This document shows, piece after piece, positions 1 through 64,000 of a stretch of 64,000 nt of DNA (position 1 is its first letter; each line of letters starts with the position of its first letter). The DNA comes from Salinibacterium sp. PAMC 21357 (GTDB lineage Bacteria; Actinomycetota; Actinomycetes; Actinomycetales; Microbacteriaceae): NCBI RefSeq assembly GCF_000247645.1, contig NZ_AHWA01000004.1, forward strand, positions 558,001 to 622,000, in the 5' to 3' direction. The translations under genes were made by a program, and so were the position numbers. Under the pieces are notes generated by a model. That model was not told where the DNA came from and did no database searches. It saw nothing but the letters and a program-made list of their open reading frames with translations.

Positions 1-1288
1 TTTCTTGGTCAGCCTTCGTCTTCGGCTCGATCGCTACCTCAATAACGGGCTCAGGGAACGTCATCGACTCAAGAACAACCTGGTTGTTCAGATCACACAG
101 AGTGTCACCCGTCGTGGTGTCCTTGAGACCGATTACCGCGTAGATGTGACCGGCGGTAACGCTGTCGACAGGGATTTCCTTGTTGGCAGCCATCTGGAAG
201 ATCTTGCCGATGCGCTCCTTCTTGCCCTTAGTGGAGTTAGCTACGGCCCCACCGGAATCGAGTCGACCCGAGTACACGCGAATGTAGGTAAGGCGACCAA
301 AGAAGGGGTGAACCGCAACCTTGAACGCGAGAGCAGCGAACGGCTCTGACGCATCAGGCTTGCGGATGATGATCTTCTCTTCATCGCGCGGGTCAGTTGC
401 TTCCATGGGAGGCACGTCAAGCGGCGACGGGAGGTAATCGATAACAGCATCGAGCATCGGCTGAACGCCACGGTTCTTGAATGCAGAACCACAGAGAACG
501 GGGTAGATCTCGCTGTTTACCGTGAGCTTACGAATCGCAGCTTTGATCTCAGCAACGCTGATCTCTTCGCCGGCGAAGTAGCGCTCCATGATGGCGTCAT
601 CAGTCTCAGCAACAACTTCAAGCAGAGCGGTGCGGTATTCCGCAGCCTTCTCTTTGAGGTCTTCGGGGATCTCTTCGATGGCGTACTTGGAGCCCATCTC
701 GACGTCACCCTTTGAGTCTCCGCGCCACGTGAGTGCGCGCATCTCTACCAAGTCAACTACACCCTCGAAGGCGGACTCAAGTCCGATCGGGAGCTGCAGA
801 ACGAGGGGGCGAGCGCCGAGGCGCTTCACGATGGTGTCTACCGTGTAGTAGAAGTCCGCGCCCATCTTGTCCATCTTGTTGACGAAGCAGATGCGGGGAA
901 CGTCGTACTTGTCGGCCTGGCGCCAAACAGTCTCCGACTGTGGCTCCACACCCTCTTTACCGTCGAACACAGCGACAGCACCGTCGAGTACGCGGAGCGA
1001 ACGCTCCACCTCAACTGTGAAGTCAACGTGGCCGGGGGTGTCGATGATGTTGATCTGGTTTTTGTTCCAGAAACAGGTGACAGCAGCAGACGTGATCGTG
1101 ATGCCACGCTCTTGCTCCTGCTCCATCCAGTCAGTAGTCGACGCACCGTCGTGAGTTTCACCAATTTTGTGGTTTACACCCGTGTAGTAAAGGATGCGCT
1201 CAGTCGTTGTGGTCTTGCCAGCATCGATGTGAGCCATGATGCCAATGTTGCGGACCTTAGTCAGGTCGGTGAGCACGTCCTGTGCCAC
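1..1288 (-). CDS. fusA: Elongation factor G (N-terminal 429 codons; runs off the window)
   Basis: Translational GTPase that moves tRNA and mRNA through the ribosome and helps recycle ribosomes; cytosolic. The reverse strand reads without interruption from a GTG at 1288 to base 1. It opens with [20 protein letters not shown], followed by the P-loop [11 protein letters not shown] (residues about 20-30), the switch II motif DTPGHVDF and the domain II motifs usual for bacterial EF-G. The GTG start is supported by a GGAGG at 1294-1298. The family is about 700 residues long, so roughly 270 C-terminal residues lie outside the window. It follows rpsL and rpsG in the conserved str operon order. It is the last gene seen of that operon; tuf would be expected next. 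Confidence 0.97.
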
Positions 1289-1377
1289 AGGTTCCTCCGA
1301 AAGTTTGGTTGAAAAGAATGGAACTCAATAGTGAAGCGAGTCAGACAGAGCCTGACTCGCTTCACTACGAGCAGCTA

Positions 1378-1848
1378 CTACCAGCGGTAGTGAGCGAATG
1401 CCTTGTTAGATTCGGCCATCTTGTGGGTGTCTTCACGACGCTTTACAGCGGCGCCAAGTCCATTTGATGCATCCAAAATCTCGTTGGTGAGACGCTCAGT
1501 CATCGTCTTTTCACGACGACCCTTTGCGTAGCTCGTGAGCCAACGCAATGCGAGAGTGTTTGCACGGTGCGACTTGACCTCAACAGGAACCTGGTAGGTC
1601 GAGCCACCGACACGACGCGACTTGACCTCAAGGGTCGGGCGCACGTTGTCGAGTGCCTTCTTGAGAGTGACAACGGCGTCTTGGCCGGTCTTCTCGGTTA
1701 CGCCTGCGAGTGCGCCGTAAACGATGCGCTCAGCAAGGCCCTTCTTGCCATCAAGAAGGATCTTGTTGACAAGCTGGCTGACAATGGGGGCGCCGTAAAC
1801 GGGATCCGCGACTACGGGACGCTTTGGTGCTGGTCCTTTACGAGGCAT
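1378..1848 (-). CDS. rpsG: 30S ribosomal protein S7
   Basis: Primary assembly protein of the 30S head that binds 16S rRNA near the E site. The 156-residue product begins [20 protein letters not shown] and ends FAHYRW, which is the usual length and ending for actinobacterial S7. Its ATG overlaps the last base of the rpsL stop codon, so the two genes are translationally coupled. fusA starts 89 bases downstream. It is co-transcribed with rpsL and fusA. No anomalies were seen. Confidence 0.98.
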
Positions 1849-2221
1849 TACTTCTTATCCTTCTTCGCGCCGTAGAGGCTACGAGCCTGCTTACGGTTCT
1901 TTACGGCCTGGGTGTCGAGCGCTCCACGAACGATCTTGTAGCGAACACCGGGGAGGTCCTTTACACGACCACCACGGATGAGCACCATCGAGTGCTCTTG
2001 AAGGTTGTGACCTTCTCGGGAATGTAGGCCGTGACCTCGGTACCGTTGGAAAGCTTGACACGAGCAACCTTGCGAAGAGCCGAGTTCGGCTTCTTCGGAG
2101 TCGTTGTGTAGACACGCGTGCAAACGCCGCGCTGCTGCGGGTTGGACTTAAGGGCGGGAGCCTTGGTCTTGACGACCTTCGGCGAGCGTCCCTTACGCAC
2201 CAACTGCTGAATGGTGGGCAC
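1848..2221 (-). CDS. rpsL: 30S ribosomal protein S12, with a one-base frameshift
   Basis: Decoding-centre protein of the 30S subunit and the classical streptomycin target. Translation from the GTG at 2221 (AGGAG at 2229-2233) gives [20 protein letters not shown] and the conserved [12 protein letters not shown] motif. It then leaves the S12 frame after TAYIP, near base 2017. The rest of S12 ([20 protein letters not shown] to [13 protein letters not shown]) continues in another frame and stops at 1848. Restoring one G after the CCC codon (CCCGAGAAGG to CCCGGAGAAGG) gives IPGEGHN and a 124-residue protein, exactly the family length. Lysines in PKKPN and RVKDLP that matter for streptomycin resistance are wild type. 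S12 is essential, so a sequencing or assembly deletion is the likeliest explanation. Confidence 0.95.
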
Positions 2222-2552
2222 TAAATTACTCCTTGATTTTGCTGCACGGTGACAGCGTCATGATGGTTAGCATTCGAAGCTCTTCGCAGAATTTCGAGTT
2301 CATCTGGACCCACGCCCTAACCGAACTGATCGGTTGGTTTGCGGATATGCCGTGGGGGTCAGCCAGAAGACTGAACCCTGTGGTGTGAAGTGACTCACGC
2401 AAGAACCCCGCAGTAGCGGTTTGGCCGATGGCACGGTTCAAGCGCACGACAAAGCGCACACCTCAGAAAGAATAGCCCCCGGACCGGCCGGGGTCAAATG
2501 GTCACAGCGCACACGCAGCAAGCGAAACTCACTGGTGGCGGCGTAATCGTGA
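2222..2552. other. Intergenic region upstream of the str operon
   Basis: A gap of 331 bases with no convincing gene. On the minus strand it holds the ribosome binding site of rpsL next to 2221 and, near 2475-2493, a terminator for the upstream membrane protein gene. The str operon promoter should lie between these, but I could not pick clear -35 and -10 boxes. A 77-codon reverse-strand frame at 2226-2459 has no recognisable content and I do not call it. Confidence 0.6.
2462..2493 (-). terminator. Rho-independent terminator after the 2553-3434 gene
   Basis: On the minus strand CCCCGG (2493-2488) pairs with CCGGGG (2482-2477) across a five-base loop. It is followed by the T-rich stretch CTATTCTTTCT. 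It lies 60 bases past the stop of the membrane protein gene and separates that gene from the str operon. Confidence 0.75.
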
Positions 2553-3434
2553 CTAGTGCTGAGCTGCAGATTTCTCAGCGAGCTCGGCTTCCCACTGTGT
2601 GCGGGATTCGCGGTTGCGTTCGATGACCTTTCGGCCGCGCTTTGCTACAGGCGCGCCGCTCCACAGTGCCACCTCACGAGCGATAAGAGCTGCGGCAATA
2701 ACGCGCGGGTCAATCAGTGCGAAAGCGAACAAACCTTGGGCCTGCTCGGGCGTATTTTCGACGATGCCGTTGGCCAAAAGGAGCACACCGACAGTACCGA
2801 AATACACCACTAGCCCGACGATGATGCTCGAAAAGACGTGTGCTGCCCAGCCTGCTCGGTTCACAATGAGCGCGATAACAATAGCGCCAAGAGCGAAGAA
2901 AGCGACGGGCACGTAGAACGCCGGCGCCTGAATGAACGAGAAATCTGTGCGGCCGGACTGCACAGCGTTGATGATGAGCACCGCGACAGCGAAGAGGACC
3001 GCAAAGATCAACGTCGACAGCAACGCAAAAAAGATACCGAAGCCTCGGTTGCCGGCGGCCTTTGGCGGCGTAGGCGCTGTGACATAAACCACGCGAGGCT
3101 CACCGGATGCCGAAGCGCTGGTCGCACCGGTAGCGGTAGCTTCTGACTCTGTGACGATCTCCGGCTCGTATTCGACCACTGGCTCAGCAAGCGGTTCCGC
3201 TTCAGCCTCGATCGTTGCGTCGTCATAGACCGGCTCGCTGGGGGCCTGGTCGGCCGCGACGGAATCGCTGTCAGCCGGGGGCAGAGGCGGCGAGGAGCCC
3301 GCCACGGGCTCTACGAGAGGCGCGGCTGCAGGAGCAGCGCCGTCGTCGGTGGCCGTCTCGTCGACGACTACAGCATCCTCAATGTTGTCGTGGTTCTGAT
3401 CGAAAGAACCACGCTCTACAGATGGATCGGTCAT
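2553..3434 (-). CDS. Conserved actinobacterial membrane protein with acidic disordered N-terminus
   Basis: The product is 293 residues. Residues 1 to about 125 are rich in Glu, Asp, Ala and Pro with no predicted fold. After a short PPKAAGNRG linker come at least three strong membrane segments: FGIFFALLSTLIFAVLFAV, FYVPVAFFALGAIVIALIV and SSIIVGLVVYFGTVGVLLLA. A weaker helix and a basic cytoplasmic tail (KRGRKVIERNRESRTQWEAE) follow. The gene stands alone between two terminators (3499-3535 upstream, 2462-2493 downstream). No enzyme motif is visible. I infer a membrane protein of unknown function, possibly envelope-related. Confidence 0.8.
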   Translation of the reverse strand: MTDPSVERGSFDQNHDNIEDAVVVDETATDDGAAPAAAPLVEPVAGSSPPLPPADSDSVAADQAPSEPVYDDATIEAEAEPLAEPVVEYEPEIVTESEATATGATSASASGEPRVVYVTAPTPPKAAGNRGFGIFFALLSTLIFAVLFAVAVLIINAVQSGRTDFSFIQAPAFYVPVAFFALGAIVIALIVNRAGWAAHVFSSIIVGLVVYFGTVGVLLLANGIVENTPEQAQGLFAFALIDPRVIAAALIAREVALWSGAPVAKRGRKVIERNRESRTQWEAELAEKSAAQH

Positions 3435-3498
3435 GACTGATGCCTCCTAATGCCAGCGACTGATGAGCCTAGTCTACTGAGGCAGTTCCCAGAAATGA

Positions 3499-3535
3499 GA
3501 AGAACGCCACGACAGCATGCATCGTGGCGTTCTTC
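3499..3535 (-). terminator. Hairpin terminator at the end of the pilus locus
   Basis: GAAGAACGCCACGA (3499-3512) and TCGTGGCGTTCTTC (3522-3535) form a perfect 14-bp stem with a nine-base loop. It lies 27 bases after the pilO stop and 64 bases before the start of the next gene. It has no long T run, but the stem is strong enough to insulate the pilus operon from the downstream gene. Confidence 0.75.
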
Positions 3536-3562
3536 GCGCACTCAGGGCGCAGCATGGCGAAT

Positions 3563-4267
3563 CTAGTTAGCGACTCCGCTCGATTCACCTGATGACGCGA
3601 TTGGGGCACCGCTTGAGGCGAGGGCGTAGACAGCGCCCTCAATGCCAAGCTCATACTCTCCCGTATCCCCGCCGAGCCGTACTGCCGCGGAGCTAACCGA
3701 GAACGCTCGCTGATGCAGTTGGACATTGTTAATGAACTCGATGACTTCAGCCAAGGATCCCTTAACTTTAATGGACACCCCGACCGACACCAGCCCAGGC
3801 ACCGTCTGCACTTGCGTGGAGCTCGTCGGCGTTTCCACCGGCGCTGCGGGTTCGTCAGACGCGGCAGATTCCTCGGTTTCGCCTTCTGTCGCGGGAGCTG
3901 CCGCGCCTTCAAATTCCGGCGCCAGAGCCTCAGCAACTTCCGAATAGGTCAGCTCAGTTAGCTCAACCCCGGCAGATGCGGCCAAGCTGCTGATTTGGCT
4001 GGCAAATTCCGAAGACTCTTGCGTTCCCGGTATCGCGAGCTGAGCCTTCGCGAGATCCGCGAAAAGCTGATCCGAATCTTCCGCAAGAGCCTTCAACACG
4101 GCAAGCTCAGCCTCTTTCACCTGATTTTGCGCTTCAACCGACATGAGGTCGTCATCCGATGTGGAAGCGGAGGCGAGCGCCGGCGATACACCAACGGCGT
4201 ACCCCAACAGCAGGATGAGCACCACGCCGACCACACCGATTACATTCCACAGACGTGTCATTGTCAT
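3563..4267 (-). CDS. pilO: PilO-like inner-membrane alignment protein of the type IV pilus
   Basis: The product is 234 residues. It has one N-terminal membrane segment (VIGVVGVVLILLLGYAVGVS), then a helical region (VEAQNQVKEAELAVLKALAE) and an extracytoplasmic domain with an acidic Ala/Pro-rich insert around residues 120-150. This is the PilO architecture of helix, coiled coil and ferredoxin-like domain. Family members form dimers with PilN and link the cytoplasmic PilM ring to the rest of the machine. The ATG overlaps the pilN stop by four bases. It is the last gene of the locus. The identification rests on architecture and on its place after pilM and pilN more than on sequence motifs. Confidence 0.8.
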   Translation of the reverse strand: MTMTRLWNVIGVVGVVLILLLGYAVGVSPALASASTSDDDLMSVEAQNQVKEAELAVLKALAEDSDQLFADLAKAQLAIPGTQESSEFASQISSLAASAGVELTELTYSEVAEALAPEFEGAAAPATEGETEESAASDEPAAPVETPTSSTQVQTVPGLVSVGVSIKVKGSLAEVIEFINNVQLHQRAFSVSSAAVRLGGDTGEYELGIEGAVYALASSGAPIASSGESSGVAN

Positions 4268-5018
4268 GAGCCGTTCTCCTCATCATCGGTGCCGGAGGTA
4301 GGCTCCGGAGAGTTAGTGGGCGCTGATTCGTCCGCCGGTTCGGCCTCCTCAACTACGCCGTCAAAACGGTGAAGTAGTGCCGTCTCACCAACGCGAACGA
4401 TGACCGTTCCGCTAAAAGAACTTCCGTCATCGCTCTTGGTCGATATGAGAGTTGCTTGTACTACGCCGTCAACGCTGGGCAGCTCGCGCACCCAAGCATC
4501 TATCTCAGCGACTGAACCAGCTATTACTTCGAGAGAGAATGACGCTATCGACTCCGCGTCGAGCGAAGAGACCGACGGCGCGAATACCTGAAGTGGGTTC
4601 GCCGTATCGAAACTGTAGTCAGTTATCGACATACCGCTGCTGAGCTTTGAGTTGAGGCCATCGATCAAGCCCTTGACCGATACTTCGGTCGAATAAGCAA
4701 ACACTCTGGCGGCTTCGGTCGAGATCAAGAGTTGATTTGCCGAGCGCACGTCGTTGTATTCGCCCTGATCGGCGGTCAACGACAGCGTTCGTGCGCGCGC
4801 GTCGTCGAGTGCGGCCTCACGTTGCAAGGAATAAATATTCGCTCCTACGGCCACGAGGATAGCCACCCCCATCGCTATCAGTGCAACGAAAATTGCTCGT
4901 GTTCGTGCACGGGCAGCAGCTTTTCGCTGGCCAATTCGGGCGGCAGCAAGTTCACGATCGGCAGGTACGCGACCGCCACCCTTATCTCGCGCCGAGCTGC
5001 AGGCTTCTTGTCACTCAT
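4264..5018 (-). CDS. pilN: PilN-like type IV pilus assembly protein, with a one-base frameshift
   Basis: The start ATG at 5018 overlaps the pilM stop (ATGA), which fixes the start. The first frame reads MSDKKPAARREIRVAVAYLP and then IVNLLPPELASE, the conserved N-terminal PilN motif that contacts PilM. It then runs into a stop. The downstream frame reads AAARARTRAIFVALIAMGVA followed by a transmembrane helix and a 170-residue periplasmic-side domain. Adding one base to the A run on the coding strand (TTTT at 4921-4924 on the plus strand) joins them as ASEKAAARARTRA and gives 251 residues. In the family PilN bridges PilM and PilO. The acidic Pro/Glu/Thr-rich C-terminus is typical of actinobacterial copies. 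Confidence 0.85.
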
Positions 5019-6055
5019 ACGGATACCCCCGTTACCAAACCAAGCGCCACGGACATGTCTTGAGCTTCTCCCGTGCCTCGCAAACCGCGAGCCACCGTTG
5101 CGAGCGAGAATGGATCGGGTTGTGTCGTTGGCACCTTGGTAAACTCGCCAACAGTCTCAACCAGCCCAAGAAGACGCGAACCGCCCCCGCTCATCACGAT
5201 GCGATCGATCGCGCGGTTATTGCGAGCGTTCTGGAAATACTGAATCGTCGCTCGGATTGCCAACAACGTTTCGTTGACAAGTTCAAACGACACTTCGAGA
5301 GCTGGGCGTTGCTCGGGGGTGGCGCGGGCTGCAACGACGCCAACCGAACGCTTAATCGCTTCCGCGTCTCGTGCCGAAATATCGAGTCGCTGAGAGATTC
5401 CCTTGGTAATGTCAGCCCCCCCATTCGGCAAAAATCGAATGAAGTGCGGAACGTGACCCTCGAGTGCAACGAGCGTGGTGGTTGCGGCACCGATGTGAAC
5501 CAACAGAGTTGTTTCCCCAGCCGACACCGGCCCCGCGAACAAACGCGTTAGGGCGAAGGCAGAAAGGTCAACGTTGACTGGCTGAACGGATGCCGCAGAC
5601 GTTGCGTTCACGTTAACGAGAAGTGGCGCCTTGATCGCGGCGACAAGCATTCCCTGGAGCATAGCCCCCATCTCGCCGTCAACTTCGCTCGCCGGATAGA
5701 AATCGAGCAGGGCATCCGTCGCTGGGACAGGCAAGAGGTCTTGGACCTGAAAAGGAAGCGACTCGCGCACCTGATTGAGAGGAAGCCGCGGAACTGTGAT
5801 GTCGCGCGCGAGCACTTTTGAGTTGCCGACGCCTAGAACTACGTCCCGCGTCTTGAATCCGGTCGCTGACCAGAGCTTGCGGATTGCGGCGGTAACAGTT
5901 GCGGAGTCGATGACTTCCCCGGCACGAACTGCCCCCTCCGGCAACGGAACTTCTCCAAATCGAAGAATCGTTGGACGTTGTTGGTTTGGACCATCCACTT
6001 CCACAGCACGTATCGCTGTGGAGCCGATGTCCAGCCCTATTAGTTTTTTTCCCAT
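5015..6055 (-). CDS. pilM: PilM, actin-like cytoplasmic pilus assembly ATPase-fold protein
   Basis: The product is 346 residues, the usual length for PilM. It begins MGKKLIGLDIGSTAIRAVEV, the phosphate-1 motif of the FtsA/actin fold. Later it carries LLVHIGAATTTLVAL (phosphate-2 region) and RIVMSGGGSRLLGL (adenosine motif). In other bacteria PilM forms a cytoplasmic ring that binds ATP and the N-terminal peptide of PilN, and couples the motor ATPases to the membrane complex. The gene is 21 bases downstream of pilD and overlaps pilN by four bases, so the proteins should be co-expressed. Confidence 0.93.
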   Translation of the reverse strand: MGKKLIGLDIGSTAIRAVEVDGPNQQRPTILRFGEVPLPEGAVRAGEVIDSATVTAAIRKLWSATGFKTRDVVLGVGNSKVLARDITVPRLPLNQVRESLPFQVQDLLPVPATDALLDFYPASEVDGEMGAMLQGMLVAAIKAPLLVNVNATSAASVQPVNVDLSAFALTRLFAGPVSAGETTLLVHIGAATTTLVALEGHVPHFIRFLPNGGADITKGISQRLDISARDAEAIKRSVGVVAARATPEQRPALEVSFELVNETLLAIRATIQYFQNARNNRAIDRIVMSGGGSRLLGLVETVGEFTKVPTTQPDPFSLATVARGLRGTGEAQDMSVALGLVTGVSV

Positions 6056-6076
6056 ATTTCCCCCCCCAGACGACGA

Positions 6077-6880
6077 TCAACTAAGACCGACAGCCACCAG
6101 ATATCCGTTCCAAATTTGTGCGCCTAACGCTATGCCCAACCAGGCACCGGCGATCATCCACGGTCCGAAAGGAATCGCCGAGCGGCGACCTGCCTTTTTC
6201 ACAACCAAGAGTGCAATTGCAAAAACCCCTCCAAGCAAAAACGCTGCAAAGGCTCCGACTGCGAGCGTTCCCCAGCCCAGCCAACCGAGATAAAGCCCGA
6301 CGACCGCCGAGAGTTTCACATCGCCCATCCCCATCCCCCGTGGCGACACAATCGCGACGATGAAATAGAACGCGAATAACGCGAGCGCTCCGAGTACTGC
6401 ACCAAACAACGCCGCCCAATTTCCCGTTCCCGCACTCGCGATAGCTAGCAAGACGAGGCCAACAACCAGCGAAGGAAGCACGATCTTATTCGGCAATGTC
6501 TGGGTGTCGAGGTCAATCAACGTCAGAGCGATCGAAATTGCTGCGAAATAAAGGAAGGCAGGAAGCGCCCACACCATGGACGTCTCAGCGCCCACTGCGG
6601 CAGCGATACCGCTGAACGCCAGCGCCGTTGCTGCTTCCACGAGAGGATAGCGCGCTGAAATTGGCTCTCCGCAGTCACGGCATTTGCCCCGCAAGATAAG
6701 CCAGCTGATGACGGGAATATTGTCGTAGGCACGGATCGCATGGTCACAGCGAGGGCATGCGCTCGGAGGTGAAGAGAGTTTTCCCCCGAGCGGCAGGCGC
6801 CACACGACAACGTTGAGGAAGGATCCCACTGCTAAGCCAAGAAGGCCCGCAAAGACGATCGCAAGAGTAGTTGCCGTCAT
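6077..6880 (-). CDS. pilD: Prepilin peptidase and N-methyltransferase (A24 family)
   Basis: Membrane aspartyl protease that cleaves the leader of prepilins and methylates the new N-terminus. Of 267 residues, the first 30 carry the SFLNVVVWRLP motif of the methylase domain. Cysteines 42/45 and 67/70 form the zinc-type tetracysteine motif. Catalytic aspartates lie in LIDLDTQTLP (123/125) and GMGMGDVKL (187). About seven hydrophobic segments follow. The start overlaps the stop of the upstream PilX-like gene by four bases. Its substrates are presumably PilA and the prepilin-like products encoded just upstream. Confidence 0.95.
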   Translation of the reverse strand: MTATTLAIVFAGLLGLAVGSFLNVVVWRLPLGGKLSSPPSACPRCDHAIRAYDNIPVISWLILRGKCRDCGEPISARYPLVEAATALAFSGIAAAVGAETSMVWALPAFLYFAAISIALTLIDLDTQTLPNKIVLPSLVVGLVLLAIASAGTGNWAALFGAVLGALALFAFYFIVAIVSPRGMGMGDVKLSAVVGLYLGWLGWGTLAVGAFAAFLLGGVFAIALLVVKKAGRRSAIPFGPWMIAGAWLGIALGAQIWNGYLVAVGLS

Positions 6881-8643
6881 GACGTCGGGGCACCAGCAGC
6901 GTTGTAGGCCGGTTCCACTTCAATCCACACGTCAACTCCATAGGTCGTCGTCACTGGCGACAAGAACTTGGGCGGTGCGGTGTACTTGAGTCGCGCGTCA
7001 TAAACATAGTTCTTCGAATACCCGCCACCGTTGCTCGACACAATCCCACGGAACTTCTGCGCAATTGCGCCATTCACGGTAAGAACCGCATTCGCCGGAG
7101 CGTGTGCAGGATTCTGCACAAGGAAAGTGTGGGAGACAGACAGAATCGCGGCATCGATTCGACGCTCTTTGTCGCCGCTGCTGTCGTTGATGGGGCCCAG
7201 CCTCCAGCCATACCAGGACGAGTAGGAGTACTTCACGGGATTCCACACCCAAACCGCGTCGTTACCGACCAAGCCGAGCATGTCGGCTTCAGGGTCGTTG
7301 TATTTGATGTCACCAATGACGTAGACATAGTGCTCTGCGGACAATGTCGTCTGACCCTTGAGCGTGCCCTTCACGAAGAGGTCACCATCACGGCAACCGT
7401 AAGAGCTTGAAGCCCCGTACTCATCTTTCAGAGGGTATCCGAGACCGTTACCCTTTCCGCCATCTTGGCCAACGCAGGACAGCCCAGTCGGGGTTTTATC
7501 GGATGCCCAATAGTTGGGATCGGTCTTTACCGTAGGAACGTTTTGCACGTAGATAACATTCTTCGCTGGCAATGTAAACGGCGATCCTGTCGCCAGCTGA
7601 GACGCGGTACCGCATTCAGAGTTATTCTCATACCCGGAGGCGGGTGAACCCTTGATCCGCGTCTTCTTAGTCCACGGGGACTTCACCGAAATCTTCCCAT
7701 CAGACTGCAAAATAATCTGGGTCGGCCCCGTGTACAAGCATCCCGGCAGGGGGACACCATCCGACTTCAGATCAGTACGGGTCTCTCGGAGATGTTCGGA
7801 GTTCGTGGCTGGCATCCCAATGTATTCCTTGAAAATAGGGCCAGTGTTGTCGCCGAATTTTTGACCGGTGCAGCTGGCACCGTATGACTGCTCAGGCGTG
7901 TAGCGAAGCGTTTTAGGCGCTACCGGCGTGTACGACGTAGTCAATGTGTCCATGAACGTTGCGTTGCAGATACGAATCGTGTCGTTGGAGTGCGCTGGGC
8001 CGTTGATCACGTCGTCGCCGCCGAAAGCGATCTCGCCGCAATTTCCGCTAATCTTGTCGCGGCCTGCCCACCAGTGCTTCACACAACTAGCCGCAACGCC
8101 CGTGTACGAAGGATCCTGCATCTCATAATCAGTGAAGTAGAGAAAATCGATGAAACCGTCCTGGTGCAAATCCGCCACTATCGAACGTGTTTCGCCCCCG
8201 ACCTTGCCAGTGGAACGAATACGCACGTTACCACTCCCGGCATATTTTGAGTTGTCCACCTCATAGCGGAAGAACGAATCTCCCTTGCCTTCTGGCACTG
8301 GCTGCCAGGCCTCATTGACCTGCACGTTGAAGGCATCGTTCTTTTGTGCCACAGCCGGGAGTTTTACACTGCTCCCGGTCGAAACGCTGAAGGCAGCGGC
8401 AGGGTTACCGTACTGCATATATGAGGTATCTTCCGAGAGCCTGCTTTGGTAATCCTCGACTCCCGCATAGGCCGCTGCTAGCGATGCCGACCACTCCTCG
8501 GTCGACGCCGACTGGCGGAACCCGCCTGTAGCATAGGTCACCGCAGTTGTGACGAGCAGTCCAAGAACGACAGTAATCCCGATAACCATCGGAAGAGCTA
8601 CACCGCGGTCACCCGCAAGTCGGGAACGCAATAAACGGATCAT
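6877..8643 (-). CDS. PilX-like large minor pilin or pilus-tip protein
   Basis: The product is 588 residues. It begins MIRLLRSRLAGDRGVALPMV followed by a single hydrophobic stretch (IGITVVLGLLVTTAVTYATG), as in PilX-type proteins that precede the pilin set in many type IV pilus loci. The remaining 540 residues are predicted extracellular and hold several cysteines (CVKHWW, CGEIAFGG, CNATF, CLYTG, CGTASQ, CRDGD), so disulfides are likely. The GDRGVALP context resembles a class III leader but lacks the canonical Glu at +5. It overlaps both neighbours by four bases. Function is inferred from position and N-terminal form; a tip adhesin role is possible but unproven. Confidence 0.75.
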   Translation of the reverse strand: MIRLLRSRLAGDRGVALPMVIGITVVLGLLVTTAVTYATGGFRQSASTEEWSASLAAAYAGVEDYQSRLSEDTSYMQYGNPAAAFSVSTGSSVKLPAVAQKNDAFNVQVNEAWQPVPEGKGDSFFRYEVDNSKYAGSGNVRIRSTGKVGGETRSIVADLHQDGFIDFLYFTDYEMQDPSYTGVAASCVKHWWAGRDKISGNCGEIAFGGDDVINGPAHSNDTIRICNATFMDTLTTSYTPVAPKTLRYTPEQSYGASCTGQKFGDNTGPIFKEYIGMPATNSEHLRETRTDLKSDGVPLPGCLYTGPTQIILQSDGKISVKSPWTKKTRIKGSPASGYENNSECGTASQLATGSPFTLPAKNVIYVQNVPTVKTDPNYWASDKTPTGLSCVGQDGGKGNGLGYPLKDEYGASSSYGCRDGDLFVKGTLKGQTTLSAEHYVYVIGDIKYNDPEADMLGLVGNDAVWVWNPVKYSYSSWYGWRLGPINDSSGDKERRIDAAILSVSHTFLVQNPAHAPANAVLTVNGAIAQKFRGIVSSNGGGYSKNYVYDARLKYTAPPKFLSPVTTTYGVDVWIEVEPAYNAAGAPTS

Positions 8644-9353
8644 GGTTTGAATCCAATTCTGGGAACATCGAGGTTGGGTATGCCGACAGTGTTCTGGAGG
8701 GTCGCGGTTTGCGCAGCGCCCGAGGGGTCAGTTTGCACCGTCATCGAGACGGTGACAGCAATGATCTTTGAGAACGGATCGGCCTCGGTCCACAAAATCT
8801 CAGTCGGAGCACCGGGAGTGCGCACGTCCACACTCTTGAGGTAGGCAAAAACAGGGGTTCCGCTACCGGCGATTTGGCGAACTATTGTGCGTTCGGAGCT
8901 CGGAGTTCCGGACTTAAACGTATACACACCTTTGTTTTCTGCCGTAACTTCCCAACGCTTTTCTACCAGGGTGCGGTCGGCAGTAATTTCGAACATCACC
9001 TTCACTGGCTTAGGGTTCGCCGCCTGCGTGTCCAAGAATGCCGTGAGAACTACTTTTTCTGGCTTCGCTTCACTAAATACAGGGCTCAGTGCGCCGCTCG
9101 GCAACTTGAGCTGAGTGCCAGAACGGATGACTCGTGTAAGTTCATTCATCGCGACAGTCGCTGATGACGAGTTCGTAGACGCGGAACGGTCACTCGTGAA
9201 CGATCTAGTGAAGCTAACAAAGATGGTCATCACCATTGCGAGCATCATCGACAGCAGAGTGATCGTGACGATGAGTTCAGCGAGCGTCACACCGCGTTCA
9301 TCGCCTTGAATGCCACGAACGCGAACAAATAGGGCAGCACGAATTTTCTTCAT
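8640..9353 (-). CDS. Prepilin-like protein (PulG/PilW type minor pilin)
   Basis: The product is 237 residues. I chose the ATG at 9353 because it overlaps the stop of the upstream prepilin gene (TAATG). The longer reading to 9833 would overlap that gene by nearly 500 bases. The N-terminus MKKIRAALFVRVRGIQGDER is followed by the class III pilin motif GVTLAELIVTITLLSMMLAM, with Glu at +5 after the PilD cleavage site, then a hydrophobic helix. The rest is a small extracellular domain. It is probably a minor pilin that primes pilus assembly. Confidence 0.85.
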   Translation of the reverse strand: MKKIRAALFVRVRGIQGDERGVTLAELIVTITLLSMMLAMVMTIFVSFTRSFTSDRSASTNSSSATVAMNELTRVIRSGTQLKLPSGALSPVFSEAKPEKVVLTAFLDTQAANPKPVKVMFEITADRTLVEKRWEVTAENKGVYTFKSGTPSSERTIVRQIAGSGTPVFAYLKSVDVRTPGAPTEILWTEADPFSKIIAVTVSMTVQTDPSGAAQTATLQNTVGIPNLDVPRIGFKP

Positions 9354-10732
9354 TAGGGAGCCACCCTCGGATCCACTAGAACAGTTCCCGGAGCCGACGA
9401 GGTCCCGCCGAGGATTGGCGACAGGATGCTGACGATGGCCCCCCAGCTGCTGCCGCTCTGCTTCTCGATCTTCCAAGTTCCGTAAGGGAGTGCGATGTGG
9501 GTAGTGCTCGAAGTAAGTTTTTTGAACGCCAACGTATCGCCCTTGTCGCAGCCAGGATCTCCGGTCCCCGCCACGGCATCGATAGAAACCGCTCGAATGG
9601 TTGAGCCCGCCAACGCGGAAACATCTACGAGGCCCATCGGTACCACTGCGTCGGCATTTCCTCCAGGAACAGCAGCAGTAAACACGTTGGGTGGTGAACT
9701 GTATTTCACAACCCCAACGGTGACCTCCGGCCACAACGCTGGATTCGGCGACAGACAATATTTCGCTGGACTTGCTGGATCCTGCGGCTTCACCACGTAG
9801 GTGCCAGCGATCGTTTCGTATCCGGAACGCCACGGAAAGAGATCAACATTTCGGGTTAGGTTCGCGTTTGTGTTCGGCACGGGGCTAACGAAGGTGCCGT
9901 ACGAGCTGAGCATCGTCGTTGACATATTTGTGGGAATCTGCACTTTTTCCGGCGCCGTGGCTGCGATGTAGTTGAGACGGTAATGCGCCGCTTCGTCGTA
10001 ATTGAACGACAGAGATACAGATTTACCAGCGGCGACTTTTGCAAGCTTGCTTGGCGCAGTAACCTGACCATCGTCGGTAATAAAGCCTGAACGGGCGACC
10101 GTTACGTCGTAATTTCCCGGAACCACTTTGAGAATAAAGGTGCAGCCTTGCACATTTGTATTATCAATCGTGGTTGTAGGCGTCGTGGCGCCTGCTGCAG
10201 GCGTCGATGGTTTAGCGGTCACGGCTACGCCGGAGATGCCATCTCCGCCACCGCCCGTCACCGATACCAGAATGGTTCCGAGGGCTGGGTCGTTGATGCG
10301 GTTGTTCGGTGCGAGAAGAGTGTCGAAGCGCACAGGTTCTGTACCCGGCCGCATGTTGGGCCAGGTTACTTCGACGTTGATGCGTTTGTACCGCAACGCG
10401 CCACCGCCTGCGCTGCACGCTACGGTTTCGTTGCCGGCGGCGACCCAGCCGGTAGAGCGCGTGACGGTGAAATCATCGCCATTGAGAGTTTTGACATAGG
10501 TGGCGTCGAACAGCTGGAAGACATCTTCGGCGCTGCGAGCCAAGTCAATTTCTTGAGACGCGAGGTTTGCCGCGACGACCCGCGCACGGTTGTCTCGTGT
10601 GACCGTCAATACGGTTGTCAGTGACTGAAGCACGGCGAGCGAGACAATCGCGAAGATCATCATCGCCACGACTACCTCAAGAAGGCTCATTCCTGCGTCG
10701 GAGCTACGCAGTCGCTGTAGAACCTTGTGCAT
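9353..10732 (-). CDS. Prepilin-like protein with large extracellular domain (PilV-like)
   Basis: The product is 459 residues, starting MHKVLQRLRSSDAGMSLLEV and continuing VVAMMIFAIVSLAVLQSL. This is a class III prepilin leader with the Glu of MSLLEV at the expected position. Residues about 160-260 look like a carboxypeptidase-regulatory or PEGA-like beta domain (GVAVTAKPSTPAAG, KVVPGNYDVTVARSGF). The remainder is rich in Thr, Pro and Val. It follows pilA after a hairpin and is the first gene of the tightly overlapping minor-pilin and assembly block, so its expression probably depends on read-through from the pilA promoter or on a promoter in the 145-base gap. Confidence 0.85.
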   Translation of the reverse strand: MHKVLQRLRSSDAGMSLLEVVVAMMIFAIVSLAVLQSLTTVLTVTRDNRARVVAANLASQEIDLARSAEDVFQLFDATYVKTLNGDDFTVTRSTGWVAAGNETVACSAGGGALRYKRINVEVTWPNMRPGTEPVRFDTLLAPNNRINDPALGTILVSVTGGGGDGISGVAVTAKPSTPAAGATTPTTTIDNTNVQGCTFILKVVPGNYDVTVARSGFITDDGQVTAPSKLAKVAAGKSVSLSFNYDEAAHYRLNYIAATAPEKVQIPTNMSTTMLSSYGTFVSPVPNTNANLTRNVDLFPWRSGYETIAGTYVVKPQDPASPAKYCLSPNPALWPEVTVGVVKYSSPPNVFTAAVPGGNADAVVPMGLVDVSALAGSTIRAVSIDAVAGTGDPGCDKGDTLAFKKLTSSTTHIALPYGTWKIEKQSGSSWGAIVSILSPILGGTSSAPGTVLVDPRVAP

Positions 10733-10820
10733 GATGAGCCCTTTCGTTCGGGTAGTCAGGGTTTATGGTGTTGCGTGAGATTCGGATTCTCTCGGCGGAG
10801 CGATCATTCTTCAGGGGTGA

Positions 10821-10854
10821 AAACGGGGCGCCGCCGCTTGGCGACACCCCGTTT
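10821..10854 (-). terminator. Hairpin between pilA and the minor pilin block
   Basis: On the minus strand AAACGGGGTGTCGCC and GGCGGCGCCCCGTTT form an imperfect long stem with an AAGC loop, followed by TTCACC. It starts 24 bases after the pilA stop. It is likely to terminate most pilA transcripts, giving more pilin than minor pilins. Confidence 0.75.
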
Positions 10855-10877
10855 GCAGACATACGTACGGCTATTAG

Positions 10878-11299
10878 CTAGTCGGCAACTGGTCCCGTGG
10901 TCTTACCATCGACGCTCTTATATGTCCAGGTTTGAGCGGTGTATTCGTTATGAGTGACGGAGAATTCATAGCCCGACACGCTGGTGTTTTCCACCAACAG
11001 GACCACGGAAGAAGTGTTCTTGTAGCCATTGTCTGTGAGCCCGGTCATACTAAGAGCCGCGTATGAACCGTTCGCACCAATCGCGTAAGTCTCAGCCGCA
11101 ATAACCGCGTTGGCGATGTCGGACTTGACCTGCGATTCCCAAGCGCCCTGGCGCTGGTTGAGAAGAACGGGATCGCGATCGCGGCAAGGATGCCGATGAT
11201 CAGAACGACTACGAGGAGCTCAACGAGAGTGAAGCCCTTCTGGTCGTTTCCGAGGTCGTTGCGCTTCGTGCGCAGTGCTTCGTGCATGCGAGTAATCAT
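10878..11299 (-). CDS. pilA: Major type IV pilin, with a one-base frameshift
   Basis: Main structural subunit of the pilus. It begins MITRMHEALRTKRNDLGNDQ, then the class III motif KGFTLVELLVVVLIIGILAA, with cleavage after the Gly and Glu at +5. The frame is lost after AIAIPFF. Adding one C near 11162 on the coding strand (TTCTC to TTCCTC) gives IAIPFFLNQRQGAWESQVKS, the conserved pilin linker. The reading then runs on through NGSYAALSMTGL to the stop at 10878, 140 residues in all. The ATG is preceded by AGGAAAACC. The gene has its own upstream gap and a terminator on each side. Confidence 0.93.
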
Positions 11300-11521
11300 T
11301 GGTTTTCCTGTCTGTGGTTCGGATCTTGGACAGGGGCCCCCAGAAAAATGAGCTTCTCAGCCCCCCACAGAAATACTCTCAACATGTACGGCAGCTGAGA
11401 ATCCCGCGAACGGGGGTAAACCGCCCGAATTACGACCCCAGTGTGAGGGGCGCCACGCGCGCAACCTACCCGTTCTGGCAGATTCCGCGTGCCAATGGCA
11501 TGAACACGGACTTTAACGGCC

Positions 11522-11561
11522 AAACGGGGACGCAGCGACTCGGGTCGCGGCGTCCCCGTTT
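11522..11561 (-). terminator. Terminator downstream of pilC
   Basis: AAACGGGGACGC and GCGTCCCCGTTT, extended inside by GTCGC/GCGAC pairing, make a stem of about 18 bp with a small loop. It is 15 bases past the pilC stop. It separates the pilB-pilT-pilC unit from pilA. Confidence 0.8.
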
Positions 11562-11575
11562 CGGGCTGCTAGGCG

Positions 11576-12817
11576 TTACTTAATCTGGTCAAAGATCGCG
11601 AAGATCGGCATGTACAACGCGATGACCATCACGCCCACGATCGAGCCAATTACACCGATCATGAGCGGTTCGATGAGCGCCGTGAGCTGCTCAGTAGTCT
11701 TGAGAACTTCGTCATCGTAAAAATCAGCAATCTTCGCGAGCATGACTTCCATCGAGCCGGCATCCTCACCAACAGCCACCATCTGAGTCACCATCGACGG
11801 AAACACGCTCTCGCGAGCCAGAGGAGCCGAGACAGATTGCCCCGACCGCACGGAGTCAGCGACGCGACGCAGAGCTTCCTCGATCACATAGTTGCCCGAG
11901 GTCTCCCCCACGATCGAGAGAGCTTGAAGGATAGGCACACCGGCCCCCAACATGGTGCCGAAGTTGCGGGTGAACCGTGAAATCGAAACTTTACGGAATA
12001 AAGGTCCAAACACCGGCATCCTGAGCTTGAAAGGATCTACTGCTTTGCGAACACGCACTGTGTGCTTGTTCTTCTTCCACCACACGGAAAAGACGACACC
12101 CGCCACGATGAGAATGGGGGCCGCAAACTTCATGCCATCCGACGCCCAGACCAGCATCTGAGTGAGCAATGGCAGCTGACCCCCTAGATCTTCAAACATC
12201 TGCTGGAAGACAGGCACGATGAAGATAAGCATTCCCACCACAGCCGCAATCGCCATGATCAGAACGACCACCGGATAGGTCAGCGCAGACTTGATCGTTC
12301 CACGAAGTTTTACTTCGCTCTCGAAGTTATTGGCGATCGATTCGAGGGCGTTATCGAGGAACCCACCCGTCTCGCCCGCACGAACTAGATGGATCATGAT
12401 CGGCGGAAAAACTGTTGCATGCTTAGCGAACGCGTCAGACAACGTTCCGCCGGTCTCAACATCTTGGCGAATATCCCCTAGCGCCTTCGCCAGCGTCGTA
12501 TTCTCCGTTTGTTCCGACAGAATGACGAGCGCCCGGATCAGCGACAGGCCTGCCGCAATCATCGTCGACATCTGACGGCTCATCACCGCGAGATCATCGA
12601 GACCAACGCCCTTCTGGAGAAAGGAAATATTGATCTCTTTGTTGAGCCCCGTGCCAGAACCAGCTTCAGTCACCGAAATCGGGCTGATGCCCATAGCACG
12701 TAGGCGCCCTAACACTTGATTCTCGCTCAAAGCATCGATGCGTCCCTTGACGACCTTGCCTGCCTGATTGCGAGCTTTGTACTCAAAGGCCTTCGTAGCG
12801 GATGTTGCAGCCGCCAT
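11576..12817 (-). CDS. pilC: PilC, type IV pilus inner-membrane platform protein
   Basis: Polytopic platform protein on which the PilB and PilT motors act. The product is 413 residues, the normal length. The N-terminus (AFEYKARNQAGKVVKGRIDA) is the usual PilC/GspF opening. Two repeated GspF domains follow, marked by LVRAGETGGFLDNALESIA and MVAVGEDAGSMEVMLAKIAD. Membrane helices include VVLIMAIAAVVGMLIFIVPV and the C-terminal IGVIGSIVGVMVIALYMPIF. The ATG overlaps the last base of the pilT stop. Confidence 0.96.
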   Translation of the reverse strand: MAAATSATKAFEYKARNQAGKVVKGRIDALSENQVLGRLRAMGISPISVTEAGSGTGLNKEINISFLQKGVGLDDLAVMSRQMSTMIAAGLSLIRALVILSEQTENTTLAKALGDIRQDVETGGTLSDAFAKHATVFPPIMIHLVRAGETGGFLDNALESIANNFESEVKLRGTIKSALTYPVVVLIMAIAAVVGMLIFIVPVFQQMFEDLGGQLPLLTQMLVWASDGMKFAAPILIVAGVVFSVWWKKNKHTVRVRKAVDPFKLRMPVFGPLFRKVSISRFTRNFGTMLGAGVPILQALSIVGETSGNYVIEEALRRVADSVRSGQSVSAPLARESVFPSMVTQMVAVGEDAGSMEVMLAKIADFYDDEVLKTTEQLTALIEPLMIGVIGSIVGVMVIALYMPIFAIFDQIK

Positions 12818-14871
12818 TAGCGCGCTCCTGCCGTTGAGTTATCGCCCATCAAACGGTGCATGCCTTCCGGGTCGTGCGCCTTCGCCATCGCCGCCTCTTC
12901 AGTGATCGCACCAGACTTGGCCAGGCCAGCGAGGTGCTGGTCCATGGTGTGCATTCCGCCGCTGCGACCCGCCTGCATCGCTGAGGGGATCTGGTAGATC
13001 TTGCCCTCACGAATGAGGTTTCCGATAGCCGGAGTCATGGTGAGTACCTCAGTGGCAACCACACGCCCCTTGCCGCTGGCGCGACGCACAAGAGTCTGAC
13101 AGATGATGCCCTGCAGCACAGCAGCGAGCTGGGTACGAACCTGGCCCTGCTGGTGCGGCGGGAAGACGTCGATGATGCGGTCAACGGTTTGCGCAGCATC
13201 CTGAGTGTGCAGAGTCGCAAACACGAGGTGGCCGGTCTCCGCCGCGGTAAGCGCAATCGAGATCGTTTCAAGGTCTCGAAGCTCACCAATCAGGATCACG
13301 TCGGGGTCTTGACGAAGAACGTGTTTGAGGGCTGCCGTAAACGAGTGGGTGTCACGGCCAACCTCGCGCTGGTTAACCAGCGACTTCTGGTTGCCGTGCA
13401 AAAACTCAATCGGGTCTTCGACAGTAACGATATGGTCTGCACGCGTGCGGTTGACAAGGTCGATAAGAGCGGCGAGCGTCGTGGACTTGCCGGAACCCGT
13501 TGGCCCCGTCACGAGGACGAGCCCGCGAGGCAGAGTTGCAAACTGCGAAACTGACTCCTGGATGCCCAGGTCCTTCAGCTGCTTGATCTCGGTCGGAATG
13601 ATTCGGAAGGCCGCGCCCATATTGCCACGGTCCATGTAGAAGTTCACTCGAAAACGAGCGGCTTCAGAAAGTTCGAAAGCAAAGTCAAGTTCGAGAACCT
13701 CAAGGAACTGAGCTTCCTGCTTCGCATCGAGGATGCTGAAAAGTGCGTTGCGAGTGCGTTCCTTATCCCACTCTGCTGCCCCCTGCAGGGGCTGAAGACC
13801 ACCGTCAACACGAATCATCGGCACGGCGCCGGACGAAATGTGGAGGTCAGATGCTCCCGTATAGACGACCTCTTTTAGAGCACTCAGAAGCTCTGGACTC
13901 GAGCCTTCCTTCGCGGTCAACTCCATCTCGGGACGTGCTTCAGCCTCTTGCTCAACGAGCTTAGGGACTGAAAGAAGCTGAGATTCGCGTGGTGCCGTAG
14001 CTTGTTCGGCCCCGAACCCGCTAGTGAAAGTCAAAAGCCCCTCGGTGACGCCCGGAGGCGGAAAGCTAGTGAAATCCTCGGTGGGAGCGTCACCATCAGG
14101 AACATCGAAAAGACGGGTCTTCACGTCTTCGGGAGCGTCTGCTTGAGCACCGGATGCTGCCGACGGGGCAGGTGCAGCTGGCGCAGCCGGAGTCGCCGGC
14201 GCGCTCGAATCGTCGAGGCTGAACGCGGTGGCGGATGCCGTTGCCTCGGCCTCTGAATCTGTGGCGTCGGAGAAATAGGGAACCTCGGCGGCGCTCGGCG
14301 ATGGAGCAGGCGCCGGAGCAGGCGCCGGAGCTGGAGCCGGTGCTGCCGGCATCGATGCACCAGCCGCAGTCGTTGCTGCAGAAGTTTGAGACATTGCGCC
14401 CGCGGCCGCCTGACGGAACAACTCATCGAGCGAGTCGATCGAGGTCACCGGCTCGGTAGCCATGCGACGCGCACGTCGGCCGCCATCGGCTGCGGGATCC
14501 GCGGTCGGTGCGGACTCGGTAGGTGCGGTGGGAGCAGTGAATGCCGCCGGGGCAGCCGGCGGTGCTGCTGGCGGTGCCGCCGGTGCAGCGGGCGCGGAAA
14601 CACCGCCGTTGTCATTGCTCTTGATCGAGCCCGAGGGCGGTGGAATCGTAGGCAGCGGTGACGCCGGCACGGTCGCAGCCGAAGCCGAAGGTGCCGCGCC
14701 GGTCTGCGCCCACTCGGGGAACGGCGTCGATGATGCCTGCGGGTTGCTCGGCCCCGGCACACTCGAACCCGCTGCGGGCGGCGGCGCATTCGTCGGCACG
14801 CTTTGCCCCTTCGGTGTGAACAAACTCTCGTTTACCGATTGCGACGGGATGTCGTAAATTCGCTTAGCCAT
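12817..14871 (-). CDS. pilT: PilT retraction ATPase with a long Ala/Pro-rich N-terminal extension
   Basis: The product is 684 residues, against about 350 for typical PilT. Residues from about 320 on are an ordinary PilT: LLSALKEVVYTGASDLHISS, Walker A VTGPTGSGKST near 452-462, and the Asp box and Walker B QDPDVILIGELRDLET, then a C-terminal GMHTMDQHLAGLAKSGAITE. The first 310 residues are low complexity, built of Ala, Pro, Ser, Thr and acidic stretches. The ORF is open throughout and the codon use fits a real coding region. The start MAKRIYDIPSQSVNE follows GGGGG upstream. The tail may act as a flexible tether or partner-binding arm; that is inference. Confidence 0.93.
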   Translation of the reverse strand: MAKRIYDIPSQSVNESLFTPKGQSVPTNAPPPAAGSSVPGPSNPQASSTPFPEWAQTGAAPSASAATVPASPLPTIPPPSGSIKSNDNGGVSAPAAPAAPPAAPPAAPAAFTAPTAPTESAPTADPAADGGRRARRMATEPVTSIDSLDELFRQAAAGAMSQTSAATTAAGASMPAAPAPAPAPAPAPAPSPSAAEVPYFSDATDSEAEATASATAFSLDDSSAPATPAAPAAPAPSAASGAQADAPEDVKTRLFDVPDGDAPTEDFTSFPPPGVTEGLLTFTSGFGAEQATAPRESQLLSVPKLVEQEAEARPEMELTAKEGSSPELLSALKEVVYTGASDLHISSGAVPMIRVDGGLQPLQGAAEWDKERTRNALFSILDAKQEAQFLEVLELDFAFELSEAARFRVNFYMDRGNMGAAFRIIPTEIKQLKDLGIQESVSQFATLPRGLVLVTGPTGSGKSTTLAALIDLVNRTRADHIVTVEDPIEFLHGNQKSLVNQREVGRDTHSFTAALKHVLRQDPDVILIGELRDLETISIALTAAETGHLVFATLHTQDAAQTVDRIIDVFPPHQQGQVRTQLAAVLQGIICQTLVRRASGKGRVVATEVLTMTPAIGNLIREGKIYQIPSAMQAGRSGGMHTMDQHLAGLAKSGAITEEAAMAKAHDPEGMHRLMGDNSTAGAR

Positions 14872-14890
14872 AATTCCCCCAGTAATTCTT

Positions 14891-16561
14891 CTATGCGACG
14901 ACGCGCAAAATCTCTTCGATCGACGTCAAGCCCAGTTGAGCTTTAGCCCAACCATCCATGCGCAGCGTGCGCATTCCCTGCTCGATCGCGACCCGGCTGA
15001 TCTCCGCACTCGAGGAGCGCGCAACAGCGAGACGTTCAATCTCTTCGGTCACTGCCATCACTTCGTGCAGTGCGATTCGACCGCGGTATCCCGTCTTGGA
15101 ACACACGGTGCAGCCAACGGGTGCGTACAAAGTCGGCATCGGACCTTCTGGGTTGAAGCCGACTTTCAAATTCACGAGGTCTTGCGGGTTGTGAGCCGCT
15201 GGTTGCTTGCAACGGTCACACAAGCGGCGCGCGAGTCGCTGAGCCACGACACAGTCGATTGCCGAACCGACCAAGAATGGCTCAATGTCCATCTCGATCA
15301 ATCGCGTGATAGCCGCAGGTGCGCCGTTAGTGTGCAGGGTGCTCAACACGAGGTGACCGGTGAGCGCCGCTTCGATCGCAATCTGCGCCGTCTCTTGGTC
15401 TCGGATCTCACCGATGAGCACAACATCCGGGTCAGATCGCAGAATCGAGCGCAGCGCACTAGCGAACGTGAGGCCCGCCTTCGGGTTTACCTGCACCTGG
15501 TTGATGCCCGCCATGCGGTACTCGACCGGGTCTTCAACGGTGATGACGTTGATCTCCGGGCGAGCAACGGCGTTCAAGGTTGTGTACAGAGTGGTCGACT
15601 TACCCGAACCGGTAGGGCCAGTCACGAGAATCATGCCGTAGGGCTTGGAGTACGCCTCTTTGTAAATCGCGGCATTGTGCTCGAGCAGGTACAACTGGCT
15701 CAGATCAAGAGTCGTGTTGGAGTTGTCGAGAATACGCATAACAACTTTTTCGCCGTAGACGGTCGGCAACGTCGCGACACGAAGGTCAATTTTCTTTTGA
15801 CCGTGGATGACCGAAATACGGCCATCCTGAGGCTTGCGACGCTCGGCGATGTCCATCTCGGCCATGATCTTGAGGCGTGAAATCACGCCGTTCTGAATCT
15901 GGCGAGGTGCGCGCTGCATTTCGTGCAGCACGCCATCGATGCGGTAGCGAACGCCAAGGTCGTGCTCGCCAGGCTCGATGTGAATATCGGATGCTTTGTC
16001 TTGGATGCCCTGGCTAATCAGCAGGTTCACAAAACGAACGATGGGTGCGTCGTCTTCGGTTGGCTCATTGCTCGAGGCAATGGCGACATCGGTGGATGTT
16101 GCTTCTTGCTCAAGCTCACTGCTGAGGCTGGAGAGTTCGCCGTCGGCACGGTGGAAGCGATCAAGTGCTGTCTGAAGGTCGCTGCGCTCAGCAACAACAA
16201 CGCGAATCTGGCGTCCGGTGGCTGAGCGAATGTCATCGAGAGCAAAGATGTTACCGGGGTCAACCATGGCCAGAACGAGGTATCCCTCGGAGAAGGCGAT
16301 GGGCAGAACCTCGTGGCGGCGGCAAATTGCCGCGGGGGCGAGGGCTACAGCTTGGTGGTCGACAGCAAAGTCAACGAGTTCAACAAACGGCACGCCAGCC
16401 TGCGCCGCACGAGCTGACGCGAGTTGTGCCGGCGATATGGTGCCACTGTCTAGTAGATTTCTGACCAGTGCTTCTTCGTCAGAGTGTGACGTTCCCACGG
16501 AATCAATGCTCTCAATAGGCATCATTCCGCGAAGAATCAGTACTTCAGCAAGTGTTGTCAC
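14891..16561 (-). CDS. pilB: PilB, type IV pilus assembly ATPase
   Basis: Hexameric motor that drives pilus extension. The product is 556 residues. The N-terminal 150 residues form a GspE/PilB N domain (ILRGMMPIESIDSVG, LARAAQ-like helix, FVELVDFAVD). The core has DIHIEPGEHDLGVRYRIDGV, Walker A VTGPTGSGKSTTLY (about 310-323), Walker B SDPDVVLIGEIRDQETAQIA and the tetracysteine zinc motif CDRCKQPA...CTVCSKTGYRGR. The gene is the first of the pilB-pilT-pilC unit, with a 19-base gap to pilT. The start is a GTG following an AGG-rich stretch in the 90 bases upstream. Confidence 0.96.
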   Translation of the reverse strand: MTTLAEVLILRGMMPIESIDSVGTSHSDEEALVRNLLDSGTISPAQLASARAAQAGVPFVELVDFAVDHQAVALAPAAICRRHEVLPIAFSEGYLVLAMVDPGNIFALDDIRSATGRQIRVVVAERSDLQTALDRFHRADGELSSLSSELEQEATSTDVAIASSNEPTEDDAPIVRFVNLLISQGIQDKASDIHIEPGEHDLGVRYRIDGVLHEMQRAPRQIQNGVISRLKIMAEMDIAERRKPQDGRISVIHGQKKIDLRVATLPTVYGEKVVMRILDNSNTTLDLSQLYLLEHNAAIYKEAYSKPYGMILVTGPTGSGKSTTLYTTLNAVARPEINVITVEDPVEYRMAGINQVQVNPKAGLTFASALRSILRSDPDVVLIGEIRDQETAQIAIEAALTGHLVLSTLHTNGAPAAITRLIEMDIEPFLVGSAIDCVVAQRLARRLCDRCKQPAAHNPQDLVNLKVGFNPEGPMPTLYAPVGCTVCSKTGYRGRIALHEVMAVTEEIERLAVARSSSAEISRVAIEQGMRTLRMDGWAKAQLGLTSIEEILRVVA

Positions 16562-16653
16562 GCGTGCCTCCCCCCAAGGTCTTAGCGAATTCCCACGCTA
16601 ATCGAGACACATCACCACCACCAGCCCCACTTGTGAGGGGTAGTCAAGTCGTT

Positions 16654-17100
16654 TCAGGAAGCCCATTCGCCGCGAGTCGCAGCATTGAGTGCCAAATTAG
16701 TGTTCATTTCGACGTAAGCAGCGAATCGGGGCATTGCACATTCGTCGACGACGTCGGTGATGTCTTGCGCGTGGCGATGCGCACACGCGGCGACGGTTGA
16801 CCGCGCGGCACGCAAACAGGGCTCACACGGCGCTGTTGATCGCCCGTACTCGTTCGCACAGTGTCGTTCTTCGTGAACCTCAATGGCGAGTTGCAGGGAA
16901 ACCAGGTCGAGAGTCTCGACAAGCCCGTGCAGAAGATCGTGAGGCCAATGTCCACGACGGTCAAAGACGGCGAAGTCGGATGCCCGGCAAGCGACACAGC
17001 CGGTTGCTGTCGCACCGACTGGGCTGCGCCATTCTGACACCCGGCGGTACCACCGTAGGAGAGAACAATCGATGAGGTCGTTAACAGCGTGACGATTCAC
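16654..17100 (-). CDS. Hypothetical Cys/His-containing protein
   Basis: I do not recognise this 148-residue product. It begins with GTG and has no membrane segment. It holds CVACRAS, HWPHDLLHGL, HEERHCANEY, APCEPC and CAHRHAQDI, so it could bind a metal or a haem. Codon use on this strand looks coding, with the third-position preference of the neighbours. The frame ends shortly before the pilB start region and could be co-transcribed with the pilus genes. Other frames over the same bases are shorter and poorer in conserved-looking sequence. It could still be spurious. Confidence 0.5.
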   Translation of the reverse strand: MNRHAVNDLIDCSLLRWYRRVSEWRSPVGATATGCVACRASDFAVFDRRGHWPHDLLHGLVETLDLVSLQLAIEVHEERHCANEYGRSTAPCEPCLRAARSTVAACAHRHAQDITDVVDECAMPRFAAYVEMNTNLALNAATRGEWAS

Positions 17101-17284
17101 AAGCCCTCAGCCCTCCCCTAATTGTTGCAACGTCCCCGATATTCGCAGCACGACAGAGCCTGCACCAGTCGTTACTATCAATGACACCCGTTTGGGGGAC
17201 AGACGATTTGTTCCGGTACGGTTGTCGTAGGCGGGTGGGATTCTCTCTCGTGACTGAATTCACCCTGATCCGAACGGGGCTCTA

Positions 17285-17947
17285 TTGACCACGCACGAAA
17301 CAGGTCCGCGCACCTTCCGCGTTGGTCATGTTGACGACCACGAAACAGTGCAACTGGGCTTCGGTTCGTTGCTGGCTTTGTGCGATGACCTCACGCTGGT
17401 CACCTCTGTTGCAAGCGTCCGCGATTTAGGCGATGTGGCGGATACCCTCGACGTTGTTGTTCTTGACGTGCGGCTCTCCGACGGCACGACTGTCGGGCAG
17501 AACGTCGCCTGGTTGCGCGAACAAGGAGTCAATGTGCTCGTTTTCACGGCAGCAGATAATGCCAGCGAAGTGCGTGCAGCATCACGAGCAGGTGTATTGG
17601 GGATCGTACGCAAATCCGAATCGCGCGACGTCATCATCGACGCCGTCCGTGAAGCAGCACTGGGCAATCCCGTTGTGACAACCGACTGGGCAGCAGCTCT
17701 CGATTCAGACCCCGAGCTTGCGGCCGCCAGCCTCAGCCCGAAGGAGCAAGAAGTACTGGCTCACTATGCCTCCGGCGACAAATCGATCGCGGTGGCGTAC
17801 CGTGCAGGATTGTCGACGAGCACCGTCGCGGAGTACGTTCGACGCATCCGCTACAAATACGCCATGGTGGGTCGCCCCGCCCACACCAAAGTCGATCTGT
17901 ATAAGAGGGCCGTCGAAGACGGGATTCTCCCTCCTCCGCATTCGTGA
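17285..17947 (+). CDS. NarL/LuxR-family response regulator
   Basis: DNA-binding half of a two-component system. The 220 residues contain a receiver domain with the acidic pair in VGHVDDHE (17-18), phosphoacceptor Asp61 in VVVLDVRLSDG and Lys109 in IVRKSES. A C-terminal helix-turn-helix follows from about 148 (LSPKEQEVLAHYASGDKSIA and STSTVAEYVRRIRYKYAMVG). The start is TTG at 17285; I saw no good ribosome binding site, so the start is less certain than the gene. It overlaps the histidine kinase gene by four bases. It is transcribed away from the pilus genes and might control them, but nothing in the sequence proves that. Confidence 0.9.
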   Translation: MTTHETGPRTFRVGHVDDHETVQLGFGSLLALCDDLTLVTSVASVRDLGDVADTLDVVVLDVRLSDGTTVGQNVAWLREQGVNVLVFTAADNASEVRAASRAGVLGIVRKSESRDVIIDAVREAALGNPVVTTDWAAALDSDPELAAASLSPKEQEVLAHYASGDKSIAVAYRAGLSTSTVAEYVRRIRYKYAMVGRPAHTKVDLYKRAVEDGILPPPHS

Positions 17948-19143
17948 CTAGCTACCCGCCCCGAGTGCCCTCGACTGCCAGCGCCGAACTCAGCGTCGTT
18001 CGAGTAGTCAGCGCCGTGCTGGCAGCATCTACGCTGTTCTTTTTTGTCCTAACGGTCAGTTCGCTGGCTGACCATTCTCGCTATGTGATTGCGCATTGGC
18101 AGACAGTTGCAGCGATCGCTATCTTTGGGCTGCCCTTAGTGGTGGCGGCAGCGGCCCGGTGGAGTTCGCTGCGGGCGATTCGCATCATGCACGGTGGCTA
18201 CGCAATTATCTTTACCGCAGTGGTGGTGAGTTGGATTCCTGCCTTTATCAACGGGCCGATGCCGGCAGACGTTGCCCCATGGACGGTAGGCATCGTCGGG
18301 TTGAGCACCGCCTCAGCCGCCGTCGCGTGGCGGCCGCCCGTGGCGTGGGCGTTTCTCATCCTTAGCTCCCTCGGCGTTGCTCCGATTCGAATCATTGCCG
18401 ACGGCGGGGCTGACGTTTCGCTCGCGCTGCAGTTTGCCTTCTTCAGTATCACCGTCTGCGCGGTTTTCACTGCTGTCGTGATGGTCGCGATGAATGCCGG
18501 CAGAGAAGTGGATGTCGCGACGGCTGCAGCCCAAAGTTCGTCGATGCGCGCTGCCGCGTTGACTGCCCGTGCCGAGGAACAGGCCCATCTCGATGCGCTC
18601 GTTCACGACGAAGTGATTGCCACAATTTTTGCGGCAGCCGGCGCGGGGCGCAGCAACTCCGAGTCCACGCGAGCGCAAGCCGCACGCACGATCGAACGTC
18701 TTCGGGAGCTTCACGAAGCCACTGCGAGTGTGCCTGAACTCATCCATTCCGACTACCTCATCCAAGGGTTGGCTACGTCGATCAACGAGACTACGGATGC
18801 CGCGAAGTTCGTCGTCACCGGCGCGCGACACGCCCCCGTCCCCTCGACTATCGCCAGCGCGCTCATCGAAGCCACTGTGGAAGCACTGAGAAACAGTGTT
18901 GTTCATGCCTCGATCGACTCGACACCGGTTGAACGGCTCGTTGATCTTCGCCTCAGCCCGGAGCGTATTGACATTACGATCACTGACGATGGCCGCGGCT
19001 TCGATCCCGCAAACGTGCCCACCCACCGGCTGGGCATCGTCGTGAGCATCTTGGGCCGCATCAATTCGCTGCCCGGAGCTCAAGCAACAGTGTGGTCTCA
19101 GCCAGGAGAGGGCACGCGCGTGCGCGTGGGGTGGCAGGAATGA
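17944..19143 (+). CDS. Membrane sensor histidine kinase (HisKA_3 type)
   Basis: The product is 399 residues. The N-terminal 180 residues hold about six hydrophobic segments (VVSAVLAASTLFFFVLTVSS, VAAIAIFGLPLVVAAAARW and others). A helical stretch (AAALTARAEEQAHLDALVHD) carries the probable phosphoacceptor His221 in LVHDEVIATIF. The C-terminal ATPase domain has the N box region LIEATVEALRNSVVHAS, the G1 box DDGRGFDP and G2-like GEGTRVRVGW. The GTG start overlaps the response regulator stop (GTGA), and its stop overlaps the next start (ATGA). This is the cognate kinase of the upstream regulator. Confidence 0.9.
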   Translation: MTSYPPRVPSTASAELSVVRVVSAVLAASTLFFFVLTVSSLADHSRYVIAHWQTVAAIAIFGLPLVVAAAARWSSLRAIRIMHGGYAIIFTAVVVSWIPAFINGPMPADVAPWTVGIVGLSTASAAVAWRPPVAWAFLILSSLGVAPIRIIADGGADVSLALQFAFFSITVCAVFTAVVMVAMNAGREVDVATAAAQSSSMRAAALTARAEEQAHLDALVHDEVIATIFAAAGAGRSNSESTRAQAARTIERLRELHEATASVPELIHSDYLIQGLATSINETTDAAKFVVTGARHAPVPSTIASALIEATVEALRNSVVHASIDSTPVERLVDLRLSPERIDITITDDGRGFDPANVPTHRLGIVVSILGRINSLPGAQATVWSQPGEGTRVRVGWQE

Positions 19144-20159
19144 CAAGAGACTCCCGCAGCCCACAGAGACTACAACTCCCCGAGATCACGAGTCGCGGCG
19201 CTCACCTGCTCATCTGGATCTACTTCGTCACGATGTCAGGGTTAGCTCTGTTGGCGCTCGACGATGTCTACGTTCCCGCGATTGTGTACCTCTCGATCCT
19301 GATCTTTGGCGCGATCTGGTTGGCCCTCACTCGCGACACCAATGAGCGCGTCAGCGTTCGCGTGAGTCTGTTCGTGATCGCGGCGAGCGTGCTCACCACC
19401 CTTTTATCGTCGTGGAACGCGATCACCGGGGGTTTCTCGCAGTGGTATGTAGGTGCTGGCGCCTTAGCTATGTTCTATCTCGGCTTGCGCGGTCGCGACC
19501 TGCTGGCCTGGGTCGGCTTTGCGGCCATTGGGTTAGCAACGATTGCGTGGGGGCTGACGACCGAAGACCGCCTTGTCGAAGCCTTCGTGTTGGTCGCCCG
19601 GCAAGCACCGATCGTCTTAGTGGGGTCGCTGTTCTCCTTCGGCATGAAACGTACAAGCCGAAAACTGGAGCACGTTCATGAAGCAGACACCATTCGGGTC
19701 GCCGCTGAAGCTGCCGCTCTGGCGCGCACGGCGGAACGATCTCGTCGCCTAGCCTCGCTCGATGCCGCTGTCGGAGCTAACCTGCAGCGTATTGCCGACG
19801 GCGAAGAACTGAGCGAAGAGGACCGCGATGAACTACTTATCGCCGAAGCCCGCCTGCGCGACAGCCTGCGTGCGCGCCAACTTGACCTGCCTGAAGTTGT
19901 GGCTGCCGTTCAGCGTGCTCGGCGACGTGGCGTCGTCGTATTGCTGCTCGACGACCGTTATCCCCTCGCCCTGCCTTCGGGCGCGCTCTCTAGCGTGATT
20001 GACGCCTCTGTTCGGATGCTCGATGCTGCCCACTCTGGCACGGTCACCATTCGACTACTCCCTGCTGGCCGCCAGCTTCTCGCGACGCTGGTCGCAGACG
20101 GCGACGGGTATACCCGTGTAGAACTCGACTCAACGACGAAGGGCCCCTCGTCACAATGA
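19140..20159 (+). CDS. Membrane protein resembling a histidine kinase without catalytic motifs
   Basis: The product is 339 residues from the ATG at 19140, chosen because it overlaps the kinase stop (ATGA). Five or six membrane helices (LLIWIYFVTMSGLALLALDD, VPAIVYLSILIFGAIWLALT, VSLFVIAASVLTTLLSSW and others) are followed by a helical region (ARTAERSRRLASLDAAVGAN) and an alpha/beta domain ending RQLLATLVADGDGYTRVEL. The layout copies that of the kinase before it, but I see no phosphoacceptor His or N and G boxes. I infer a co-sensor or modulator of the kinase. The stop codon lies inside the terminator stem. Confidence 0.8.
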   Translation: MTRDSRSPQRLQLPEITSRGAHLLIWIYFVTMSGLALLALDDVYVPAIVYLSILIFGAIWLALTRDTNERVSVRVSLFVIAASVLTTLLSSWNAITGGFSQWYVGAGALAMFYLGLRGRDLLAWVGFAAIGLATIAWGLTTEDRLVEAFVLVARQAPIVLVGSLFSFGMKRTSRKLEHVHEADTIRVAAEAAALARTAERSRRLASLDAAVGANLQRIADGEELSEEDRDELLIAEARLRDSLRARQLDLPEVVAAVQRARRRGVVVLLLDDRYPLALPSGALSSVIDASVRMLDAAHSGTVTIRLLPAGRQLLATLVADGDGYTRVELDSTTKGPSSQ

Positions 20160-20172
20160 CGAGGGGCCCTTC
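20138..20172. terminator. Bidirectional terminator between the two-component genes and rpoC
   Basis: GAAGGGCCCCTCGTCA (20138-20153) and TGACGAGGGGCCCTTC (20157-20172) form a perfect 16-bp stem with a three-base loop. It lies between convergent genes and overlaps the stop of the plus-strand gene. It should serve both strands. Confidence 0.9.
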
Positions 20173-20205
20173 GGTGGTATCACCCGAGGGTGACTCCGAG
20201 GCTAC

Positions 20206-24087
<3,882 letters not shown>

Positions 24088-24131
24088 TTTATCTTCTCTC
24101 TTCGAAAGTTCTGCAGTCGGTTTCGGTCTGG

Positions 24132-27100
24132 TTAAATCTCGTCAACAGACGAGGACTCGAACCGGGCTGAAATATTGATGCCCAACTCTTCTGCGGCACG
24201 GAAGGCTTCGTCATCCGTGTCGCGGAGGTTGACCGTTGAACCGTCGGCCGAAAGAACTTCGACGTTGAGGCACAGCGACTGCATTTCCTTGATAAGCACC
24301 TTGAAGCTCTCGGGGATACCGGGCTCCTGGATGTTTTCGCCCTTAACGATGGCTTCGTATACCTTGACGCGACCGAGGATGTCATCCGACTTGATCGTCA
24401 GAAGCTCCTGCAGAGCGTAAGCGGCACCGTAGGCCTCGAGCGCCCAAACTTCCATCTCACCGAAGCGCTGTCCACCGAACTGAGCCTTACCACCAAGTGG
24501 CTGCTGAGTAATCATGGAGTACGGACCGGTTGAACGAGCGTGGATCTTGTCGTCAACGAGGTGGTGCAGCTTGAGGATGTACATGTAGCCGACAGATACG
24601 GGAGCCGGGAACGGCTCACCCGAACGACCATCGAACAACGGGGTCTTACCCGAAGAGTCGATGAGGCGAACGCCGTCACGAGTAGGAGTCGTGGAGTCAA
24701 GAAGACCCGCGATTTCCTCTTCGTACGCGCCGTCGAATACTGGGGTAGCAACCTTGGTGCCTGGCTCAGCTTTGTAGGCCTCGGCTGGCAGGTTCTTAGC
24801 CCACTCCGGGTTACCTTCAACTTCCCAACCCTGCTTCGCAACCCAACCGAGGTGAGTTTCCAGTACCTGACCGAAGTTCATTCGACCGGGGATACCGAGC
24901 GGGTTCAGGATGATGTCGACCGGGGTTCCATCGGCCAAGAACGGCATGTCTTCGACAGGCAGAATCTTGGAGATAACACCCTTGTTGCCGTGACGACCAG
25001 CGAGCTTGTCACCTTCGGTGATCTTGCGCTTCTGGGCGATGTACACAACAACACGCTGGTTGACGCCCGAGCCAAGCTCGTCATCGTTGTCTGCGGAGAA
25101 CTCCTTGACAGCGATGATTGTGCCCTGCTCACCGTGGGGAACCTTCAGCGAGGTGTCGCGAACTTCGCGGCTCTTCTCGTTGAAGATGGCACGGAGCAAA
25201 CGCTCTTCAGCCGAAAGCTCAGTCTCACCCTTAGGTGTGACCTTGCCAACGAGGATGTCGCCGGGGCGAACCTCTGCACCGATACGGATGATTCCACGCT
25301 CGTCGAGGTCAGCCAAGAGTTCTGGGCTAACGTTCGGCAGGTCGCGCGTGATCTCTTCTTTACCGAGCTTGGTGTCGCGAGCATCCACTTCATATTCTTC
25401 GATGTGGATCGACGACAGTACGTCATCCTTGACCAGATTCTGGCTCAGGATGATGGCGTCCTCGAAGTTGTGACCCTCCCACGGCATGAATGCCACGAGG
25501 AGGTTCTTTCCGAGAGCAAGCTCGCCGTTTTCGGTAGCAGGACCATCAGCGATGACCTGGCCGACCTCGACGCGCTCACCGGCACTGACAATAACGCGGT
25601 GGTTGTAGCTCGTGCCCTGGTTAGAGCGGTTGAACTTGCGCAGGAAGTAGTCCTGCGTTCCACCCTCATCAAGCTGAACAACAACGATGTCTGCAGAAAC
25701 CTCAGAGACAACACCAGCCTTGAGAGCAGTGACAACGTCACCGGAGTCAATTGCGGCGAAGGTCTCCATACCGGTTCCGACAAGCGGGCTTTCACTGCGA
25801 AGCAGCGGGACAGCCTGACGCTGCATGTTGGCACCCATGAGTGCGCGGTTTGCATCGTCGTGCTCGAGGAACGGAATGATCGAGGTCGCTACCGACACCA
25901 TCTGGCGCGGCGAGACATCCATGTAAGCAATGTCTTCAACGGGAACGAGGTCAACCTCGCCACCCTTCTTACGAGCAAGAACGCGAGGTTCAGCGAACTT
26001 CATGTCCTTCGTGAGGGGTGCGTTTGCCTGCGCGACGATGTAGTCATCTTCATCACTGGCAGTGAGGTAATCGATCGTGGTCGAAACGGTGCCGTCAATG
26101 AGGCGACGGTACGGGGTCTCGATGAAACCGAAAGCGTTAATACGGGCGAACGATGCGAGCGAACCAATCAGACCAATGTTGGGGCCTTCAGGAGTCTCAA
26201 TCGGGCACATACGGCCGTAGTGAGAGGGGTGAACGTCTCGAACTTCAACACCAGCGCGCTCACGGCTCAAACCACCCGGGCCCAGCGCCGAAAGGCGACG
26301 CTTGTGGGTCAGTCCCGCGAGCGGGTTGTTTTGGTCCATGAACTGCGAGAGCTGTGAAGTACCGAAGAACTCCTTGATCGCGGCGACGACGGGGCGCACG
26401 TTGATCAGAGTCTGCGGGGTGATCGCTTCGATGTCCTGCGTGGTCATGCGCTCGCGAACAACACGTTCCATACGGCTGAGGCCGGTACGAACCTGGTTCT
26501 GGATGAGCTCACCAACAGCACGGATACGACGGTTGCCGAAGTGGTCGATGTCGTCAATGTCGAGACGAACGTTGACCTTCTTGCCATCGCGAACGCCCTT
26601 GACACTGGCTACGCCACTGTCGCTGACAGAAACGCTTGGTGCCGAGTTGTCGTGAAGCGAAACCATGTACTTGATGGTCGCGATGATGTCTTCAACGGTG
26701 AGCACCGACTCTTTAATGTCGGTGTCGAGACCGAGCTTGCGGTTGATCTTGTAACGACCAACCTTCGCGAGGTCGTAGCGCTTGGAGTTGAAGTAGAAGT
26801 TGTCAAGAAGCGCACGTGCGGCTTCAGCAGCAACCTGCTCGCCGGGGCGAAGCTTGCGGTAGATGTCCTTGAGCGCTTCTTCCTTGGTGAGGATGTTGTC
26901 TTTCTCCAAGGTGGCTTCGATCGACGGGAAGCCCTTGAATTCTTCAAGGATTTCTTCGCTCGAAAGGCCGAGGGCCTTCAGGAAGACCGTGACCGACTGC
27001 TTGCGCTTGCGGTCGATGCGAACGCCGACCTGGTCGCGCTTGTCGATCTCGAATTCAAGCCAAGCACCACGGCTTGGGATGATGCGAGCCGAGTAGATGT

Positions 27101-27656
27101 CCTTGTCAGACAGCTTCTCGGGCTGGCGGTCGAAGTACACACCAGGCGAACGGACGAGCTGCGAAACAACTACGCGCTCGGTTCCGTTGATGATGAAGGT
27201 ACCGCGAGCGGTCATAAGCGGGAAGTCGCCCATGAACACGGTCTGAGTCTTGATCTCACCGGTGAGGTGGTTCATGAACTCGGCATTGACATACAGGGGA
27301 GCAGCAAAAGTCTTGCCGCGCTCCTTGCACTCATCGATGGAGTACTTGGGCTCTTCGAGCTCAGGCTCCGTAAACGACAACTGCATAGTCTCGCCGAGGT
27401 CTTCGATCGGCGAAATCTCTTCAAAGATTTCGTCGAGACCACTACGAGTTGGCAGATCGGTACGACCAGCGGCAACACCGTCAGTTACACGGTTCTTCCA
27501 GATGTCGTTTCCGACGAGCCAATCAAAGCTCTCGGTCTGCAATGCGAGCAGATCGGGAACAGTTAGCGTGTCAGTGATTTTTGCGAAAGAAAGCCGCGAT
27601 GCTGAGCGGCCGTTTTTCGGGGACTTATTGGTGGACGCATCGCGCGCAGCAGCCAA
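24132..27656 (-). CDS. rpoB: DNA-directed RNA polymerase subunit beta
   Basis: Second-largest RNA polymerase subunit and target of rifampicin. I chose the TTG at 27656 because GGAGG at 27664-27668 sits seven bases before it, and the product then begins AAARDAST as in relatives. The longer frame from 27695 adds 13 unlikely residues. The 1174-residue product has the rifampicin-binding cluster [20 protein letters not shown] with wild-type residues at the usual resistance positions, and ends with [19 protein letters not shown]. It leads the rpoB-rpoC operon. Confidence 0.98.
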
Positions 27657-27733
27657 GGAACAACCTCCGTGAACCCCGTCGGGTTCGTCTGTCAAGATAA
27701 TTGACGGTCGGTAATGAAATGCTCACCAGAAAC

Positions 27734-27755
27734 GCCCCGCCGCTATACTCGGGGC
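27734..27755 (-). promoter_or_regulatory. GC hairpin in the rpoB leader
   Basis: GCCCCG and CGGGGC form a six-base-pair stem around a ten-base loop within the untranslated leader, about 80 bases before the rpoB start. It could influence transcript stability or attenuation; there is no direct evidence of a role. Confidence 0.4.
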
Positions 27756-27807
27756 ACCCAGCTGTCCGCAATATGACTGCTTAATTTGTCTGGGAGCGCA
27801 AGGATCT

Positions 27808-27837
27808 ACTATAAGCCGGTTTGCCGCGCCGTGTCCA
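27808..27837 (-). promoter_or_regulatory. Predicted rpoBC promoter
   Basis: On the minus strand TGGACA (27837-27832) and TATAGT (27813-27808) are separated by 18 bases, close to the sigma-70 consensus. The start of transcription would be near 27800, giving a leader of about 145 bases before rpoB. Confidence 0.55.
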
Positions 27838-27867
27838 CCCGAATCTTGACCAAATTGGCGATTTCGA

Positions 27868-28881
27868 CTAGGGGTTTGCTGTGAGTCCTGAATTGCGGTT
27901 CTTGGCGGCTAGCGCTCCGAAGGCTTCCCAGATCAAACGGTGGGCATTATTCACCGTGATATCGGCGTGGTCATAGGCCGGCGCGACCTCCATAATGTCG
28001 AAACCCACGACATCCGTTTCGAGCACAATCTGGCGGATGATGCGCAGCAAATCAATGGGCGCGAAGCCGCCGGGCTCTGGCGTTCCGGTCGCCGGTGCGA
28101 AGCCGGGATCGAGTACATCGATGTCGATCGAGATGTAGACCTTGGATGCTCGGGCCTTCGCCGCTGCAATGATCTCCGGGATCATCTCCTTGACGCCACG
28201 TTCCCAAAATTCTTGCATCATGAAGTGCTTGAGACCGTTGTCGCGCATCCACTTCTGATCTTCTTCGCCTGGCCAGTAACCGCGCAGACCGACCTGCAAA
28301 AAGTTGGGGCCGGGAATCGCGCCTGATTCTATGAGGCGACGCATAGGGGTTCCGTGACTGGCGAGGTTGCCCTCGAGGATGTTCGCCGTGTCGGCATGCG
28401 CATCGAAATGGATCATCACCACATTGCCGAAACCGTGATGCTCGGCCACCGCCGTTGCTGCCGGCCACGTGATCGAGTGGTCGCCGCCGATGATGAAGGG
28501 CACAATGCCTCGACTAGCTACTTGGGAGACGCGCTCGTGAATAGCTGCCTTCGAAAGCTCCCACATGCCGTGACTTGTAATCGCATCCCCATAGTCAATG
28601 ACGTCGAGGTGATCGAAGATCTCGACACCGAGATCGAGGTGGTAAGTGCCGGGGTCATAGGCACTAGCTCGCAGGGCGCGAGGACCGAAGCGTGCGCCTG
28701 GGCGGTTGGTCGTGCTGTCATCCCACGGTGCACCCACAACGGCAACATCGGGCATCCACGCATCGAGCTCTTCTGGCTCACTCAGCATCGGGCGCATCCC
28801 GAAAGTTGCGGGACCAACATAGGACTGGGCATTCAACTGTGCCTGCAAGTGAGGAGGAAGCTCACGGTTCTTATCGACCAT
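27868..28881 (-). CDS. Agmatinase-family ureohydrolase
   Basis: Manganese enzyme of the arginase/agmatinase fold that releases urea from a guanidino compound. The 337 residues show the metal motifs GGDHSITWPAA, HFDAHADTA and SIDIDVLDPGFAPATGTPEP, all intact. The N-terminal region with TFGMRPML and VVGAPWDDSTTNRPGARFGP is that of agmatinase-like proteins rather than arginases. The exact substrate (agmatine, guanidinobutyrate or another) cannot be told from motifs. It is divergent from a spermidine synthase-like gene 78 bases away, which suits a polyamine role. Confidence 0.88.
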   Translation of the reverse strand: MVDKNRELPPHLQAQLNAQSYVGPATFGMRPMLSEPEELDAWMPDVAVVGAPWDDSTTNRPGARFGPRALRASAYDPGTYHLDLGVEIFDHLDVIDYGDAITSHGMWELSKAAIHERVSQVASRGIVPFIIGGDHSITWPAATAVAEHHGFGNVVMIHFDAHADTANILEGNLASHGTPMRRLIESGAIPGPNFLQVGLRGYWPGEEDQKWMRDNGLKHFMMQEFWERGVKEMIPEIIAAAKARASKVYISIDIDVLDPGFAPATGTPEPGGFAPIDLLRIIRQIVLETDVVGFDIMEVAPAYDHADITVNNAHRLIWEAFGALAAKNRNSGLTANP

Positions 28882-28959
28882 GCTTCACCGTATCGCTCAC
28901 CGTCTCGCCCACAGCGGAGGCGACACCAGCCGCCACGAGATTGTGGCAAAGTCAATGAC

Positions 28960-29826
28960 ATGGCCGAGCATCCAACAATCACCTTGAAACTCAGCGGCCA
29001 CCTTGCCGAGATCGCCCCCGACCGCTGGATCGACGGCTCCTACACTCTTACTGTGGATGGCACGCCGCAATCACACGTGAACATGGATGACCCCAGCCAA
29101 CTGTTCTTTGAATATGTGCAGCGCATGGGACACGTTATTGACCAGCTCACCGAATCGGGAGCCCCCATCACTGCCGTGCACCTCGGCGGCGGCGCACTAA
29201 CGCTCCCCCGCTATGTCGAGGCCACCCGCCCCGGCTCGCGCCAACAAGTGGTTGAGCTGGAATCGGATCTGGTGGACTTTGTTCGCACCGAGCTTCCGTG
29301 GTCGAAGCAGGCATCCATCCGCGTTCGCCACGGTGATGCTCGTGAAGTGCTCGGCAAGTTTCCTCCCGGCCTGCGCGGTGCCGTCGATTTGCTCGTGGTT
29401 GACATCTTTAGCGGGGCCCGCACCCCCGCCCATGTCACGAGCCTGGAGTTCTACACCGAAGCGATGACGCTTCTCTCGCCAGAGGGCGTCATTGTCGTGA
29501 ATGTCGCTGACGGCCCGGGGCTGGCGTTCGCTCGCAGCCAAGCGGCAACCCTCAAGCACACGGTCGGGCACGTTGCCGCGCTCGCCGAGACTCAGATCCT
29601 TAAGGGGCGCCGTTTCGGCAATATCGTGCTGATGGGGTCACCGTCAGCATTGCCCCTGCATTGGATGCCGCGGCTCTTGGCCGGCGGCCCGCACCCCTCG
29701 AAGGTGATTGCGGGCGTCGAGCTGCTCGACTTTATTGGTAGCTCACCGGTCGTAACGGACCAAACTGCGGTCAAATCACCCCCTCCAGCGAAAAGTATTT
29801 TTCAGGTCAAACCCGGCCGTAGATAG
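28960..29826 (+). CDS. Spermidine synthase-like methyltransferase-fold protein
   Basis: The product is 288 residues from the ATG at 28960; the longer frame to 28354 is antisense to the agmatinase gene. A Rossmann fold is visible with AVHLGGGALTLPRYVEATRP (nucleoside-binding glycine loop), QQVVELESDLVDFVRTELP (acidic end of beta 2), a GDAREVL motif, and LLVVDIFSGARTPAHVTSLE in place of the DxxD-type active site. This matches the fused or stand-alone spermidine synthase-like proteins of actinobacteria, whose substrates are mostly unknown. It may be a polyamine aminopropyltransferase, or a relative with another role. Confidence 0.8.
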   Translation: MAEHPTITLKLSGHLAEIAPDRWIDGSYTLTVDGTPQSHVNMDDPSQLFFEYVQRMGHVIDQLTESGAPITAVHLGGGALTLPRYVEATRPGSRQQVVELESDLVDFVRTELPWSKQASIRVRHGDAREVLGKFPPGLRGAVDLLVVDIFSGARTPAHVTSLEFYTEAMTLLSPEGVIVVNVADGPGLAFARSQAATLKHTVGHVAALAETQILKGRRFGNIVLMGSPSALPLHWMPRLLAGGPHPSKVIAGVELLDFIGSSPVVTDQTAVKSPPPAKSIFQVKPGRR

Positions 29827-30028
29827 ACCGTTCTATCTCCCAGAGCCACTTGTACCCCGATTTTGACGACGTGAATGGGGTACAAACCTGTCCCCCCAAT
29901 TGCCATTTTCCGGCACTTTCCGCATAAAACCGGGGTATTTCGTACCCCAAACTGAATTGTCTAGTCCCCCATCGTGCGGACTCAGGTTGCCCCCCATTAC
30001 TGGGGACTGTCCTCCATAGTGAGGACAG
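29821..30028 (+). promoter_or_regulatory. Leader region with four inverted repeats before the SipW operon
   Basis: The 353-base gap 29827-30179 holds no gene but four stem-loops. AGATAGA/TCTATCT is at 29821-29838, overlapping the upstream stop. TTGTACCCC/GGGGTACAA is at 29850-29885. GGGGTA/TACCCC is at 29932-29948. CTGTCCTC/GAGGACAG is at 30007-30028. The second and third share the GGGGTAC core and could be two operators for one regulator. The last could lie in the transcribed leader of the first surface-protein gene. The first may end the upstream transcript, although no T run follows. Confidence 0.55.
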
Positions 30029-30179
30029 GTAGATTCATTTTAGAAGTTGAACGCGAGCCCCGAAGCTTGCGAGCACCACACAGATGCAGGAACCCGAAAC
30101 CAGCACCCAGCTTCTTGAATCCCGATAACCCGAACCACAATCATCCCGGCCAGTTTGTGCTGCGCCGCGAAAGGAAATC

Positions 30180-30758
30180 ATGAACAAGCTCGTTAAAGGC
30201 TCCATCGCAGGCGCAGCAGGAATCGCACTTCTTCTCGGTGGCGCAGGAACCCTCGCTACGTGGAACTCTTCCGCAGCTGTTACTTCAGCCGCAACAGGAA
30301 TCACCGCAGGAACGTTGGAGATCACCCCAACAAGCGGTGTGAGCACCGATGGCTGGAAGGTTGGCACCCCCGGCACGGGCATCAACATCTCCACCTTCAA
30401 GATCGTTCCTGGCGACGTACTTACGTTCACCAAGACTTTCGACGTTGCAGCAGTCGGCAACAACCTCACCGCAACCGCCGCTCTCGGCACCGGAGCCATC
30501 ACGGCCGCATCTGCCGCAGCTACTGGTGGACCGCTTGCTCAGGACACTGCGCTAGCCACTACGCTCACCAACAACGCGAGCTTCGCCTTCACCGTTGACG
30601 GAAGCGCTTCGCCGACAGTGACCGCAAACACCAACACCAAGAAGATTGTGGTCACCGTAACGCTCACGTACCCGAAGGGTGCAGTAACCGTTGGAAATGA
30701 CTCGAAGCTCGGCGCAGTGAACCTCGGCGCTTTCGCCGTCACGCTCACTCAGAACTAG
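30180..30758 (+). CDS. SipW-type exported surface protein (alternate signal peptide)
   Basis: The product is 192 residues, starting MNKLVKGSIAGAAGIALLLG and then GAGTLATWNSSAAV. This is the alternate-type signal peptide of proteins matured by SipW signal peptidases, with the W-N-S-S motif near the cleavage site. The mature part is a beta-rich Thr/Ala/Val domain without cysteines, as in TasA and CalY (camelysin) relatives that form cell-surface fibres. An AAAGG box precedes the ATG. A strong hairpin follows the gene, so this first product is probably made in the largest amount. Confidence 0.85.
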   Translation: MNKLVKGSIAGAAGIALLLGGAGTLATWNSSAAVTSAATGITAGTLEITPTSGVSTDGWKVGTPGTGINISTFKIVPGDVLTFTKTFDVAAVGNNLTATAALGTGAITAASAAATGGPLAQDTALATTLTNNASFAFTVDGSASPTVTANTNTKKIVVTVTLTYPKGAVTVGNDSKLGAVNLGAFAVTLTQN

Positions 30759-30767
30759 TTTTACCCG

Positions 30768-30802
30768 GCCGGGTGTGCGCCCTGGGGGGACGCACACCCG
30801 GC
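30768..30802 (+). terminator. Hairpin after the first surface-protein gene
   Basis: GCCGGGTGTGCG (30768-30779) pairs with CGCACACCCGGC (30791-30802) around an eleven-base loop, followed by AATACTCTTTG. It is probably a partial terminator that lets some transcription through to the rest of the operon. Confidence 0.75.
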
Positions 30803-30844
30803 AATACTCTTTGTTAGAAACTTCTCATCGAAAGGCGGTGCACC

Positions 30845-31423
30845 ATGAACTCTTCAACAGTTCGCAAAGTGCAACGCCTTGACATGGTTAACGGCCACGA
30901 CGAAGATTCCACCTCGCCAGCGGCCGTCGCTACCGGCGGCGCAATGAAAGCGGTCAAGGTATTAGCCATTTCGCTCATCGCCGTTTCGCTCGGATTGATC
31001 GGCACCGGCGGCACCTATGCCTTCCTGAATTCATCAGCTCAAGTAACCCCCGGGCTCACTCTCACCGCCGGCACCGCCGCGCTGTCTGTTGGTTCCCAAT
31101 CGCTCAGCTGGTCAAACCTCGCACCAGGAAGTGCCGTTACCGGAACCTTCACAATTACTAATACGGGTGACGTTCCCCTCACCCTTTCTGCGACAGTCGC
31201 AGCAACCATGACTCCAGCCGCCGCCGCTAACCCGTTCACCATCACGGTAGCCAACGGCGTGTGCCCTGCGTCGGGTGTCCCTTCGGGAACCCTAAACAGC
31301 ACTCTTGCTGCTGGGGCAACCACTAGCGCGTGTCTCACGGTTACCCTTCCCACGAACGCGCTACCGAACGCTCAGTCTGTGAGCGCCGGGATAACGGCAA
31401 CTATTTCTGGAGTCCAACCGTGA
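30845..31423 (+). CDS. TasA/camelysin-like SipW substrate
   Basis: The product is 192 residues. After a 33-residue cytoplasmic lead comes MKAVKVLAISLIAVSLGLIG and GTGGTYAFLNSSAQV, the SipW-cognate signal with T-Y-A-F. The mature domain is an immunoglobulin-like fold typical of this group (TFTITNTGDVPLTLSATVA) with two cysteines (CPAS, CLTV). The start ATG follows AAAGGCGGTGCACC. It overlaps the next gene by four bases (GTGA). I infer a fibre or matrix component anchored at the cell surface. Confidence 0.85.
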   Translation: MNSSTVRKVQRLDMVNGHDEDSTSPAAVATGGAMKAVKVLAISLIAVSLGLIGTGGTYAFLNSSAQVTPGLTLTAGTAALSVGSQSLSWSNLAPGSAVTGTFTITNTGDVPLTLSATVAATMTPAAAANPFTITVANGVCPASGVPSGTLNSTLAAGATTSACLTVTLPTNALPNAQSVSAGITATISGVQP

Positions 31424-32370
31424 GCGCCCAGCAGCAACGCGAGTATTCGCGAGCGCCGCGCACAATGAAACGCTCCACTTTGGTATCGATCACCGCAGGT
31501 GCCGTGATCTTTTTGTCTTTGGTATCGAGCATCAGTTATGCGTCATGGACCGCATCCTCGAGTAAAACGGCGACAGCAACTGCCGGCACCGTCGCGATGA
31601 CTACCGTGACGTCCGGGGGAACAGCAAGCGTCGCTAGTCTCGGTCCTTTCACTTACAACTCGACGAATTCCTCAACATCTCGGCCGATCACCGTACGCAA
31701 CACAGGAAGCGTTGCAGCATCCGTCCGCAACGTAAGCATCGAAACCACAGGCTCGCTCTCGGGCGCTTTCGTCGCTGTGAAATTTTGGGCCGCAACCGGT
31801 AGCACCTGCGCCGCGGCCCCGTCGACCTCAGCCTTCGCCGTCACCACCAGCCTCAGTGACGGCACGGTATCGCTGGCGGGTCTCAACATGGTCGTTCCCG
31901 TAGCCGGATCATCGACTATCTGCGCATCGACTACTTTTACCGAAAGTTTGACAACTCAGGCCGGCACGTCACTTTCATCAACCTTCGTAGTTCGCACCCT
32001 TGCCGGCACGAGCTGGGTCGCCAATGACGCTGCGACAGTGTCGAATCGAACGTTTACCCAATCGATCGCTCAGTCCACGGTTCCCAACGCGCCGATGGCC
32101 ATCAGCTGCTCTGACGTATCCAAAAACCAAGTTGTGATTACGTGGCAAGCTCCTGGCGGGTTTGCGACTCCCAACGGCGGATACAACATCTACTTCGATG
32201 GAACATTAGACAGCAACACCTCAAACACCAGCACTACCGTCGAGGGAAAATGGCTCTCGATCGACGTGACTATCCGCGCGGTAGCAGCCAACGGTACTGA
32301 GTCAGTAGATTCATCCATCATTCAGATCCGGCAATCCGGTCATGGAAATGGAATCTCATGCGAAGGCTAG
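31420..32370 (+). CDS. SipW-type surface protein with C-terminal fibronectin-like domain
   Basis: The product is 316 residues from the GTG at 31420, which overlaps the stop of the upstream gene. The signal region is MKRSTLVSITAGAVIFLSLV then SSISYASWTASSSKT, again a W after the hydrophobic stretch. A TasA-like beta domain (PITVRNTGSVAASVRNVSIE) is followed by a fibronectin-type III-like part (QVVITWQAPGGFATPNGGYN). It overlaps the following gene by 13 bases. It is likely a minor component or adhesin of the same surface structure. Confidence 0.8.
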   Translation: MSAQQQREYSRAPRTMKRSTLVSITAGAVIFLSLVSSISYASWTASSSKTATATAGTVAMTTVTSGGTASVASLGPFTYNSTNSSTSRPITVRNTGSVAASVRNVSIETTGSLSGAFVAVKFWAATGSTCAAAPSTSAFAVTTSLSDGTVSLAGLNMVVPVAGSSTICASTTFTESLTTQAGTSLSSTFVVRTLAGTSWVANDAATVSNRTFTQSIAQSTVPNAPMAISCSDVSKNQVVITWQAPGGFATPNGGYNIYFDGTLDSNTSNTSTTVEGKWLSIDVTIRAVAANGTESVDSSIIQIRQSGHGNGISCEG

Positions 32371-33221
32371 TGAATCGAGCAGGCGCCGTGGCCGCCATAA
32401 TTGCACTGAGCACCCTTCTGTTCGGACTACCGGCGAGCGCCGCTAACAGTGTTGGGAAGATTGAGCTCAGCGACGATGGTGTGAGCTTCTCGGCCAACTA
32501 TCCCGGATCTATTTTCGACGACATCGCCAACATCGTGCCTGGTGACAGCCAGAGTGAAACCATCTACGTGCGCAACACTGGGTCCGTGGCGGGATATCTA
32601 CGCATCACACTTCGCGACGTTTACTATTCAGACGCGAACTACGGCAATGCCCTGAGCGTGACGACCAGCACACCGGCGAACGCGGGCAGCGCCACGGCAA
32701 TTAGTTCCGCAAGCCCTTGTCTGGTGACTCACGAAGGCACAGTAATCGCACCAGGACAGACAGTGCCCGTTGTCGCGACGCTGGCTTTGAGCAACCTGAA
32801 CGGTCTGGAAGGACAGGGCGCCACAGCCGATCTTGCGCTGCGCTTCACCCTCTCTGACACGACCCCCGGCGCTCTGCTACCCACAGAATGCGGGACTGCA
32901 GGAACCACTGTTCCAGCGAACCCTCCGAGCTCTGGAACCGCCGGCGGGTCACCACTGAGCACCACTGTTTCCGGAGGATCCCCTCTCGGCTATGGCAACG
33001 CTCCCACAGCGGAATCCAGCCGCACCGCGACCTCCACATCACCGGAAGCAGCAGGTTCCGGACTAATACCGGCACTGCCCTCGACCTTCAGCCTCGACCC
33101 GAACACGTGGCGTCTCTACCAGGAGTACCTTGTACTCATTCTGGTGCTCGCAGCAATGATTGGGGCCGGGATTTCTTGGCTGATCGGCCGACGCTCACGA
33201 AGGGATGCGGAAAATGGTTGA
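32358..33221 (+). CDS. Membrane-anchored surface protein of the SipW operon
   Basis: The product is 287 residues. A conventional signal peptide (AGAVAAIIALSTLLFGLPAS, cleavage after ASA) is followed by a TasA-like domain (GDSQSETIYVRNTGSVAGYL) with one cysteine pair. A Ser/Thr/Gly/Pro linker and a C-terminal membrane helix (YLVLILVLAAMIGAGISWLI) with a basic tail RRSRR complete it. It differs from its neighbours in having a standard signal and a C-terminal anchor, and could serve as the attachment base for the fibre proteins. The last 17 bases overlap sipW. Confidence 0.8.
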   Translation: MRRLVNRAGAVAAIIALSTLLFGLPASAANSVGKIELSDDGVSFSANYPGSIFDDIANIVPGDSQSETIYVRNTGSVAGYLRITLRDVYYSDANYGNALSVTTSTPANAGSATAISSASPCLVTHEGTVIAPGQTVPVVATLALSNLNGLEGQGATADLALRFTLSDTTPGALLPTECGTAGTTVPANPPSSGTAGGSPLSTTVSGGSPLGYGNAPTAESSRTATSTSPEAAGSGLIPALPSTFSLDPNTWRLYQEYLVLILVLAAMIGAGISWLIGRRSRRDAENG

Positions 33222-33906
33222 GATGGCAGCGCGGGCCAACGCCCGCAAGACCCAGCGCTCTGACGATGAGAAGTCGAAAGGTGTGCTCTATTACCTCGGA
33301 ATGGGCATCAGCGGCGGCCTTTTTGCCCTCGTCTTGCTTATCGGCGCTCTAGTTATCGTGATTCCCGCAATCGCCGGCGCGATGCCCTTGACTGTACTGA
33401 CGAGTTCAATGGAACCAGGGTTGCCCCCGGGAACCCTCATCGTCGTCAAGCCGATCGAGACCAACGACATCGCCCGCGGTGATGTCATCACCTACCAAAT
33501 CGAGTCGGGCAAGCCAGGCGTCATCACTCACCGCGTGACAGCCATCACAATCTCGAGCGACGGCACGCGCACCTTCACGCTGAAGGGCGACAACAACGAT
33601 GTCGCCGATGACCTTCAAGTGTTGCCCGTGCAAGTACAGGGCAAACTTTGGTACAGCGTTCCGTGGATCGGCTATGTCAGCAATTTTGTGAACGGCGACA
33701 GCAAATCGTGGCTCGTTCCCGTCCTTGCCATCGGCCTCTTCATCTACGCCGGCTTCATGATCATGAGCGGAGTCATCACTGGCGCTCGCAAACGCAAGCG
33801 GGCACGGGCACGCGCCGAACGCCAAGCGGAGCGCGAAGCATCCATCGATGCCGTCACTGCCGCGGATGCCGTCGACCCGGTCGACAACCGCGTGCGCCTC
33901 GGCTGA
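33205..33906 (+). CDS. sipW: Signal peptidase I, SipW (archaeal/ER) type
   Basis: Membrane protease that removes the alternate signal peptides encoded upstream. Of 233 residues, a first helix (GLFALVLLIGALVIVIPAIA) leads into the catalytic Ser68 of LTSSMEPGLPPGTLIVVKP. The usual bacterial Lys is replaced by His109 in GVITHRVTAI, the mark of the ER/SipW subfamily. GDNNDVADD lies further on. A second membrane helix is near 175-195 and a long charged C-terminus follows. It is last in the operon with its four probable substrates. Confidence 0.92.
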   Translation: MRKMVEMAARANARKTQRSDDEKSKGVLYYLGMGISGGLFALVLLIGALVIVIPAIAGAMPLTVLTSSMEPGLPPGTLIVVKPIETNDIARGDVITYQIESGKPGVITHRVTAITISSDGTRTFTLKGDNNDVADDLQVLPVQVQGKLWYSVPWIGYVSNFVNGDSKSWLVPVLAIGLFIYAGFMIMSGVITGARKRKRARARAERQAEREASIDAVTAADAVDPVDNRVRLG

Positions 33907-33930
33907 CCAACATTCGATTAGCCTTAAGAG

Positions 33931-34398
33931 GTGGCCGATCTTCCTCGAGTGCGCGTGTGGGCTGACGCGCTCATCCGACTGCACCTAGACGACAGTTGGC
34001 AGTTCACCTTCGACAACGCCAAAACGCGGGCGGGGCTCTGCAACTACACCCACAAACGCATCTCGGTCTCCAAATATTTAGCGGCACGCTATGAGGATGA
34101 CGAAATCCACCAGGTGCTACTGCACGAAATCGCGCACGCCATGGCAGGGTCAGGCGCCGGCCATGGTGCCCGATGGAAAATCGTCGCCAAAGAGCTCGGC
34201 TATGAAGGCAAGCGCCTGCACAGCGGGGCAATCGCCGACGAGTTTGCCCCCTGGGTAGGAACCTGCCCCGCCGACCACAAGCACTACCGCTACCGCAAAC
34301 CCACCCGCGTGCTCGCCTGCGGCCTGTGCTCGCGCAAGTTCAGCGCGGCAAATCGAATCGACTGGGTGCATCGCACCGTCTCGCGCCCCCGAGGGTAG
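33931..34398 (+). CDS. SprT-like zinc metalloprotease domain protein
   Basis: The product is 155 residues starting with GTG. The SprT motif HEIAHAMAG (His65, Glu66, His69) is followed by a third ligand in GHGARW (His78). CGLCSRKF near the C-terminus with an upstream CPADHK could bind a second zinc. This is the size of small stand-alone SprT domains. Eukaryotic relatives (SPRTN) repair DNA-protein cross-links, but the role of bacterial copies is largely unknown. It follows sipW by 24 bases and may be co-transcribed by chance. Confidence 0.85.
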   Translation: MADLPRVRVWADALIRLHLDDSWQFTFDNAKTRAGLCNYTHKRISVSKYLAARYEDDEIHQVLLHEIAHAMAGSGAGHGARWKIVAKELGYEGKRLHSGAIADEFAPWVGTCPADHKHYRYRKPTRVLACGLCSRKFSAANRIDWVHRTVSRPRG

Positions 34399-34496
34399 CG
34401 GCGAACACGAACACGAGCGCGCCCGCTACCGCCCTCGCGGTAAGCAGCGAACCCTAGCGGTCACCAGGGTGCCCCGTAACCGGCGATAATGGTTAG

Positions 34497-35171
34497 GTGC
34501 ATCATCCCGAAACCGCTTCCCCTATTGGCACGCCCGTAACTACATCGGCGGTTACGACGGCAAATGCGCCCGCAAGCGCTAACGCCGGCGGCAGCACTGG
34601 CCAATGGTTCACCTCCCGAACATCGCGTCAGTGGTGGTTCGATTCGGGAGCGCGCGCTCTCGACTTCGCGTACACGGGCGCGATGGGCAACAATCCCGCG
34701 TGGGAGCGGTTGACTACTCCCGCCGATCTGGCGACGTGGCTCGAGGGCCGCTTCGAAGCCTGCGATGGCACAGTGACAGATCGCGATCTCACCGATGCGA
34801 AGGGACTGCGCGAAGCAATAGCGTCAATCGCCTCTGCCCTCAGCGTGAACGACTTTGGCGATCCGAAACAGATCGACATCATCAACCTCTTTGCTGCGAC
34901 ACCGGATGTTCCACCGCGGTTGGCCGGAGGAAGCTTGCAGGCCGGTCGCACTCGCGTTCGCACCGGTCAAGCCCTCGCGACGATGGCGCGTGAAGCTGTT
35001 TTTCTTTTTGGTGACGAGCAGCACGAGCGGATTCGCGAGTGCGCGGCCGACGATTGCGCTCTCGTCTTCTACGACGAGTCACGCTCGAACAACCGCCGCT
35101 GGTGCTCGATGCAGCGCTGCGGAAACCGCGCAAAAGTGCGCAGCCACCGTGCCCGCAATGCGGCACGCTAA
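34497..35171 (+). CDS. CGNR zinc-finger (ABATE domain) regulator
   Basis: The product is 224 residues with GTG start. The N-terminal 35 residues are Ala/Ser/Thr-rich. A stress-sensor-like ABATE region follows (ARALDFAYTGAMGNNPAWER). At the C-terminus is the CGNR finger CAADDCALVFYDESRSNNRR then WCSMQRCGNRAKVRSHRAR. Family members are probable DNA-binding regulators found in many actinobacteria; targets are unknown. The gene is convergent with the DUF427 gene. Confidence 0.88.
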   Translation: MHHPETASPIGTPVTTSAVTTANAPASANAGGSTGQWFTSRTSRQWWFDSGARALDFAYTGAMGNNPAWERLTTPADLATWLEGRFEACDGTVTDRDLTDAKGLREAIASIASALSVNDFGDPKQIDIINLFAATPDVPPRLAGGSLQAGRTRVRTGQALATMAREAVFLFGDEQHERIRECAADDCALVFYDESRSNNRRWCSMQRCGNRAKVRSHRARNAAR

Positions 35172-35192
35172 CTGCGCACAATCAGTTGTCGA

Positions 35193-35495
35193 CTAGTCGA
35201 CGAACTGAACCTCTTTCCAGAAAGTGACGTAGTTGGAGAAGTCCTTGCCGACGCGCTCTGCTGCACCCGGGAGGATGTTCGGGTAGCTGAACGCACGGTC
35301 TTGGTACTGCTGGCCATTAGCGCTGACGACGAAGTACTGGCAGTCACCCTTCCACGGGCAGTGGTACGGGGTGGGGCTCTTCTCGAGCAGTTCGTGGTTC
35401 ACGCTGGCCGGCGGGAAGTACCAGTTGCCCTCGATCTTGAGGAGATCTTCCTTGGGTGCTTCTGCGATGACGGTGTCGCCGATTACTGCCTTCAT
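35193..35495 (-). CDS. DUF427 domain protein
   Basis: The product is 100 residues. I prefer the ATG at 35495 because GGAGG lies seven bases upstream; the frame could open 12 bases earlier. It contains the DUF427 signatures NWYFPPASVNHELLEKSPTP and YHCPWKGDCQYFVV and ends with YPNILPGAAERVGKDFSNYV. The fold is small and all beta; the function is not known. Confidence 0.9.
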   Translation of the reverse strand: MKAVIGDTVIAEAPKEDLLKIEGNWYFPPASVNHELLEKSPTPYHCPWKGDCQYFVVSANGQQYQDRAFSYPNILPGAAERVGKDFSNYVTFWKEVQFVD

Positions 35496-35561
35496 ACTGT
35501 CCTCCAATAAGTCGATGTTGGTTCATGCCGATCACTCAGCCCAACGCTTGAGCAGCAAGCG

Positions 35562-36083
35562 TCATTCCCGAACGATCTCAAAACTGGCTGCACCATTGCT
35601 GGCAATCGCCGCATCAAGGGCTTCTCTGTTGGCGCCAGTGAGAAGCTGCTGGCCCGCAGTGCTTGCGGAAAGAAGGTGATTGTGCGCGGGCTTGAGGCTA
35701 GTGAACGCAGCCACAGCGGATGCCGCTTCCGGTGAAATGTAGTCAATGCCAGCATCCGCGAGCGCGTCAATGATCGCGCCGGCGGAGAGCAGATCATCGA
35801 CGGCGAAGCCGCCCTCCGCGTCACCTGCCGCGATGACGGCCACGGTAAACCTGTCCCCTTTGAGTTCCTGTTGCGTGATGACCCACTCGGCGACAGCGGT
35901 GGCAGCTCCGGTTCCGGCGGTGAGAAGCGAGAAGTCTCCGTGCAGCTCAGGGGCGGGCGTCGAGGCGTCGGCGAGGGCATCCGCCCACACCACCACGTCG
36001 GAACCGGGGCTCAATGCGAGCGCCTGCGCACGGCCAAAGCCGAATCGTACTTGGTACTGGGGTTGGTTGCGGGGATCGTTCAC
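35562..36083 (-). CDS. ComB-like (2-phosphosulfolactate phosphatase family) protein
   Basis: The product is 173 residues with a GTG start. It shows the ComB-family pattern: RFGFGRAQALALSPGSDVVV, WADAL with conserved Asp, LLTAGTGAATAVAEWV and VIAAGDAEGGFAVDDLLSAG. ComB of methanogens acts in coenzyme M synthesis, but actinobacteria lack that pathway, so the substrate here is unknown. It is shorter than the roughly 240-residue archaeal enzyme. Confidence 0.75.
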   Translation of the reverse strand: MNDPRNQPQYQVRFGFGRAQALALSPGSDVVVWADALADASTPAPELHGDFSLLTAGTGAATAVAEWVITQQELKGDRFTVAVIAAGDAEGGFAVDDLLSAGAIIDALADAGIDYISPEAASAVAAFTSLKPAHNHLLSASTAGQQLLTGANREALDAAIASNGAASFEIVRE

Positions 36084-36185
36084 CCTCAGAGGCTAAATCG
36101 AACCGCGCCATTGCCGGCTTTCGGTTACCGAATGTGACGTTTGAGGCTCGGGGCGGCTGGCGCTAGGCGGCGCCGGGCAGCGGCG

Positions 36186-37265
36186 CTAAGCAGCGGCGTC
36201 GGGCGGCTGCTGGGGGCGATCACCCGGCACCACGGCAACCTTGCCCGCGCCATGGCCAGACGCGATCTGAGCGATTGCGCCAGCAGCATCTTCGAGGCCG
36301 ACAACGCGATCAATGGCGGGAACAAGTTCGCCCGACACCAACAGCGCGGCGAGGTAAGCGAGGTCTTCGGGGGTAGCAGCCGCAGTGAACTGGTGGAAGC
36401 TCGCATCAGCCCGCGCGAGCCCCAGTTTCATTCTGAGAAGGTGCGGCAAGGGCCCAAGCAGGCGGTTCGTCATCGGTCCGCTTACGGCTACATACCGCGC
36501 ACCCGGCGCGAGAATGCTGCGAATCTGCGCTGCCGTTCGGTTGCCTCTTATATCCAGCGCTACGTCATACTGCCCACCCGCGGCGATAAAATCCTCGCCG
36601 CGGTAGTCGATCACGCGAGTGGCTCCCAGCCTGCGTGACTGTTCAGCGTTCTCCGCGCTGCAGACGGCGGTGATTTCCCCCGCCCCCAACGCCCGTGCAA
36701 TCTGAATGGCGAAAGTGCCCACTCCTCCCGCCGCACCGTTAATCAGAACGCGGTCGCCCACTTTAATGGCGGCGTGCGTTCTCAGCGCCTGAAGGGCCGT
36801 CAGCCCGGCGACCGGCGTCGCTCCAGCAGCAACAAAATCAACGCCGGCCGGCAACAGGGCAACAATCGCCGCGTCAATGACGACATAGTCGGCGAAAGCA
36901 CCGCCAGCAGATTCCCCGAAAATCGCATCCCCTACGGCGAAGCCGCTCACCCCAGCACCGACTGCTTCCACAATCCCCGCGACATCCGCCCCCGGGATCA
37001 ACCGCTTAGGGGTCCGCAACCCCATGATGAGGCGCACCATCAGCGGAGTGCCACTCAGCAAACGCCAGTCCAAAGCATTGGCCGAGGATGCCATCACCCG
37101 CACGAGAAGCTTGCCCGGTGTGACATCCGGTGTCGGAAGCGACTCGATAGCCAACACATCCACGTTGCCGTAGGCACGCGCGGTGACCGCGGTCATTCGT
37201 GCAGGAACCGAACCCCCATTGCGGCCGCTGCCGGTCGCCGGGCTCTCTGGTGGGGAAACTGACAT
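36186..37265 (-). CDS. NAD(P)-dependent quinone oxidoreductase (MDR family)
   Basis: The product is 359 residues, ATG at 37265 with GGAGG six bases upstream. It has a GroES-like N-domain (LLVRVMASSANALDWRLLSG, IPGADVAGIVEAVGAGVSGF) and a Rossmann domain (VLINGAAGGVGTFAIQIARA). It lacks the structural-zinc cysteines of alcohol dehydrogenases, so it belongs with zeta-crystallin-like quinone reductases. An extra Pro/Gly-rich N-terminus of about 20 residues and a short acidic tail are present. The substrate is not predictable. Confidence 0.88.
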   Translation of the reverse strand: MSVSPPESPATGSGRNGGSVPARMTAVTARAYGNVDVLAIESLPTPDVTPGKLLVRVMASSANALDWRLLSGTPLMVRLIMGLRTPKRLIPGADVAGIVEAVGAGVSGFAVGDAIFGESAGGAFADYVVIDAAIVALLPAGVDFVAAGATPVAGLTALQALRTHAAIKVGDRVLINGAAGGVGTFAIQIARALGAGEITAVCSAENAEQSRRLGATRVIDYRGEDFIAAGGQYDVALDIRGNRTAAQIRSILAPGARYVAVSGPMTNRLLGPLPHLLRMKLGLARADASFHQFTAAATPEDLAYLAALLVSGELVPAIDRVVGLEDAAGAIAQIASGHGAGKVAVVPGDRPQQPPDAAA

Positions 37266-37387
37266 TGTTGCCTCCTGAGGTTGCCTCCAGCGTACGGGAG
37301 ACCAGATTTCGTCGGGAGGCTCAAGATCCGGCGACAGAGTAGTTTTTTGCTCTGGATAACGGACAGGGAAAGGTCCAGACTGGCATC

Positions 37388-37888
37388 ATGCGAGTACTCC
37401 TGAAGCTTGTACTAGATTGCACCCCTGACGATGCGTGGCACGCCATCCGCAGCCCGCAGGTATTTCAGGATGTGTCTGCCCCCCTCAGCCAGTTCACGTC
37501 GCTCGAGGTCGAAGGCTTTCCCGACTTGTGGTCACCCGGCGAACATCCGGTGAGCATGGCCGCGCTCGGGCGCTTTGCGGTGGGCCAGCAGATAATCGAC
37601 GTGTCCTATTCCGAGAAACCGGATGGGGTGCGCATCATGCGCGACGACGGCCGCGGACTCAGCGGCCCCCTCGCTCTCATCGAACAGTGGGAACATTCCA
37701 TGGCGATCAGCGAAGCACCCGGAGGCAAAACTCTCTATCGCGACCAGCTCATCTTCAGCGCCGGACTGCTCACTCCGCTGATGTGGCCCCTCTACTGGGC
37801 TTTCTGGCAGTGGCGCGCCGCGGCTCTAATACGTCTGGCTCCAACGTGGGGCGGAGTCACAACAACGCGAACTAATCTGAGCCTCTAG
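37388..37888 (+). CDS. SRPBCC-family (START-like) protein
   Basis: The product is 166 residues. The pattern of an N-terminal strand (VLLKLVLDCTPDDAWHAI), central strands and a C-terminal helix (LTPLMWPLYWAFWQWRAAAL) fits the SRPBCC ligand-binding fold. There are no catalytic motifs. It is divergent from the oxidoreductase gene, 122 bases away. The function is unknown, possibly binding a hydrophobic ligand. Confidence 0.7.
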   Translation: MRVLLKLVLDCTPDDAWHAIRSPQVFQDVSAPLSQFTSLEVEGFPDLWSPGEHPVSMAALGRFAVGQQIIDVSYSEKPDGVRIMRDDGRGLSGPLALIEQWEHSMAISEAPGGKTLYRDQLIFSAGLLTPLMWPLYWAFWQWRAAALIRLAPTWGGVTTTRTNLSL

Positions 37889-37950
37889 GGCGACGAAGAG
37901 TGTGCCGCCCCGGTGTTTATGTCGGATGGCGTGCACGAAAGGAGCCCGCG

Positions 37951-38925
37951 GTGCCTCGACTGCGGCGAAGCGTTACAACCGGGCGCGGCTTTACCCGGGT
38001 CACATCTGGGCGCGGATTTAGCTTCCGAGATCCCTCGGGCAGCACCGTGACCGACGGTGAAGTGAAATCGAGGTTCAGCTCCCTGGGCATCCCGCCGGCG
38101 TGGACCGACGTCTGGATCTGCCCGTACCCCAACGGGCATGTGCAGGCCACAGGGATCGATGATGCGGGCCGCCGACAGTACATCTACCATCCCGGTTGGC
38201 GCGAACGACAAGACCGAGTGAAGTTCGAGCGTGCCCTCGAACTTGCGGCAGCGCTCCCCGCCGCGCGTGCCACCGTCACTCGCACTCTGCGCAGCAGCGA
38301 CGACCCCCGCTTGCGCACTCTTGCGGCAGCATTTCGGATGCTCGACACAGGCTCATTGCGCGTCGGGAGCGAACGCTATGCCGACACCCACGGCAGCCAC
38401 GGTCTCTCGACGCTACTCTGCGACCACGTCACCGTGATCGGCGACCGGGTTCGGCTGTGCTTTCCGGCGAAAAGCGGCCAACAGTGGGAAAGCGAGATTG
38501 TGGATGCTGACCTCGCGGCCTTCATGCGGCGCCGGCTGCGCAGCGCACCAGATTCCTCAGTGCTGTCATGGCCCGACGGACGCGAATGGCGTGCGCTAAC
38601 GGCCGTCGATATCAACGACTACGTTCGCGAACGCACCGGTGGCGAGTTCACGGCGAAGGACTTCCGCACGCTTCGCGGCACTGTGGCGGCCGCAGCAAGC
38701 CTCGCCATCAACGGCCCCGAAACTGCACAACGTGCACGCTCCCGAGCCATCCGCGAAGCAATGGAAAGCGCGGCAGAAATGCTCGGGAACACCCCCGCAA
38801 TCGCGAAGAAAAGCTACGTTGATCCCCGCATCGTCGATCTCTATACCGCTGGTGAAACGATCGACCCCCGCCGGCTGGCGTCGGCCGAGACTGAAGTGCG
38901 ACAGCTGCTCTCGCGCGATCCGTAG
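37951..38925 (+). CDS. DNA topoisomerase IB (eukaryote/poxvirus type)
   Basis: Relaxes supercoiled DNA through a 3'-phosphotyrosine intermediate. The GTG at 37951 follows AAAGGAG at the right distance and gives 324 residues, normal for bacterial TopIB. The N-domain has GIPPAWTDVWICPYPNGHVQ and GRRQYIYHPGWRERQDRVKF. The catalytic domain has LRVGSERYADTHGSHGLSTL, DFRTLRG and the catalytic Tyr289 in IAKKSYVDPR. These are all key residues of the family. Confidence 0.93.
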   Translation: MPRLRRSVTTGRGFTRVTSGRGFSFRDPSGSTVTDGEVKSRFSSLGIPPAWTDVWICPYPNGHVQATGIDDAGRRQYIYHPGWRERQDRVKFERALELAAALPAARATVTRTLRSSDDPRLRTLAAAFRMLDTGSLRVGSERYADTHGSHGLSTLLCDHVTVIGDRVRLCFPAKSGQQWESEIVDADLAAFMRRRLRSAPDSSVLSWPDGREWRALTAVDINDYVRERTGGEFTAKDFRTLRGTVAAAASLAINGPETAQRARSRAIREAMESAAEMLGNTPAIAKKSYVDPRIVDLYTAGETIDPRRLASAETEVRQLLSRDP

Positions 38926-39089
38926 GGTGGATCGGGATGGCGCGCTCGCTCGCGGTCTCGCTGGCGGTCAGGCGGCAGCATGGGCTGCGCGTTGGGCCAC
39001 GCCTTCGCCGCGCGTTTGCCAACGGTCGGGCTGCGGTTCACCTGCGTACCGCAAAGCTCGCTGTCGGGTGCGCGAGTTAGCCTGAGCCT

Positions 39090-39707
39090 ATGACCGCTCT
39101 TCAAGTAGCCGACTGGCGCCGCCGCAACTTTGCACTCTATGCCGCTGTTCGCGAGAATCCGGATGCCGCGAGCGCCCACACCGAATGGCGAGCGGGACGA
39201 GATGAGATGTTTGCCACGCATCCAGCTTCGCCGCTCTTGCCTGAGGACCTGCGTGGGTTTAAGGGGCTGCCGTTTGAGACGTACGATCCCGACTGGCGTT
39301 TCGAGGCATCCATTGTTCCTGATGCTGGTGTTTCTGGCGAAGCCCGCCGCATGAATGTGGAGACCGGAACGGATGGCGTGGTGCCGTTTGATCTGCTGGG
39401 CACGGTCGAGATCGACCAGATTGGCTCTCTCGAAGTGTGGCGCTTGGCGTCCTATGGCGGCGGAATTTTCATTCCCGTGAAGGATGCCCTCTCTCGCGTG
39501 AAGGGCGGAACCTACGGTGGTGGCCGCTACCTTCTCGACACCGTCAAGGGCGCCGATCTCGGACCGGGCAGCACCCCCGAGTCACTCGTGCTCGACTTCA
39601 ACTTTGCCTACAACCCGTCCTGCGCCTACGACCCGGCGTGGGCGTGCCCGCTCGCGCAAGCGGGCAACACTCTGGCTGGGCAAGTGCCGGTAGGCGAGCG
39701 CTACTAG
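39090..39707 (+). CDS. DUF1684 domain protein
   Basis: The product is 205 residues. Family signatures include WRAGRDEMFATHPASPLLPE, GLPFETYDPDWRFEA, the glycine-rich stretch KGGTYGGGRYLLDTVKGADL and the C-terminal DFNFAYNPSCAYDPAWACPL. These proteins are common in actinobacteria and have a beta-rich fold with unassigned function. The ATG has no strong ribosome binding site. Confidence 0.9.
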   Translation: MTALQVADWRRRNFALYAAVRENPDAASAHTEWRAGRDEMFATHPASPLLPEDLRGFKGLPFETYDPDWRFEASIVPDAGVSGEARRMNVETGTDGVVPFDLLGTVEIDQIGSLEVWRLASYGGGIFIPVKDALSRVKGGTYGGGRYLLDTVKGADLGPGSTPESLVLDFNFAYNPSCAYDPAWACPLAQAGNTLAGQVPVGERY

Positions 39708-39990
39708 GCACATCACTGCTACGCTGGGGTTACTTGCGAAACAAATATGTTTCCCTGCGTCGTAGAACGCTTCCCTCTTCTCGTCCACGTCAATCAGAAA
39801 CGTGTGGCTCGTAGAAAACTTTCTCCGGCGGACTGGAGTAATCCGCGCCGAACGTAAGTTCGAGATCTGACCTGTGTGCCGCATCCGTGCGAAACGCCTG
39901 ATTGGGTCGGTGTAGATCAGCACAGACTTGTTTCTGTGCGCCTCTGGTGTAACGCCCATCTGTTACTTATGCCTGAAAGGCACCATTACT
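39708..39990 (+). other. Long leader of the DEAD-box helicase gene
   Basis: A 283-base gap without a gene. It ends in GAAAGG at 39975-39980, ahead of the helicase TTG. RNA helicase genes of cold-adapted bacteria often have long regulatory leaders; the length here is compatible with that, but I see no conserved cold-shock box. Confidence 0.4.
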
Positions 39991-41658
39991 TTGACTGACC
40001 ACACTTTTAGCTCGCTCGGCGTACCCGCCGCGCTTGTTGCAGCACTCGAAGCCGACGGTAAGACGTCGCCCTTCCCCATCCAAGTTGACACGCTTCCCGA
40101 CACCCTCGGTGGTCGCGACGTGCTCGGCCGCGGAAAGACTGGCTCGGGCAAGACCCTTGCCTTCGCTCTTCCCATGGTTGCTCGTCTCGGCGGCAAGCTC
40201 GCTGGTGGCAAGCGCCGCCCGGGTCGCCCGCTCGGACTCGTCCTTGCACCAACCCGTGAACTCGCGACACAGATCTCTGCTGTCATCGAGCCCCTCGCTG
40301 CGGCCTACGGCCTCAACACCACCACGATCTTCGGTGGCGTCAGCCAAAACCGCCAAGTTGCGGCCCTCAAGGCTGGCGTCGACATCGTCGTAGCCTGCCC
40401 CGGTCGTCTCGAAGACCTCATGAAGCAAGGCTTCGTGAACTTGGACGCCATCGAGATCACCGTGCTTGACGAGGCCGACCACATGGCCGACCTTGGCTTC
40501 CTGCCGGTTGTGACCCGCATCCTCGACAAGACGCCAAGCAACGGACAGCGCCTGCTGTTCAGTGCAACGCTCGACAACGGTGTAGACAAGCTGGTTCGCC
40601 GCTTCCTTCACAACGAAGTACTTCATTCGGTCGATGAAGCGAACTCGCACGTCTCCGCCATGACCCACCACGTTTTCGAGACCGAGAGTGTCGAATCCAA
40701 GCGTGTTCTCGTAGAGAAGCTTGCTTCGGGTACTGGCCGCCGCATCCTCTTCATGCGCACCAAGCACCACGCCAAGAAGCTTGCCCGCCAGCTCATCGAC
40801 GCCGGAATCCCCGCCGTTGACCTTCACGGAAACCTCTCGCAGGTTGCCCGTGACCGCAACCTCGCCGCATTCTCCGCCGGCGACGTCAAGGTGCTTGTCG
40901 CCACCGACGTTGCAGCGCGCGGCGTGCACGTAGACAACATTGAGCTGGTCATCCACGTTGACCCGCCAGCAGAGCACAAGGCATACCTGCACCGCAGTGG
41001 CCGTACCGCTCGCGCCGGAGAAGAGGGCGACGTCGTAACGATCGTTCTTCCGACCCAGCGCAAAGACACAGCAACACTGCTGCGTAAGGCCGCCATCACG
41101 GTGACCCCGCAGCACGTCAACGCGAAGTCGGATGCCGTTATAGCGCTTGTTGGCGAAGTTGCCGAATACGTAACCCCCGCTCCCCGCGCAGCAGCACCCG
41201 TTCGTGGCCAGTCGCAGGGTGGTCGCTCGCAGGGCGCAAACGCCCAGCGCAAGCGTGTTCGTCGTGACGACAACGGCGGCGGCCGCGATGGTGGCCGTGA
41301 GGGTGCTCGCGAAGGAGCCCGCGGTGGCGCTCGTGGCGGACAGTCGCGTGACGGCCAGTCGCGTGACGGGCAGGGCCGCGATGGCCAGGCCCGTGACGGA
41401 CAGTCGCGCGGCGGCAATGCTGGCAACGGCGGCCGTGGCGGACAGCAGCGCAACGATCGTCAAGGTTCAGGCCGCGGCGCAGTCGTAGCCGGTGCCGGTG
41501 CTGGCGAACAGCGCTCAACCCACCAGCCACGCCAGCAGCAGTCAGATGCCCCCACGCGTCCGCGCGGTGGCAAAGGCCGCGCCCAGGCCGGTGGCGGACC
41601 CGTTCGTGTCGGCCAGGTCGTACGACCTAACCGTCGTGCATCAAGCAGCGGACGCTAA
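39991..41658 (+). CDS. DEAD-box RNA helicase with Arg/Gly-rich tail
   Basis: Unwinds structured RNA, probably in ribosome assembly or mRNA decay in the cold. I chose the TTG at 39991 so the protein begins MTDHTFSSLGVPAALVAAL; the longer frame adds 21 residues unlike the family. The core contains the Q motif FPIQVDTLP, Walker A GKTGSGKTLAF, VLDEADHMADLGF, FSATL and HRSGRTARAG. From about residue 405 the tail is low complexity: RGQSQGGRSQGANAQRKRVR and five 15-base repeats coding RDGQ units. Total length is 555 residues. A strong terminator follows. Confidence 0.95.
   Translation: MTDHTFSSLGVPAALVAALEADGKTSPFPIQVDTLPDTLGGRDVLGRGKTGSGKTLAFALPMVARLGGKLAGGKRRPGRPLGLVLAPTRELATQISAVIEPLAAAYGLNTTTIFGGVSQNRQVAALKAGVDIVVACPGRLEDLMKQGFVNLDAIEITVLDEADHMADLGFLPVVTRILDKTPSNGQRLLFSATLDNGVDKLVRRFLHNEVLHSVDEANSHVSAMTHHVFETESVESKRVLVEKLASGTGRRILFMRTKHHAKKLARQLIDAGIPAVDLHGNLSQVARDRNLAAFSAGDVKVLVATDVAARGVHVDNIELVIHVDPPAEHKAYLHRSGRTARAGEEGDVVTIVLPTQRKDTATLLRKAAITVTPQHVNAKSDAVIALVGEVAEYVTPAPRAAAPVRGQSQGGRSQGANAQRKRVRRDDNGGGRDGGREGAREGARGGARGGQSRDGQSRDGQGRDGQARDGQSRGGNAGNGGRGGQQRNDRQGSGRGAVVAGAGAGEQRSTHQPRQQQSDAPTRPRGGKGRAQAGGGPVRVGQVVRPNRRASSSGR
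41341..41415 (+). repeat. Five tandem 15-bp repeats inside the helicase tail
   Basis: Units of 15 bases (CAGTCGCGTGACGGC and variants) at 41341, 41356, 41371, 41386 and 41401 encode (Q-S/G/A-R-D-G)-type pentapeptides. They lie in the RNA-binding tail and their number may vary between strains. Confidence 0.85.
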
Positions 41659-41682
41659 GCCTTAGCACCACAGCTTTACCGT

Positions 41683-41735
41683 CTCAGGGCGGCGAATTTC
41701 ACCCAGCAATGCTGGGCGGGATTCGTCGCCCTGAG
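41683..41735 (+). terminator. Terminator after the DEAD-box helicase gene
   Basis: CTCAGGGCGGCGAAT (41683-41697) pairs with ATTCGTCGCCCTGAG (41721-41735) with one mismatch, and CCCAGC/GCTGGG pairs inside it. It starts 25 bases after the helicase stop. Confidence 0.85.
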
Positions 41736-41792
41736 GTGTTTAACCGGTATCGGCGGTTGCTCGCGGGGCTTTCGCGGCACAGGCGGCTCGAG

Positions 41793-41856
<64 letters not shown>

Positions 41857-41870
41857 CCATGGCATTCTGA

Positions 41871-42196
41871 AAATTCAGGAGATTCCGTTTCGATACGCGC
41901 CCGCCCGCCACAGCGCTGCCGAATTTCTGGGTATCCGCGCTGGGCAGCGCGAGCGGGTAAACCAAATCTCCTGAGTTTCCGGAGGCGAGTTGCGGCAGTC
42001 GATTTGCCGGAGGCGAGTTTCCGGAGGCGAGTTGCGGCAGCGTCCAGCGGCATTCCGATCCCGAGCCCAGCGTCGCCACATCACGGAAATTCAGGAGATT
42101 CGGTGTCACAGACCGGTTGATCACCGCTGGGCCCCGGATTTCCGCGGGTTCCGAATACGGGTCACCATCGTGCGAACGGTTTTTCCTGAATTTCCA
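41871..42196. repeat. Four dispersed copies of a GGAAATTCAGGAGATT-like motif
   Basis: Copies lie at 41871-41885 (plus), 41961-41980 (minus, GGAAACTCAGGAGATTTGGT), 42085-42107 (plus, GGAAATTCAGGAGATTCGGT) and 42184-42196 (minus, TGGAAATTCAGGA). Strands alternate, about 100 bases apart. Confidence 0.8.
41975..42040 (+). repeat. Tandem repeat of period 42 bases
   Basis: GTTTCCGGAGGCGAGTTGCG with the following GCAG occurs exactly at 41975-41998 and 42017-42040. A third partial copy (CCGGAGGCGAG) lies between them near 42007. Confidence 0.85.
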
Positions 42197-42330
42197 CGAT
42201 CTGCACGAACGAGGGCGCGCCAGAAGTACTCACCAGGGAGACACGTCAGGAAACGGCCGCAGCGCGAGCTGCCCGCGCGCAAACTGGTCGACGGCGAACT
42301 TGTCGACGGCGAAAGCCCGCTGGTGCCAGC

Positions 42331-42390
42331 GAGGACTTACGGCAGCACGCCGACGGAGGCGAGGACTTACGGCAGCACGCCGACGGAGGC
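42331..42390. repeat. Perfect 30-bp tandem duplication at the end of the NUDIX gene
   Basis: The 30 bases starting GAGGACTTACGGCAGCACGC occur twice in a row (42331-42360 and 42361-42390). The second copy contains the last codons and stop of the minus-strand NUDIX gene. The first copy lies just past the stop. Confidence 0.9.
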
Positions 42391-42906
42391 GAGGGCTGCG
42401 CGCAGCAGTGATCCGCGGCCACCCTCCATGTCGGCGGTGACCGCTTCGGATGCAGCCTCGGCTGGGCTTAACCAGGTCAATTCGAGAGCGTCTTGGCGCG
42501 GTTCGCACGTTCCCGTGACCGGGACGACGTAGGCCATCGAGACGGCGTGCTGACGAACATCCGTGTACTGGCTATCGCTTGGCCAGGGGAAATATTCGGC
42601 AACCGTGAACGGCGTCGGGTTCGCGGGCAGCAAGGGGAAGGCCATCGGGCCGAGATCTTTTTCGAGGTGGCGGAAGAGGGCGTCGCGCAGGCTCTCGCCA
42701 AACATGACCCGGCCAGAGACGAGGGTGCGAGTGATTTCGCCGTCATTGCCACGCACCAGGGTGCCGACCTCGGTGACGCGACCTAGGCCATCCACGCGCA
42801 CCGGAACGGCTTCAACATAGAGCAGCGGCAGTCGCCGCCGGGTCTCCGCGAGTTCTTCCTCTGATAGCCAAGACGAGTTGGGGTCTGGTGTGCCGACGGA
42901 GCTCAT
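42367..42906 (-). CDS. NUDIX-fold protein (DUF4916 type)
   Basis: The product is 179 residues. YVEAVPVRVDGLGRVTEVGT, TLVSGRVMFGESLRDALFRH and LEKDLGPMAFPLL form a NUDIX-like fold in which the catalytic box GX5EX7REUXEE is degenerate (GESLRDALFRHLEKDLG). DUF4916 proteins share this. The hydrolase activity is therefore uncertain. Its last ten codons are duplicated in tandem beyond the stop. Confidence 0.85.
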   Translation of the reverse strand: MSSVGTPDPNSSWLSEEELAETRRRLPLLYVEAVPVRVDGLGRVTEVGTLVRGNDGEITRTLVSGRVMFGESLRDALFRHLEKDLGPMAFPLLPANPTPFTVAEYFPWPSDSQYTDVRQHAVSMAYVVPVTGTCEPRQDALELTWLSPAEAASEAVTADMEGGRGSLLRAALASVGVLP

Positions 42907-43044
42907 GTTCCATTGTCACCCATGGTGCGGGTTTCTCGTGCGCGCAGCGGGGTACGGGATGCCAACTTAAGGATCTGTGGGTGTCACCTAGTCATCCACA
43001 GAGTCACTATCGCGCCCTCTCTGCACAGTCCTCACTGTCCACTG

Positions 43045-43096
43045 CCGCAGGTTCCCGACGAGTAACTAACGTTCCTGCGGTGGGCACGCGCCCACC
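43045..43096 (+). promoter_or_regulatory. Inverted repeats in the leader of the 43112 gene
   Basis: CCGCAGG (43045-43051) and CCTGCGG (43074-43080) face each other across 22 bases. GGTGGGC/GCCCACC (43079-43096) forms a tight hairpin with a four-base loop. The hairpin ends 15 bases before the ATG and could affect ribosome access at GAAAGG. Confidence 0.5.
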
Positions 43097-43111
43097 GTGT
43101 GAAAGGAAACC

Positions 43112-43996
43112 ATGAGCGAGCCCACATCCAGTGCTGCTGACGCGGCCGATTCTGCGAGCCACGAGTCTGCGAGCGGCGAGTCTGCGCCGACTGAGATCCC
43201 GGATGCCCCAGAACTAGCCGTTAGCGAAGGCCCTGTGACAGCGCCGGCTGTGCGCCGCAGATTGCCGGGGTGGGCTTGGGCACTCATCGTTGGGATTCCT
43301 CTGTTGCTCCTCATGGCGGTGGGGGCCTTGCTAGTTACGATCGGGCTGGCAGTTACGACGTCTCAGTCAACGGGATGTGATGGTGCCACGCCGTGTGGCG
43401 AGAGAGGCAGGTCGGCGCCGGCTCCGGCTGCTGAAAAATCTCCGTCTGAGGCCACATCCCCGGTTGACGAATTCACGACGACTTCCCGTGTCACGCTCGA
43501 CGGGCATGCAGCGTTCGATGGTCAGCCCGCTTGGTCAATTGAGCTCGGCCCCTCATGGCGTGTGCATAGTTTTGATCAACAGGGCATCAACGTGTTTCGC
43601 GATGAGAAGACACGTTGCCAGCTCGTCACATCGCAGAATCTGGCCCTCGCAGACCACGGGTCTACTGGCGATTTTTGGCCCTCTGACGATCTTCTTTTGG
43701 ATCAAATCGTCGACTTCACTGTCGACGATGCGGAATCGACGATTCTCGACGTCAGCTCTACTGACATTCCCATTGGCGCTGTCGGAAGTGGGTCAACGCT
43801 CGAATTTGCCGCCGCGACTATTACCCGCACCAGCCCGGCCGGCGTGCACGAGACGGTAGAAATTGTGGCACGGTCGATGCCGAATTCTGAGAGCGCATTA
43901 GTGGCCGCCCTCACGTGCGATACCGGTGTCTACGACACCTTCACGTCGCGTTATAGCGTCTTCTCCGACTCATTGGCGATAACAGCAAATCGTTAG
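43112..43996 (+). CDS. Hypothetical single-pass membrane protein
   Basis: The product is 294 residues. An acidic Ser/Ala/Glu-rich cytoplasmic stretch (residues 1-45) precedes one membrane helix (WAWALIVGIPLLLLMAVGAL) and an extracellular domain of about 220 residues with two or three cysteine pairs (TGCDGATPC, CQLVTSQ, TCDTG). The GAAAGGAAACC before the ATG is a good ribosome binding site. I do not recognise a family. The domain could be a substrate-binding or regulatory ectodomain. Confidence 0.75.
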   Translation: MSEPTSSAADAADSASHESASGESAPTEIPDAPELAVSEGPVTAPAVRRRLPGWAWALIVGIPLLLLMAVGALLVTIGLAVTTSQSTGCDGATPCGERGRSAPAPAAEKSPSEATSPVDEFTTTSRVTLDGHAAFDGQPAWSIELGPSWRVHSFDQQGINVFRDEKTRCQLVTSQNLALADHGSTGDFWPSDDLLLDQIVDFTVDDAESTILDVSSTDIPIGAVGSGSTLEFAAATITRTSPAGVHETVEIVARSMPNSESALVAALTCDTGVYDTFTSRYSVFSDSLAITANR

Positions 43997-44020
43997 GGCG
44001 TGCCCCGTAGGCTTTGTCTT

Positions 44021-44644
44021 ATGCAGATTGATTCCACCGCAGTGCTCTGGTCGGCTCCCGAACGTGAAAGGGCCGGGCGACCGCTGCTCGTGTTGTTGCA
44101 TGGCTATGGTTCCCACGAGGGCGATCTGTTTGCGATGGCGCCGGGACTCCCGCTTGATCCGGTGATTGCTTCGCTGCGGGCACCGATTCCTGAAAACGGC
44201 GGCTTTTCGTGGTTCCCGATCAACCTCAGCGGTGACGGTCGCCACAATGTTGAACTCGTGGATGACGCAGCCCGAGCCGTGCTTGCTTGGCTCGATGACC
44301 AGCAGTTCACCAGTGTCAGCCTCCTCGGCTTCTCGCAGGGTGCCGCCATGGCACTTCAACTTTTGCGGCTCGCCCCGGAGCGTTTCACCTGCGCCGTGGC
44401 CCTCTCCGGCTTTGTGGTGAGTGCCGAGCACTCCGGCGATGCGGCGCTCACGAGCATCCGCCCGCCCGTGTTTTGGGGTCGAGGTACCGACGATGCGGTT
44501 ATCCCCGCCGTGAACATTGCGCGCACCGAAGAATGGCTTGTGGACCACACGCGTGCTGAGTCGCACATTTATGAAGGCCTCGCGCATTCGATCTCGACCG
44601 ATGAGCTGAATGACCTGGTGAGCTTTCTGAACACGCACTCGTAG
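44021..44644 (+). CDS. Phospholipase/carboxylesterase (alpha/beta hydrolase)
   Basis: The product is 207 residues from the ATG at 44021; the frame can extend seven residues upstream. LLVLLHGYGSHEGDL is the oxyanion-loop motif, LLGFSQGAAMAL carries the nucleophile elbow GFSQG, RGTDDAVIP gives the acid Asp and LAHSISTDEL the catalytic His. This matches the small carboxylesterases of the Abhydrolase_2 family. The substrate is unknown. Confidence 0.9.
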   Translation: MQIDSTAVLWSAPERERAGRPLLVLLHGYGSHEGDLFAMAPGLPLDPVIASLRAPIPENGGFSWFPINLSGDGRHNVELVDDAARAVLAWLDDQQFTSVSLLGFSQGAAMALQLLRLAPERFTCAVALSGFVVSAEHSGDAALTSIRPPVFWGRGTDDAVIPAVNIARTEEWLVDHTRAESHIYEGLAHSISTDELNDLVSFLNTHS

Positions 44645-44751
44645 CGGGTCAGTGCCGCGGCCGGTCAGCACCGTGGCGGGTCAGCGCCCCGGCGGCACGC
44701 CTTCGGCGAAATCCGCAGTGCACTGTCAGTGGTTGCGACGAAGATAGAGAC

Positions 44752-47700
44752 ATGAGCGATGTGCTCGGCAAATTTTCGCCCGCCACCCGAGAGTGGTTCG
44801 AGGGCGCGTTCGATGCTGCCACCCCGGCCCAGCTCGGGGCATGGGATGCAATCTCTACCGGGTCGCATGCGCTCGTCGTTGCCCCCACCGGTTCGGGCAA
44901 GACGCTCGCCGCTTTCCTGTGGGCGATCGACCAGCTGGCATCGAGTCCGCCGCCCGCGAACCCCAAGCAGCGCACGCGCGTGCTCTACATTTCCCCGCTC
45001 AAGGCGCTCGGCGTCGACGTCGAGCGCAACTTGCGAGCTCCCCTCGTCGGCGTTACCCAAACTGCACGCCGGCTCGGGCTCGGCGAGACCGACATCACCG
45101 TGGGCGTGCGATCGGGAGACACCACCCAGCAAGACCGGCGTCTGCTCGCCCGGCTCCCTCCTGACATCCTGATCACGACTCCCGAGTCGCTCTATCTGAT
45201 GCTCACCTCGGCGGCCCGCGAGACTCTCAAGAACGTCGACACCGTGATCATCGATGAGGTGCACGCCGTCGCCGCGACCAAGCGTGGCGCGCACCTGGCG
45301 CTGTCGCTGGAACGGTTGGATGCTCTGCTCGCGAAACCCGTGCAGCGCATCGGGCTCTCGGCAACCGTGCGACCGATCGAAGAAGTTGCGCGATTCTTGG
45401 GCGGCCGCGCCCCCGTGACGATCGTGCATCCGCCGTCGACCAAGACGTTCGAGTTGAGCGTTGTCGTTCCGGTGCCCGACATGACGATTCCCGGCACCGT
45501 GGCGTCGGCGCGCGGCAAAGCCAGCGGTGGCGATGGCAGTGACGAGGAGGCAACGCCCGAGTCAGCGGCATCCCTGTGGCCGCACGTTGAAGAGCGCATT
45601 GTGGATGCGATTCTCGAGCACCGCTCCACCATCGTGTTTGCGAACTCTCGGCGCCTCGCCGAGCGCCTGACGGCACGCCTCAACGAGATTTATGACGAGC
45701 GGATGAACGACGGCAGCGTCGACGGCGACGAAGCTCGCGCCCGCAGCCAAGCCAGTGCGGATGCCACGGCCTACGCCGCCCCGCAACAACCGTGGAAGCC
45801 ACCCGCCGAGATGATGGCGCAGGGCGGATCCACGATGGGCGCAGCCCCGCTGCTGGCTCGCGCGCACCACGGTTCGGTCAGCAAAGACCAGCGCGCGATC
45901 ATCGAAGACGATCTCAAGACCGGCGTGCTGCGCTGTGTTGTTGCGACCAGCTCGCTCGAACTCGGCATCGACATGGGTGCCGTCGACCTGGTCATTCAGG
46001 TCGAGTCGCCGCCGTCGGTCGCAAGCGGGCTGCAGCGCATTGGGCGAGCCGGGCATCAGGTCGGCGAAATCTCCAAAGGCATGCTGTTTCCGAAGCACCG
46101 CACCGACCTCATCCACACCTCTGTTGCTGTTGAGCGGATGCGCAGCGGGCAGATCGAAGCGCTCTCGGTGCCGACGAACCCGCTCGATGTGCTCGCGCAA
46201 CAGACCGTCGCCGCGGTTGCTCTTGACGAGATCGACATCGAGGACTGGTTCGACACCGTGCGCCGCAGCGCGCCATTCTCGACCCTGCCGCGCAGCGCCT
46301 TCGACGCGACCCTCGACCTGCTGAGCGGGCTATACCCGAGCGACGAATTCTCGGAGCTGCGCCCGCGCGTGGTGTGGGATCGGGTTGCCGGCACCATCAG
46401 CGGCCGCCCCGGCTCGCAACGCTTGGCCGTCACCTCGGGCGGCACCATCCCCGACCGCGGCCTCTTCGGCGTGTTCATGATCGGCGGCGAAGCGGGAGCT
46501 CCCGGCCGTCGCGTCGGCGAGCTCGACGAAGAGATGGTCTACGAATCGCGCGTCGGCGACGTCTTCGCCCTCGGTACCACCAGCTGGCGCATCGAAGACA
46601 TCACCCACGATCAAGTGCTCGTCTCCCCCGCCTTCGGGCAGCCTGGCCGCGTGCCGTTCTGGAAGGGCGATGGCCTCGGTCGGCCGTCGGAGCTGGGCGA
46701 AGCCATCGGGGCCTTCACTAAAGAAATCGCTACGGCATCCGCTGACGACGCGCGCACTCGGGCCGAATCGATCGGGCTCGACGAGCATGCCGTGAGCAAC
46801 CTGCTCGCGCTCGTCACCGAGCAGAAGGCGGCGACGGGGCACGTTCCGAGCGACACGACTCTCGTGGTGGAGCGGTTCCGCGACGAGCTCGGCGACTGGC
46901 GCGTGATCTTGCACTCCCCGTACGGCATGCCCGTGCACGCGCCGTGGGCGTTGGCGATTACGGCGCGCATCCGCGAACAGCTGGGGGTGGATGGCGCGGC
47001 CATGGCCGGTGACGATGGCATCGTCGTGCGCATCCCCGACACCGATGCCGCCCCGCCCGGTGCCGACCTCTTTGTGTTCGACGCTGACGAGCTCGAACAG
47101 ATTGTGACCGAAGAAGTGGGCGGCTCGGCCCTCTTTGCCGCGCGCTTCAGAGAGTGTGCTGCCCGCGCGCTGCTGCTGCCGCGCCGCGACCCCGGCAAGC
47201 GTTCGCCGCTGTGGCAACAACGCCAGCGTGCCTCGCAGTTGTTGGATGTCGCGCGCAAGTACCCGAGCTTTCCGATCGTGCTCGAGACCGTGCGCGAAGT
47301 GCTGCAAGACGTGTACGACCTGCCGGCGCTCACGGCGCTGACGAAGCGCATCGCCAGCCGCGGTATCCGCGTCATAGAGACCGAAACGGATGTGCCGTCG
47401 CCGTTCGCGCGCAGCCTCCTGTTCGGTTACATGGCCGCGTTCGTATACGAGGGCGATTCGCCGCTGGCCGAGCGTCGCGCTGCTGCGTTGTCGCTTGACC
47501 CGGCGCTGCTCGCCGAGCTGTTGGGGCGTGCTGAGCTGCGCGAACTGCTCGACCCCGACGTGATCGCCCAGACCGAGAATGAGCTGCAGCGACTGGTGCC
47601 AGAGCGTCATGCCCGGAATGCGGAAGGGCTCGTGGATCTGTTGCGCGTGCTCGGCCCGCAGTCCGTCGCCGAGATTGAGGCGCGCTCGCTCGTGACCGGC

Positions 47701-49527
47701 GCCGCTCTCGCGACCGACCTCACCGGACTCGCGAAAGCGAACCGCGTGCTCGAAGTGACCATCGCGGGCGAACGCCGTTGGGCTGTCATCGAGGATTCCG
47801 CTCGCCTGCGCGATGCCCTCGGGGTGCCGCTGCCGATCGGTGTTCCGGCCGCCTTCATCGAGCCCGTTGACGATCCCGTCGGTGACCTCGTGAGTCGCTA
47901 CGCCCGCACCCACGGCCCCTTCACACTCGCGGATGCCGCTGCCCGCTTCGGTCTCGGAACCGCGGTCGTGCAGGACACCCTGCGCCGTCTCGCGGCCGAC
48001 CGCCGTGTTGTTGATGGCGAGTTTCGTCCCGGAGCGAGCGGCACCGAGTGGTGTTCCGTGGATGTGCTGCGACGCCTGCGCAGCCGCTCCCTCGCGGCGC
48101 TCCGCCAGGAGGTCGAACCGGTGTCGCACGCGACGCTGGGTCGGTTCCTGCCCGCGTGGCAACACGTGTCCGCTGCCGGTGACTCACTGCGCGGGATCGA
48201 CGGCCTGGCGCAGACCATCGACCAACTTGCTGGCTACTCAGCCCCGGCATCCGCGTGGGAAAACCTTATTTTGAGTGCGCGCGTACGCGACTATTCGCCC
48301 GCCTGGCTCGACGAGCTGACGACCTCGGGCGAAGTGGTCTGGGCCGGGCAGGGCGCGCTGGCGGGCAGTGATGGCTGGATCAGTTTGCACCCCGCCGCGA
48401 CGGCCGCGCTGACGCTTCCGGCACCTGACCGCGACGGACTAAGCGAGCTGCAGCAGAGCATTCTCGAGGCTCTGGCCGGTGGTGGCGCGTTCTTCTTTAG
48501 GCAGCTGTCGAACCAGGTCGGCAGCACCGATGACAAGCTGCTGTTGAAGGAGCTGTGGGATTTGGTGTGGCGTTCGCTCATCACCAATGACAGTTTTGCG
48601 CCCTTGCGTGCGCATCTCGGAGGGACGCAGCGGGCAACGCGGGCTCCTCGTCCAGCGCGGGCTCGGGCCTATCGCGGGCGCGTGTCGACCGTGGCGCAAG
48701 CCGGACCGCCGAGTGCGTCCGGGCGCTGGGCGCTCCTTGAAACCGCCGAAGGTGACACGACCGTGCGCGCCAAGTCGACCGCCGAGTTGATGCTCGAACG
48801 GCACGCGGTCGTGACGCGCGGTGCTGTCGTGAGCGAGGGCATCCGCGGTGGCTTCGCCCTGACGTACCGCGTGCTGAGCGGCTTCGAAGAAACCGGCCGG
48901 GCACGCCGCGGCTACTTCATCGACGGCCTCGGTGCGGCCCAGTTCGCGACCGGCGCGACCGTGGACCGCCTGCGCGGATTCACGCGGGATCCGGATGCTG
49001 CGCCCGAGCTTCGCGCGATCACTCTCGCCGCGACTGACCCGGCGAACCCCTACGGGGCGGCGCTGGGGTGGCCGGTGGTTGGCGGCGAGGATGCTGGGGC
49101 TGAGAGCAGCGAGGATGTTGCTGCTGGCAGCGCGGGCAAGGCCGGTTCTGGCGCTGGGCTGGCTGGCGACGAAGGCTCGGATGCGTGGGCTGCAACCTCG
49201 GCATCCGCGAGTGCATCCGCGAAGTCCGCCGCTGACACCCCCAAGAAGCACCGCCCTGGCCGCAAGGCCGGCGCCGTCGTCGTGATGGTCGATGGCCATC
49301 TGGCCCTCTACTTGGAGCGCGGCGGCAAGTCTCTCCTCGCCTTCGATCTTGAGCCTGCCGTCGTGGATGCCGCGACGCGTTCGCTCACGAGCACCCTGCG
49401 CGGAACGCTGCCGAAGCTGCGCATCGAGAAGGTCAACGGCGACTTCGCCGTCGGCACCCCGGTGGGCAAAGCGCTCGTGGAGGCAGGATTCGTCGCGACA
49501 CCGCAGGGGTTGAGGCTCCGTGCCTGA
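44752..49527 (+). CDS. lhr: Large helicase-related protein Lhr (ATP-dependent DNA helicase)
   Basis: Superfamily 2 3'-5' helicase for DNA repair. The product is 1591 residues, the length of actinobacterial Lhr. Motifs are Walker A APTGSGKTLAAF (near residue 46), IIDEVHAVAATKRGAHLALS, GLSATVRPIEEVARFLGG, TSSLELGIDMGAVDLVIQVE and QRIGRAGHQ. The C-terminal part holds the winged-helix and Lhr-CTD regions. Near residue 1440 is an Ala/Gly/Ser/Asp-rich linker and at the end a conserved domain (AVVVMVDGHLALYLERGGKS). The Nei gene starts eight bases before its end. Together they form a repair unit. Confidence 0.96.
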   Translation: MSDVLGKFSPATREWFEGAFDAATPAQLGAWDAISTGSHALVVAPTGSGKTLAAFLWAIDQLASSPPPANPKQRTRVLYISPLKALGVDVERNLRAPLVGVTQTARRLGLGETDITVGVRSGDTTQQDRRLLARLPPDILITTPESLYLMLTSAARETLKNVDTVIIDEVHAVAATKRGAHLALSLERLDALLAKPVQRIGLSATVRPIEEVARFLGGRAPVTIVHPPSTKTFELSVVVPVPDMTIPGTVASARGKASGGDGSDEEATPESAASLWPHVEERIVDAILEHRSTIVFANSRRLAERLTARLNEIYDERMNDGSVDGDEARARSQASADATAYAAPQQPWKPPAEMMAQGGSTMGAAPLLARAHHGSVSKDQRAIIEDDLKTGVLRCVVATSSLELGIDMGAVDLVIQVESPPSVASGLQRIGRAGHQVGEISKGMLFPKHRTDLIHTSVAVERMRSGQIEALSVPTNPLDVLAQQTVAAVALDEIDIEDWFDTVRRSAPFSTLPRSAFDATLDLLSGLYPSDEFSELRPRVVWDRVAGTISGRPGSQRLAVTSGGTIPDRGLFGVFMIGGEAGAPGRRVGELDEEMVYESRVGDVFALGTTSWRIEDITHDQVLVSPAFGQPGRVPFWKGDGLGRPSELGEAIGAFTKEIATASADDARTRAESIGLDEHAVSNLLALVTEQKAATGHVPSDTTLVVERFRDELGDWRVILHSPYGMPVHAPWALAITARIREQLGVDGAAMAGDDGIVVRIPDTDAAPPGADLFVFDADELEQIVTEEVGGSALFAARFRECAARALLLPRRDPGKRSPLWQQRQRASQLLDVARKYPSFPIVLETVREVLQDVYDLPALTALTKRIASRGIRVIETETDVPSPFARSLLFGYMAAFVYEGDSPLAERRAAALSLDPALLAELLGRAELRELLDPDVIAQTENELQRLVPERHARNAEGLVDLLRVLGPQSVAEIEARSLVTGAALATDLTGLAKANRVLEVTIAGERRWAVIEDSARLRDALGVPLPIGVPAAFIEPVDDPVGDLVSRYARTHGPFTLADAAARFGLGTAVVQDTLRRLAADRRVVDGEFRPGASGTEWCSVDVLRRLRSRSLAALRQEVEPVSHATLGRFLPAWQHVSAAGDSLRGIDGLAQTIDQLAGYSAPASAWENLILSARVRDYSPAWLDELTTSGEVVWAGQGALAGSDGWISLHPAATAALTLPAPDRDGLSELQQSILEALAGGGAFFFRQLSNQVGSTDDKLLLKELWDLVWRSLITNDSFAPLRAHLGGTQRATRAPRPARARAYRGRVSTVAQAGPPSASGRWALLETAEGDTTVRAKSTAELMLERHAVVTRGAVVSEGIRGGFALTYRVLSGFEETGRARRGYFIDGLGAAQFATGATVDRLRGFTRDPDAAPELRAITLAATDPANPYGAALGWPVVGGEDAGAESSEDVAAGSAGKAGSGAGLAGDEGSDAWAATSASASASAKSAADTPKKHRPGRKAGAVVVMVDGHLALYLERGGKSLLAFDLEPAVVDAATRSLTSTLRGTLPKLRIEKVNGDFAVGTPVGKALVEAGFVATPQGLRLRA

Positions 49528-50362
49528 GGGTGACTCCGTCTATAAGGCGGCCGCCAAATTGCGGGCGGCTCTCGACGGCCAGGTTCTTACGCGCACCGAC
49601 TTTCGGGTGCCCGCCTTCGCGACCCTCGACCTCAGCGGCCAGACCGTCACGAGCGTCGTGCCGCGCGGCAAGCACCTGCTGATCCGGGTTGCGCCAGCTG
49701 CCGACGCCGCGGATTCGGCAGCCGCGGGCACAGGCTCCGCAGTCGAACCGAGCGCCGGCCTCACCATCCACAGCCACCTCAAGATGGAGGGCGTCTGGCA
49801 GATTTACGGCGCCGGCGAGCGGTGGCGCAAACCCTCCTACCTGGCTCGCGGGGTGCTGAGTACGGCATCGAAGACCGCGGTAGGTTTTGAACTGGGCCTA
49901 CTTGAAGTGGTACCCACGGCATCCGAAGACAGCATTGTGGGGCACCTGGGGCCCGACCTGCTCGGCCCCGATTGGGATGCGGACCTCGCGTTAGCGAATC
50001 TGCTCTCAGACCCCGAGCGGCCGGTTGCCCTCGCACTGCTCGATCAGCGGAATCTGGCCGGCCTCGGCAACGTGTTCGCGAACGAGTTGAGCTTCCTGCG
50101 CGGTGTGCGCCCGCACACTCCCATCGGCGAGATCGCCGACCCGAAACGCCTCGTCGCTCTCGGCTACAAGGCGATCATGGTGAACAAGGACCGCCCGATC
50201 CGCAATCTCACGGGCCTGCCGCGCGGCAAACCCCGCTACTGGGTGCACGGGCGGCGCGGCGAAGCGTGCCTGCGCTGCGGCACCCGCATCGAGTCGGATC
50301 AGCTCGGCACAGGCCCCACCGACACCCGCTACATGTGGTGGTGCCCGAGCTGCCAGAAGTAG
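49520..50362 (+). CDS. Fpg/Nei-family DNA glycosylase (endonuclease VIII-like)
   Basis: Removes oxidised bases and cuts the abasic site. The GTG start gives MPEGDSVYKAAAKLRAALDG, with the catalytic Pro2 and Glu3 exposed after Met removal. It has a helix-two-turn-helix region (LALLDQRNLAGLGNVFANEL) and a C-terminal zinc finger CLRCGTRIESD...CPSCQK. Length is 280 residues. GDSVYKAA and the finger sequence agree with Nei2 of mycobacteria. It overlaps lhr by eight bases. Confidence 0.93.
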   Translation: MPEGDSVYKAAAKLRAALDGQVLTRTDFRVPAFATLDLSGQTVTSVVPRGKHLLIRVAPAADAADSAAAGTGSAVEPSAGLTIHSHLKMEGVWQIYGAGERWRKPSYLARGVLSTASKTAVGFELGLLEVVPTASEDSIVGHLGPDLLGPDWDADLALANLLSDPERPVALALLDQRNLAGLGNVFANELSFLRGVRPHTPIGEIADPKRLVALGYKAIMVNKDRPIRNLTGLPRGKPRYWVHGRRGEACLRCGTRIESDQLGTGPTDTRYMWWCPSCQK

Positions 50363-50494
50363 CTGGTGACTGCACGCGAACAGTAGTCTCGGTGATGATC
50401 GCGGGGAACGCCCCTGCCCAGGCACGCGCTGCGATGACTGCCCGATAACCGCTGCCGCACACCGGCTCGAGTGAACACCGATGGAGGCCCAGCT

Positions 50495-51160
50495 GTGACT
50501 GAGGTTCTTGACCCCGCCCCGCGTCCCTACAGTTTTGGTCGCGGAGTCGCGTTCGCGTTGCTCGCGATCCCGCTGGCGGTAGCAGTGACGACGGTGCTGG
50601 CGTCGCTGGGCTTCGGATTCGCTTCAGCTTTCGCCGCGGTCGGGATGCTCGCCGTCTTCGCGCTCTTCACGTTCGGTTCCCGCCGCAAAGCCATCAGCGG
50701 CGCCGGCTTCGCCCTGAGCACTCTGATCGGCGCTATCGCTGTGACGCTCGGGTTCATTAGCGGATACCTCGCCGCCGTCTACCGCTCCTTCATTTCGGCC
50801 GGCGACAAGGGCGGTGTGTTCGGCAGCGTCTTCGCCCGCCGGGTCGAACTCCAGCTCAGCAATAGCATTCTCGAGGCGCTAATCCCGGCGCTCCTCGTGA
50901 TCGTGTTCTCAATCATCCTGGTGGTGAGCGCGGGCCGCAGTGCCCTGGCCGCTCGTCGCGAAGCTGCCGACGTTCACACCGCTGACACTGTGGATGGGTC
51001 GGGTGTTCCGGATGCTGACGCCGCCGCTCCGGCAAACGCTCCCGCCTCCGCCACTCCGCGCAGCAGCCCCGGTATTCTGCTGAATGGCGAGCCGCTCGCG
51101 ACTCAGCCAGAGAAGAAGAGCCTCTGGAATCGATCAGCCGCCAAGAAGGATCAGCAGTGA
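50495..51160 (+). CDS. Small membrane protein of the SPGILLNG family (copy 1)
   Basis: The product is 221 residues from the GTG at 50495, which has GGAGG seven bases upstream; an earlier GTG at 50471 is poorer. After RPYSFGRG come four hydrophobic segments (FALLAIPLAVAVTTVLASLG, SAFAAVGMLAVFALFTFGSR, FALSTLIGAIAVTLGFISGY, EALIPALLVIVFSIILVVSA). A variable hydrophilic region follows, and then the C-terminal motif SSPGILLNGEPL (residues 190-201). Three relatives lie at 59691-61912. The family has no assigned function. It overlaps the MutT-like gene by four bases. Confidence 0.8.
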   Translation: MTEVLDPAPRPYSFGRGVAFALLAIPLAVAVTTVLASLGFGFASAFAAVGMLAVFALFTFGSRRKAISGAGFALSTLIGAIAVTLGFISGYLAAVYRSFISAGDKGGVFGSVFARRVELQLSNSILEALIPALLVIVFSIILVVSAGRSALAARREAADVHTADTVDGSGVPDADAAAPANAPASATPRSSPGILLNGEPLATQPEKKSLWNRSAAKKDQQ

Positions 51161-51555
51161 AGAAACAGATCAACGTCGTCGGCGCGGTCATCGTGGGCGA
51201 TGGTCTGATCCTGTGCGCGCAACGTGGGCCGGGTGGCGCTTTGCCCGGCATGTGGGAGTTTCCCGGCGGCAAGATCGAGGCCGGCGAGACTCCTCGCGAT
51301 GCGCTCGCGCGAGAGATCACCGAAGAGCTTGAGTGTGAGGTGTCGGTGGGCGAGCTGATCACCACGACCACTCACGAATACGACTTCGGAATCGTCGCGC
51401 TGACCACGTTCTACTGCGGGCTGCTCTCCGGAACGCCGGTGCTGACCGAGCACGCGGAGGTGCGGTGGCTCGCACCCGCCGAACTAAGTTCGCTCGACTG
51501 GGCGCCTGCTGATATCCCTGCGGCCAAACTCATTGAGAAGGCGGCGAGCGCCTAG
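51157..51555 (+). CDS. MutT-like NUDIX hydrolase (8-oxo-dGTP or CTP pyrophosphohydrolase type)
   Basis: The product is 132 residues. It has the full NUDIX box GGKIEAGETPRDALAREITEEL, with the glycine, arginine and glutamates in place. The opening INVVGAVIVGDGLILCAQRG is that of nucleotide-cleaning MutT and CtpP-type enzymes. The start overlaps the previous gene (ATGA-type). With lhr and the Nei-like gene upstream it suggests a role in oxidised-nucleotide defence. Confidence 0.92.
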   Translation: MKKQINVVGAVIVGDGLILCAQRGPGGALPGMWEFPGGKIEAGETPRDALAREITEELECEVSVGELITTTTHEYDFGIVALTTFYCGLLSGTPVLTEHAEVRWLAPAELSSLDWAPADIPAAKLIEKAASA

Positions 51556-51765
51556 AGGCAACAGACCTTCGCGAACGCGAACCCTTCGGCCGAGATGCCA
51601 ACTTCGGCTACGTTGACAGCTCCATCCGACTTCGAAAGCAGACCGGGCGTCGTGTAGCGTCTCGGTTAGATGGGATATTTTCGACCCTTGATCTGAAGCT
51701 AGTTGCTTATTACGCACGACGCCACCCCGCCTCAACGAAGCGATCGGAATCTACGACTCAAGAAG
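51556..51765. other. Boundary between the repair genes and the restriction island
   Basis: A gap of 210 bases with no gene, between convergent genes. The base composition falls from the GC-rich repair genes to the AT-richer island at about 51600. I found no integrase site or tRNA here. Confidence 0.4.
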
Positions 51766-52146
51766 CTACGTTGCTGGCATCCTGAGCAATGAATGAGGGT
51801 TGAGAATGCGGGCGACGAGACCTTCGATAATTCGGACTTGAGATGACGGGGTCCCGTGGCGTAGAGGAATAATCGAAATAAGCACCCAACTACGACCCCG
51901 CGGTGTCGTTAAGTGTTCCCGCATTCGACCGCGGAGACCTTGTTGGTCCACTCGGCAAACTGAGCCAACGTACGAAACCGTTCGACGAATGTCGATCGCA
52001 ATGTAAACAGCGGAATCTACGCCGGCCCACTTTTCTCCAGCAATTATGGATTGCGGGGGCACTAGGTCTTCGATGTAGCTCCTAACCCATTCACCGCCTT
52101 CACGATGCGCCGCGAAATAGTGCTCCGGCGAGAATTTATAGACCAT
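51766..52146 (-). CDS. GIY-YIG-like nuclease
   Basis: The product is 126 residues from the ATG at 52146, two bases after the stop of the upstream gene. It shows a GIY-like strand (VYIA, 47-50), a YIG-like strand (YVG, 59-61), an arginine helix (LRGRMREHL, 71-79) and a conserved Glu108 in VRIIEGLVARILNPHS with Asn116. This is the order of the GIY-YIG core. It is short and appears to be the single domain plus a 45-residue lead. In a restriction-modification setting it could be a second nuclease or a repair nuclease. Confidence 0.7.
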   Translation of the reverse strand: MVYKFSPEHYFAAHREGGEWVRSYIEDLVPPQSIIAGEKWAGVDSAVYIAIDIRRTVSYVGSVCRVDQQGLRGRMREHLTTPRGRSWVLISIIPLRHGTPSSQVRIIEGLVARILNPHSLLRMPAT

Positions 52147-52148
52147 CT

Positions 52149-54203
52149 CTACAACGGATCGTCTAGCGCTTCGTTGTCGGATGCGAGCGCCAATTTGCGA
52201 GCTCGAGTGATCTGATCTTCCAAAGACTGCGCCCAACCTTGGACACGGTAAACAACCTTCTGAAGTTCTCCAGCTTCGGCTGCTAGCGGCGCACCTTGCG
52301 ACACGATCAGCGCTGGCGAGCCCTCATCGTTGGTCACCGAAATCTGCCCTATTACGTCGACTCTCTCCACCAGATTATTAACCTCTTGTCGAAAGACTGA
52401 AATCTGCGAATTTAGTCTGGATTGAGGGCTCTCGGGAAGTGGCCCCGGGTCGCTTGAGTCTCCGGCTACCGCCCGAAGCCCCGCGGCATCCAACAACTCA
52501 CCTGATTGGATCACGGCGTCCACCGGGTCGGAGGCGCCCTTCACATTCTGAGGTAGGCGTGCGCCCCGGCCGTCGAGAATTACCTGAGCGAGCTGCGTCA
52601 ATCCTGCTTCAGAGGAAATTAGCGCCTCTACGATCACATTCGGCTCGCTGATATATCCGGCTCCTCCCGCTTCCTTCTTCGTTGCGCGCTCAAGTAAGCG
52701 CCGGCCGGGCGTCCCTAAGAGATGGAATAGCGCCAACGCGGACAACTCCGCCGCGAAAGGTCGCGGCTTCTGCTCTGAAAGGCTGTCCCTCGACTCGCTC
52801 AGCTCTAGGTGCGCCAGAGCCAATAGATCTTGGATCGGCTCTCTAGAGAGTTGGACGCTATCGAGGAACCGGGGTCGAATCGCTCTGTCAAGCGCACTCC
52901 TTCGAGAATCGAAGGATGGGTCGTCGGCCTGGGTACCTGATGCTAACTCGCCTAGTCTTAATGCGAGATCTGCCGCCAGCATCGTGCGGTCGGAACGAGA
53001 GGGTGTCTGGCCGGTCAAGTCTCGCACGGCCGCATTGGTGATTCGGACGCGACGATCATTGCGCCCCGTACTCGACCTCAGCGCGGCTAACCCCAGCAGG
53101 AAGACCTCATCCGGCCTGATCGCAGCGCGTCCATCCTGCAAAGTCGTTTCGGATGAAGCGACAAACGTTGAATTAAGCCCGAAAGCAGTCGCTACCTCAG
53201 TTGCTGAAAACTCAGGAATTGGAGGCAGGTCGTCAGACGCTGCGAGAGCATCGATAGCCGCCGTCGCCTTGAGCGCATATTGGGTTCCCAAAGAAAACGG
53301 CTTGGCCGGTTCGATGTGGATGTGCCCAACTAGTTTTCTGCGAACTTGATCGAACGTCAGGTTCGCCGCCTCAGTCTGTTCCTGAAAATCAGAAAACCCA
53401 ACAATGATTTGAGCTCTGAGCATTACGGATCCTCGCAAGCGAGCCCGGTCTTCGTCCGAAAGGTGCAAACCAATTTGATCGTTCGGGTCGTGCGGGTTGA
53501 CGCGCAATTTGACTAACTCTTGGCGTAGCGACTGGTCCTTCGCAGGGTCAGAATACTTCCAAAGCACGTCCCGGGAGCTTATGCCCAGAGCTTTGTGTGC
53601 CCCTACTGTCCTTCCAAAGCCGTCAGTTGCGTCCAAGAAACCGACGGTGCCGTGTTCAGGACTTTCGATTCGGGCGACGGACAGAAGGCCCGGGTTTTCT
53701 ATACCTCGAGATGGGATCGACTTAGCGTGGTCATTTGTGATCCAGACCGCCTCTACCTCTGAATCGAGGCGCGTCACAAACTCAGTTTCAGACTCGACAT
53801 CTAACAACAACACTGGCATCTCCGTCGCGATCGATTGGTACCGCGGCGCAGGATTATTAGCACGAACTCGAGTCTCTTCAAACCGAACATTCTCGGGCGA
53901 TGGCAGAATGTGCCAAGTGACCACATCCAGCTCGATGAATTTGACGGCGATAGCCCCGTACCTGCGCGTTCTGACTCTTCGTATGGCTTCTCGAATTTGG
54001 CCGAGATCGGCAGCCGCAGAAGCGATCGTGGCAGCATCGAACGCCTCTATTCCGAATGCCTCGGTCAGCTGCAAAGCAGCTGCCTCTCTGCTGCGAGGTC
54101 GCTGATCCGCAATCGCGCTGCTCATATACCCGTGCGGCGTCTGACTAAAAGCACCTTCTCCGTCAAGAGACTCAGCGGGCAGGGATTCGCTCGGTGTATT
54201 CAT
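52149..54203 (-). CDS. Uncharacterised 684-residue protein of the restriction island
   Basis: I do not recognise a family. The central part (about residues 80-270) resembles ParB/DGQHR-type proteins in outline: LPSPENVRFEE, EMPVLLLDVESE, TNDHAKSIPSRGI and especially FLDATDGFGRTVGAHKALG, which echoes the DGQHR motif of DndB-like proteins. This is a weak resemblance only. The rest is mostly helical with acidic and Ser-rich parts and no membrane helix. GC content and codon use are lower than in the neighbours. The two-base gap to the GIY-YIG gene suggests the two products act together. Confidence 0.7.
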   Translation of the reverse strand: MNTPSESLPAESLDGEGAFSQTPHGYMSSAIADQRPRSREAAALQLTEAFGIEAFDAATIASAAADLGQIREAIRRVRTRRYGAIAVKFIELDVVTWHILPSPENVRFEETRVRANNPAPRYQSIATEMPVLLLDVESETEFVTRLDSEVEAVWITNDHAKSIPSRGIENPGLLSVARIESPEHGTVGFLDATDGFGRTVGAHKALGISSRDVLWKYSDPAKDQSLRQELVKLRVNPHDPNDQIGLHLSDEDRARLRGSVMLRAQIIVGFSDFQEQTEAANLTFDQVRRKLVGHIHIEPAKPFSLGTQYALKATAAIDALAASDDLPPIPEFSATEVATAFGLNSTFVASSETTLQDGRAAIRPDEVFLLGLAALRSSTGRNDRRVRITNAAVRDLTGQTPSRSDRTMLAADLALRLGELASGTQADDPSFDSRRSALDRAIRPRFLDSVQLSREPIQDLLALAHLELSESRDSLSEQKPRPFAAELSALALFHLLGTPGRRLLERATKKEAGGAGYISEPNVIVEALISSEAGLTQLAQVILDGRGARLPQNVKGASDPVDAVIQSGELLDAAGLRAVAGDSSDPGPLPESPQSRLNSQISVFRQEVNNLVERVDVIGQISVTNDEGSPALIVSQGAPLAAEAGELQKVVYRVQGWAQSLEDQITRARKLALASDNEALDDPL

Positions 54204-54486
54204 TTGATTTCAGCTCATTTCTAATGAAGACTCCAGCCTACGGCCGCATATGAACGTAGAAACAACCCCAGTTATGGGGCACCGACGGTTTCTCCCCCAC
54301 TCCGATATTCCATCGGCCCCTAGCGCCTTCGGCGCGAAAGCGGCTAGCTCCCATGCACAAGCGATTCGGATTATCTAGGCACCGTTTCGGCGACGGAGCT
54401 AGAATTCTGTTCGTCCAGATTAGGAACTTTTCCAAATACGCGAGCCCCTTAGCCCCATCATTATTTCGAGCGTGACAGCCAGAACG
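54204..54486. other. Gap within the restriction island
   Basis: 283 bases without a credible gene, between the 684-residue protein gene and the endonuclease gene, both on the minus strand. It includes CCCC-AGTTAT-GGGG (54265-54279 region), a small inverted repeat. It probably carries the promoter of the downstream two genes, but I cannot name the boxes. Confidence 0.4.
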
Positions 54487-55658
54487 TCAATCGCCTGCAG
54501 TTAGGTCATAACTATCCGCGGGCGGGAAGAGTAAGTCACGGTTTTTCGGCAACAGCTTGAACAAATAGCCCTTGTCATGAACCTTCGAGCCTTTGGACGA
54601 GATTGTGAAATCAAGCGAAATGGTGCCGTTTGATAGCGAAGGCGCCAGCTGCGCGATGATCGGTTTGCGCGTGTGTTGAACAGTTTTGAAGTGAAGGTAC
54701 TCCCAGCCATCAATCTTTTTCGAACTAGCCTCAACCCAAAAAGTCTCATCGTGTTTTTCAGATAGCTTGTAGCGGAGCGTTTCCAGATCCCACACGACTA
54801 CGTTCCCATCAACAGATGGCTCGTGGGCTACAGAGAGCGAGTCTTTCGTTTCGTGGACGACAAGCCGAAGCCCCTGCGAGTTAGATTTATGTCCGTCGAT
54901 CTGGCAGTAGAGCTTTCTACGATCCCCTCTCTCGTAGCCGAACGCATCGAGCAGCTCACGCGAACTATGGAAGTTTGACTCGGGCCACGCGGGCGTCTTT
55001 GCAAATAGACTCGTCCTGTTCCTAGATGCACGCGAAGACTTGATCTCGATACCTTTGAAGTCCGGTTGGGAACGCGAATTCATCTCGATTCCGAGCTCAG
55101 ATTCGAGGAGTCGACCAATAGCCGTCGAACCGTCGACTGGAGCTCGAATGAAGCCCTTCGCTGAAATCACACGCAACAGGGAGAGCAGCTCCCGTACATT
55201 CGAAGTCTTCTCCGATACGAAGTCTCCGAGCACATCCGCTAGCGCGGGCTCTGCCAGCATGCGTTCCGCCAATCGACCCAACGAAAGATTAACCACCCAA
55301 AACTGAGCGCGGGACCAAATCACGGCGATGATCTGGTCGTGAGCCGCGACGGACGCCAGCGAAGTGATCCACAGTCGAGGATCTCCTCTGCCATTTGCAC
55401 GGTACAGACTAGTTTTCGAGCCCAGGCGGCGTCCCTGATCTCCGATGAGACTCGTCGAAATGATGCGCTTATCGATGCCCCAAGCCTGAGCGGCGTAATC
55501 GTGAATGCCAGAGGAAGCAACGAACTCGCGGAACAAGTCAGTCGCGTCCAAAATGACTTCGTTAGCTGGGTGCCAGTGATTTCGACAAGAGCATAGGGAA
55601 CGTCGTACGAAGTGAGGTATGCAGCATTATCTAGTTCCTCAGGAGTTAGCTCACGCAT
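54487..55658 (-). CDS. MvaI/BcnI-family type II restriction endonuclease, with a one-base frameshift
   Basis: Cuts unmethylated DNA, monomeric in characterised relatives. The N-terminal frame begins at ATG 55658 (AGAGG upstream) and reads MRELTPEELDNAAYLTSYDV then PYALVEITGT. The remainder continues in another frame as PANEVILDATDLFREFVASS. Adding one C to the CCC run (GGG at 55568-55570 on the plus strand) joins them and gives 390 residues. The catalytic PD-(D/E)XK motif is SQPDFKGIEIKSSR (Asp200, Glu205, Lys207 after correction), preceded by GSTAIGRLLESELGIEMNSR. MvaI cuts CCWGG and BcnI cuts CCSGG; specificity here is not known. Confidence 0.82.
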
Positions 55659-55743
55659 TATTTTGCCTCTCCATGCGACGATATATCGGTTGCTACGAAA
55701 CCTACCGCGCACGAGCACAGAAGAGCAAAACTCGCGTTTCCCG

Positions 55744-57120
55744 CTAGAGCACGTCCGCGATCATCATTCCAACCGCTAGTGAGAGAAATGGCGACACAGC
55801 ATTTCCCACCTGCGAGTACTGCGGAACTTCGAATCGACGACGGAGTGATCCGGTAGTTTCTTTTCCGCGGAATTCGAAATCATCAGGGAAGCCTTGAAAA
55901 CGTGCCATTTCACGCACAGTGAAAATGCGTGGCTCGCTAGGGTGCACGTAATCGTCCGGCAAAGTGACAACGGTGCGCGCGGGCTGGGACCAGTCCAGTG
56001 CCTTCTGCGAATGCTTCTTCGTCTTAAGCTCAACCATCAGGTCGAACATCGACTCTGCCGAGTCTGCAAGAAGCGCGCCGTCAGGGGCGATAGCTGGATA
56101 CTTTGCGTCCGCTAACTGCAATCTGACATGCGAAGCGGCTTCCGCCGGCCCGCTGGAGAGCTGGGACAGCAATCGCGGTTGGAGTCCATTGTCTCGAAGC
56201 CACTGGTAAAGGCGGAATCGTTGAGTCGTGGATTCGCTGTGCTTGCGCGGCGACTGGTTAGGCAAATGCTCGCGTCGAACTTTCGACTTGGGGAGGCCCC
56301 AGAGCGTTCGCGTAGAAGTGGATTTGTGGAACGCCGTGGACCGACGGCTCTTGGGCGCAGGAAGCACGTCCTGCAAATCACCGATTGCATCTGCGATTGT
56401 GGGCGACTCTTTCGACGAGACAGTCGGGTTGGGCGCGAGAGCCGGCGCGGGCTCAAACTTCTCGTCGTCGGTAAATGCCGACTTCCAGAGGCGCCCCGTG
56501 GCCTTGATTCCCCGCTGCTGTGCGACATCTGAGCGCATTCCAATGATCATCAACCGGGGACGGTTTTGTGGTGCGCCGTAGTGAACAGCATTGACGGCTA
56601 CGCCTTGAACTTCGTAACCCGGCTCAGTCTCACGCAAAGCCTGCTGCAATTGAACGAAAGGCGCTTCTTCATCAGGCGAGAACTTGTGGCTCATACCGAC
56701 CACATTTTCGATCACCACCATTTTGGGAGCTGTGCGCTTTACAAACTCGAGGTACTCCCACGGCAGCGTATTCCGGACATCGTCTGGATTGCGGCGTCCG
56801 GCCAGAGAGAATCCTTGGCAAGGCGGCCCACCGACGACGACGTCAATTCCTGAGCTTGCGAGCCCGGCCATGGCAACTTCGTTGTCGAGCACGTCGCGAA
56901 GCGCTGAAACTGCGACTCGGTTCTGAACTTGATTTTCGATCGACGACTTAACGTATGCCTTCCAAGAATCGTCCTCAATCGATTCGTCGATGAAGTTCGC
57001 ATAGAAGGTGTAAGCCGCCATGTCGGATTTTTCGACCGCAAGTTGGAGTTCTCCTCCGGAGCGTTCGATGCCCAGTGAAAGGCCGCCGCATCCGGAAAAG
57101 AGATCTACATAGTTGTACAA
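55744..57120 (-). CDS. DNA (cytosine-5) methyltransferase
   Basis: Protects the host against the neighbouring endonuclease. The TTG at 57120 with AAGAGG upstream gives MYNYVDLFSGCGGLSLGIER (SAM motif I). Motif IV is VVVGGPPCQGFSLAGRR with catalytic Cys101, then IENVVGM (motif VI), QNRPRLMIIG (motif VIII) and the C-terminal motifs REMARFQGFP and VGNAVSPFL. The target-recognition region lies about 215-375. At 458 residues the enzyme is of normal size. There is no N-terminal regulatory extension, so control is likely at the promoter. Confidence 0.95.
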   Translation of the reverse strand: MYNYVDLFSGCGGLSLGIERSGGELQLAVEKSDMAAYTFYANFIDESIEDDSWKAYVKSSIENQVQNRVAVSALRDVLDNEVAMAGLASSGIDVVVGGPPCQGFSLAGRRNPDDVRNTLPWEYLEFVKRTAPKMVVIENVVGMSHKFSPDEEAPFVQLQQALRETEPGYEVQGVAVNAVHYGAPQNRPRLMIIGMRSDVAQQRGIKATGRLWKSAFTDDEKFEPAPALAPNPTVSSKESPTIADAIGDLQDVLPAPKSRRSTAFHKSTSTRTLWGLPKSKVRREHLPNQSPRKHSESTTQRFRLYQWLRDNGLQPRLLSQLSSGPAEAASHVRLQLADAKYPAIAPDGALLADSAESMFDLMVELKTKKHSQKALDWSQPARTVVTLPDDYVHPSEPRIFTVREMARFQGFPDDFEFRGKETTGSLRRRFEVPQYSQVGNAVSPFLSLAVGMMIADVL

Positions 57121-57168
57121 GGGTCCTCTTAAAAGTTTGGTGGGGGATCTTTGGTGCCGGCCCTGCTT

Positions 57169-57201
57169 CGAGAGTATATGTTCTCTCGCGAGGAGTCCAG
57201 G
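57169..57201 (-). promoter_or_regulatory. Predicted methyltransferase promoter with palindrome and CCAGG site
   Basis: On the minus strand TATACT (57178-57173) is a good -10. Seventeen bases upstream lies CCTGGA (57201-57196), which contains a CCWGG sequence (plus strand CCAGG at 57197-57201). The -10 lies within the inverted repeat CGAGAG-N8-CTCTCG (57169-57188), a possible operator. The TTG start is about 50 bases downstream. Confidence 0.5.
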
Positions 57202-57360
57202 TGGGGCTCAAAGTCGCTGCAGAATTCGCGCTGTGAGGGACAAGTTACCCGGAGCCACCGTCAGTCCCTTGTTCTGTCTGACGAGCACGTATCCGATAAA
57301 AAATCTTGCTCGGCAGCGACCGACCAATGAAAAGTCAGCACCCCCTGACACACTAGCCAC

Positions 57361-59574
57361 GTGACAGATACCCGCACTGAGGCCTTGACCGTTCTTCGCA
57401 CACTTGTCGGCAATGAGACTGCCGATTTTCATGAGGGGCAGTCTGAGGCGATTGAGACGCTCGTCGATGGGCGCCGCCGTGCGCTCGTGGTGCAGCGCAC
57501 CGGGTGGGGAAAGTCCGCCGTCTACTTCGTTTCCACCCTGCTCATGCGCCGGCGAGGTGCGGGCCCTACCGTGCTCGTGTCGCCACTGCTCGCGCTGATG
57601 CGTGATCAGATTGCCGCGGCATCCCGCGCCGGAGTTCGGGCCGTCGCCATCAACTCCACCAACCCCCACGAGTGGGCTGAGGTTCAGCAGCAGCTCGCCA
57701 ACGACGAAGTTGATGTGCTGCTCGTCTCGCCCGAACGCCTCAACAACCCCAGCTTTCGCGACAACCAACTGCCCGCGCTGATCAACCGCATCGGGATGCT
57801 CGTCGTCGACGAAGCGCACTGCATCAGCGACTGGGGCCACGACTTTCGCCCTGACTACCGCCGCCTGCGCGAACTCATCGCCACCATGCCCACCGGCGTG
57901 CCCGTGCTCGCCACCACCGCCACCGCCAACTCTCGAGTCGTCGCCGACATCGCCGCGCAGCTCGAAGGCGGGGCAGGCGGCGGTACCGACGGCACCGCTG
58001 GCGTCGAAAGCTCCGTAAGCGCCGCGAGCGCCACCGACACAACCGCCACGGCAGGCATCGAAGTCGTCACCATCCGCGGACCCCTCGCGCGAGCATCCCT
58101 GCGCCTGGGCGTACTGAAATTGCCGGATGCCCGCGCCCGCCTCGGCTGGCTGCTAAGCCACCTCGCCGAACTGCCCGGCAGCGGCATCATCTACACGCTC
58201 ACCGTCTCGGCCGCCGAAGACACCGCGCGACTGCTGCGCGACAGCGGCATGGATGTGCGCGCCTACACCGGCAAAACCGACCCGCAAGAACGCGAAGAAT
58301 CCGAACAGGCGCTCAAGAACAACACCGTCAAAGCGCTCGTTGCCACCAGCGCCCTCGGCATGGGATTCGACAAGCCCGACCTCGGCTTCGTCATCCACCT
58401 CGGAGCTCCTTCTTCTCCCGTCGCGTACTACCAACAGGTCGGGCGTGCCGGGCGTGCCACCGACAACGCCGACGTGCTGCTCATGCCCGGGCCCGAAGAC
58501 CGCGACATCTGGGAATACTTCGCCACCTCATCCATGCCCGACCAAGCCAACGCCGAACTCGTGATCTCCGAGCTCACTGCCGCCGCCGACTCAGGCGCCG
58601 GGCCCGTCTCCACGCCCGCGCTCGAAGCGCGCGTGAACCTGCGCCGCAGTCCCCTCGAACTGCTGCTCAAAGTGTTGGATGTCGACGGTGCCGTCGCCCG
58701 CGTGCAAGGCGGCTGGACCGCCACCGGCCAGCCCTGGAGCTACGACGCCGAACGCTACGCCGGAGTCACCGCCGCCCGCCGCGCCGAACAACAAAACATG
58801 CTCGACTACGAACAACTCCCCGCCGGCACCGAAGGCTGCCGCATGGAATTTCTGCAACGCGCCCTCGACGACAACACCGCCACCCCCTGCGGCCGCTGCG
58901 ACAACTGCGCCGGCATCTGGTACCCCACCGACATCACCACGGATGCCACCAGCCGCGCCACCGCCACCCTCGACAAAGTCGGCGTCCCCATCGAACCCCG
59001 CGCCCAATGGCCCACCGGAGCCGACAAAGTCGGCGTGCCCGTGCGCGGACGCATCAACCCCGACCAACGCTCCCTCGAAGGCCGTGCCCTCGCCCGCCTC
59101 ACCGACCTCGGCTGGGGCGGCACCCTGCGCACCCTCTTCGCCCCCGGCACCCCCGACGCACCAGCAAGTCCCGCGCTCGTTGCCGCCTGCGTGCGCGTAC
59201 TTGCCGACTGGGGCTGGGATGAGCGACCCGTCGCCGTCATCTCGATGCCGTCACGCCGCCGACCACAACTCGTGGCATCCGTCGCCGAAGCGCTCTCCAG
59301 CGCCGGCAAGCTGCCCTACCTCGGGTCGCTCTCACTCACCGGTGATGGACCACAGGGTGAGCCCGGCGGCAATAGTGCCTACCGGTTGGCCAGCGTGTGG
59401 CAACAGTTCGAATGGGCTGGCGGCGGTGAATCCGGCAACGAGCTACCCAACGGGCCCATCCTGCTCGTCGATGACCTCGTCGACTCGCGCTGGACACTTA
59501 CGATCGCCGCGAAAGCACTCCGCGAAGCCGGGGCGGATGCCGTACTCCCGTTCGCGCTAGCACTCCGCGGCTAG
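57361..59574 (+). CDS. RecQ-like DNA helicase with phosphoribosyltransferase-like C-terminus
   Basis: The product is 737 residues, GTG start. The helicase core has VQRTGWGKSAVYF (Walker A), VVDEAHCISDWGHDFRPDYR, TTATANSR, and ATSALGMGFDKPDL with QVGRAGRATDNAD. A zinc motif CRMEFLQ...CGRCDNC follows. The C-terminal 130 residues carry LPNGPILLVDDLVDSRWTLT, the PRPP-binding signature of phosphoribosyltransferases. Such fusions are known in actinobacteria, but the role of the tail is unclear. A short duplicated motif DKVGVP occurs twice in the linker (about residues 540 and 556). It is divergent from the methyltransferase. Confidence 0.9.
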   Translation: MTDTRTEALTVLRTLVGNETADFHEGQSEAIETLVDGRRRALVVQRTGWGKSAVYFVSTLLMRRRGAGPTVLVSPLLALMRDQIAAASRAGVRAVAINSTNPHEWAEVQQQLANDEVDVLLVSPERLNNPSFRDNQLPALINRIGMLVVDEAHCISDWGHDFRPDYRRLRELIATMPTGVPVLATTATANSRVVADIAAQLEGGAGGGTDGTAGVESSVSAASATDTTATAGIEVVTIRGPLARASLRLGVLKLPDARARLGWLLSHLAELPGSGIIYTLTVSAAEDTARLLRDSGMDVRAYTGKTDPQEREESEQALKNNTVKALVATSALGMGFDKPDLGFVIHLGAPSSPVAYYQQVGRAGRATDNADVLLMPGPEDRDIWEYFATSSMPDQANAELVISELTAAADSGAGPVSTPALEARVNLRRSPLELLLKVLDVDGAVARVQGGWTATGQPWSYDAERYAGVTAARRAEQQNMLDYEQLPAGTEGCRMEFLQRALDDNTATPCGRCDNCAGIWYPTDITTDATSRATATLDKVGVPIEPRAQWPTGADKVGVPVRGRINPDQRSLEGRALARLTDLGWGGTLRTLFAPGTPDAPASPALVAACVRVLADWGWDERPVAVISMPSRRRPQLVASVAEALSSAGKLPYLGSLSLTGDGPQGEPGGNSAYRLASVWQQFEWAGGGESGNELPNGPILLVDDLVDSRWTLTIAAKALREAGADAVLPFALALRG

Positions 59575-59690
59575 CGCCGCCTGGGCTCCCGGCTAACGCG
59601 GCACATAAATAATCGTGCTGGCGAGCCAACATTCGCTATCCTTGAAGTGGTTGCAACTCTGCGGAATTAGTGCGATCGGAGGTCGCCACA

Positions 59691-60401
59691 GTGTCAGATT
59701 TCTCCGTGAAACCCCACAACTTCGCCCTCGGCGCGTTCCTCTCAGTGCTAGCAATACCCCTCGCGATCGCCGCAGCAGCGATCATCGGCCTGCTGGGAAC
59801 TGGGGTCGCGGCCGCCGTCGCCGCGATTGGCATGTTTGCCGCATTTCAACTCTTCGCCCTAGGCTCACGTGGCCCCGTCAGTCGAGGCCGCGACTTTCTG
59901 TTCGCCCTCGTCGTTGGAGCCATCGCGACAGTCCTCGGAGCACTCGCGGGACTGCTCACCGACGCCTACAGTTCCTTCGTTGCCGGCGGCGGCACCAGCG
60001 GCATCCTCGAGAACATACTCGCCGGACGCGTCGAGCTCCCCTACCCCACTCGCCCAGAAGAGGTTGCGGTTCCCCTCACCATCACCGCCGTCCTCGCCAT
60101 ACTCGCCGTCGTCATGAATGCGGCCAAAGCTCTCGCTGTTCACCGCGACAACATCATGGCCAAAGCCAACACTGTTGCAACATCAGCCACCACCCACCTA
60201 GAAACTTCGCGAACCGCACTGACATCATCCGCCAAGAATTCAGCGAACTCCGCCAACCGGTTCGCCAACCACGTCATGACGATCAACACCTCGTCACCGG
60301 GCATCCTGCTCAACGGCACACCACTGGGCGAACAAGGCCAGCCCAAGAAACATCTATGGCACGACTTGCGCGACATGATCTACAAAGCCATCCGGGGTTA
60401 G
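59691..60401 (+). CDS. Small membrane protein of the SPGILLNG family (copy 2)
   Basis: The product is 236 residues from the GTG at 59691 with GGAGG at 59678-59682. VKPHNFALGAFLSVLAIPLA opens the first of four membrane helices. The loop after helix three (DAYSSFVAGGGTSGILENIL) matches the corresponding RSFISAGDKGGVFGSVF loop of copy 1. The tail carries TSSPGILLNGTPLGEQ (residues 200-215) and a charged end. It is probably the first gene of a three-gene run with the next two copies. Confidence 0.8.
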   Translation: MSDFSVKPHNFALGAFLSVLAIPLAIAAAAIIGLLGTGVAAAVAAIGMFAAFQLFALGSRGPVSRGRDFLFALVVGAIATVLGALAGLLTDAYSSFVAGGGTSGILENILAGRVELPYPTRPEEVAVPLTITAVLAILAVVMNAAKALAVHRDNIMAKANTVATSATTHLETSRTALTSSAKNSANSANRFANHVMTINTSSPGILLNGTPLGEQGQPKKHLWHDLRDMIYKAIRG

Positions 60402-60420
60402 GCACCGCACCGCGCGGCCC

Positions 60421-60440
60421 AACACAACACAACACAACAC
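60421..60440 (+). repeat. AACAC microsatellite, four units
   Basis: AACAC is repeated four times without interruption in the gap between family copies 2 and 3. Such arrays can vary in length between strains. Confidence 0.9.
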
Positions 60441-60503
60441 GCTGGCTCAAGCGCAAGAACCCTGCCGTCAGCAGCAGTTCTCACCCCAACCTGACTTTGG
60501 AGA

Positions 60504-60530
60504 AATACTTAGCTATTCTGGGGAAGTATT
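60504..60530 (+). promoter_or_regulatory. Inverted repeat and possible promoter before copy 3
   Basis: AATACTT (60504-60510) and AAGTATT (60524-60530) face each other across 13 bases. TATTCT at 60513-60518 could be a -10, with TGACTT 16 bases upstream. The arrangement resembles an operator straddling a promoter, 50 bases before the GTG. Confidence 0.45.
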
Positions 60531-60580
60531 GAAAAGGTGCTCGGTGAGAGATTCCCGCCGCACCCGCAGAGGTGATTACC

Positions 60581-61156
60581 GTGTCAGAGATGTACACAAA
60601 CCCCGGCCCCGGAAACTACGCGACCGCAAAAGGGCGCATGTTTGAGGCCGAAGCTCAAGCCAAAGCCACCAGCGCACAAATTGGCGGCAACATCCTGCCC
60701 CGACCAATACGGCCCTACAACTACACCCGCGGAGTACTGTTCTCACTCCTGACCGTGCCGATCGCCGCCATCCTCGTTGCAGCATTCGGGCTCAATTCTC
60801 CCGCCGCCGGCGTCGCAACAACACCTTTCGCCATCGCCATAGCCTTCAGCCTTTTTGCCTACGGCTCCGGCCGCTCCCCCGTCGTGGGGCGCAACTTTCT
60901 GGTACCCAGCGGAATCGGCCTCATCACCATGATCGTGGGCATCCTTATCAGCTACCCCTACAGCCTCTACCTCTCCTTCATCTACGAAGAGCGTGCCGGA
61001 AGCATCCTGAGCCCCGCATTCGCCACCTACCTGACAACCCGGCTCAGCGAGGACTCCGGCCAGATCATCATCCCCATCACCGTGGTGTCAGTGATTGCCG
61101 CGGTTATCCTGTTCCGAAAAGCACGAGCAGCCTTAGCCAGCACCACCACACCGTGA
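60581..61156 (+). CDS. Small membrane protein of the same family, lacking the C-terminal motif (copy 3)
   Basis: The product is 191 residues from the GTG at 60581; an earlier in-frame GTG is at 60572. A longer N-terminus (residues 1-40) precedes RPYNYTRGVLFSLLTVPIAA, the family's first helix. Further helices are FAIAIAFSLFAYGSGRS and GIGLITMIVGILISYPYSLY, and a last helix follows QIIIPITVVSVIAAVIL. The sequence stops after ARAALASTTTP, so the ILLNG motif is absent. It is the most divergent copy. Confidence 0.78.
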   Translation: MSEMYTNPGPGNYATAKGRMFEAEAQAKATSAQIGGNILPRPIRPYNYTRGVLFSLLTVPIAAILVAAFGLNSPAAGVATTPFAIAIAFSLFAYGSGRSPVVGRNFLVPSGIGLITMIVGILISYPYSLYLSFIYEERAGSILSPAFATYLTTRLSEDSGQIIIPITVVSVIAAVILFRKARAALASTTTP

Positions 61157-61159
61157 TGA

Positions 61160-61912
61160 GTGCCGTCAAAGACTGACCCGCCAGCACCACCAACGAACGT
61201 CTCCGACATGCCCGATCAGCCCGTCGCCCCGCCAACAAAGCCCTACAACTTTGTGCTCGGAGCACTCGCCTCAGTGCTCGCGATCCCCATCACCATTGCG
61301 ATTGCCGTCATAATCGGTCAGTTCGGGTGGGACTTTGCTGGCGCAGGCGGCGGTATCGGACTGATGGTCGCGTTCGCACTCTTCGCTTCCGGATCGCACC
61401 GCGCTGTAGTTCGCGGCGCAGGCTTCGCCTTCGCCCTCCTCATCGGCACCATCGCCGCCGTTCTGGCCGTCATCGCCGGCTTCCTCTCCGCCGTGTACCA
61501 CGCCTTTACCGCGGTCGGCGGCGACGGCGGATTCTTCGGAAGCGTATTCGCCGGACGAGTCACCTACCGCCTCACCGAACACCCCGTCGACCTCATAGCT
61601 CCCGCCGCGATCGCTGCGTTCATGACCATCATCCTGCTCATCAAATACTCGAGACTAGCGATCGAAGCACGAACTGCATCCCAAGAAACACGAGGTTTCG
61701 GGGCAGCCCATCGCGGCGCAGCGGTTCACCAGGCAGAGCCCCACAACGCAGAGCCCCACAATCGAGTGCCCCGCGACGCAACGGCTCTGGATGTTGCTGC
61801 TCCCGATCACACGCCGCCTGCCGCCCCTCCGGCCACCATCAACGCATCCTCCTCCGGAATCTTGCTCAACGGCAAACCTCTCAACGACCAAGAGCCGAAG
61901 AAACCTTTCTGA
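61160..61912 (+). CDS. Small membrane protein of the SPGILLNG family (copy 4)
   Basis: The product is 250 residues from the GTG at 61160, three bases after the previous stop; an ATG at 61208 is another possible start. TKPYNFVLGALASVLAIPIT opens helix one, GGGIGLMVAFALFASGSHRA helix two and GFAFALLIGTIAAVLAVIAG helix three. The loop YHAFTAVGGDGGFFGSVFAG is close to copy 1. A hydrophilic stretch with a repeated AEPHN follows, then NASSSGILLNGKPLNDQEPK. It completes the cluster. Confidence 0.8.
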   Translation: MPSKTDPPAPPTNVSDMPDQPVAPPTKPYNFVLGALASVLAIPITIAIAVIIGQFGWDFAGAGGGIGLMVAFALFASGSHRAVVRGAGFAFALLIGTIAAVLAVIAGFLSAVYHAFTAVGGDGGFFGSVFAGRVTYRLTEHPVDLIAPAAIAAFMTIILLIKYSRLAIEARTASQETRGFGAAHRGAAVHQAEPHNAEPHNRVPRDATALDVAAPDHTPPAAPPATINASSSGILLNGKPLNDQEPKKPF

Positions 61913-62045
61913 AAGTAACGACACCTCAAACGCCTAGGTCAATCGCGCCGCCCGAGCACAGCCCCGACGCCGCGCTATTAGTGCCGTTGCTGGGAAATGA
62001 CCGCCCGGCGTTTGACTTGTGCGCTCCAGAAGCGTCTAATGGGAA

Positions 62046-62060
62046 TACCCCTCAGGGGTA
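62046..62060 (+). promoter_or_regulatory. CsoR-type operator
   Basis: TACCCC-TCA-GGGGTA is a perfect inverted repeat, extended by A/T to 17 bases (62045-62061). GC-rich pseudo-palindromes of this kind (TACCCC...GGGGTA) are bound by copper-responsive CsoR repressors. It lies 20 bases before the csoR start, so the operon should be repressed by its own product and induced by copper. Confidence 0.8.
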
Positions 62061-62079
62061 TCCGGTTGGAGGGAATACT

Positions 62080-62361
62080 ATGGTCGGTTACGTCGACAAC
62101 AAAGAAGTGCTGCTCAAGCGCCTGCGTCGCGCCGAAGGGCAAGTTCGCGGCATCCACCGCATGATCGAAGAAGACACCTACTGCATCGATGTGCTCACTC
62201 AGGTGTCTGCCGCGACGAAGGCCTTGGAGTCCGTTGCCCTGGCCCTGCTCGATGACCACCTCAGCCACTGTGTCGCCGAAGCGAGCCGCGAAGGTGGCCC
62301 TGTCGCCGACGAAAAGCTTCGCGAAGCGAGTGCCGCGATCGCGCGCCTCGTTCGTTCCTAG
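62080..62361 (+). CDS. csoR: Copper-sensing repressor CsoR
   Basis: Tetrameric all-helical repressor that releases DNA on binding Cu(I). The product is 93 residues from the ATG at 62080 (GGAGG upstream). The frame is open far upstream but that part is a shadow of the membrane gene. Ligands Cys35, His60 and Cys64 sit in EDTYCIDVL and DDHLSHCVAEA, the family's C-H-C pattern. The N-terminus KRLRRAEGQVRGIHRMIEED is the family signature. It stands first in csoR-copZ-copA. Confidence 0.95.
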   Translation: MVGYVDNKEVLLKRLRRAEGQVRGIHRMIEEDTYCIDVLTQVSAATKALESVALALLDDHLSHCVAEASREGGPVADEKLREASAAIARLVRS

Positions 62362-62436
62362 CTCACACCCCGCACTACCCGCGGCCCGCGCCACGCACCA
62401 AATGCCCGTCGCCCGCCGCAATCGAAGGAGAAACTA

Positions 62437-62661
62437 ATGTCAACCACCGCCGAATACCTAGTCGAGGGCATGACCTGCAGCCACTGTGTCAGCAGCGTCA
62501 CCGAAGAACTCAGTGAAGTGGATGGCGTCACCGCCGTCTCCGTCGACCTCACCTCTGGCCTGCCATCGATCGTCTCTGTGACCTCCGATGCTCCCCTCGA
62601 CGACGCCACCGTTGACGCCGCAATCGAGGAGGCCGGCTACACGCTCGTCAAGAGCCTCTGA
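62437..62661 (+). CDS. copZ: Copper chaperone (heavy-metal-associated domain)
   Basis: Carries Cu(I) to the efflux ATPase. The product is 74 residues, a single HMA domain with the metal motif [11 protein letters not shown] (Cys14 and Cys17) and the closing [11 protein letters not shown]. Its stop overlaps the copA start (TGATG). AAGGAGAAACT precedes the ATG. Confidence 0.95.
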
Positions 62662-64000
62662 TGACCGCCGAACCCCTCGCATCCGGCAACATCAACCTCC
62701 TGGATGTCGAACTCGACATCACCGGAATGACCTGCGCGTCGTGCGCTGGCCGCATCGAGCGCAAGCTCAACAAACTTCCCGGCGTCGAGGCAACGGTCAA
62801 TTACGCCACCGAGAAGGCTCGTGTTCGCGCCCCCGAGGGTGCCGACCCTGAGCAGTTCTTGCAGGCGGTGAAGGCTGCCGGGTATAGCGCTGTCATCCCA
62901 ACCCCAATTCGCGAACGTGACGAGAACGACGACGCGAGCCCCAAGAGCGGCGATGGTGATTGGGCTTCGCAATTGTTGCGCCGCCTGCTGATCTCGACAG
63001 CGCTGGCCGTGCCCGTTGTGTTGATGTCGATGATCCCGGTGCTGCAGTTCACGAACTGGCAGTGGCTTGCTCTCACCCTCACGGCTCCCGTCGTGGTGTG
63101 GGGTGCGTGGCCGTTCCACCGTGCCGCCGCTACGAACGCGCGCCATGGTGCTGCCACGATGGACACCCTCATCAGCTTGGGCGTCACGGCCGCCTTCGGT
63201 TGGTCGCTTTACGCGCTGTTCTTCGGCACCGCTGGCGAAGCGGGGATGCACATGACCATGACGTTGTTCGGCAATCCGGATGGCGGCTCGGGCGAAATCT
63301 ATCTCGAGGTCGCTGCCGCCGTGACCGTCTTTATCCTGCTCGGTAAGTACATCGAAGCGCGCGCCAGCCGCGAGTCAGGTGCCGCACTTCGCGCCCTGCT
63401 CGAGCTCGGCGCGAAGGATGCCACCGTTCTGCGCGGAACCTCTGAACAGCGCATCGCTGTCTCGTCCCTCATCGTTGGCGATCGTGTTGTCGTGCGTCCC
63501 GGCGAAAAAATTGCCAGCGACGGACTTGTTATTGAAGGCAATTCGGCCGTCGACGAAAGCATGCTCACGGGCGAATCAGTGCCCGTGGAAGTTGGACCAG
63601 ACAGCCGCGTCACTGGCGCCACTCTCAACGTCGGCGGACGACTCGTCGTCGAAGTCACCCGCATTGGCAGCGACACCGAACTGGCACGCCTCGGTCGCCT
63701 CGTCGAAGAAGCGCAAACCGGCAAAGCCGACATCCAACGTCTCGCCGATCGCGTTTCGGCGATCTTCGTTCCCGTTGTGCTCGTTCTCGCCGTGGTCGCA
63801 TTTGTCGGTTGGCTGATCGCCGGTGGCCCCATCGAACTCGCGTTCACGGCCGCCGTCACCACCCTCGTCATCGCGTGCCCCTGTGCGCTCGGACTCGCCA
63901 CCCCCACTGCGCTTCTCGTGGGAACGGGTCGAGGCTCGCAGCTCGGCATTCTCATCAGCGGCCCTCAGGTGCTCGAACGCACCCGCTCCGTTGACACGAT
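62661..64000 (+). CDS. copA: Copper-exporting P1B-type ATPase (N-terminal 446 codons; runs off the window)
   Basis: Pumps Cu(I) out of the cell using ATP. The ATG at 62661 overlaps the copZ stop. It has one N-terminal HMA domain ([20 protein letters not shown], Cys25/Cys28), then membrane helices, the actuator motif TGES (303-306) in DESMLTGES, and the transmembrane copper site CPC (406-408) in [20 protein letters not shown]. The DKTGT phosphorylation site should lie just past the window end. The CPC motif identifies the copper/silver subgroup. Confidence 0.96.

Follow-up and report, generated by a model that had tools for sequence, protein, structure and literature searches.

A mobile two-gene module pairing an unclassified large protein with a predicted GIY-YIG nuclease in a restriction island of Salinibacterium sp. 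PAMC 21357

Background

The proteins SspE, DndI and GmrSD/BrxU (DUF262/GmrSD_N plus HNH) carry the motif D-G-x-x-R, with an indispensable arginine, in a recogniser half that is joined to a nuclease, and are encoded in defence islands, as described in the relevant parts of PMC13251355 and PMC11662687; in SspE and DndI, mutation of the arginine of DGQQR is reported in the same parts to abolish NTP hydrolysis and to leave defence ineffective or diminished. A DGxxR-type motif is also present in DndB, which has been placed in the ParB superfamily by an opinion published in PMC10853773. On the nuclease side, GIY-YIG domains are found in CMoRE (PD-T4-3), a type IV restriction enzyme in which the nuclease is nearest to UvrC and carries an extra tyrosine (GIYxY-YIG), while the recognition region has a novel fold (PMC12923530, in the part concerned with the enzyme's architecture), and in SNIPE (DUF4041 plus GIY-YIG), a membrane-anchored single protein that acts in phage defence, according to the part of PMC13190303 that deals with it. 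Eco29KI-type enzymes represent the GIY-YIG fold among type II restriction endonucleases.

Here we describe a pair of adjacent genes, hereafter L and S, from a 64,000-nucleotide stretch of the genome of Salinibacterium sp. PAMC 21357 (the window), which resembles each of these systems in part. L has D-G-x-x-R in common with SspE, DndI and GmrSD, as it has a motif of this type in common with DndB; however, the presumed nuclease is a separate GIY-YIG gene rather than a fused HNH domain, and the helical C-terminal part of L is far larger than in those proteins. GmrSD_N and GmrSD_C, which make up the one-protein DUF262/DUF1524 layout, matched none of the 33 L sequences that we collected. S, like the CMoRE nuclease, is nearest to UvrC, but CMoRE is one protein where L and S are two, and L is unrelated to it by any search run. 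The likeness to SNIPE is limited to the GIY-YIG domain, with the membrane-anchored, single-protein design of SNIPE setting it apart and with no match to DUF4041 in either L or S, and while the S model does match R.Eco29KI, S follows L and not a methylase of its own. In the literature searched, no description of the L+S pair was found.

Results and discussion

Layout of the locus and its surroundings

The features of the locus are collected in Table 1. An earlier note, made from the letters of the window alone, had placed two genes, two bases apart, in a restriction-modification island of lower GC content, and this description is borne out: both ORFs are intact, the ATG of S (52146) lies two bases past the stop codon of L, and GC content, measured in 2-kb windows, is 0.54-0.56 between 52 and 57 kb versus 0.65-0.69 at 44-51 kb and 57-60 kb. 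The genes of the island are those for a C5 methylase, an MvaI_BcnI enzyme, L and S, and no dnd genes were seen between 44 and 62 kb of the window.

Table 1. Coordinates of the L+S locus, its sequence motifs and its neighbours in the window
Feature	Position	Strand	Basis
S, 126-residue GIY-YIG nuclease (predicted)	51766..52146	-	invariant catalytic residues; model; UvrC PDB match
Codon GAA of the predicted catalytic Glu108 of S	51823..51825	-	sequence; invariant 16/16
L, 684-residue unclassified protein, proposed recogniser/switch	52149..54203	-	intact ORF; 33-member family aligned
DGFGR motif, L residues 194-198	53610..53624	-	Arg198 33/33; residue 194 D or E 33/33
N....SI...G box, L residues 157-167	53703..53735	-	Asn157 33/33; Gly167 31/33
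N-x-R box, L residues 105-107	53883..53891	-	Asn105 31/33; Arg107 32/33; NPR 14/33
MvaI/BcnI-family restriction endonuclease, 354 aa, neighbour	54487..55551	-	PF15515, E 2.3e-60
C5 cytosine methyltransferase, 458 aa, neighbour	55744..57120	-	PF00145, E 3.6e-52
NUDIX gene, flank, one hotspot edge	51157..51555	+	PF14815/PF00293; edge conserved in six relatives
RecQ-like helicase, flank, other hotspot edge	57361..59574	+	Pfam scan; same-genus matches

The interval between the NUDIX and recQ genes (51555-57361) is an insertion hotspot with restriction-type cargo. Both edges are kept in six relatives of the same genus, in which the DNA between them varies from about 1.1 to 6.0 kb and, by blastn, shares nothing with the island of the window. 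Pfam search of ten cargo proteins from four of these six relatives yielded HNH, C5 methylase, GmrSD_N/GmrSD_C, RelA_SpoT, NaeI and PLD-helicase-DUF3427 assignments, with GmrSD proteins occupying the hotspot in two relatives, and in two further relatives the cargo is, by eye, like the PLD-helicase-DUF3427 type. The RecQ-like gene was found in 12 same-genus genomes among the matches listed, with varying strength, and in full length in six. Its product has a C-terminal phosphoribosyltransferase-like stretch and scores 715 bits against the PsyrT model of PADLOC; because relatives, too, have the gene at the edge of the hotspot, this model may over-call what is an ordinary resident gene. Similar small proteins, membrane-like by eye, are encoded on both sides of the hotspot (50471-51160, 59670-60401, 60572-61156 and 61160-61912), three of the four ending in a GILLNGxPL-like motif, and Pfam gave no match for the three of them that were scanned.

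Genes for restriction-modification, Mrr or AbiE proteins were recognized by Pfam near six of the 17 L+S loci inspected (the window, L006, L007, L052, L134 and L135), and the other 11 contexts contain no known defence gene among the chosen ORFs scanned, these counts being of L+S loci alone. In one of these genomes (G035), a 254-residue protein with no Pfam match is encoded between a C5 methylase and L (L007, 6840-7604).

The small protein as a candidate GIY-YIG nuclease

The earlier note had recognized a GIY-YIG core in S, and alignment and modelling both speak for it. Residues Y48, Y59, G61, R74, H78 and E108 are invariant in an alignment of 16 S sequences, in which the two motif tyrosines, the catalytic arginine and the metal-binding glutamate of GIY-YIG enzymes are present; Glu108, previously chosen as the position for a nuclease mutant, is thus the right glutamate. 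Matches to PF01541 are sub-threshold in six of the nine S homologues scanned (the best at 22.1 of 22.6 bits, E 1.9e-4), and the GIY-YIG models of Pfam gave no match for S of the window itself. An AlphaFold2 model of S built from four sequences reached a pLDDT of 79.9 and a pTM of 0.76, and, when compared with the PDB by Foldseek, had the GIY-YIG domain of UvrC (1yd6) as its best match (prob 0.98, E 0.046) and R.Eco29KI as its fourth (prob 0.25), with nothing below E 0.001. A sequence search of the PDB with the S profile returned UvrC as its sole match (E 0.3). As judged from sequence and model, S is a predicted GIY-YIG nuclease with an intact nuclease site.

The large protein and its motifs

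Only N157, R198 and G534 are invariant among the 33 L sequences. The motif pointed out earlier as DGQHR-like, FLDATDGFGRT (residues 189-199), is real to the extent that Arg198, which closes DGFGR, is one of these three positions; the exact DGQHR, however, does not occur, and the family has DGFGR or, more generally, D/E-G-x-x-R instead, with D at position 194 in 24 sequences and E in nine, and G at position 195 in 24 of 33. The relation to DndB that had been read from this motif did not hold up, as PF14072 matched none of the 33 L sequences and no other Pfam family matched significantly either; we rejected DndB membership on these grounds. Nor are dndCDE genes among the neighbours of L in the island.

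Sensitive homology searches, which the earlier note had called for, led from S to UvrC and the GIY-YIG domain, but gave no significant Pfam, NCBIfam, PADLOC or PDB match for L. Pfam yielded a significant match for none of the 33 L sequences, as did NCBIfam, and PHROGs had no match to L of the window. PADLOC-DB 2.0.0 (2023), searched with the 33 L and 16 S sequences, returned single weak matches only (best E 0.0088). In the PDB, a six-row profile of full-length L had no match, and a 33-row profile of its N-terminal part had four, at chance level. The L family is absent from the libraries searched (Pfam, NCBIfam and PADLOC). The AlphaFold2 model of L, built from the window protein and four relatives, has a pLDDT of 44.9 and is too poor for use, and Foldseek on this model gave no usable fold match, its output being meaningless.

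In our reading, the N-terminal half of L carries three boxes, N-x-R, N....SI...G and DGxxR, arranged in the same order as in ParB_N and the proteins of the ParB superfamily. In profile comparisons by hhalign, for which the ParB profile was drawn from 29 of 30 loci and the GmrSD profile from 15 of 21, L scored 17.0 against ParB_N, with a shuffle mean of 12.6 and 5 of 100 column shuffles equalling the score, while its score against GmrSD_N was equalled by 3 of 100, both P values being uncorrected. In the ParB_N alignment, the profile score of which is marginal, SIxxxG and DGxxR of L fall on SIxxxG and GERR, respectively. A comparison with DndB (1 of 100 shuffles) was discarded, as several of its six DndB rows were in the wrong frame. 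It is possible that the N-terminal half of L is akin to the ParB superfamily. In three genomes, two ORFs share the L region between them (L150-L154, L044, L045 and L040), and the split genes in L044, L045 and L040 suggest that L is a two-part protein.

Linkage and co-divergence of the two genes

Of 37 distinct L loci at which the presence of S could be assessed, 19 have S directly 3′ of L on the same strand, and 18 lack it. This set leaves out L026 (at a contig end), a fragment in G381 (L013, L019 and L041), the fragments L046 and L048, duplicates of one locus and, of the two copies in G793, the second (L047); it includes L137, despite a match over only the last 66 residues of in-frame L, L042, counted as S-bearing, and the split L genes L040, L044 and L045. 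A four-base overlap between the stop codon of L and a possible start codon of S is present in 16 of the 19 S-bearing loci, and the remaining three spacings are +2 (the window), +4 and -1.

Distances among L proteins and among S proteins are correlated with r 0.963 over the 15 pairs present in both alignments, near-copies among which help the correlation, and none of 9999 permutations gave a value as high. In the phylogeny of L, the locus of the window joins four further loci that have S (support 99/97), in a clade nested within a group of 12 loci, 11 of them S-bearing (support 100/100). The presence of S requires six gains or losses on this tree, its deep placements being unsure due to long branches. 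L and S thus form a real, conserved and co-diverging pair, and, since this pair is also found without neighbouring restriction-modification genes, the earlier view of a separate module stands.

With 18 of the 37 judgeable loci lacking S, L can apparently act alone, and the fact that about half of its loci are of this kind argues that L either does something by itself or works through a different effector. A gene for a WhiB-plus-HTH regulator, recognized by Pfam, lies downstream of the S-less L in L020 (709-1362), and by eye such a gene is likewise located downstream near the S-less L017, L018 and L021.

Distribution and mobile carriers

L is sparsely distributed. In the window's genus it occurs in 1 of 27 genomes, i.e., the window's own, and is missing from 26; in searches that included the window's genome, it was detected in 2 of 297 genomes of the order, in 6 of 394 of the class (profile search) and in 2 of 396 of the phylum. 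The genus of G448 yielded L in 27 of 295 genomes by profile search. Scans of genome contigs added three loci, an earlier scan having yielded none; S accompanies L in two of the three and is missing from the third, which is from Crossiella.

By tblastn, L was found in four Streptomyces plasmids, with S behind each, and, without S, in a Mesorhizobium plasmid; these matches come from a plasmid-only collection, and their number is biased. The phage records searched contained no L, and among viral contigs one carries L+S. In L051, L is situated beside Tn7-like genes (TnsA-, TnsB- and TniB-like). L+S is a mobile two-gene module with a predicted nuclease. In G793, L+S is present twice (L033 and L047), with one copy about 22 kb inward of either end of a linear-looking contig of 8.1 Mb, and L042 is located about 8.5 kb from where its contig ends.

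Proposed function and alternatives

We propose, with about even confidence, that L+S constitutes a self-contained, stand-alone two-gene restriction cassette directed against invading DNA, the defensive role being suggested by its genomic context. The cutter would be S, a small GIY-YIG endonuclease by sequence and model, and the overlapping or near-overlapping reading frames suggest that L and S would be made in a fixed ratio through translational coupling. L would bind DNA, or some feature of it, through the N-terminal half that bears the three boxes (N-x-R, N....SI...G and DGxxR); Arg198 would serve a nucleotide-dependent switch, by analogy with SspE and DndI, and L would recruit S to foreign DNA or unleash it there. 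The adjacent m5C restriction-modification system would be a separate defence sharing the island.

A more specific version of this proposal is offered tentatively, at clearly lower confidence: L may found a new, distantly ParB-like branch of DGxxR switches that licenses a separate GIY-YIG nuclease, forming a split counterpart of SspE and DndI whose cue would be a mark on invading DNA or the state of that DNA. In Actinomycetes, plasmids, prophages and Tn7-like elements may have carried such a branch from host to host, and an older form of L that acts without S would have reached Mesorhizobium.

The location of copies on mobile carriers raises the alternative that L+S, as well as L alone, serves the carrier by excluding or destabilising rival plasmids or by blocking conjugation, as Osa, a ParB/Srx protein, is reported to do. 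All four of the plasmid L+S loci and the orphan Mesorhizobium L are on large plasmids, several of them near relaxase or T4SS genes, and the G793 copies, situated towards the two ends of a linear contig, would fit such a role as well; however, the plasmid count is biased by its plasmid-only source, and the copies in the window, L007, L134 and L135 reside on chromosomes or long contigs beside restriction-modification genes. We consider this alternative unlikely, if the best placed of those that compete with the restriction cassette.

Mobile carriers are also expected if the pair behaves in a toxin-antitoxin-like manner, with S as a DNase harmful to the host's DNA once released and L as the partner that restrains it, to the effect of abortive infection or addiction. 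The tight coupling of the genes, with the partner L encoded first, agrees with this arrangement, as does the position of S, which in the L loci examined is always behind a stretch of L (in L137, its last part only), the latter point being weak because the loci examined were L loci to begin with. At about 680 residues, L is large for an antitoxin, and 18 L loci have no S to restrain, making this reading less probable still.

There is little likelihood that L+S is an accessory of the adjacent m5C restriction system, contributing, for example, repair or extra cutting at methylated or mismatched sites. A C5 methylase adjoins L+S both in the window and in G035, where it is accompanied by a Vsr repair enzyme, but at other L+S loci AbiE is the neighbour, or genes of type I or type ISP-like systems are, and at some no restriction-modification gene could be seen; in the window, moreover, a gap of about 284 bases lies between the restriction gene and L. 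An accessory role of S in the MvaI-type system was also considered and ranked low. Homing enzymes often contain GIY-YIG domains, and this frequency, together with the patchy distribution of L+S, would suit a free-standing pair of homing or mobile endonuclease type without benefit to the host, an explanation rendered highly improbable by the co-divergence of S with a large conserved partner, the variety of insertion sites and the recurrence of the pair in defence-rich places.

Conclusions

If L+S, the proposed restriction cassette, restricts phages or plasmids, it would add a two-protein system to the small set of GIY-YIG defences, with L as a recogniser from a family that none of the libraries searched contains, and would let one ask if the DGxxR switch, fused to its nuclease in proteins of the SspE type, also operates when switch and nuclease are separate proteins. 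Further systems in the window's genus, in turn, could readily be sought in the NUDIX-recQ interval.
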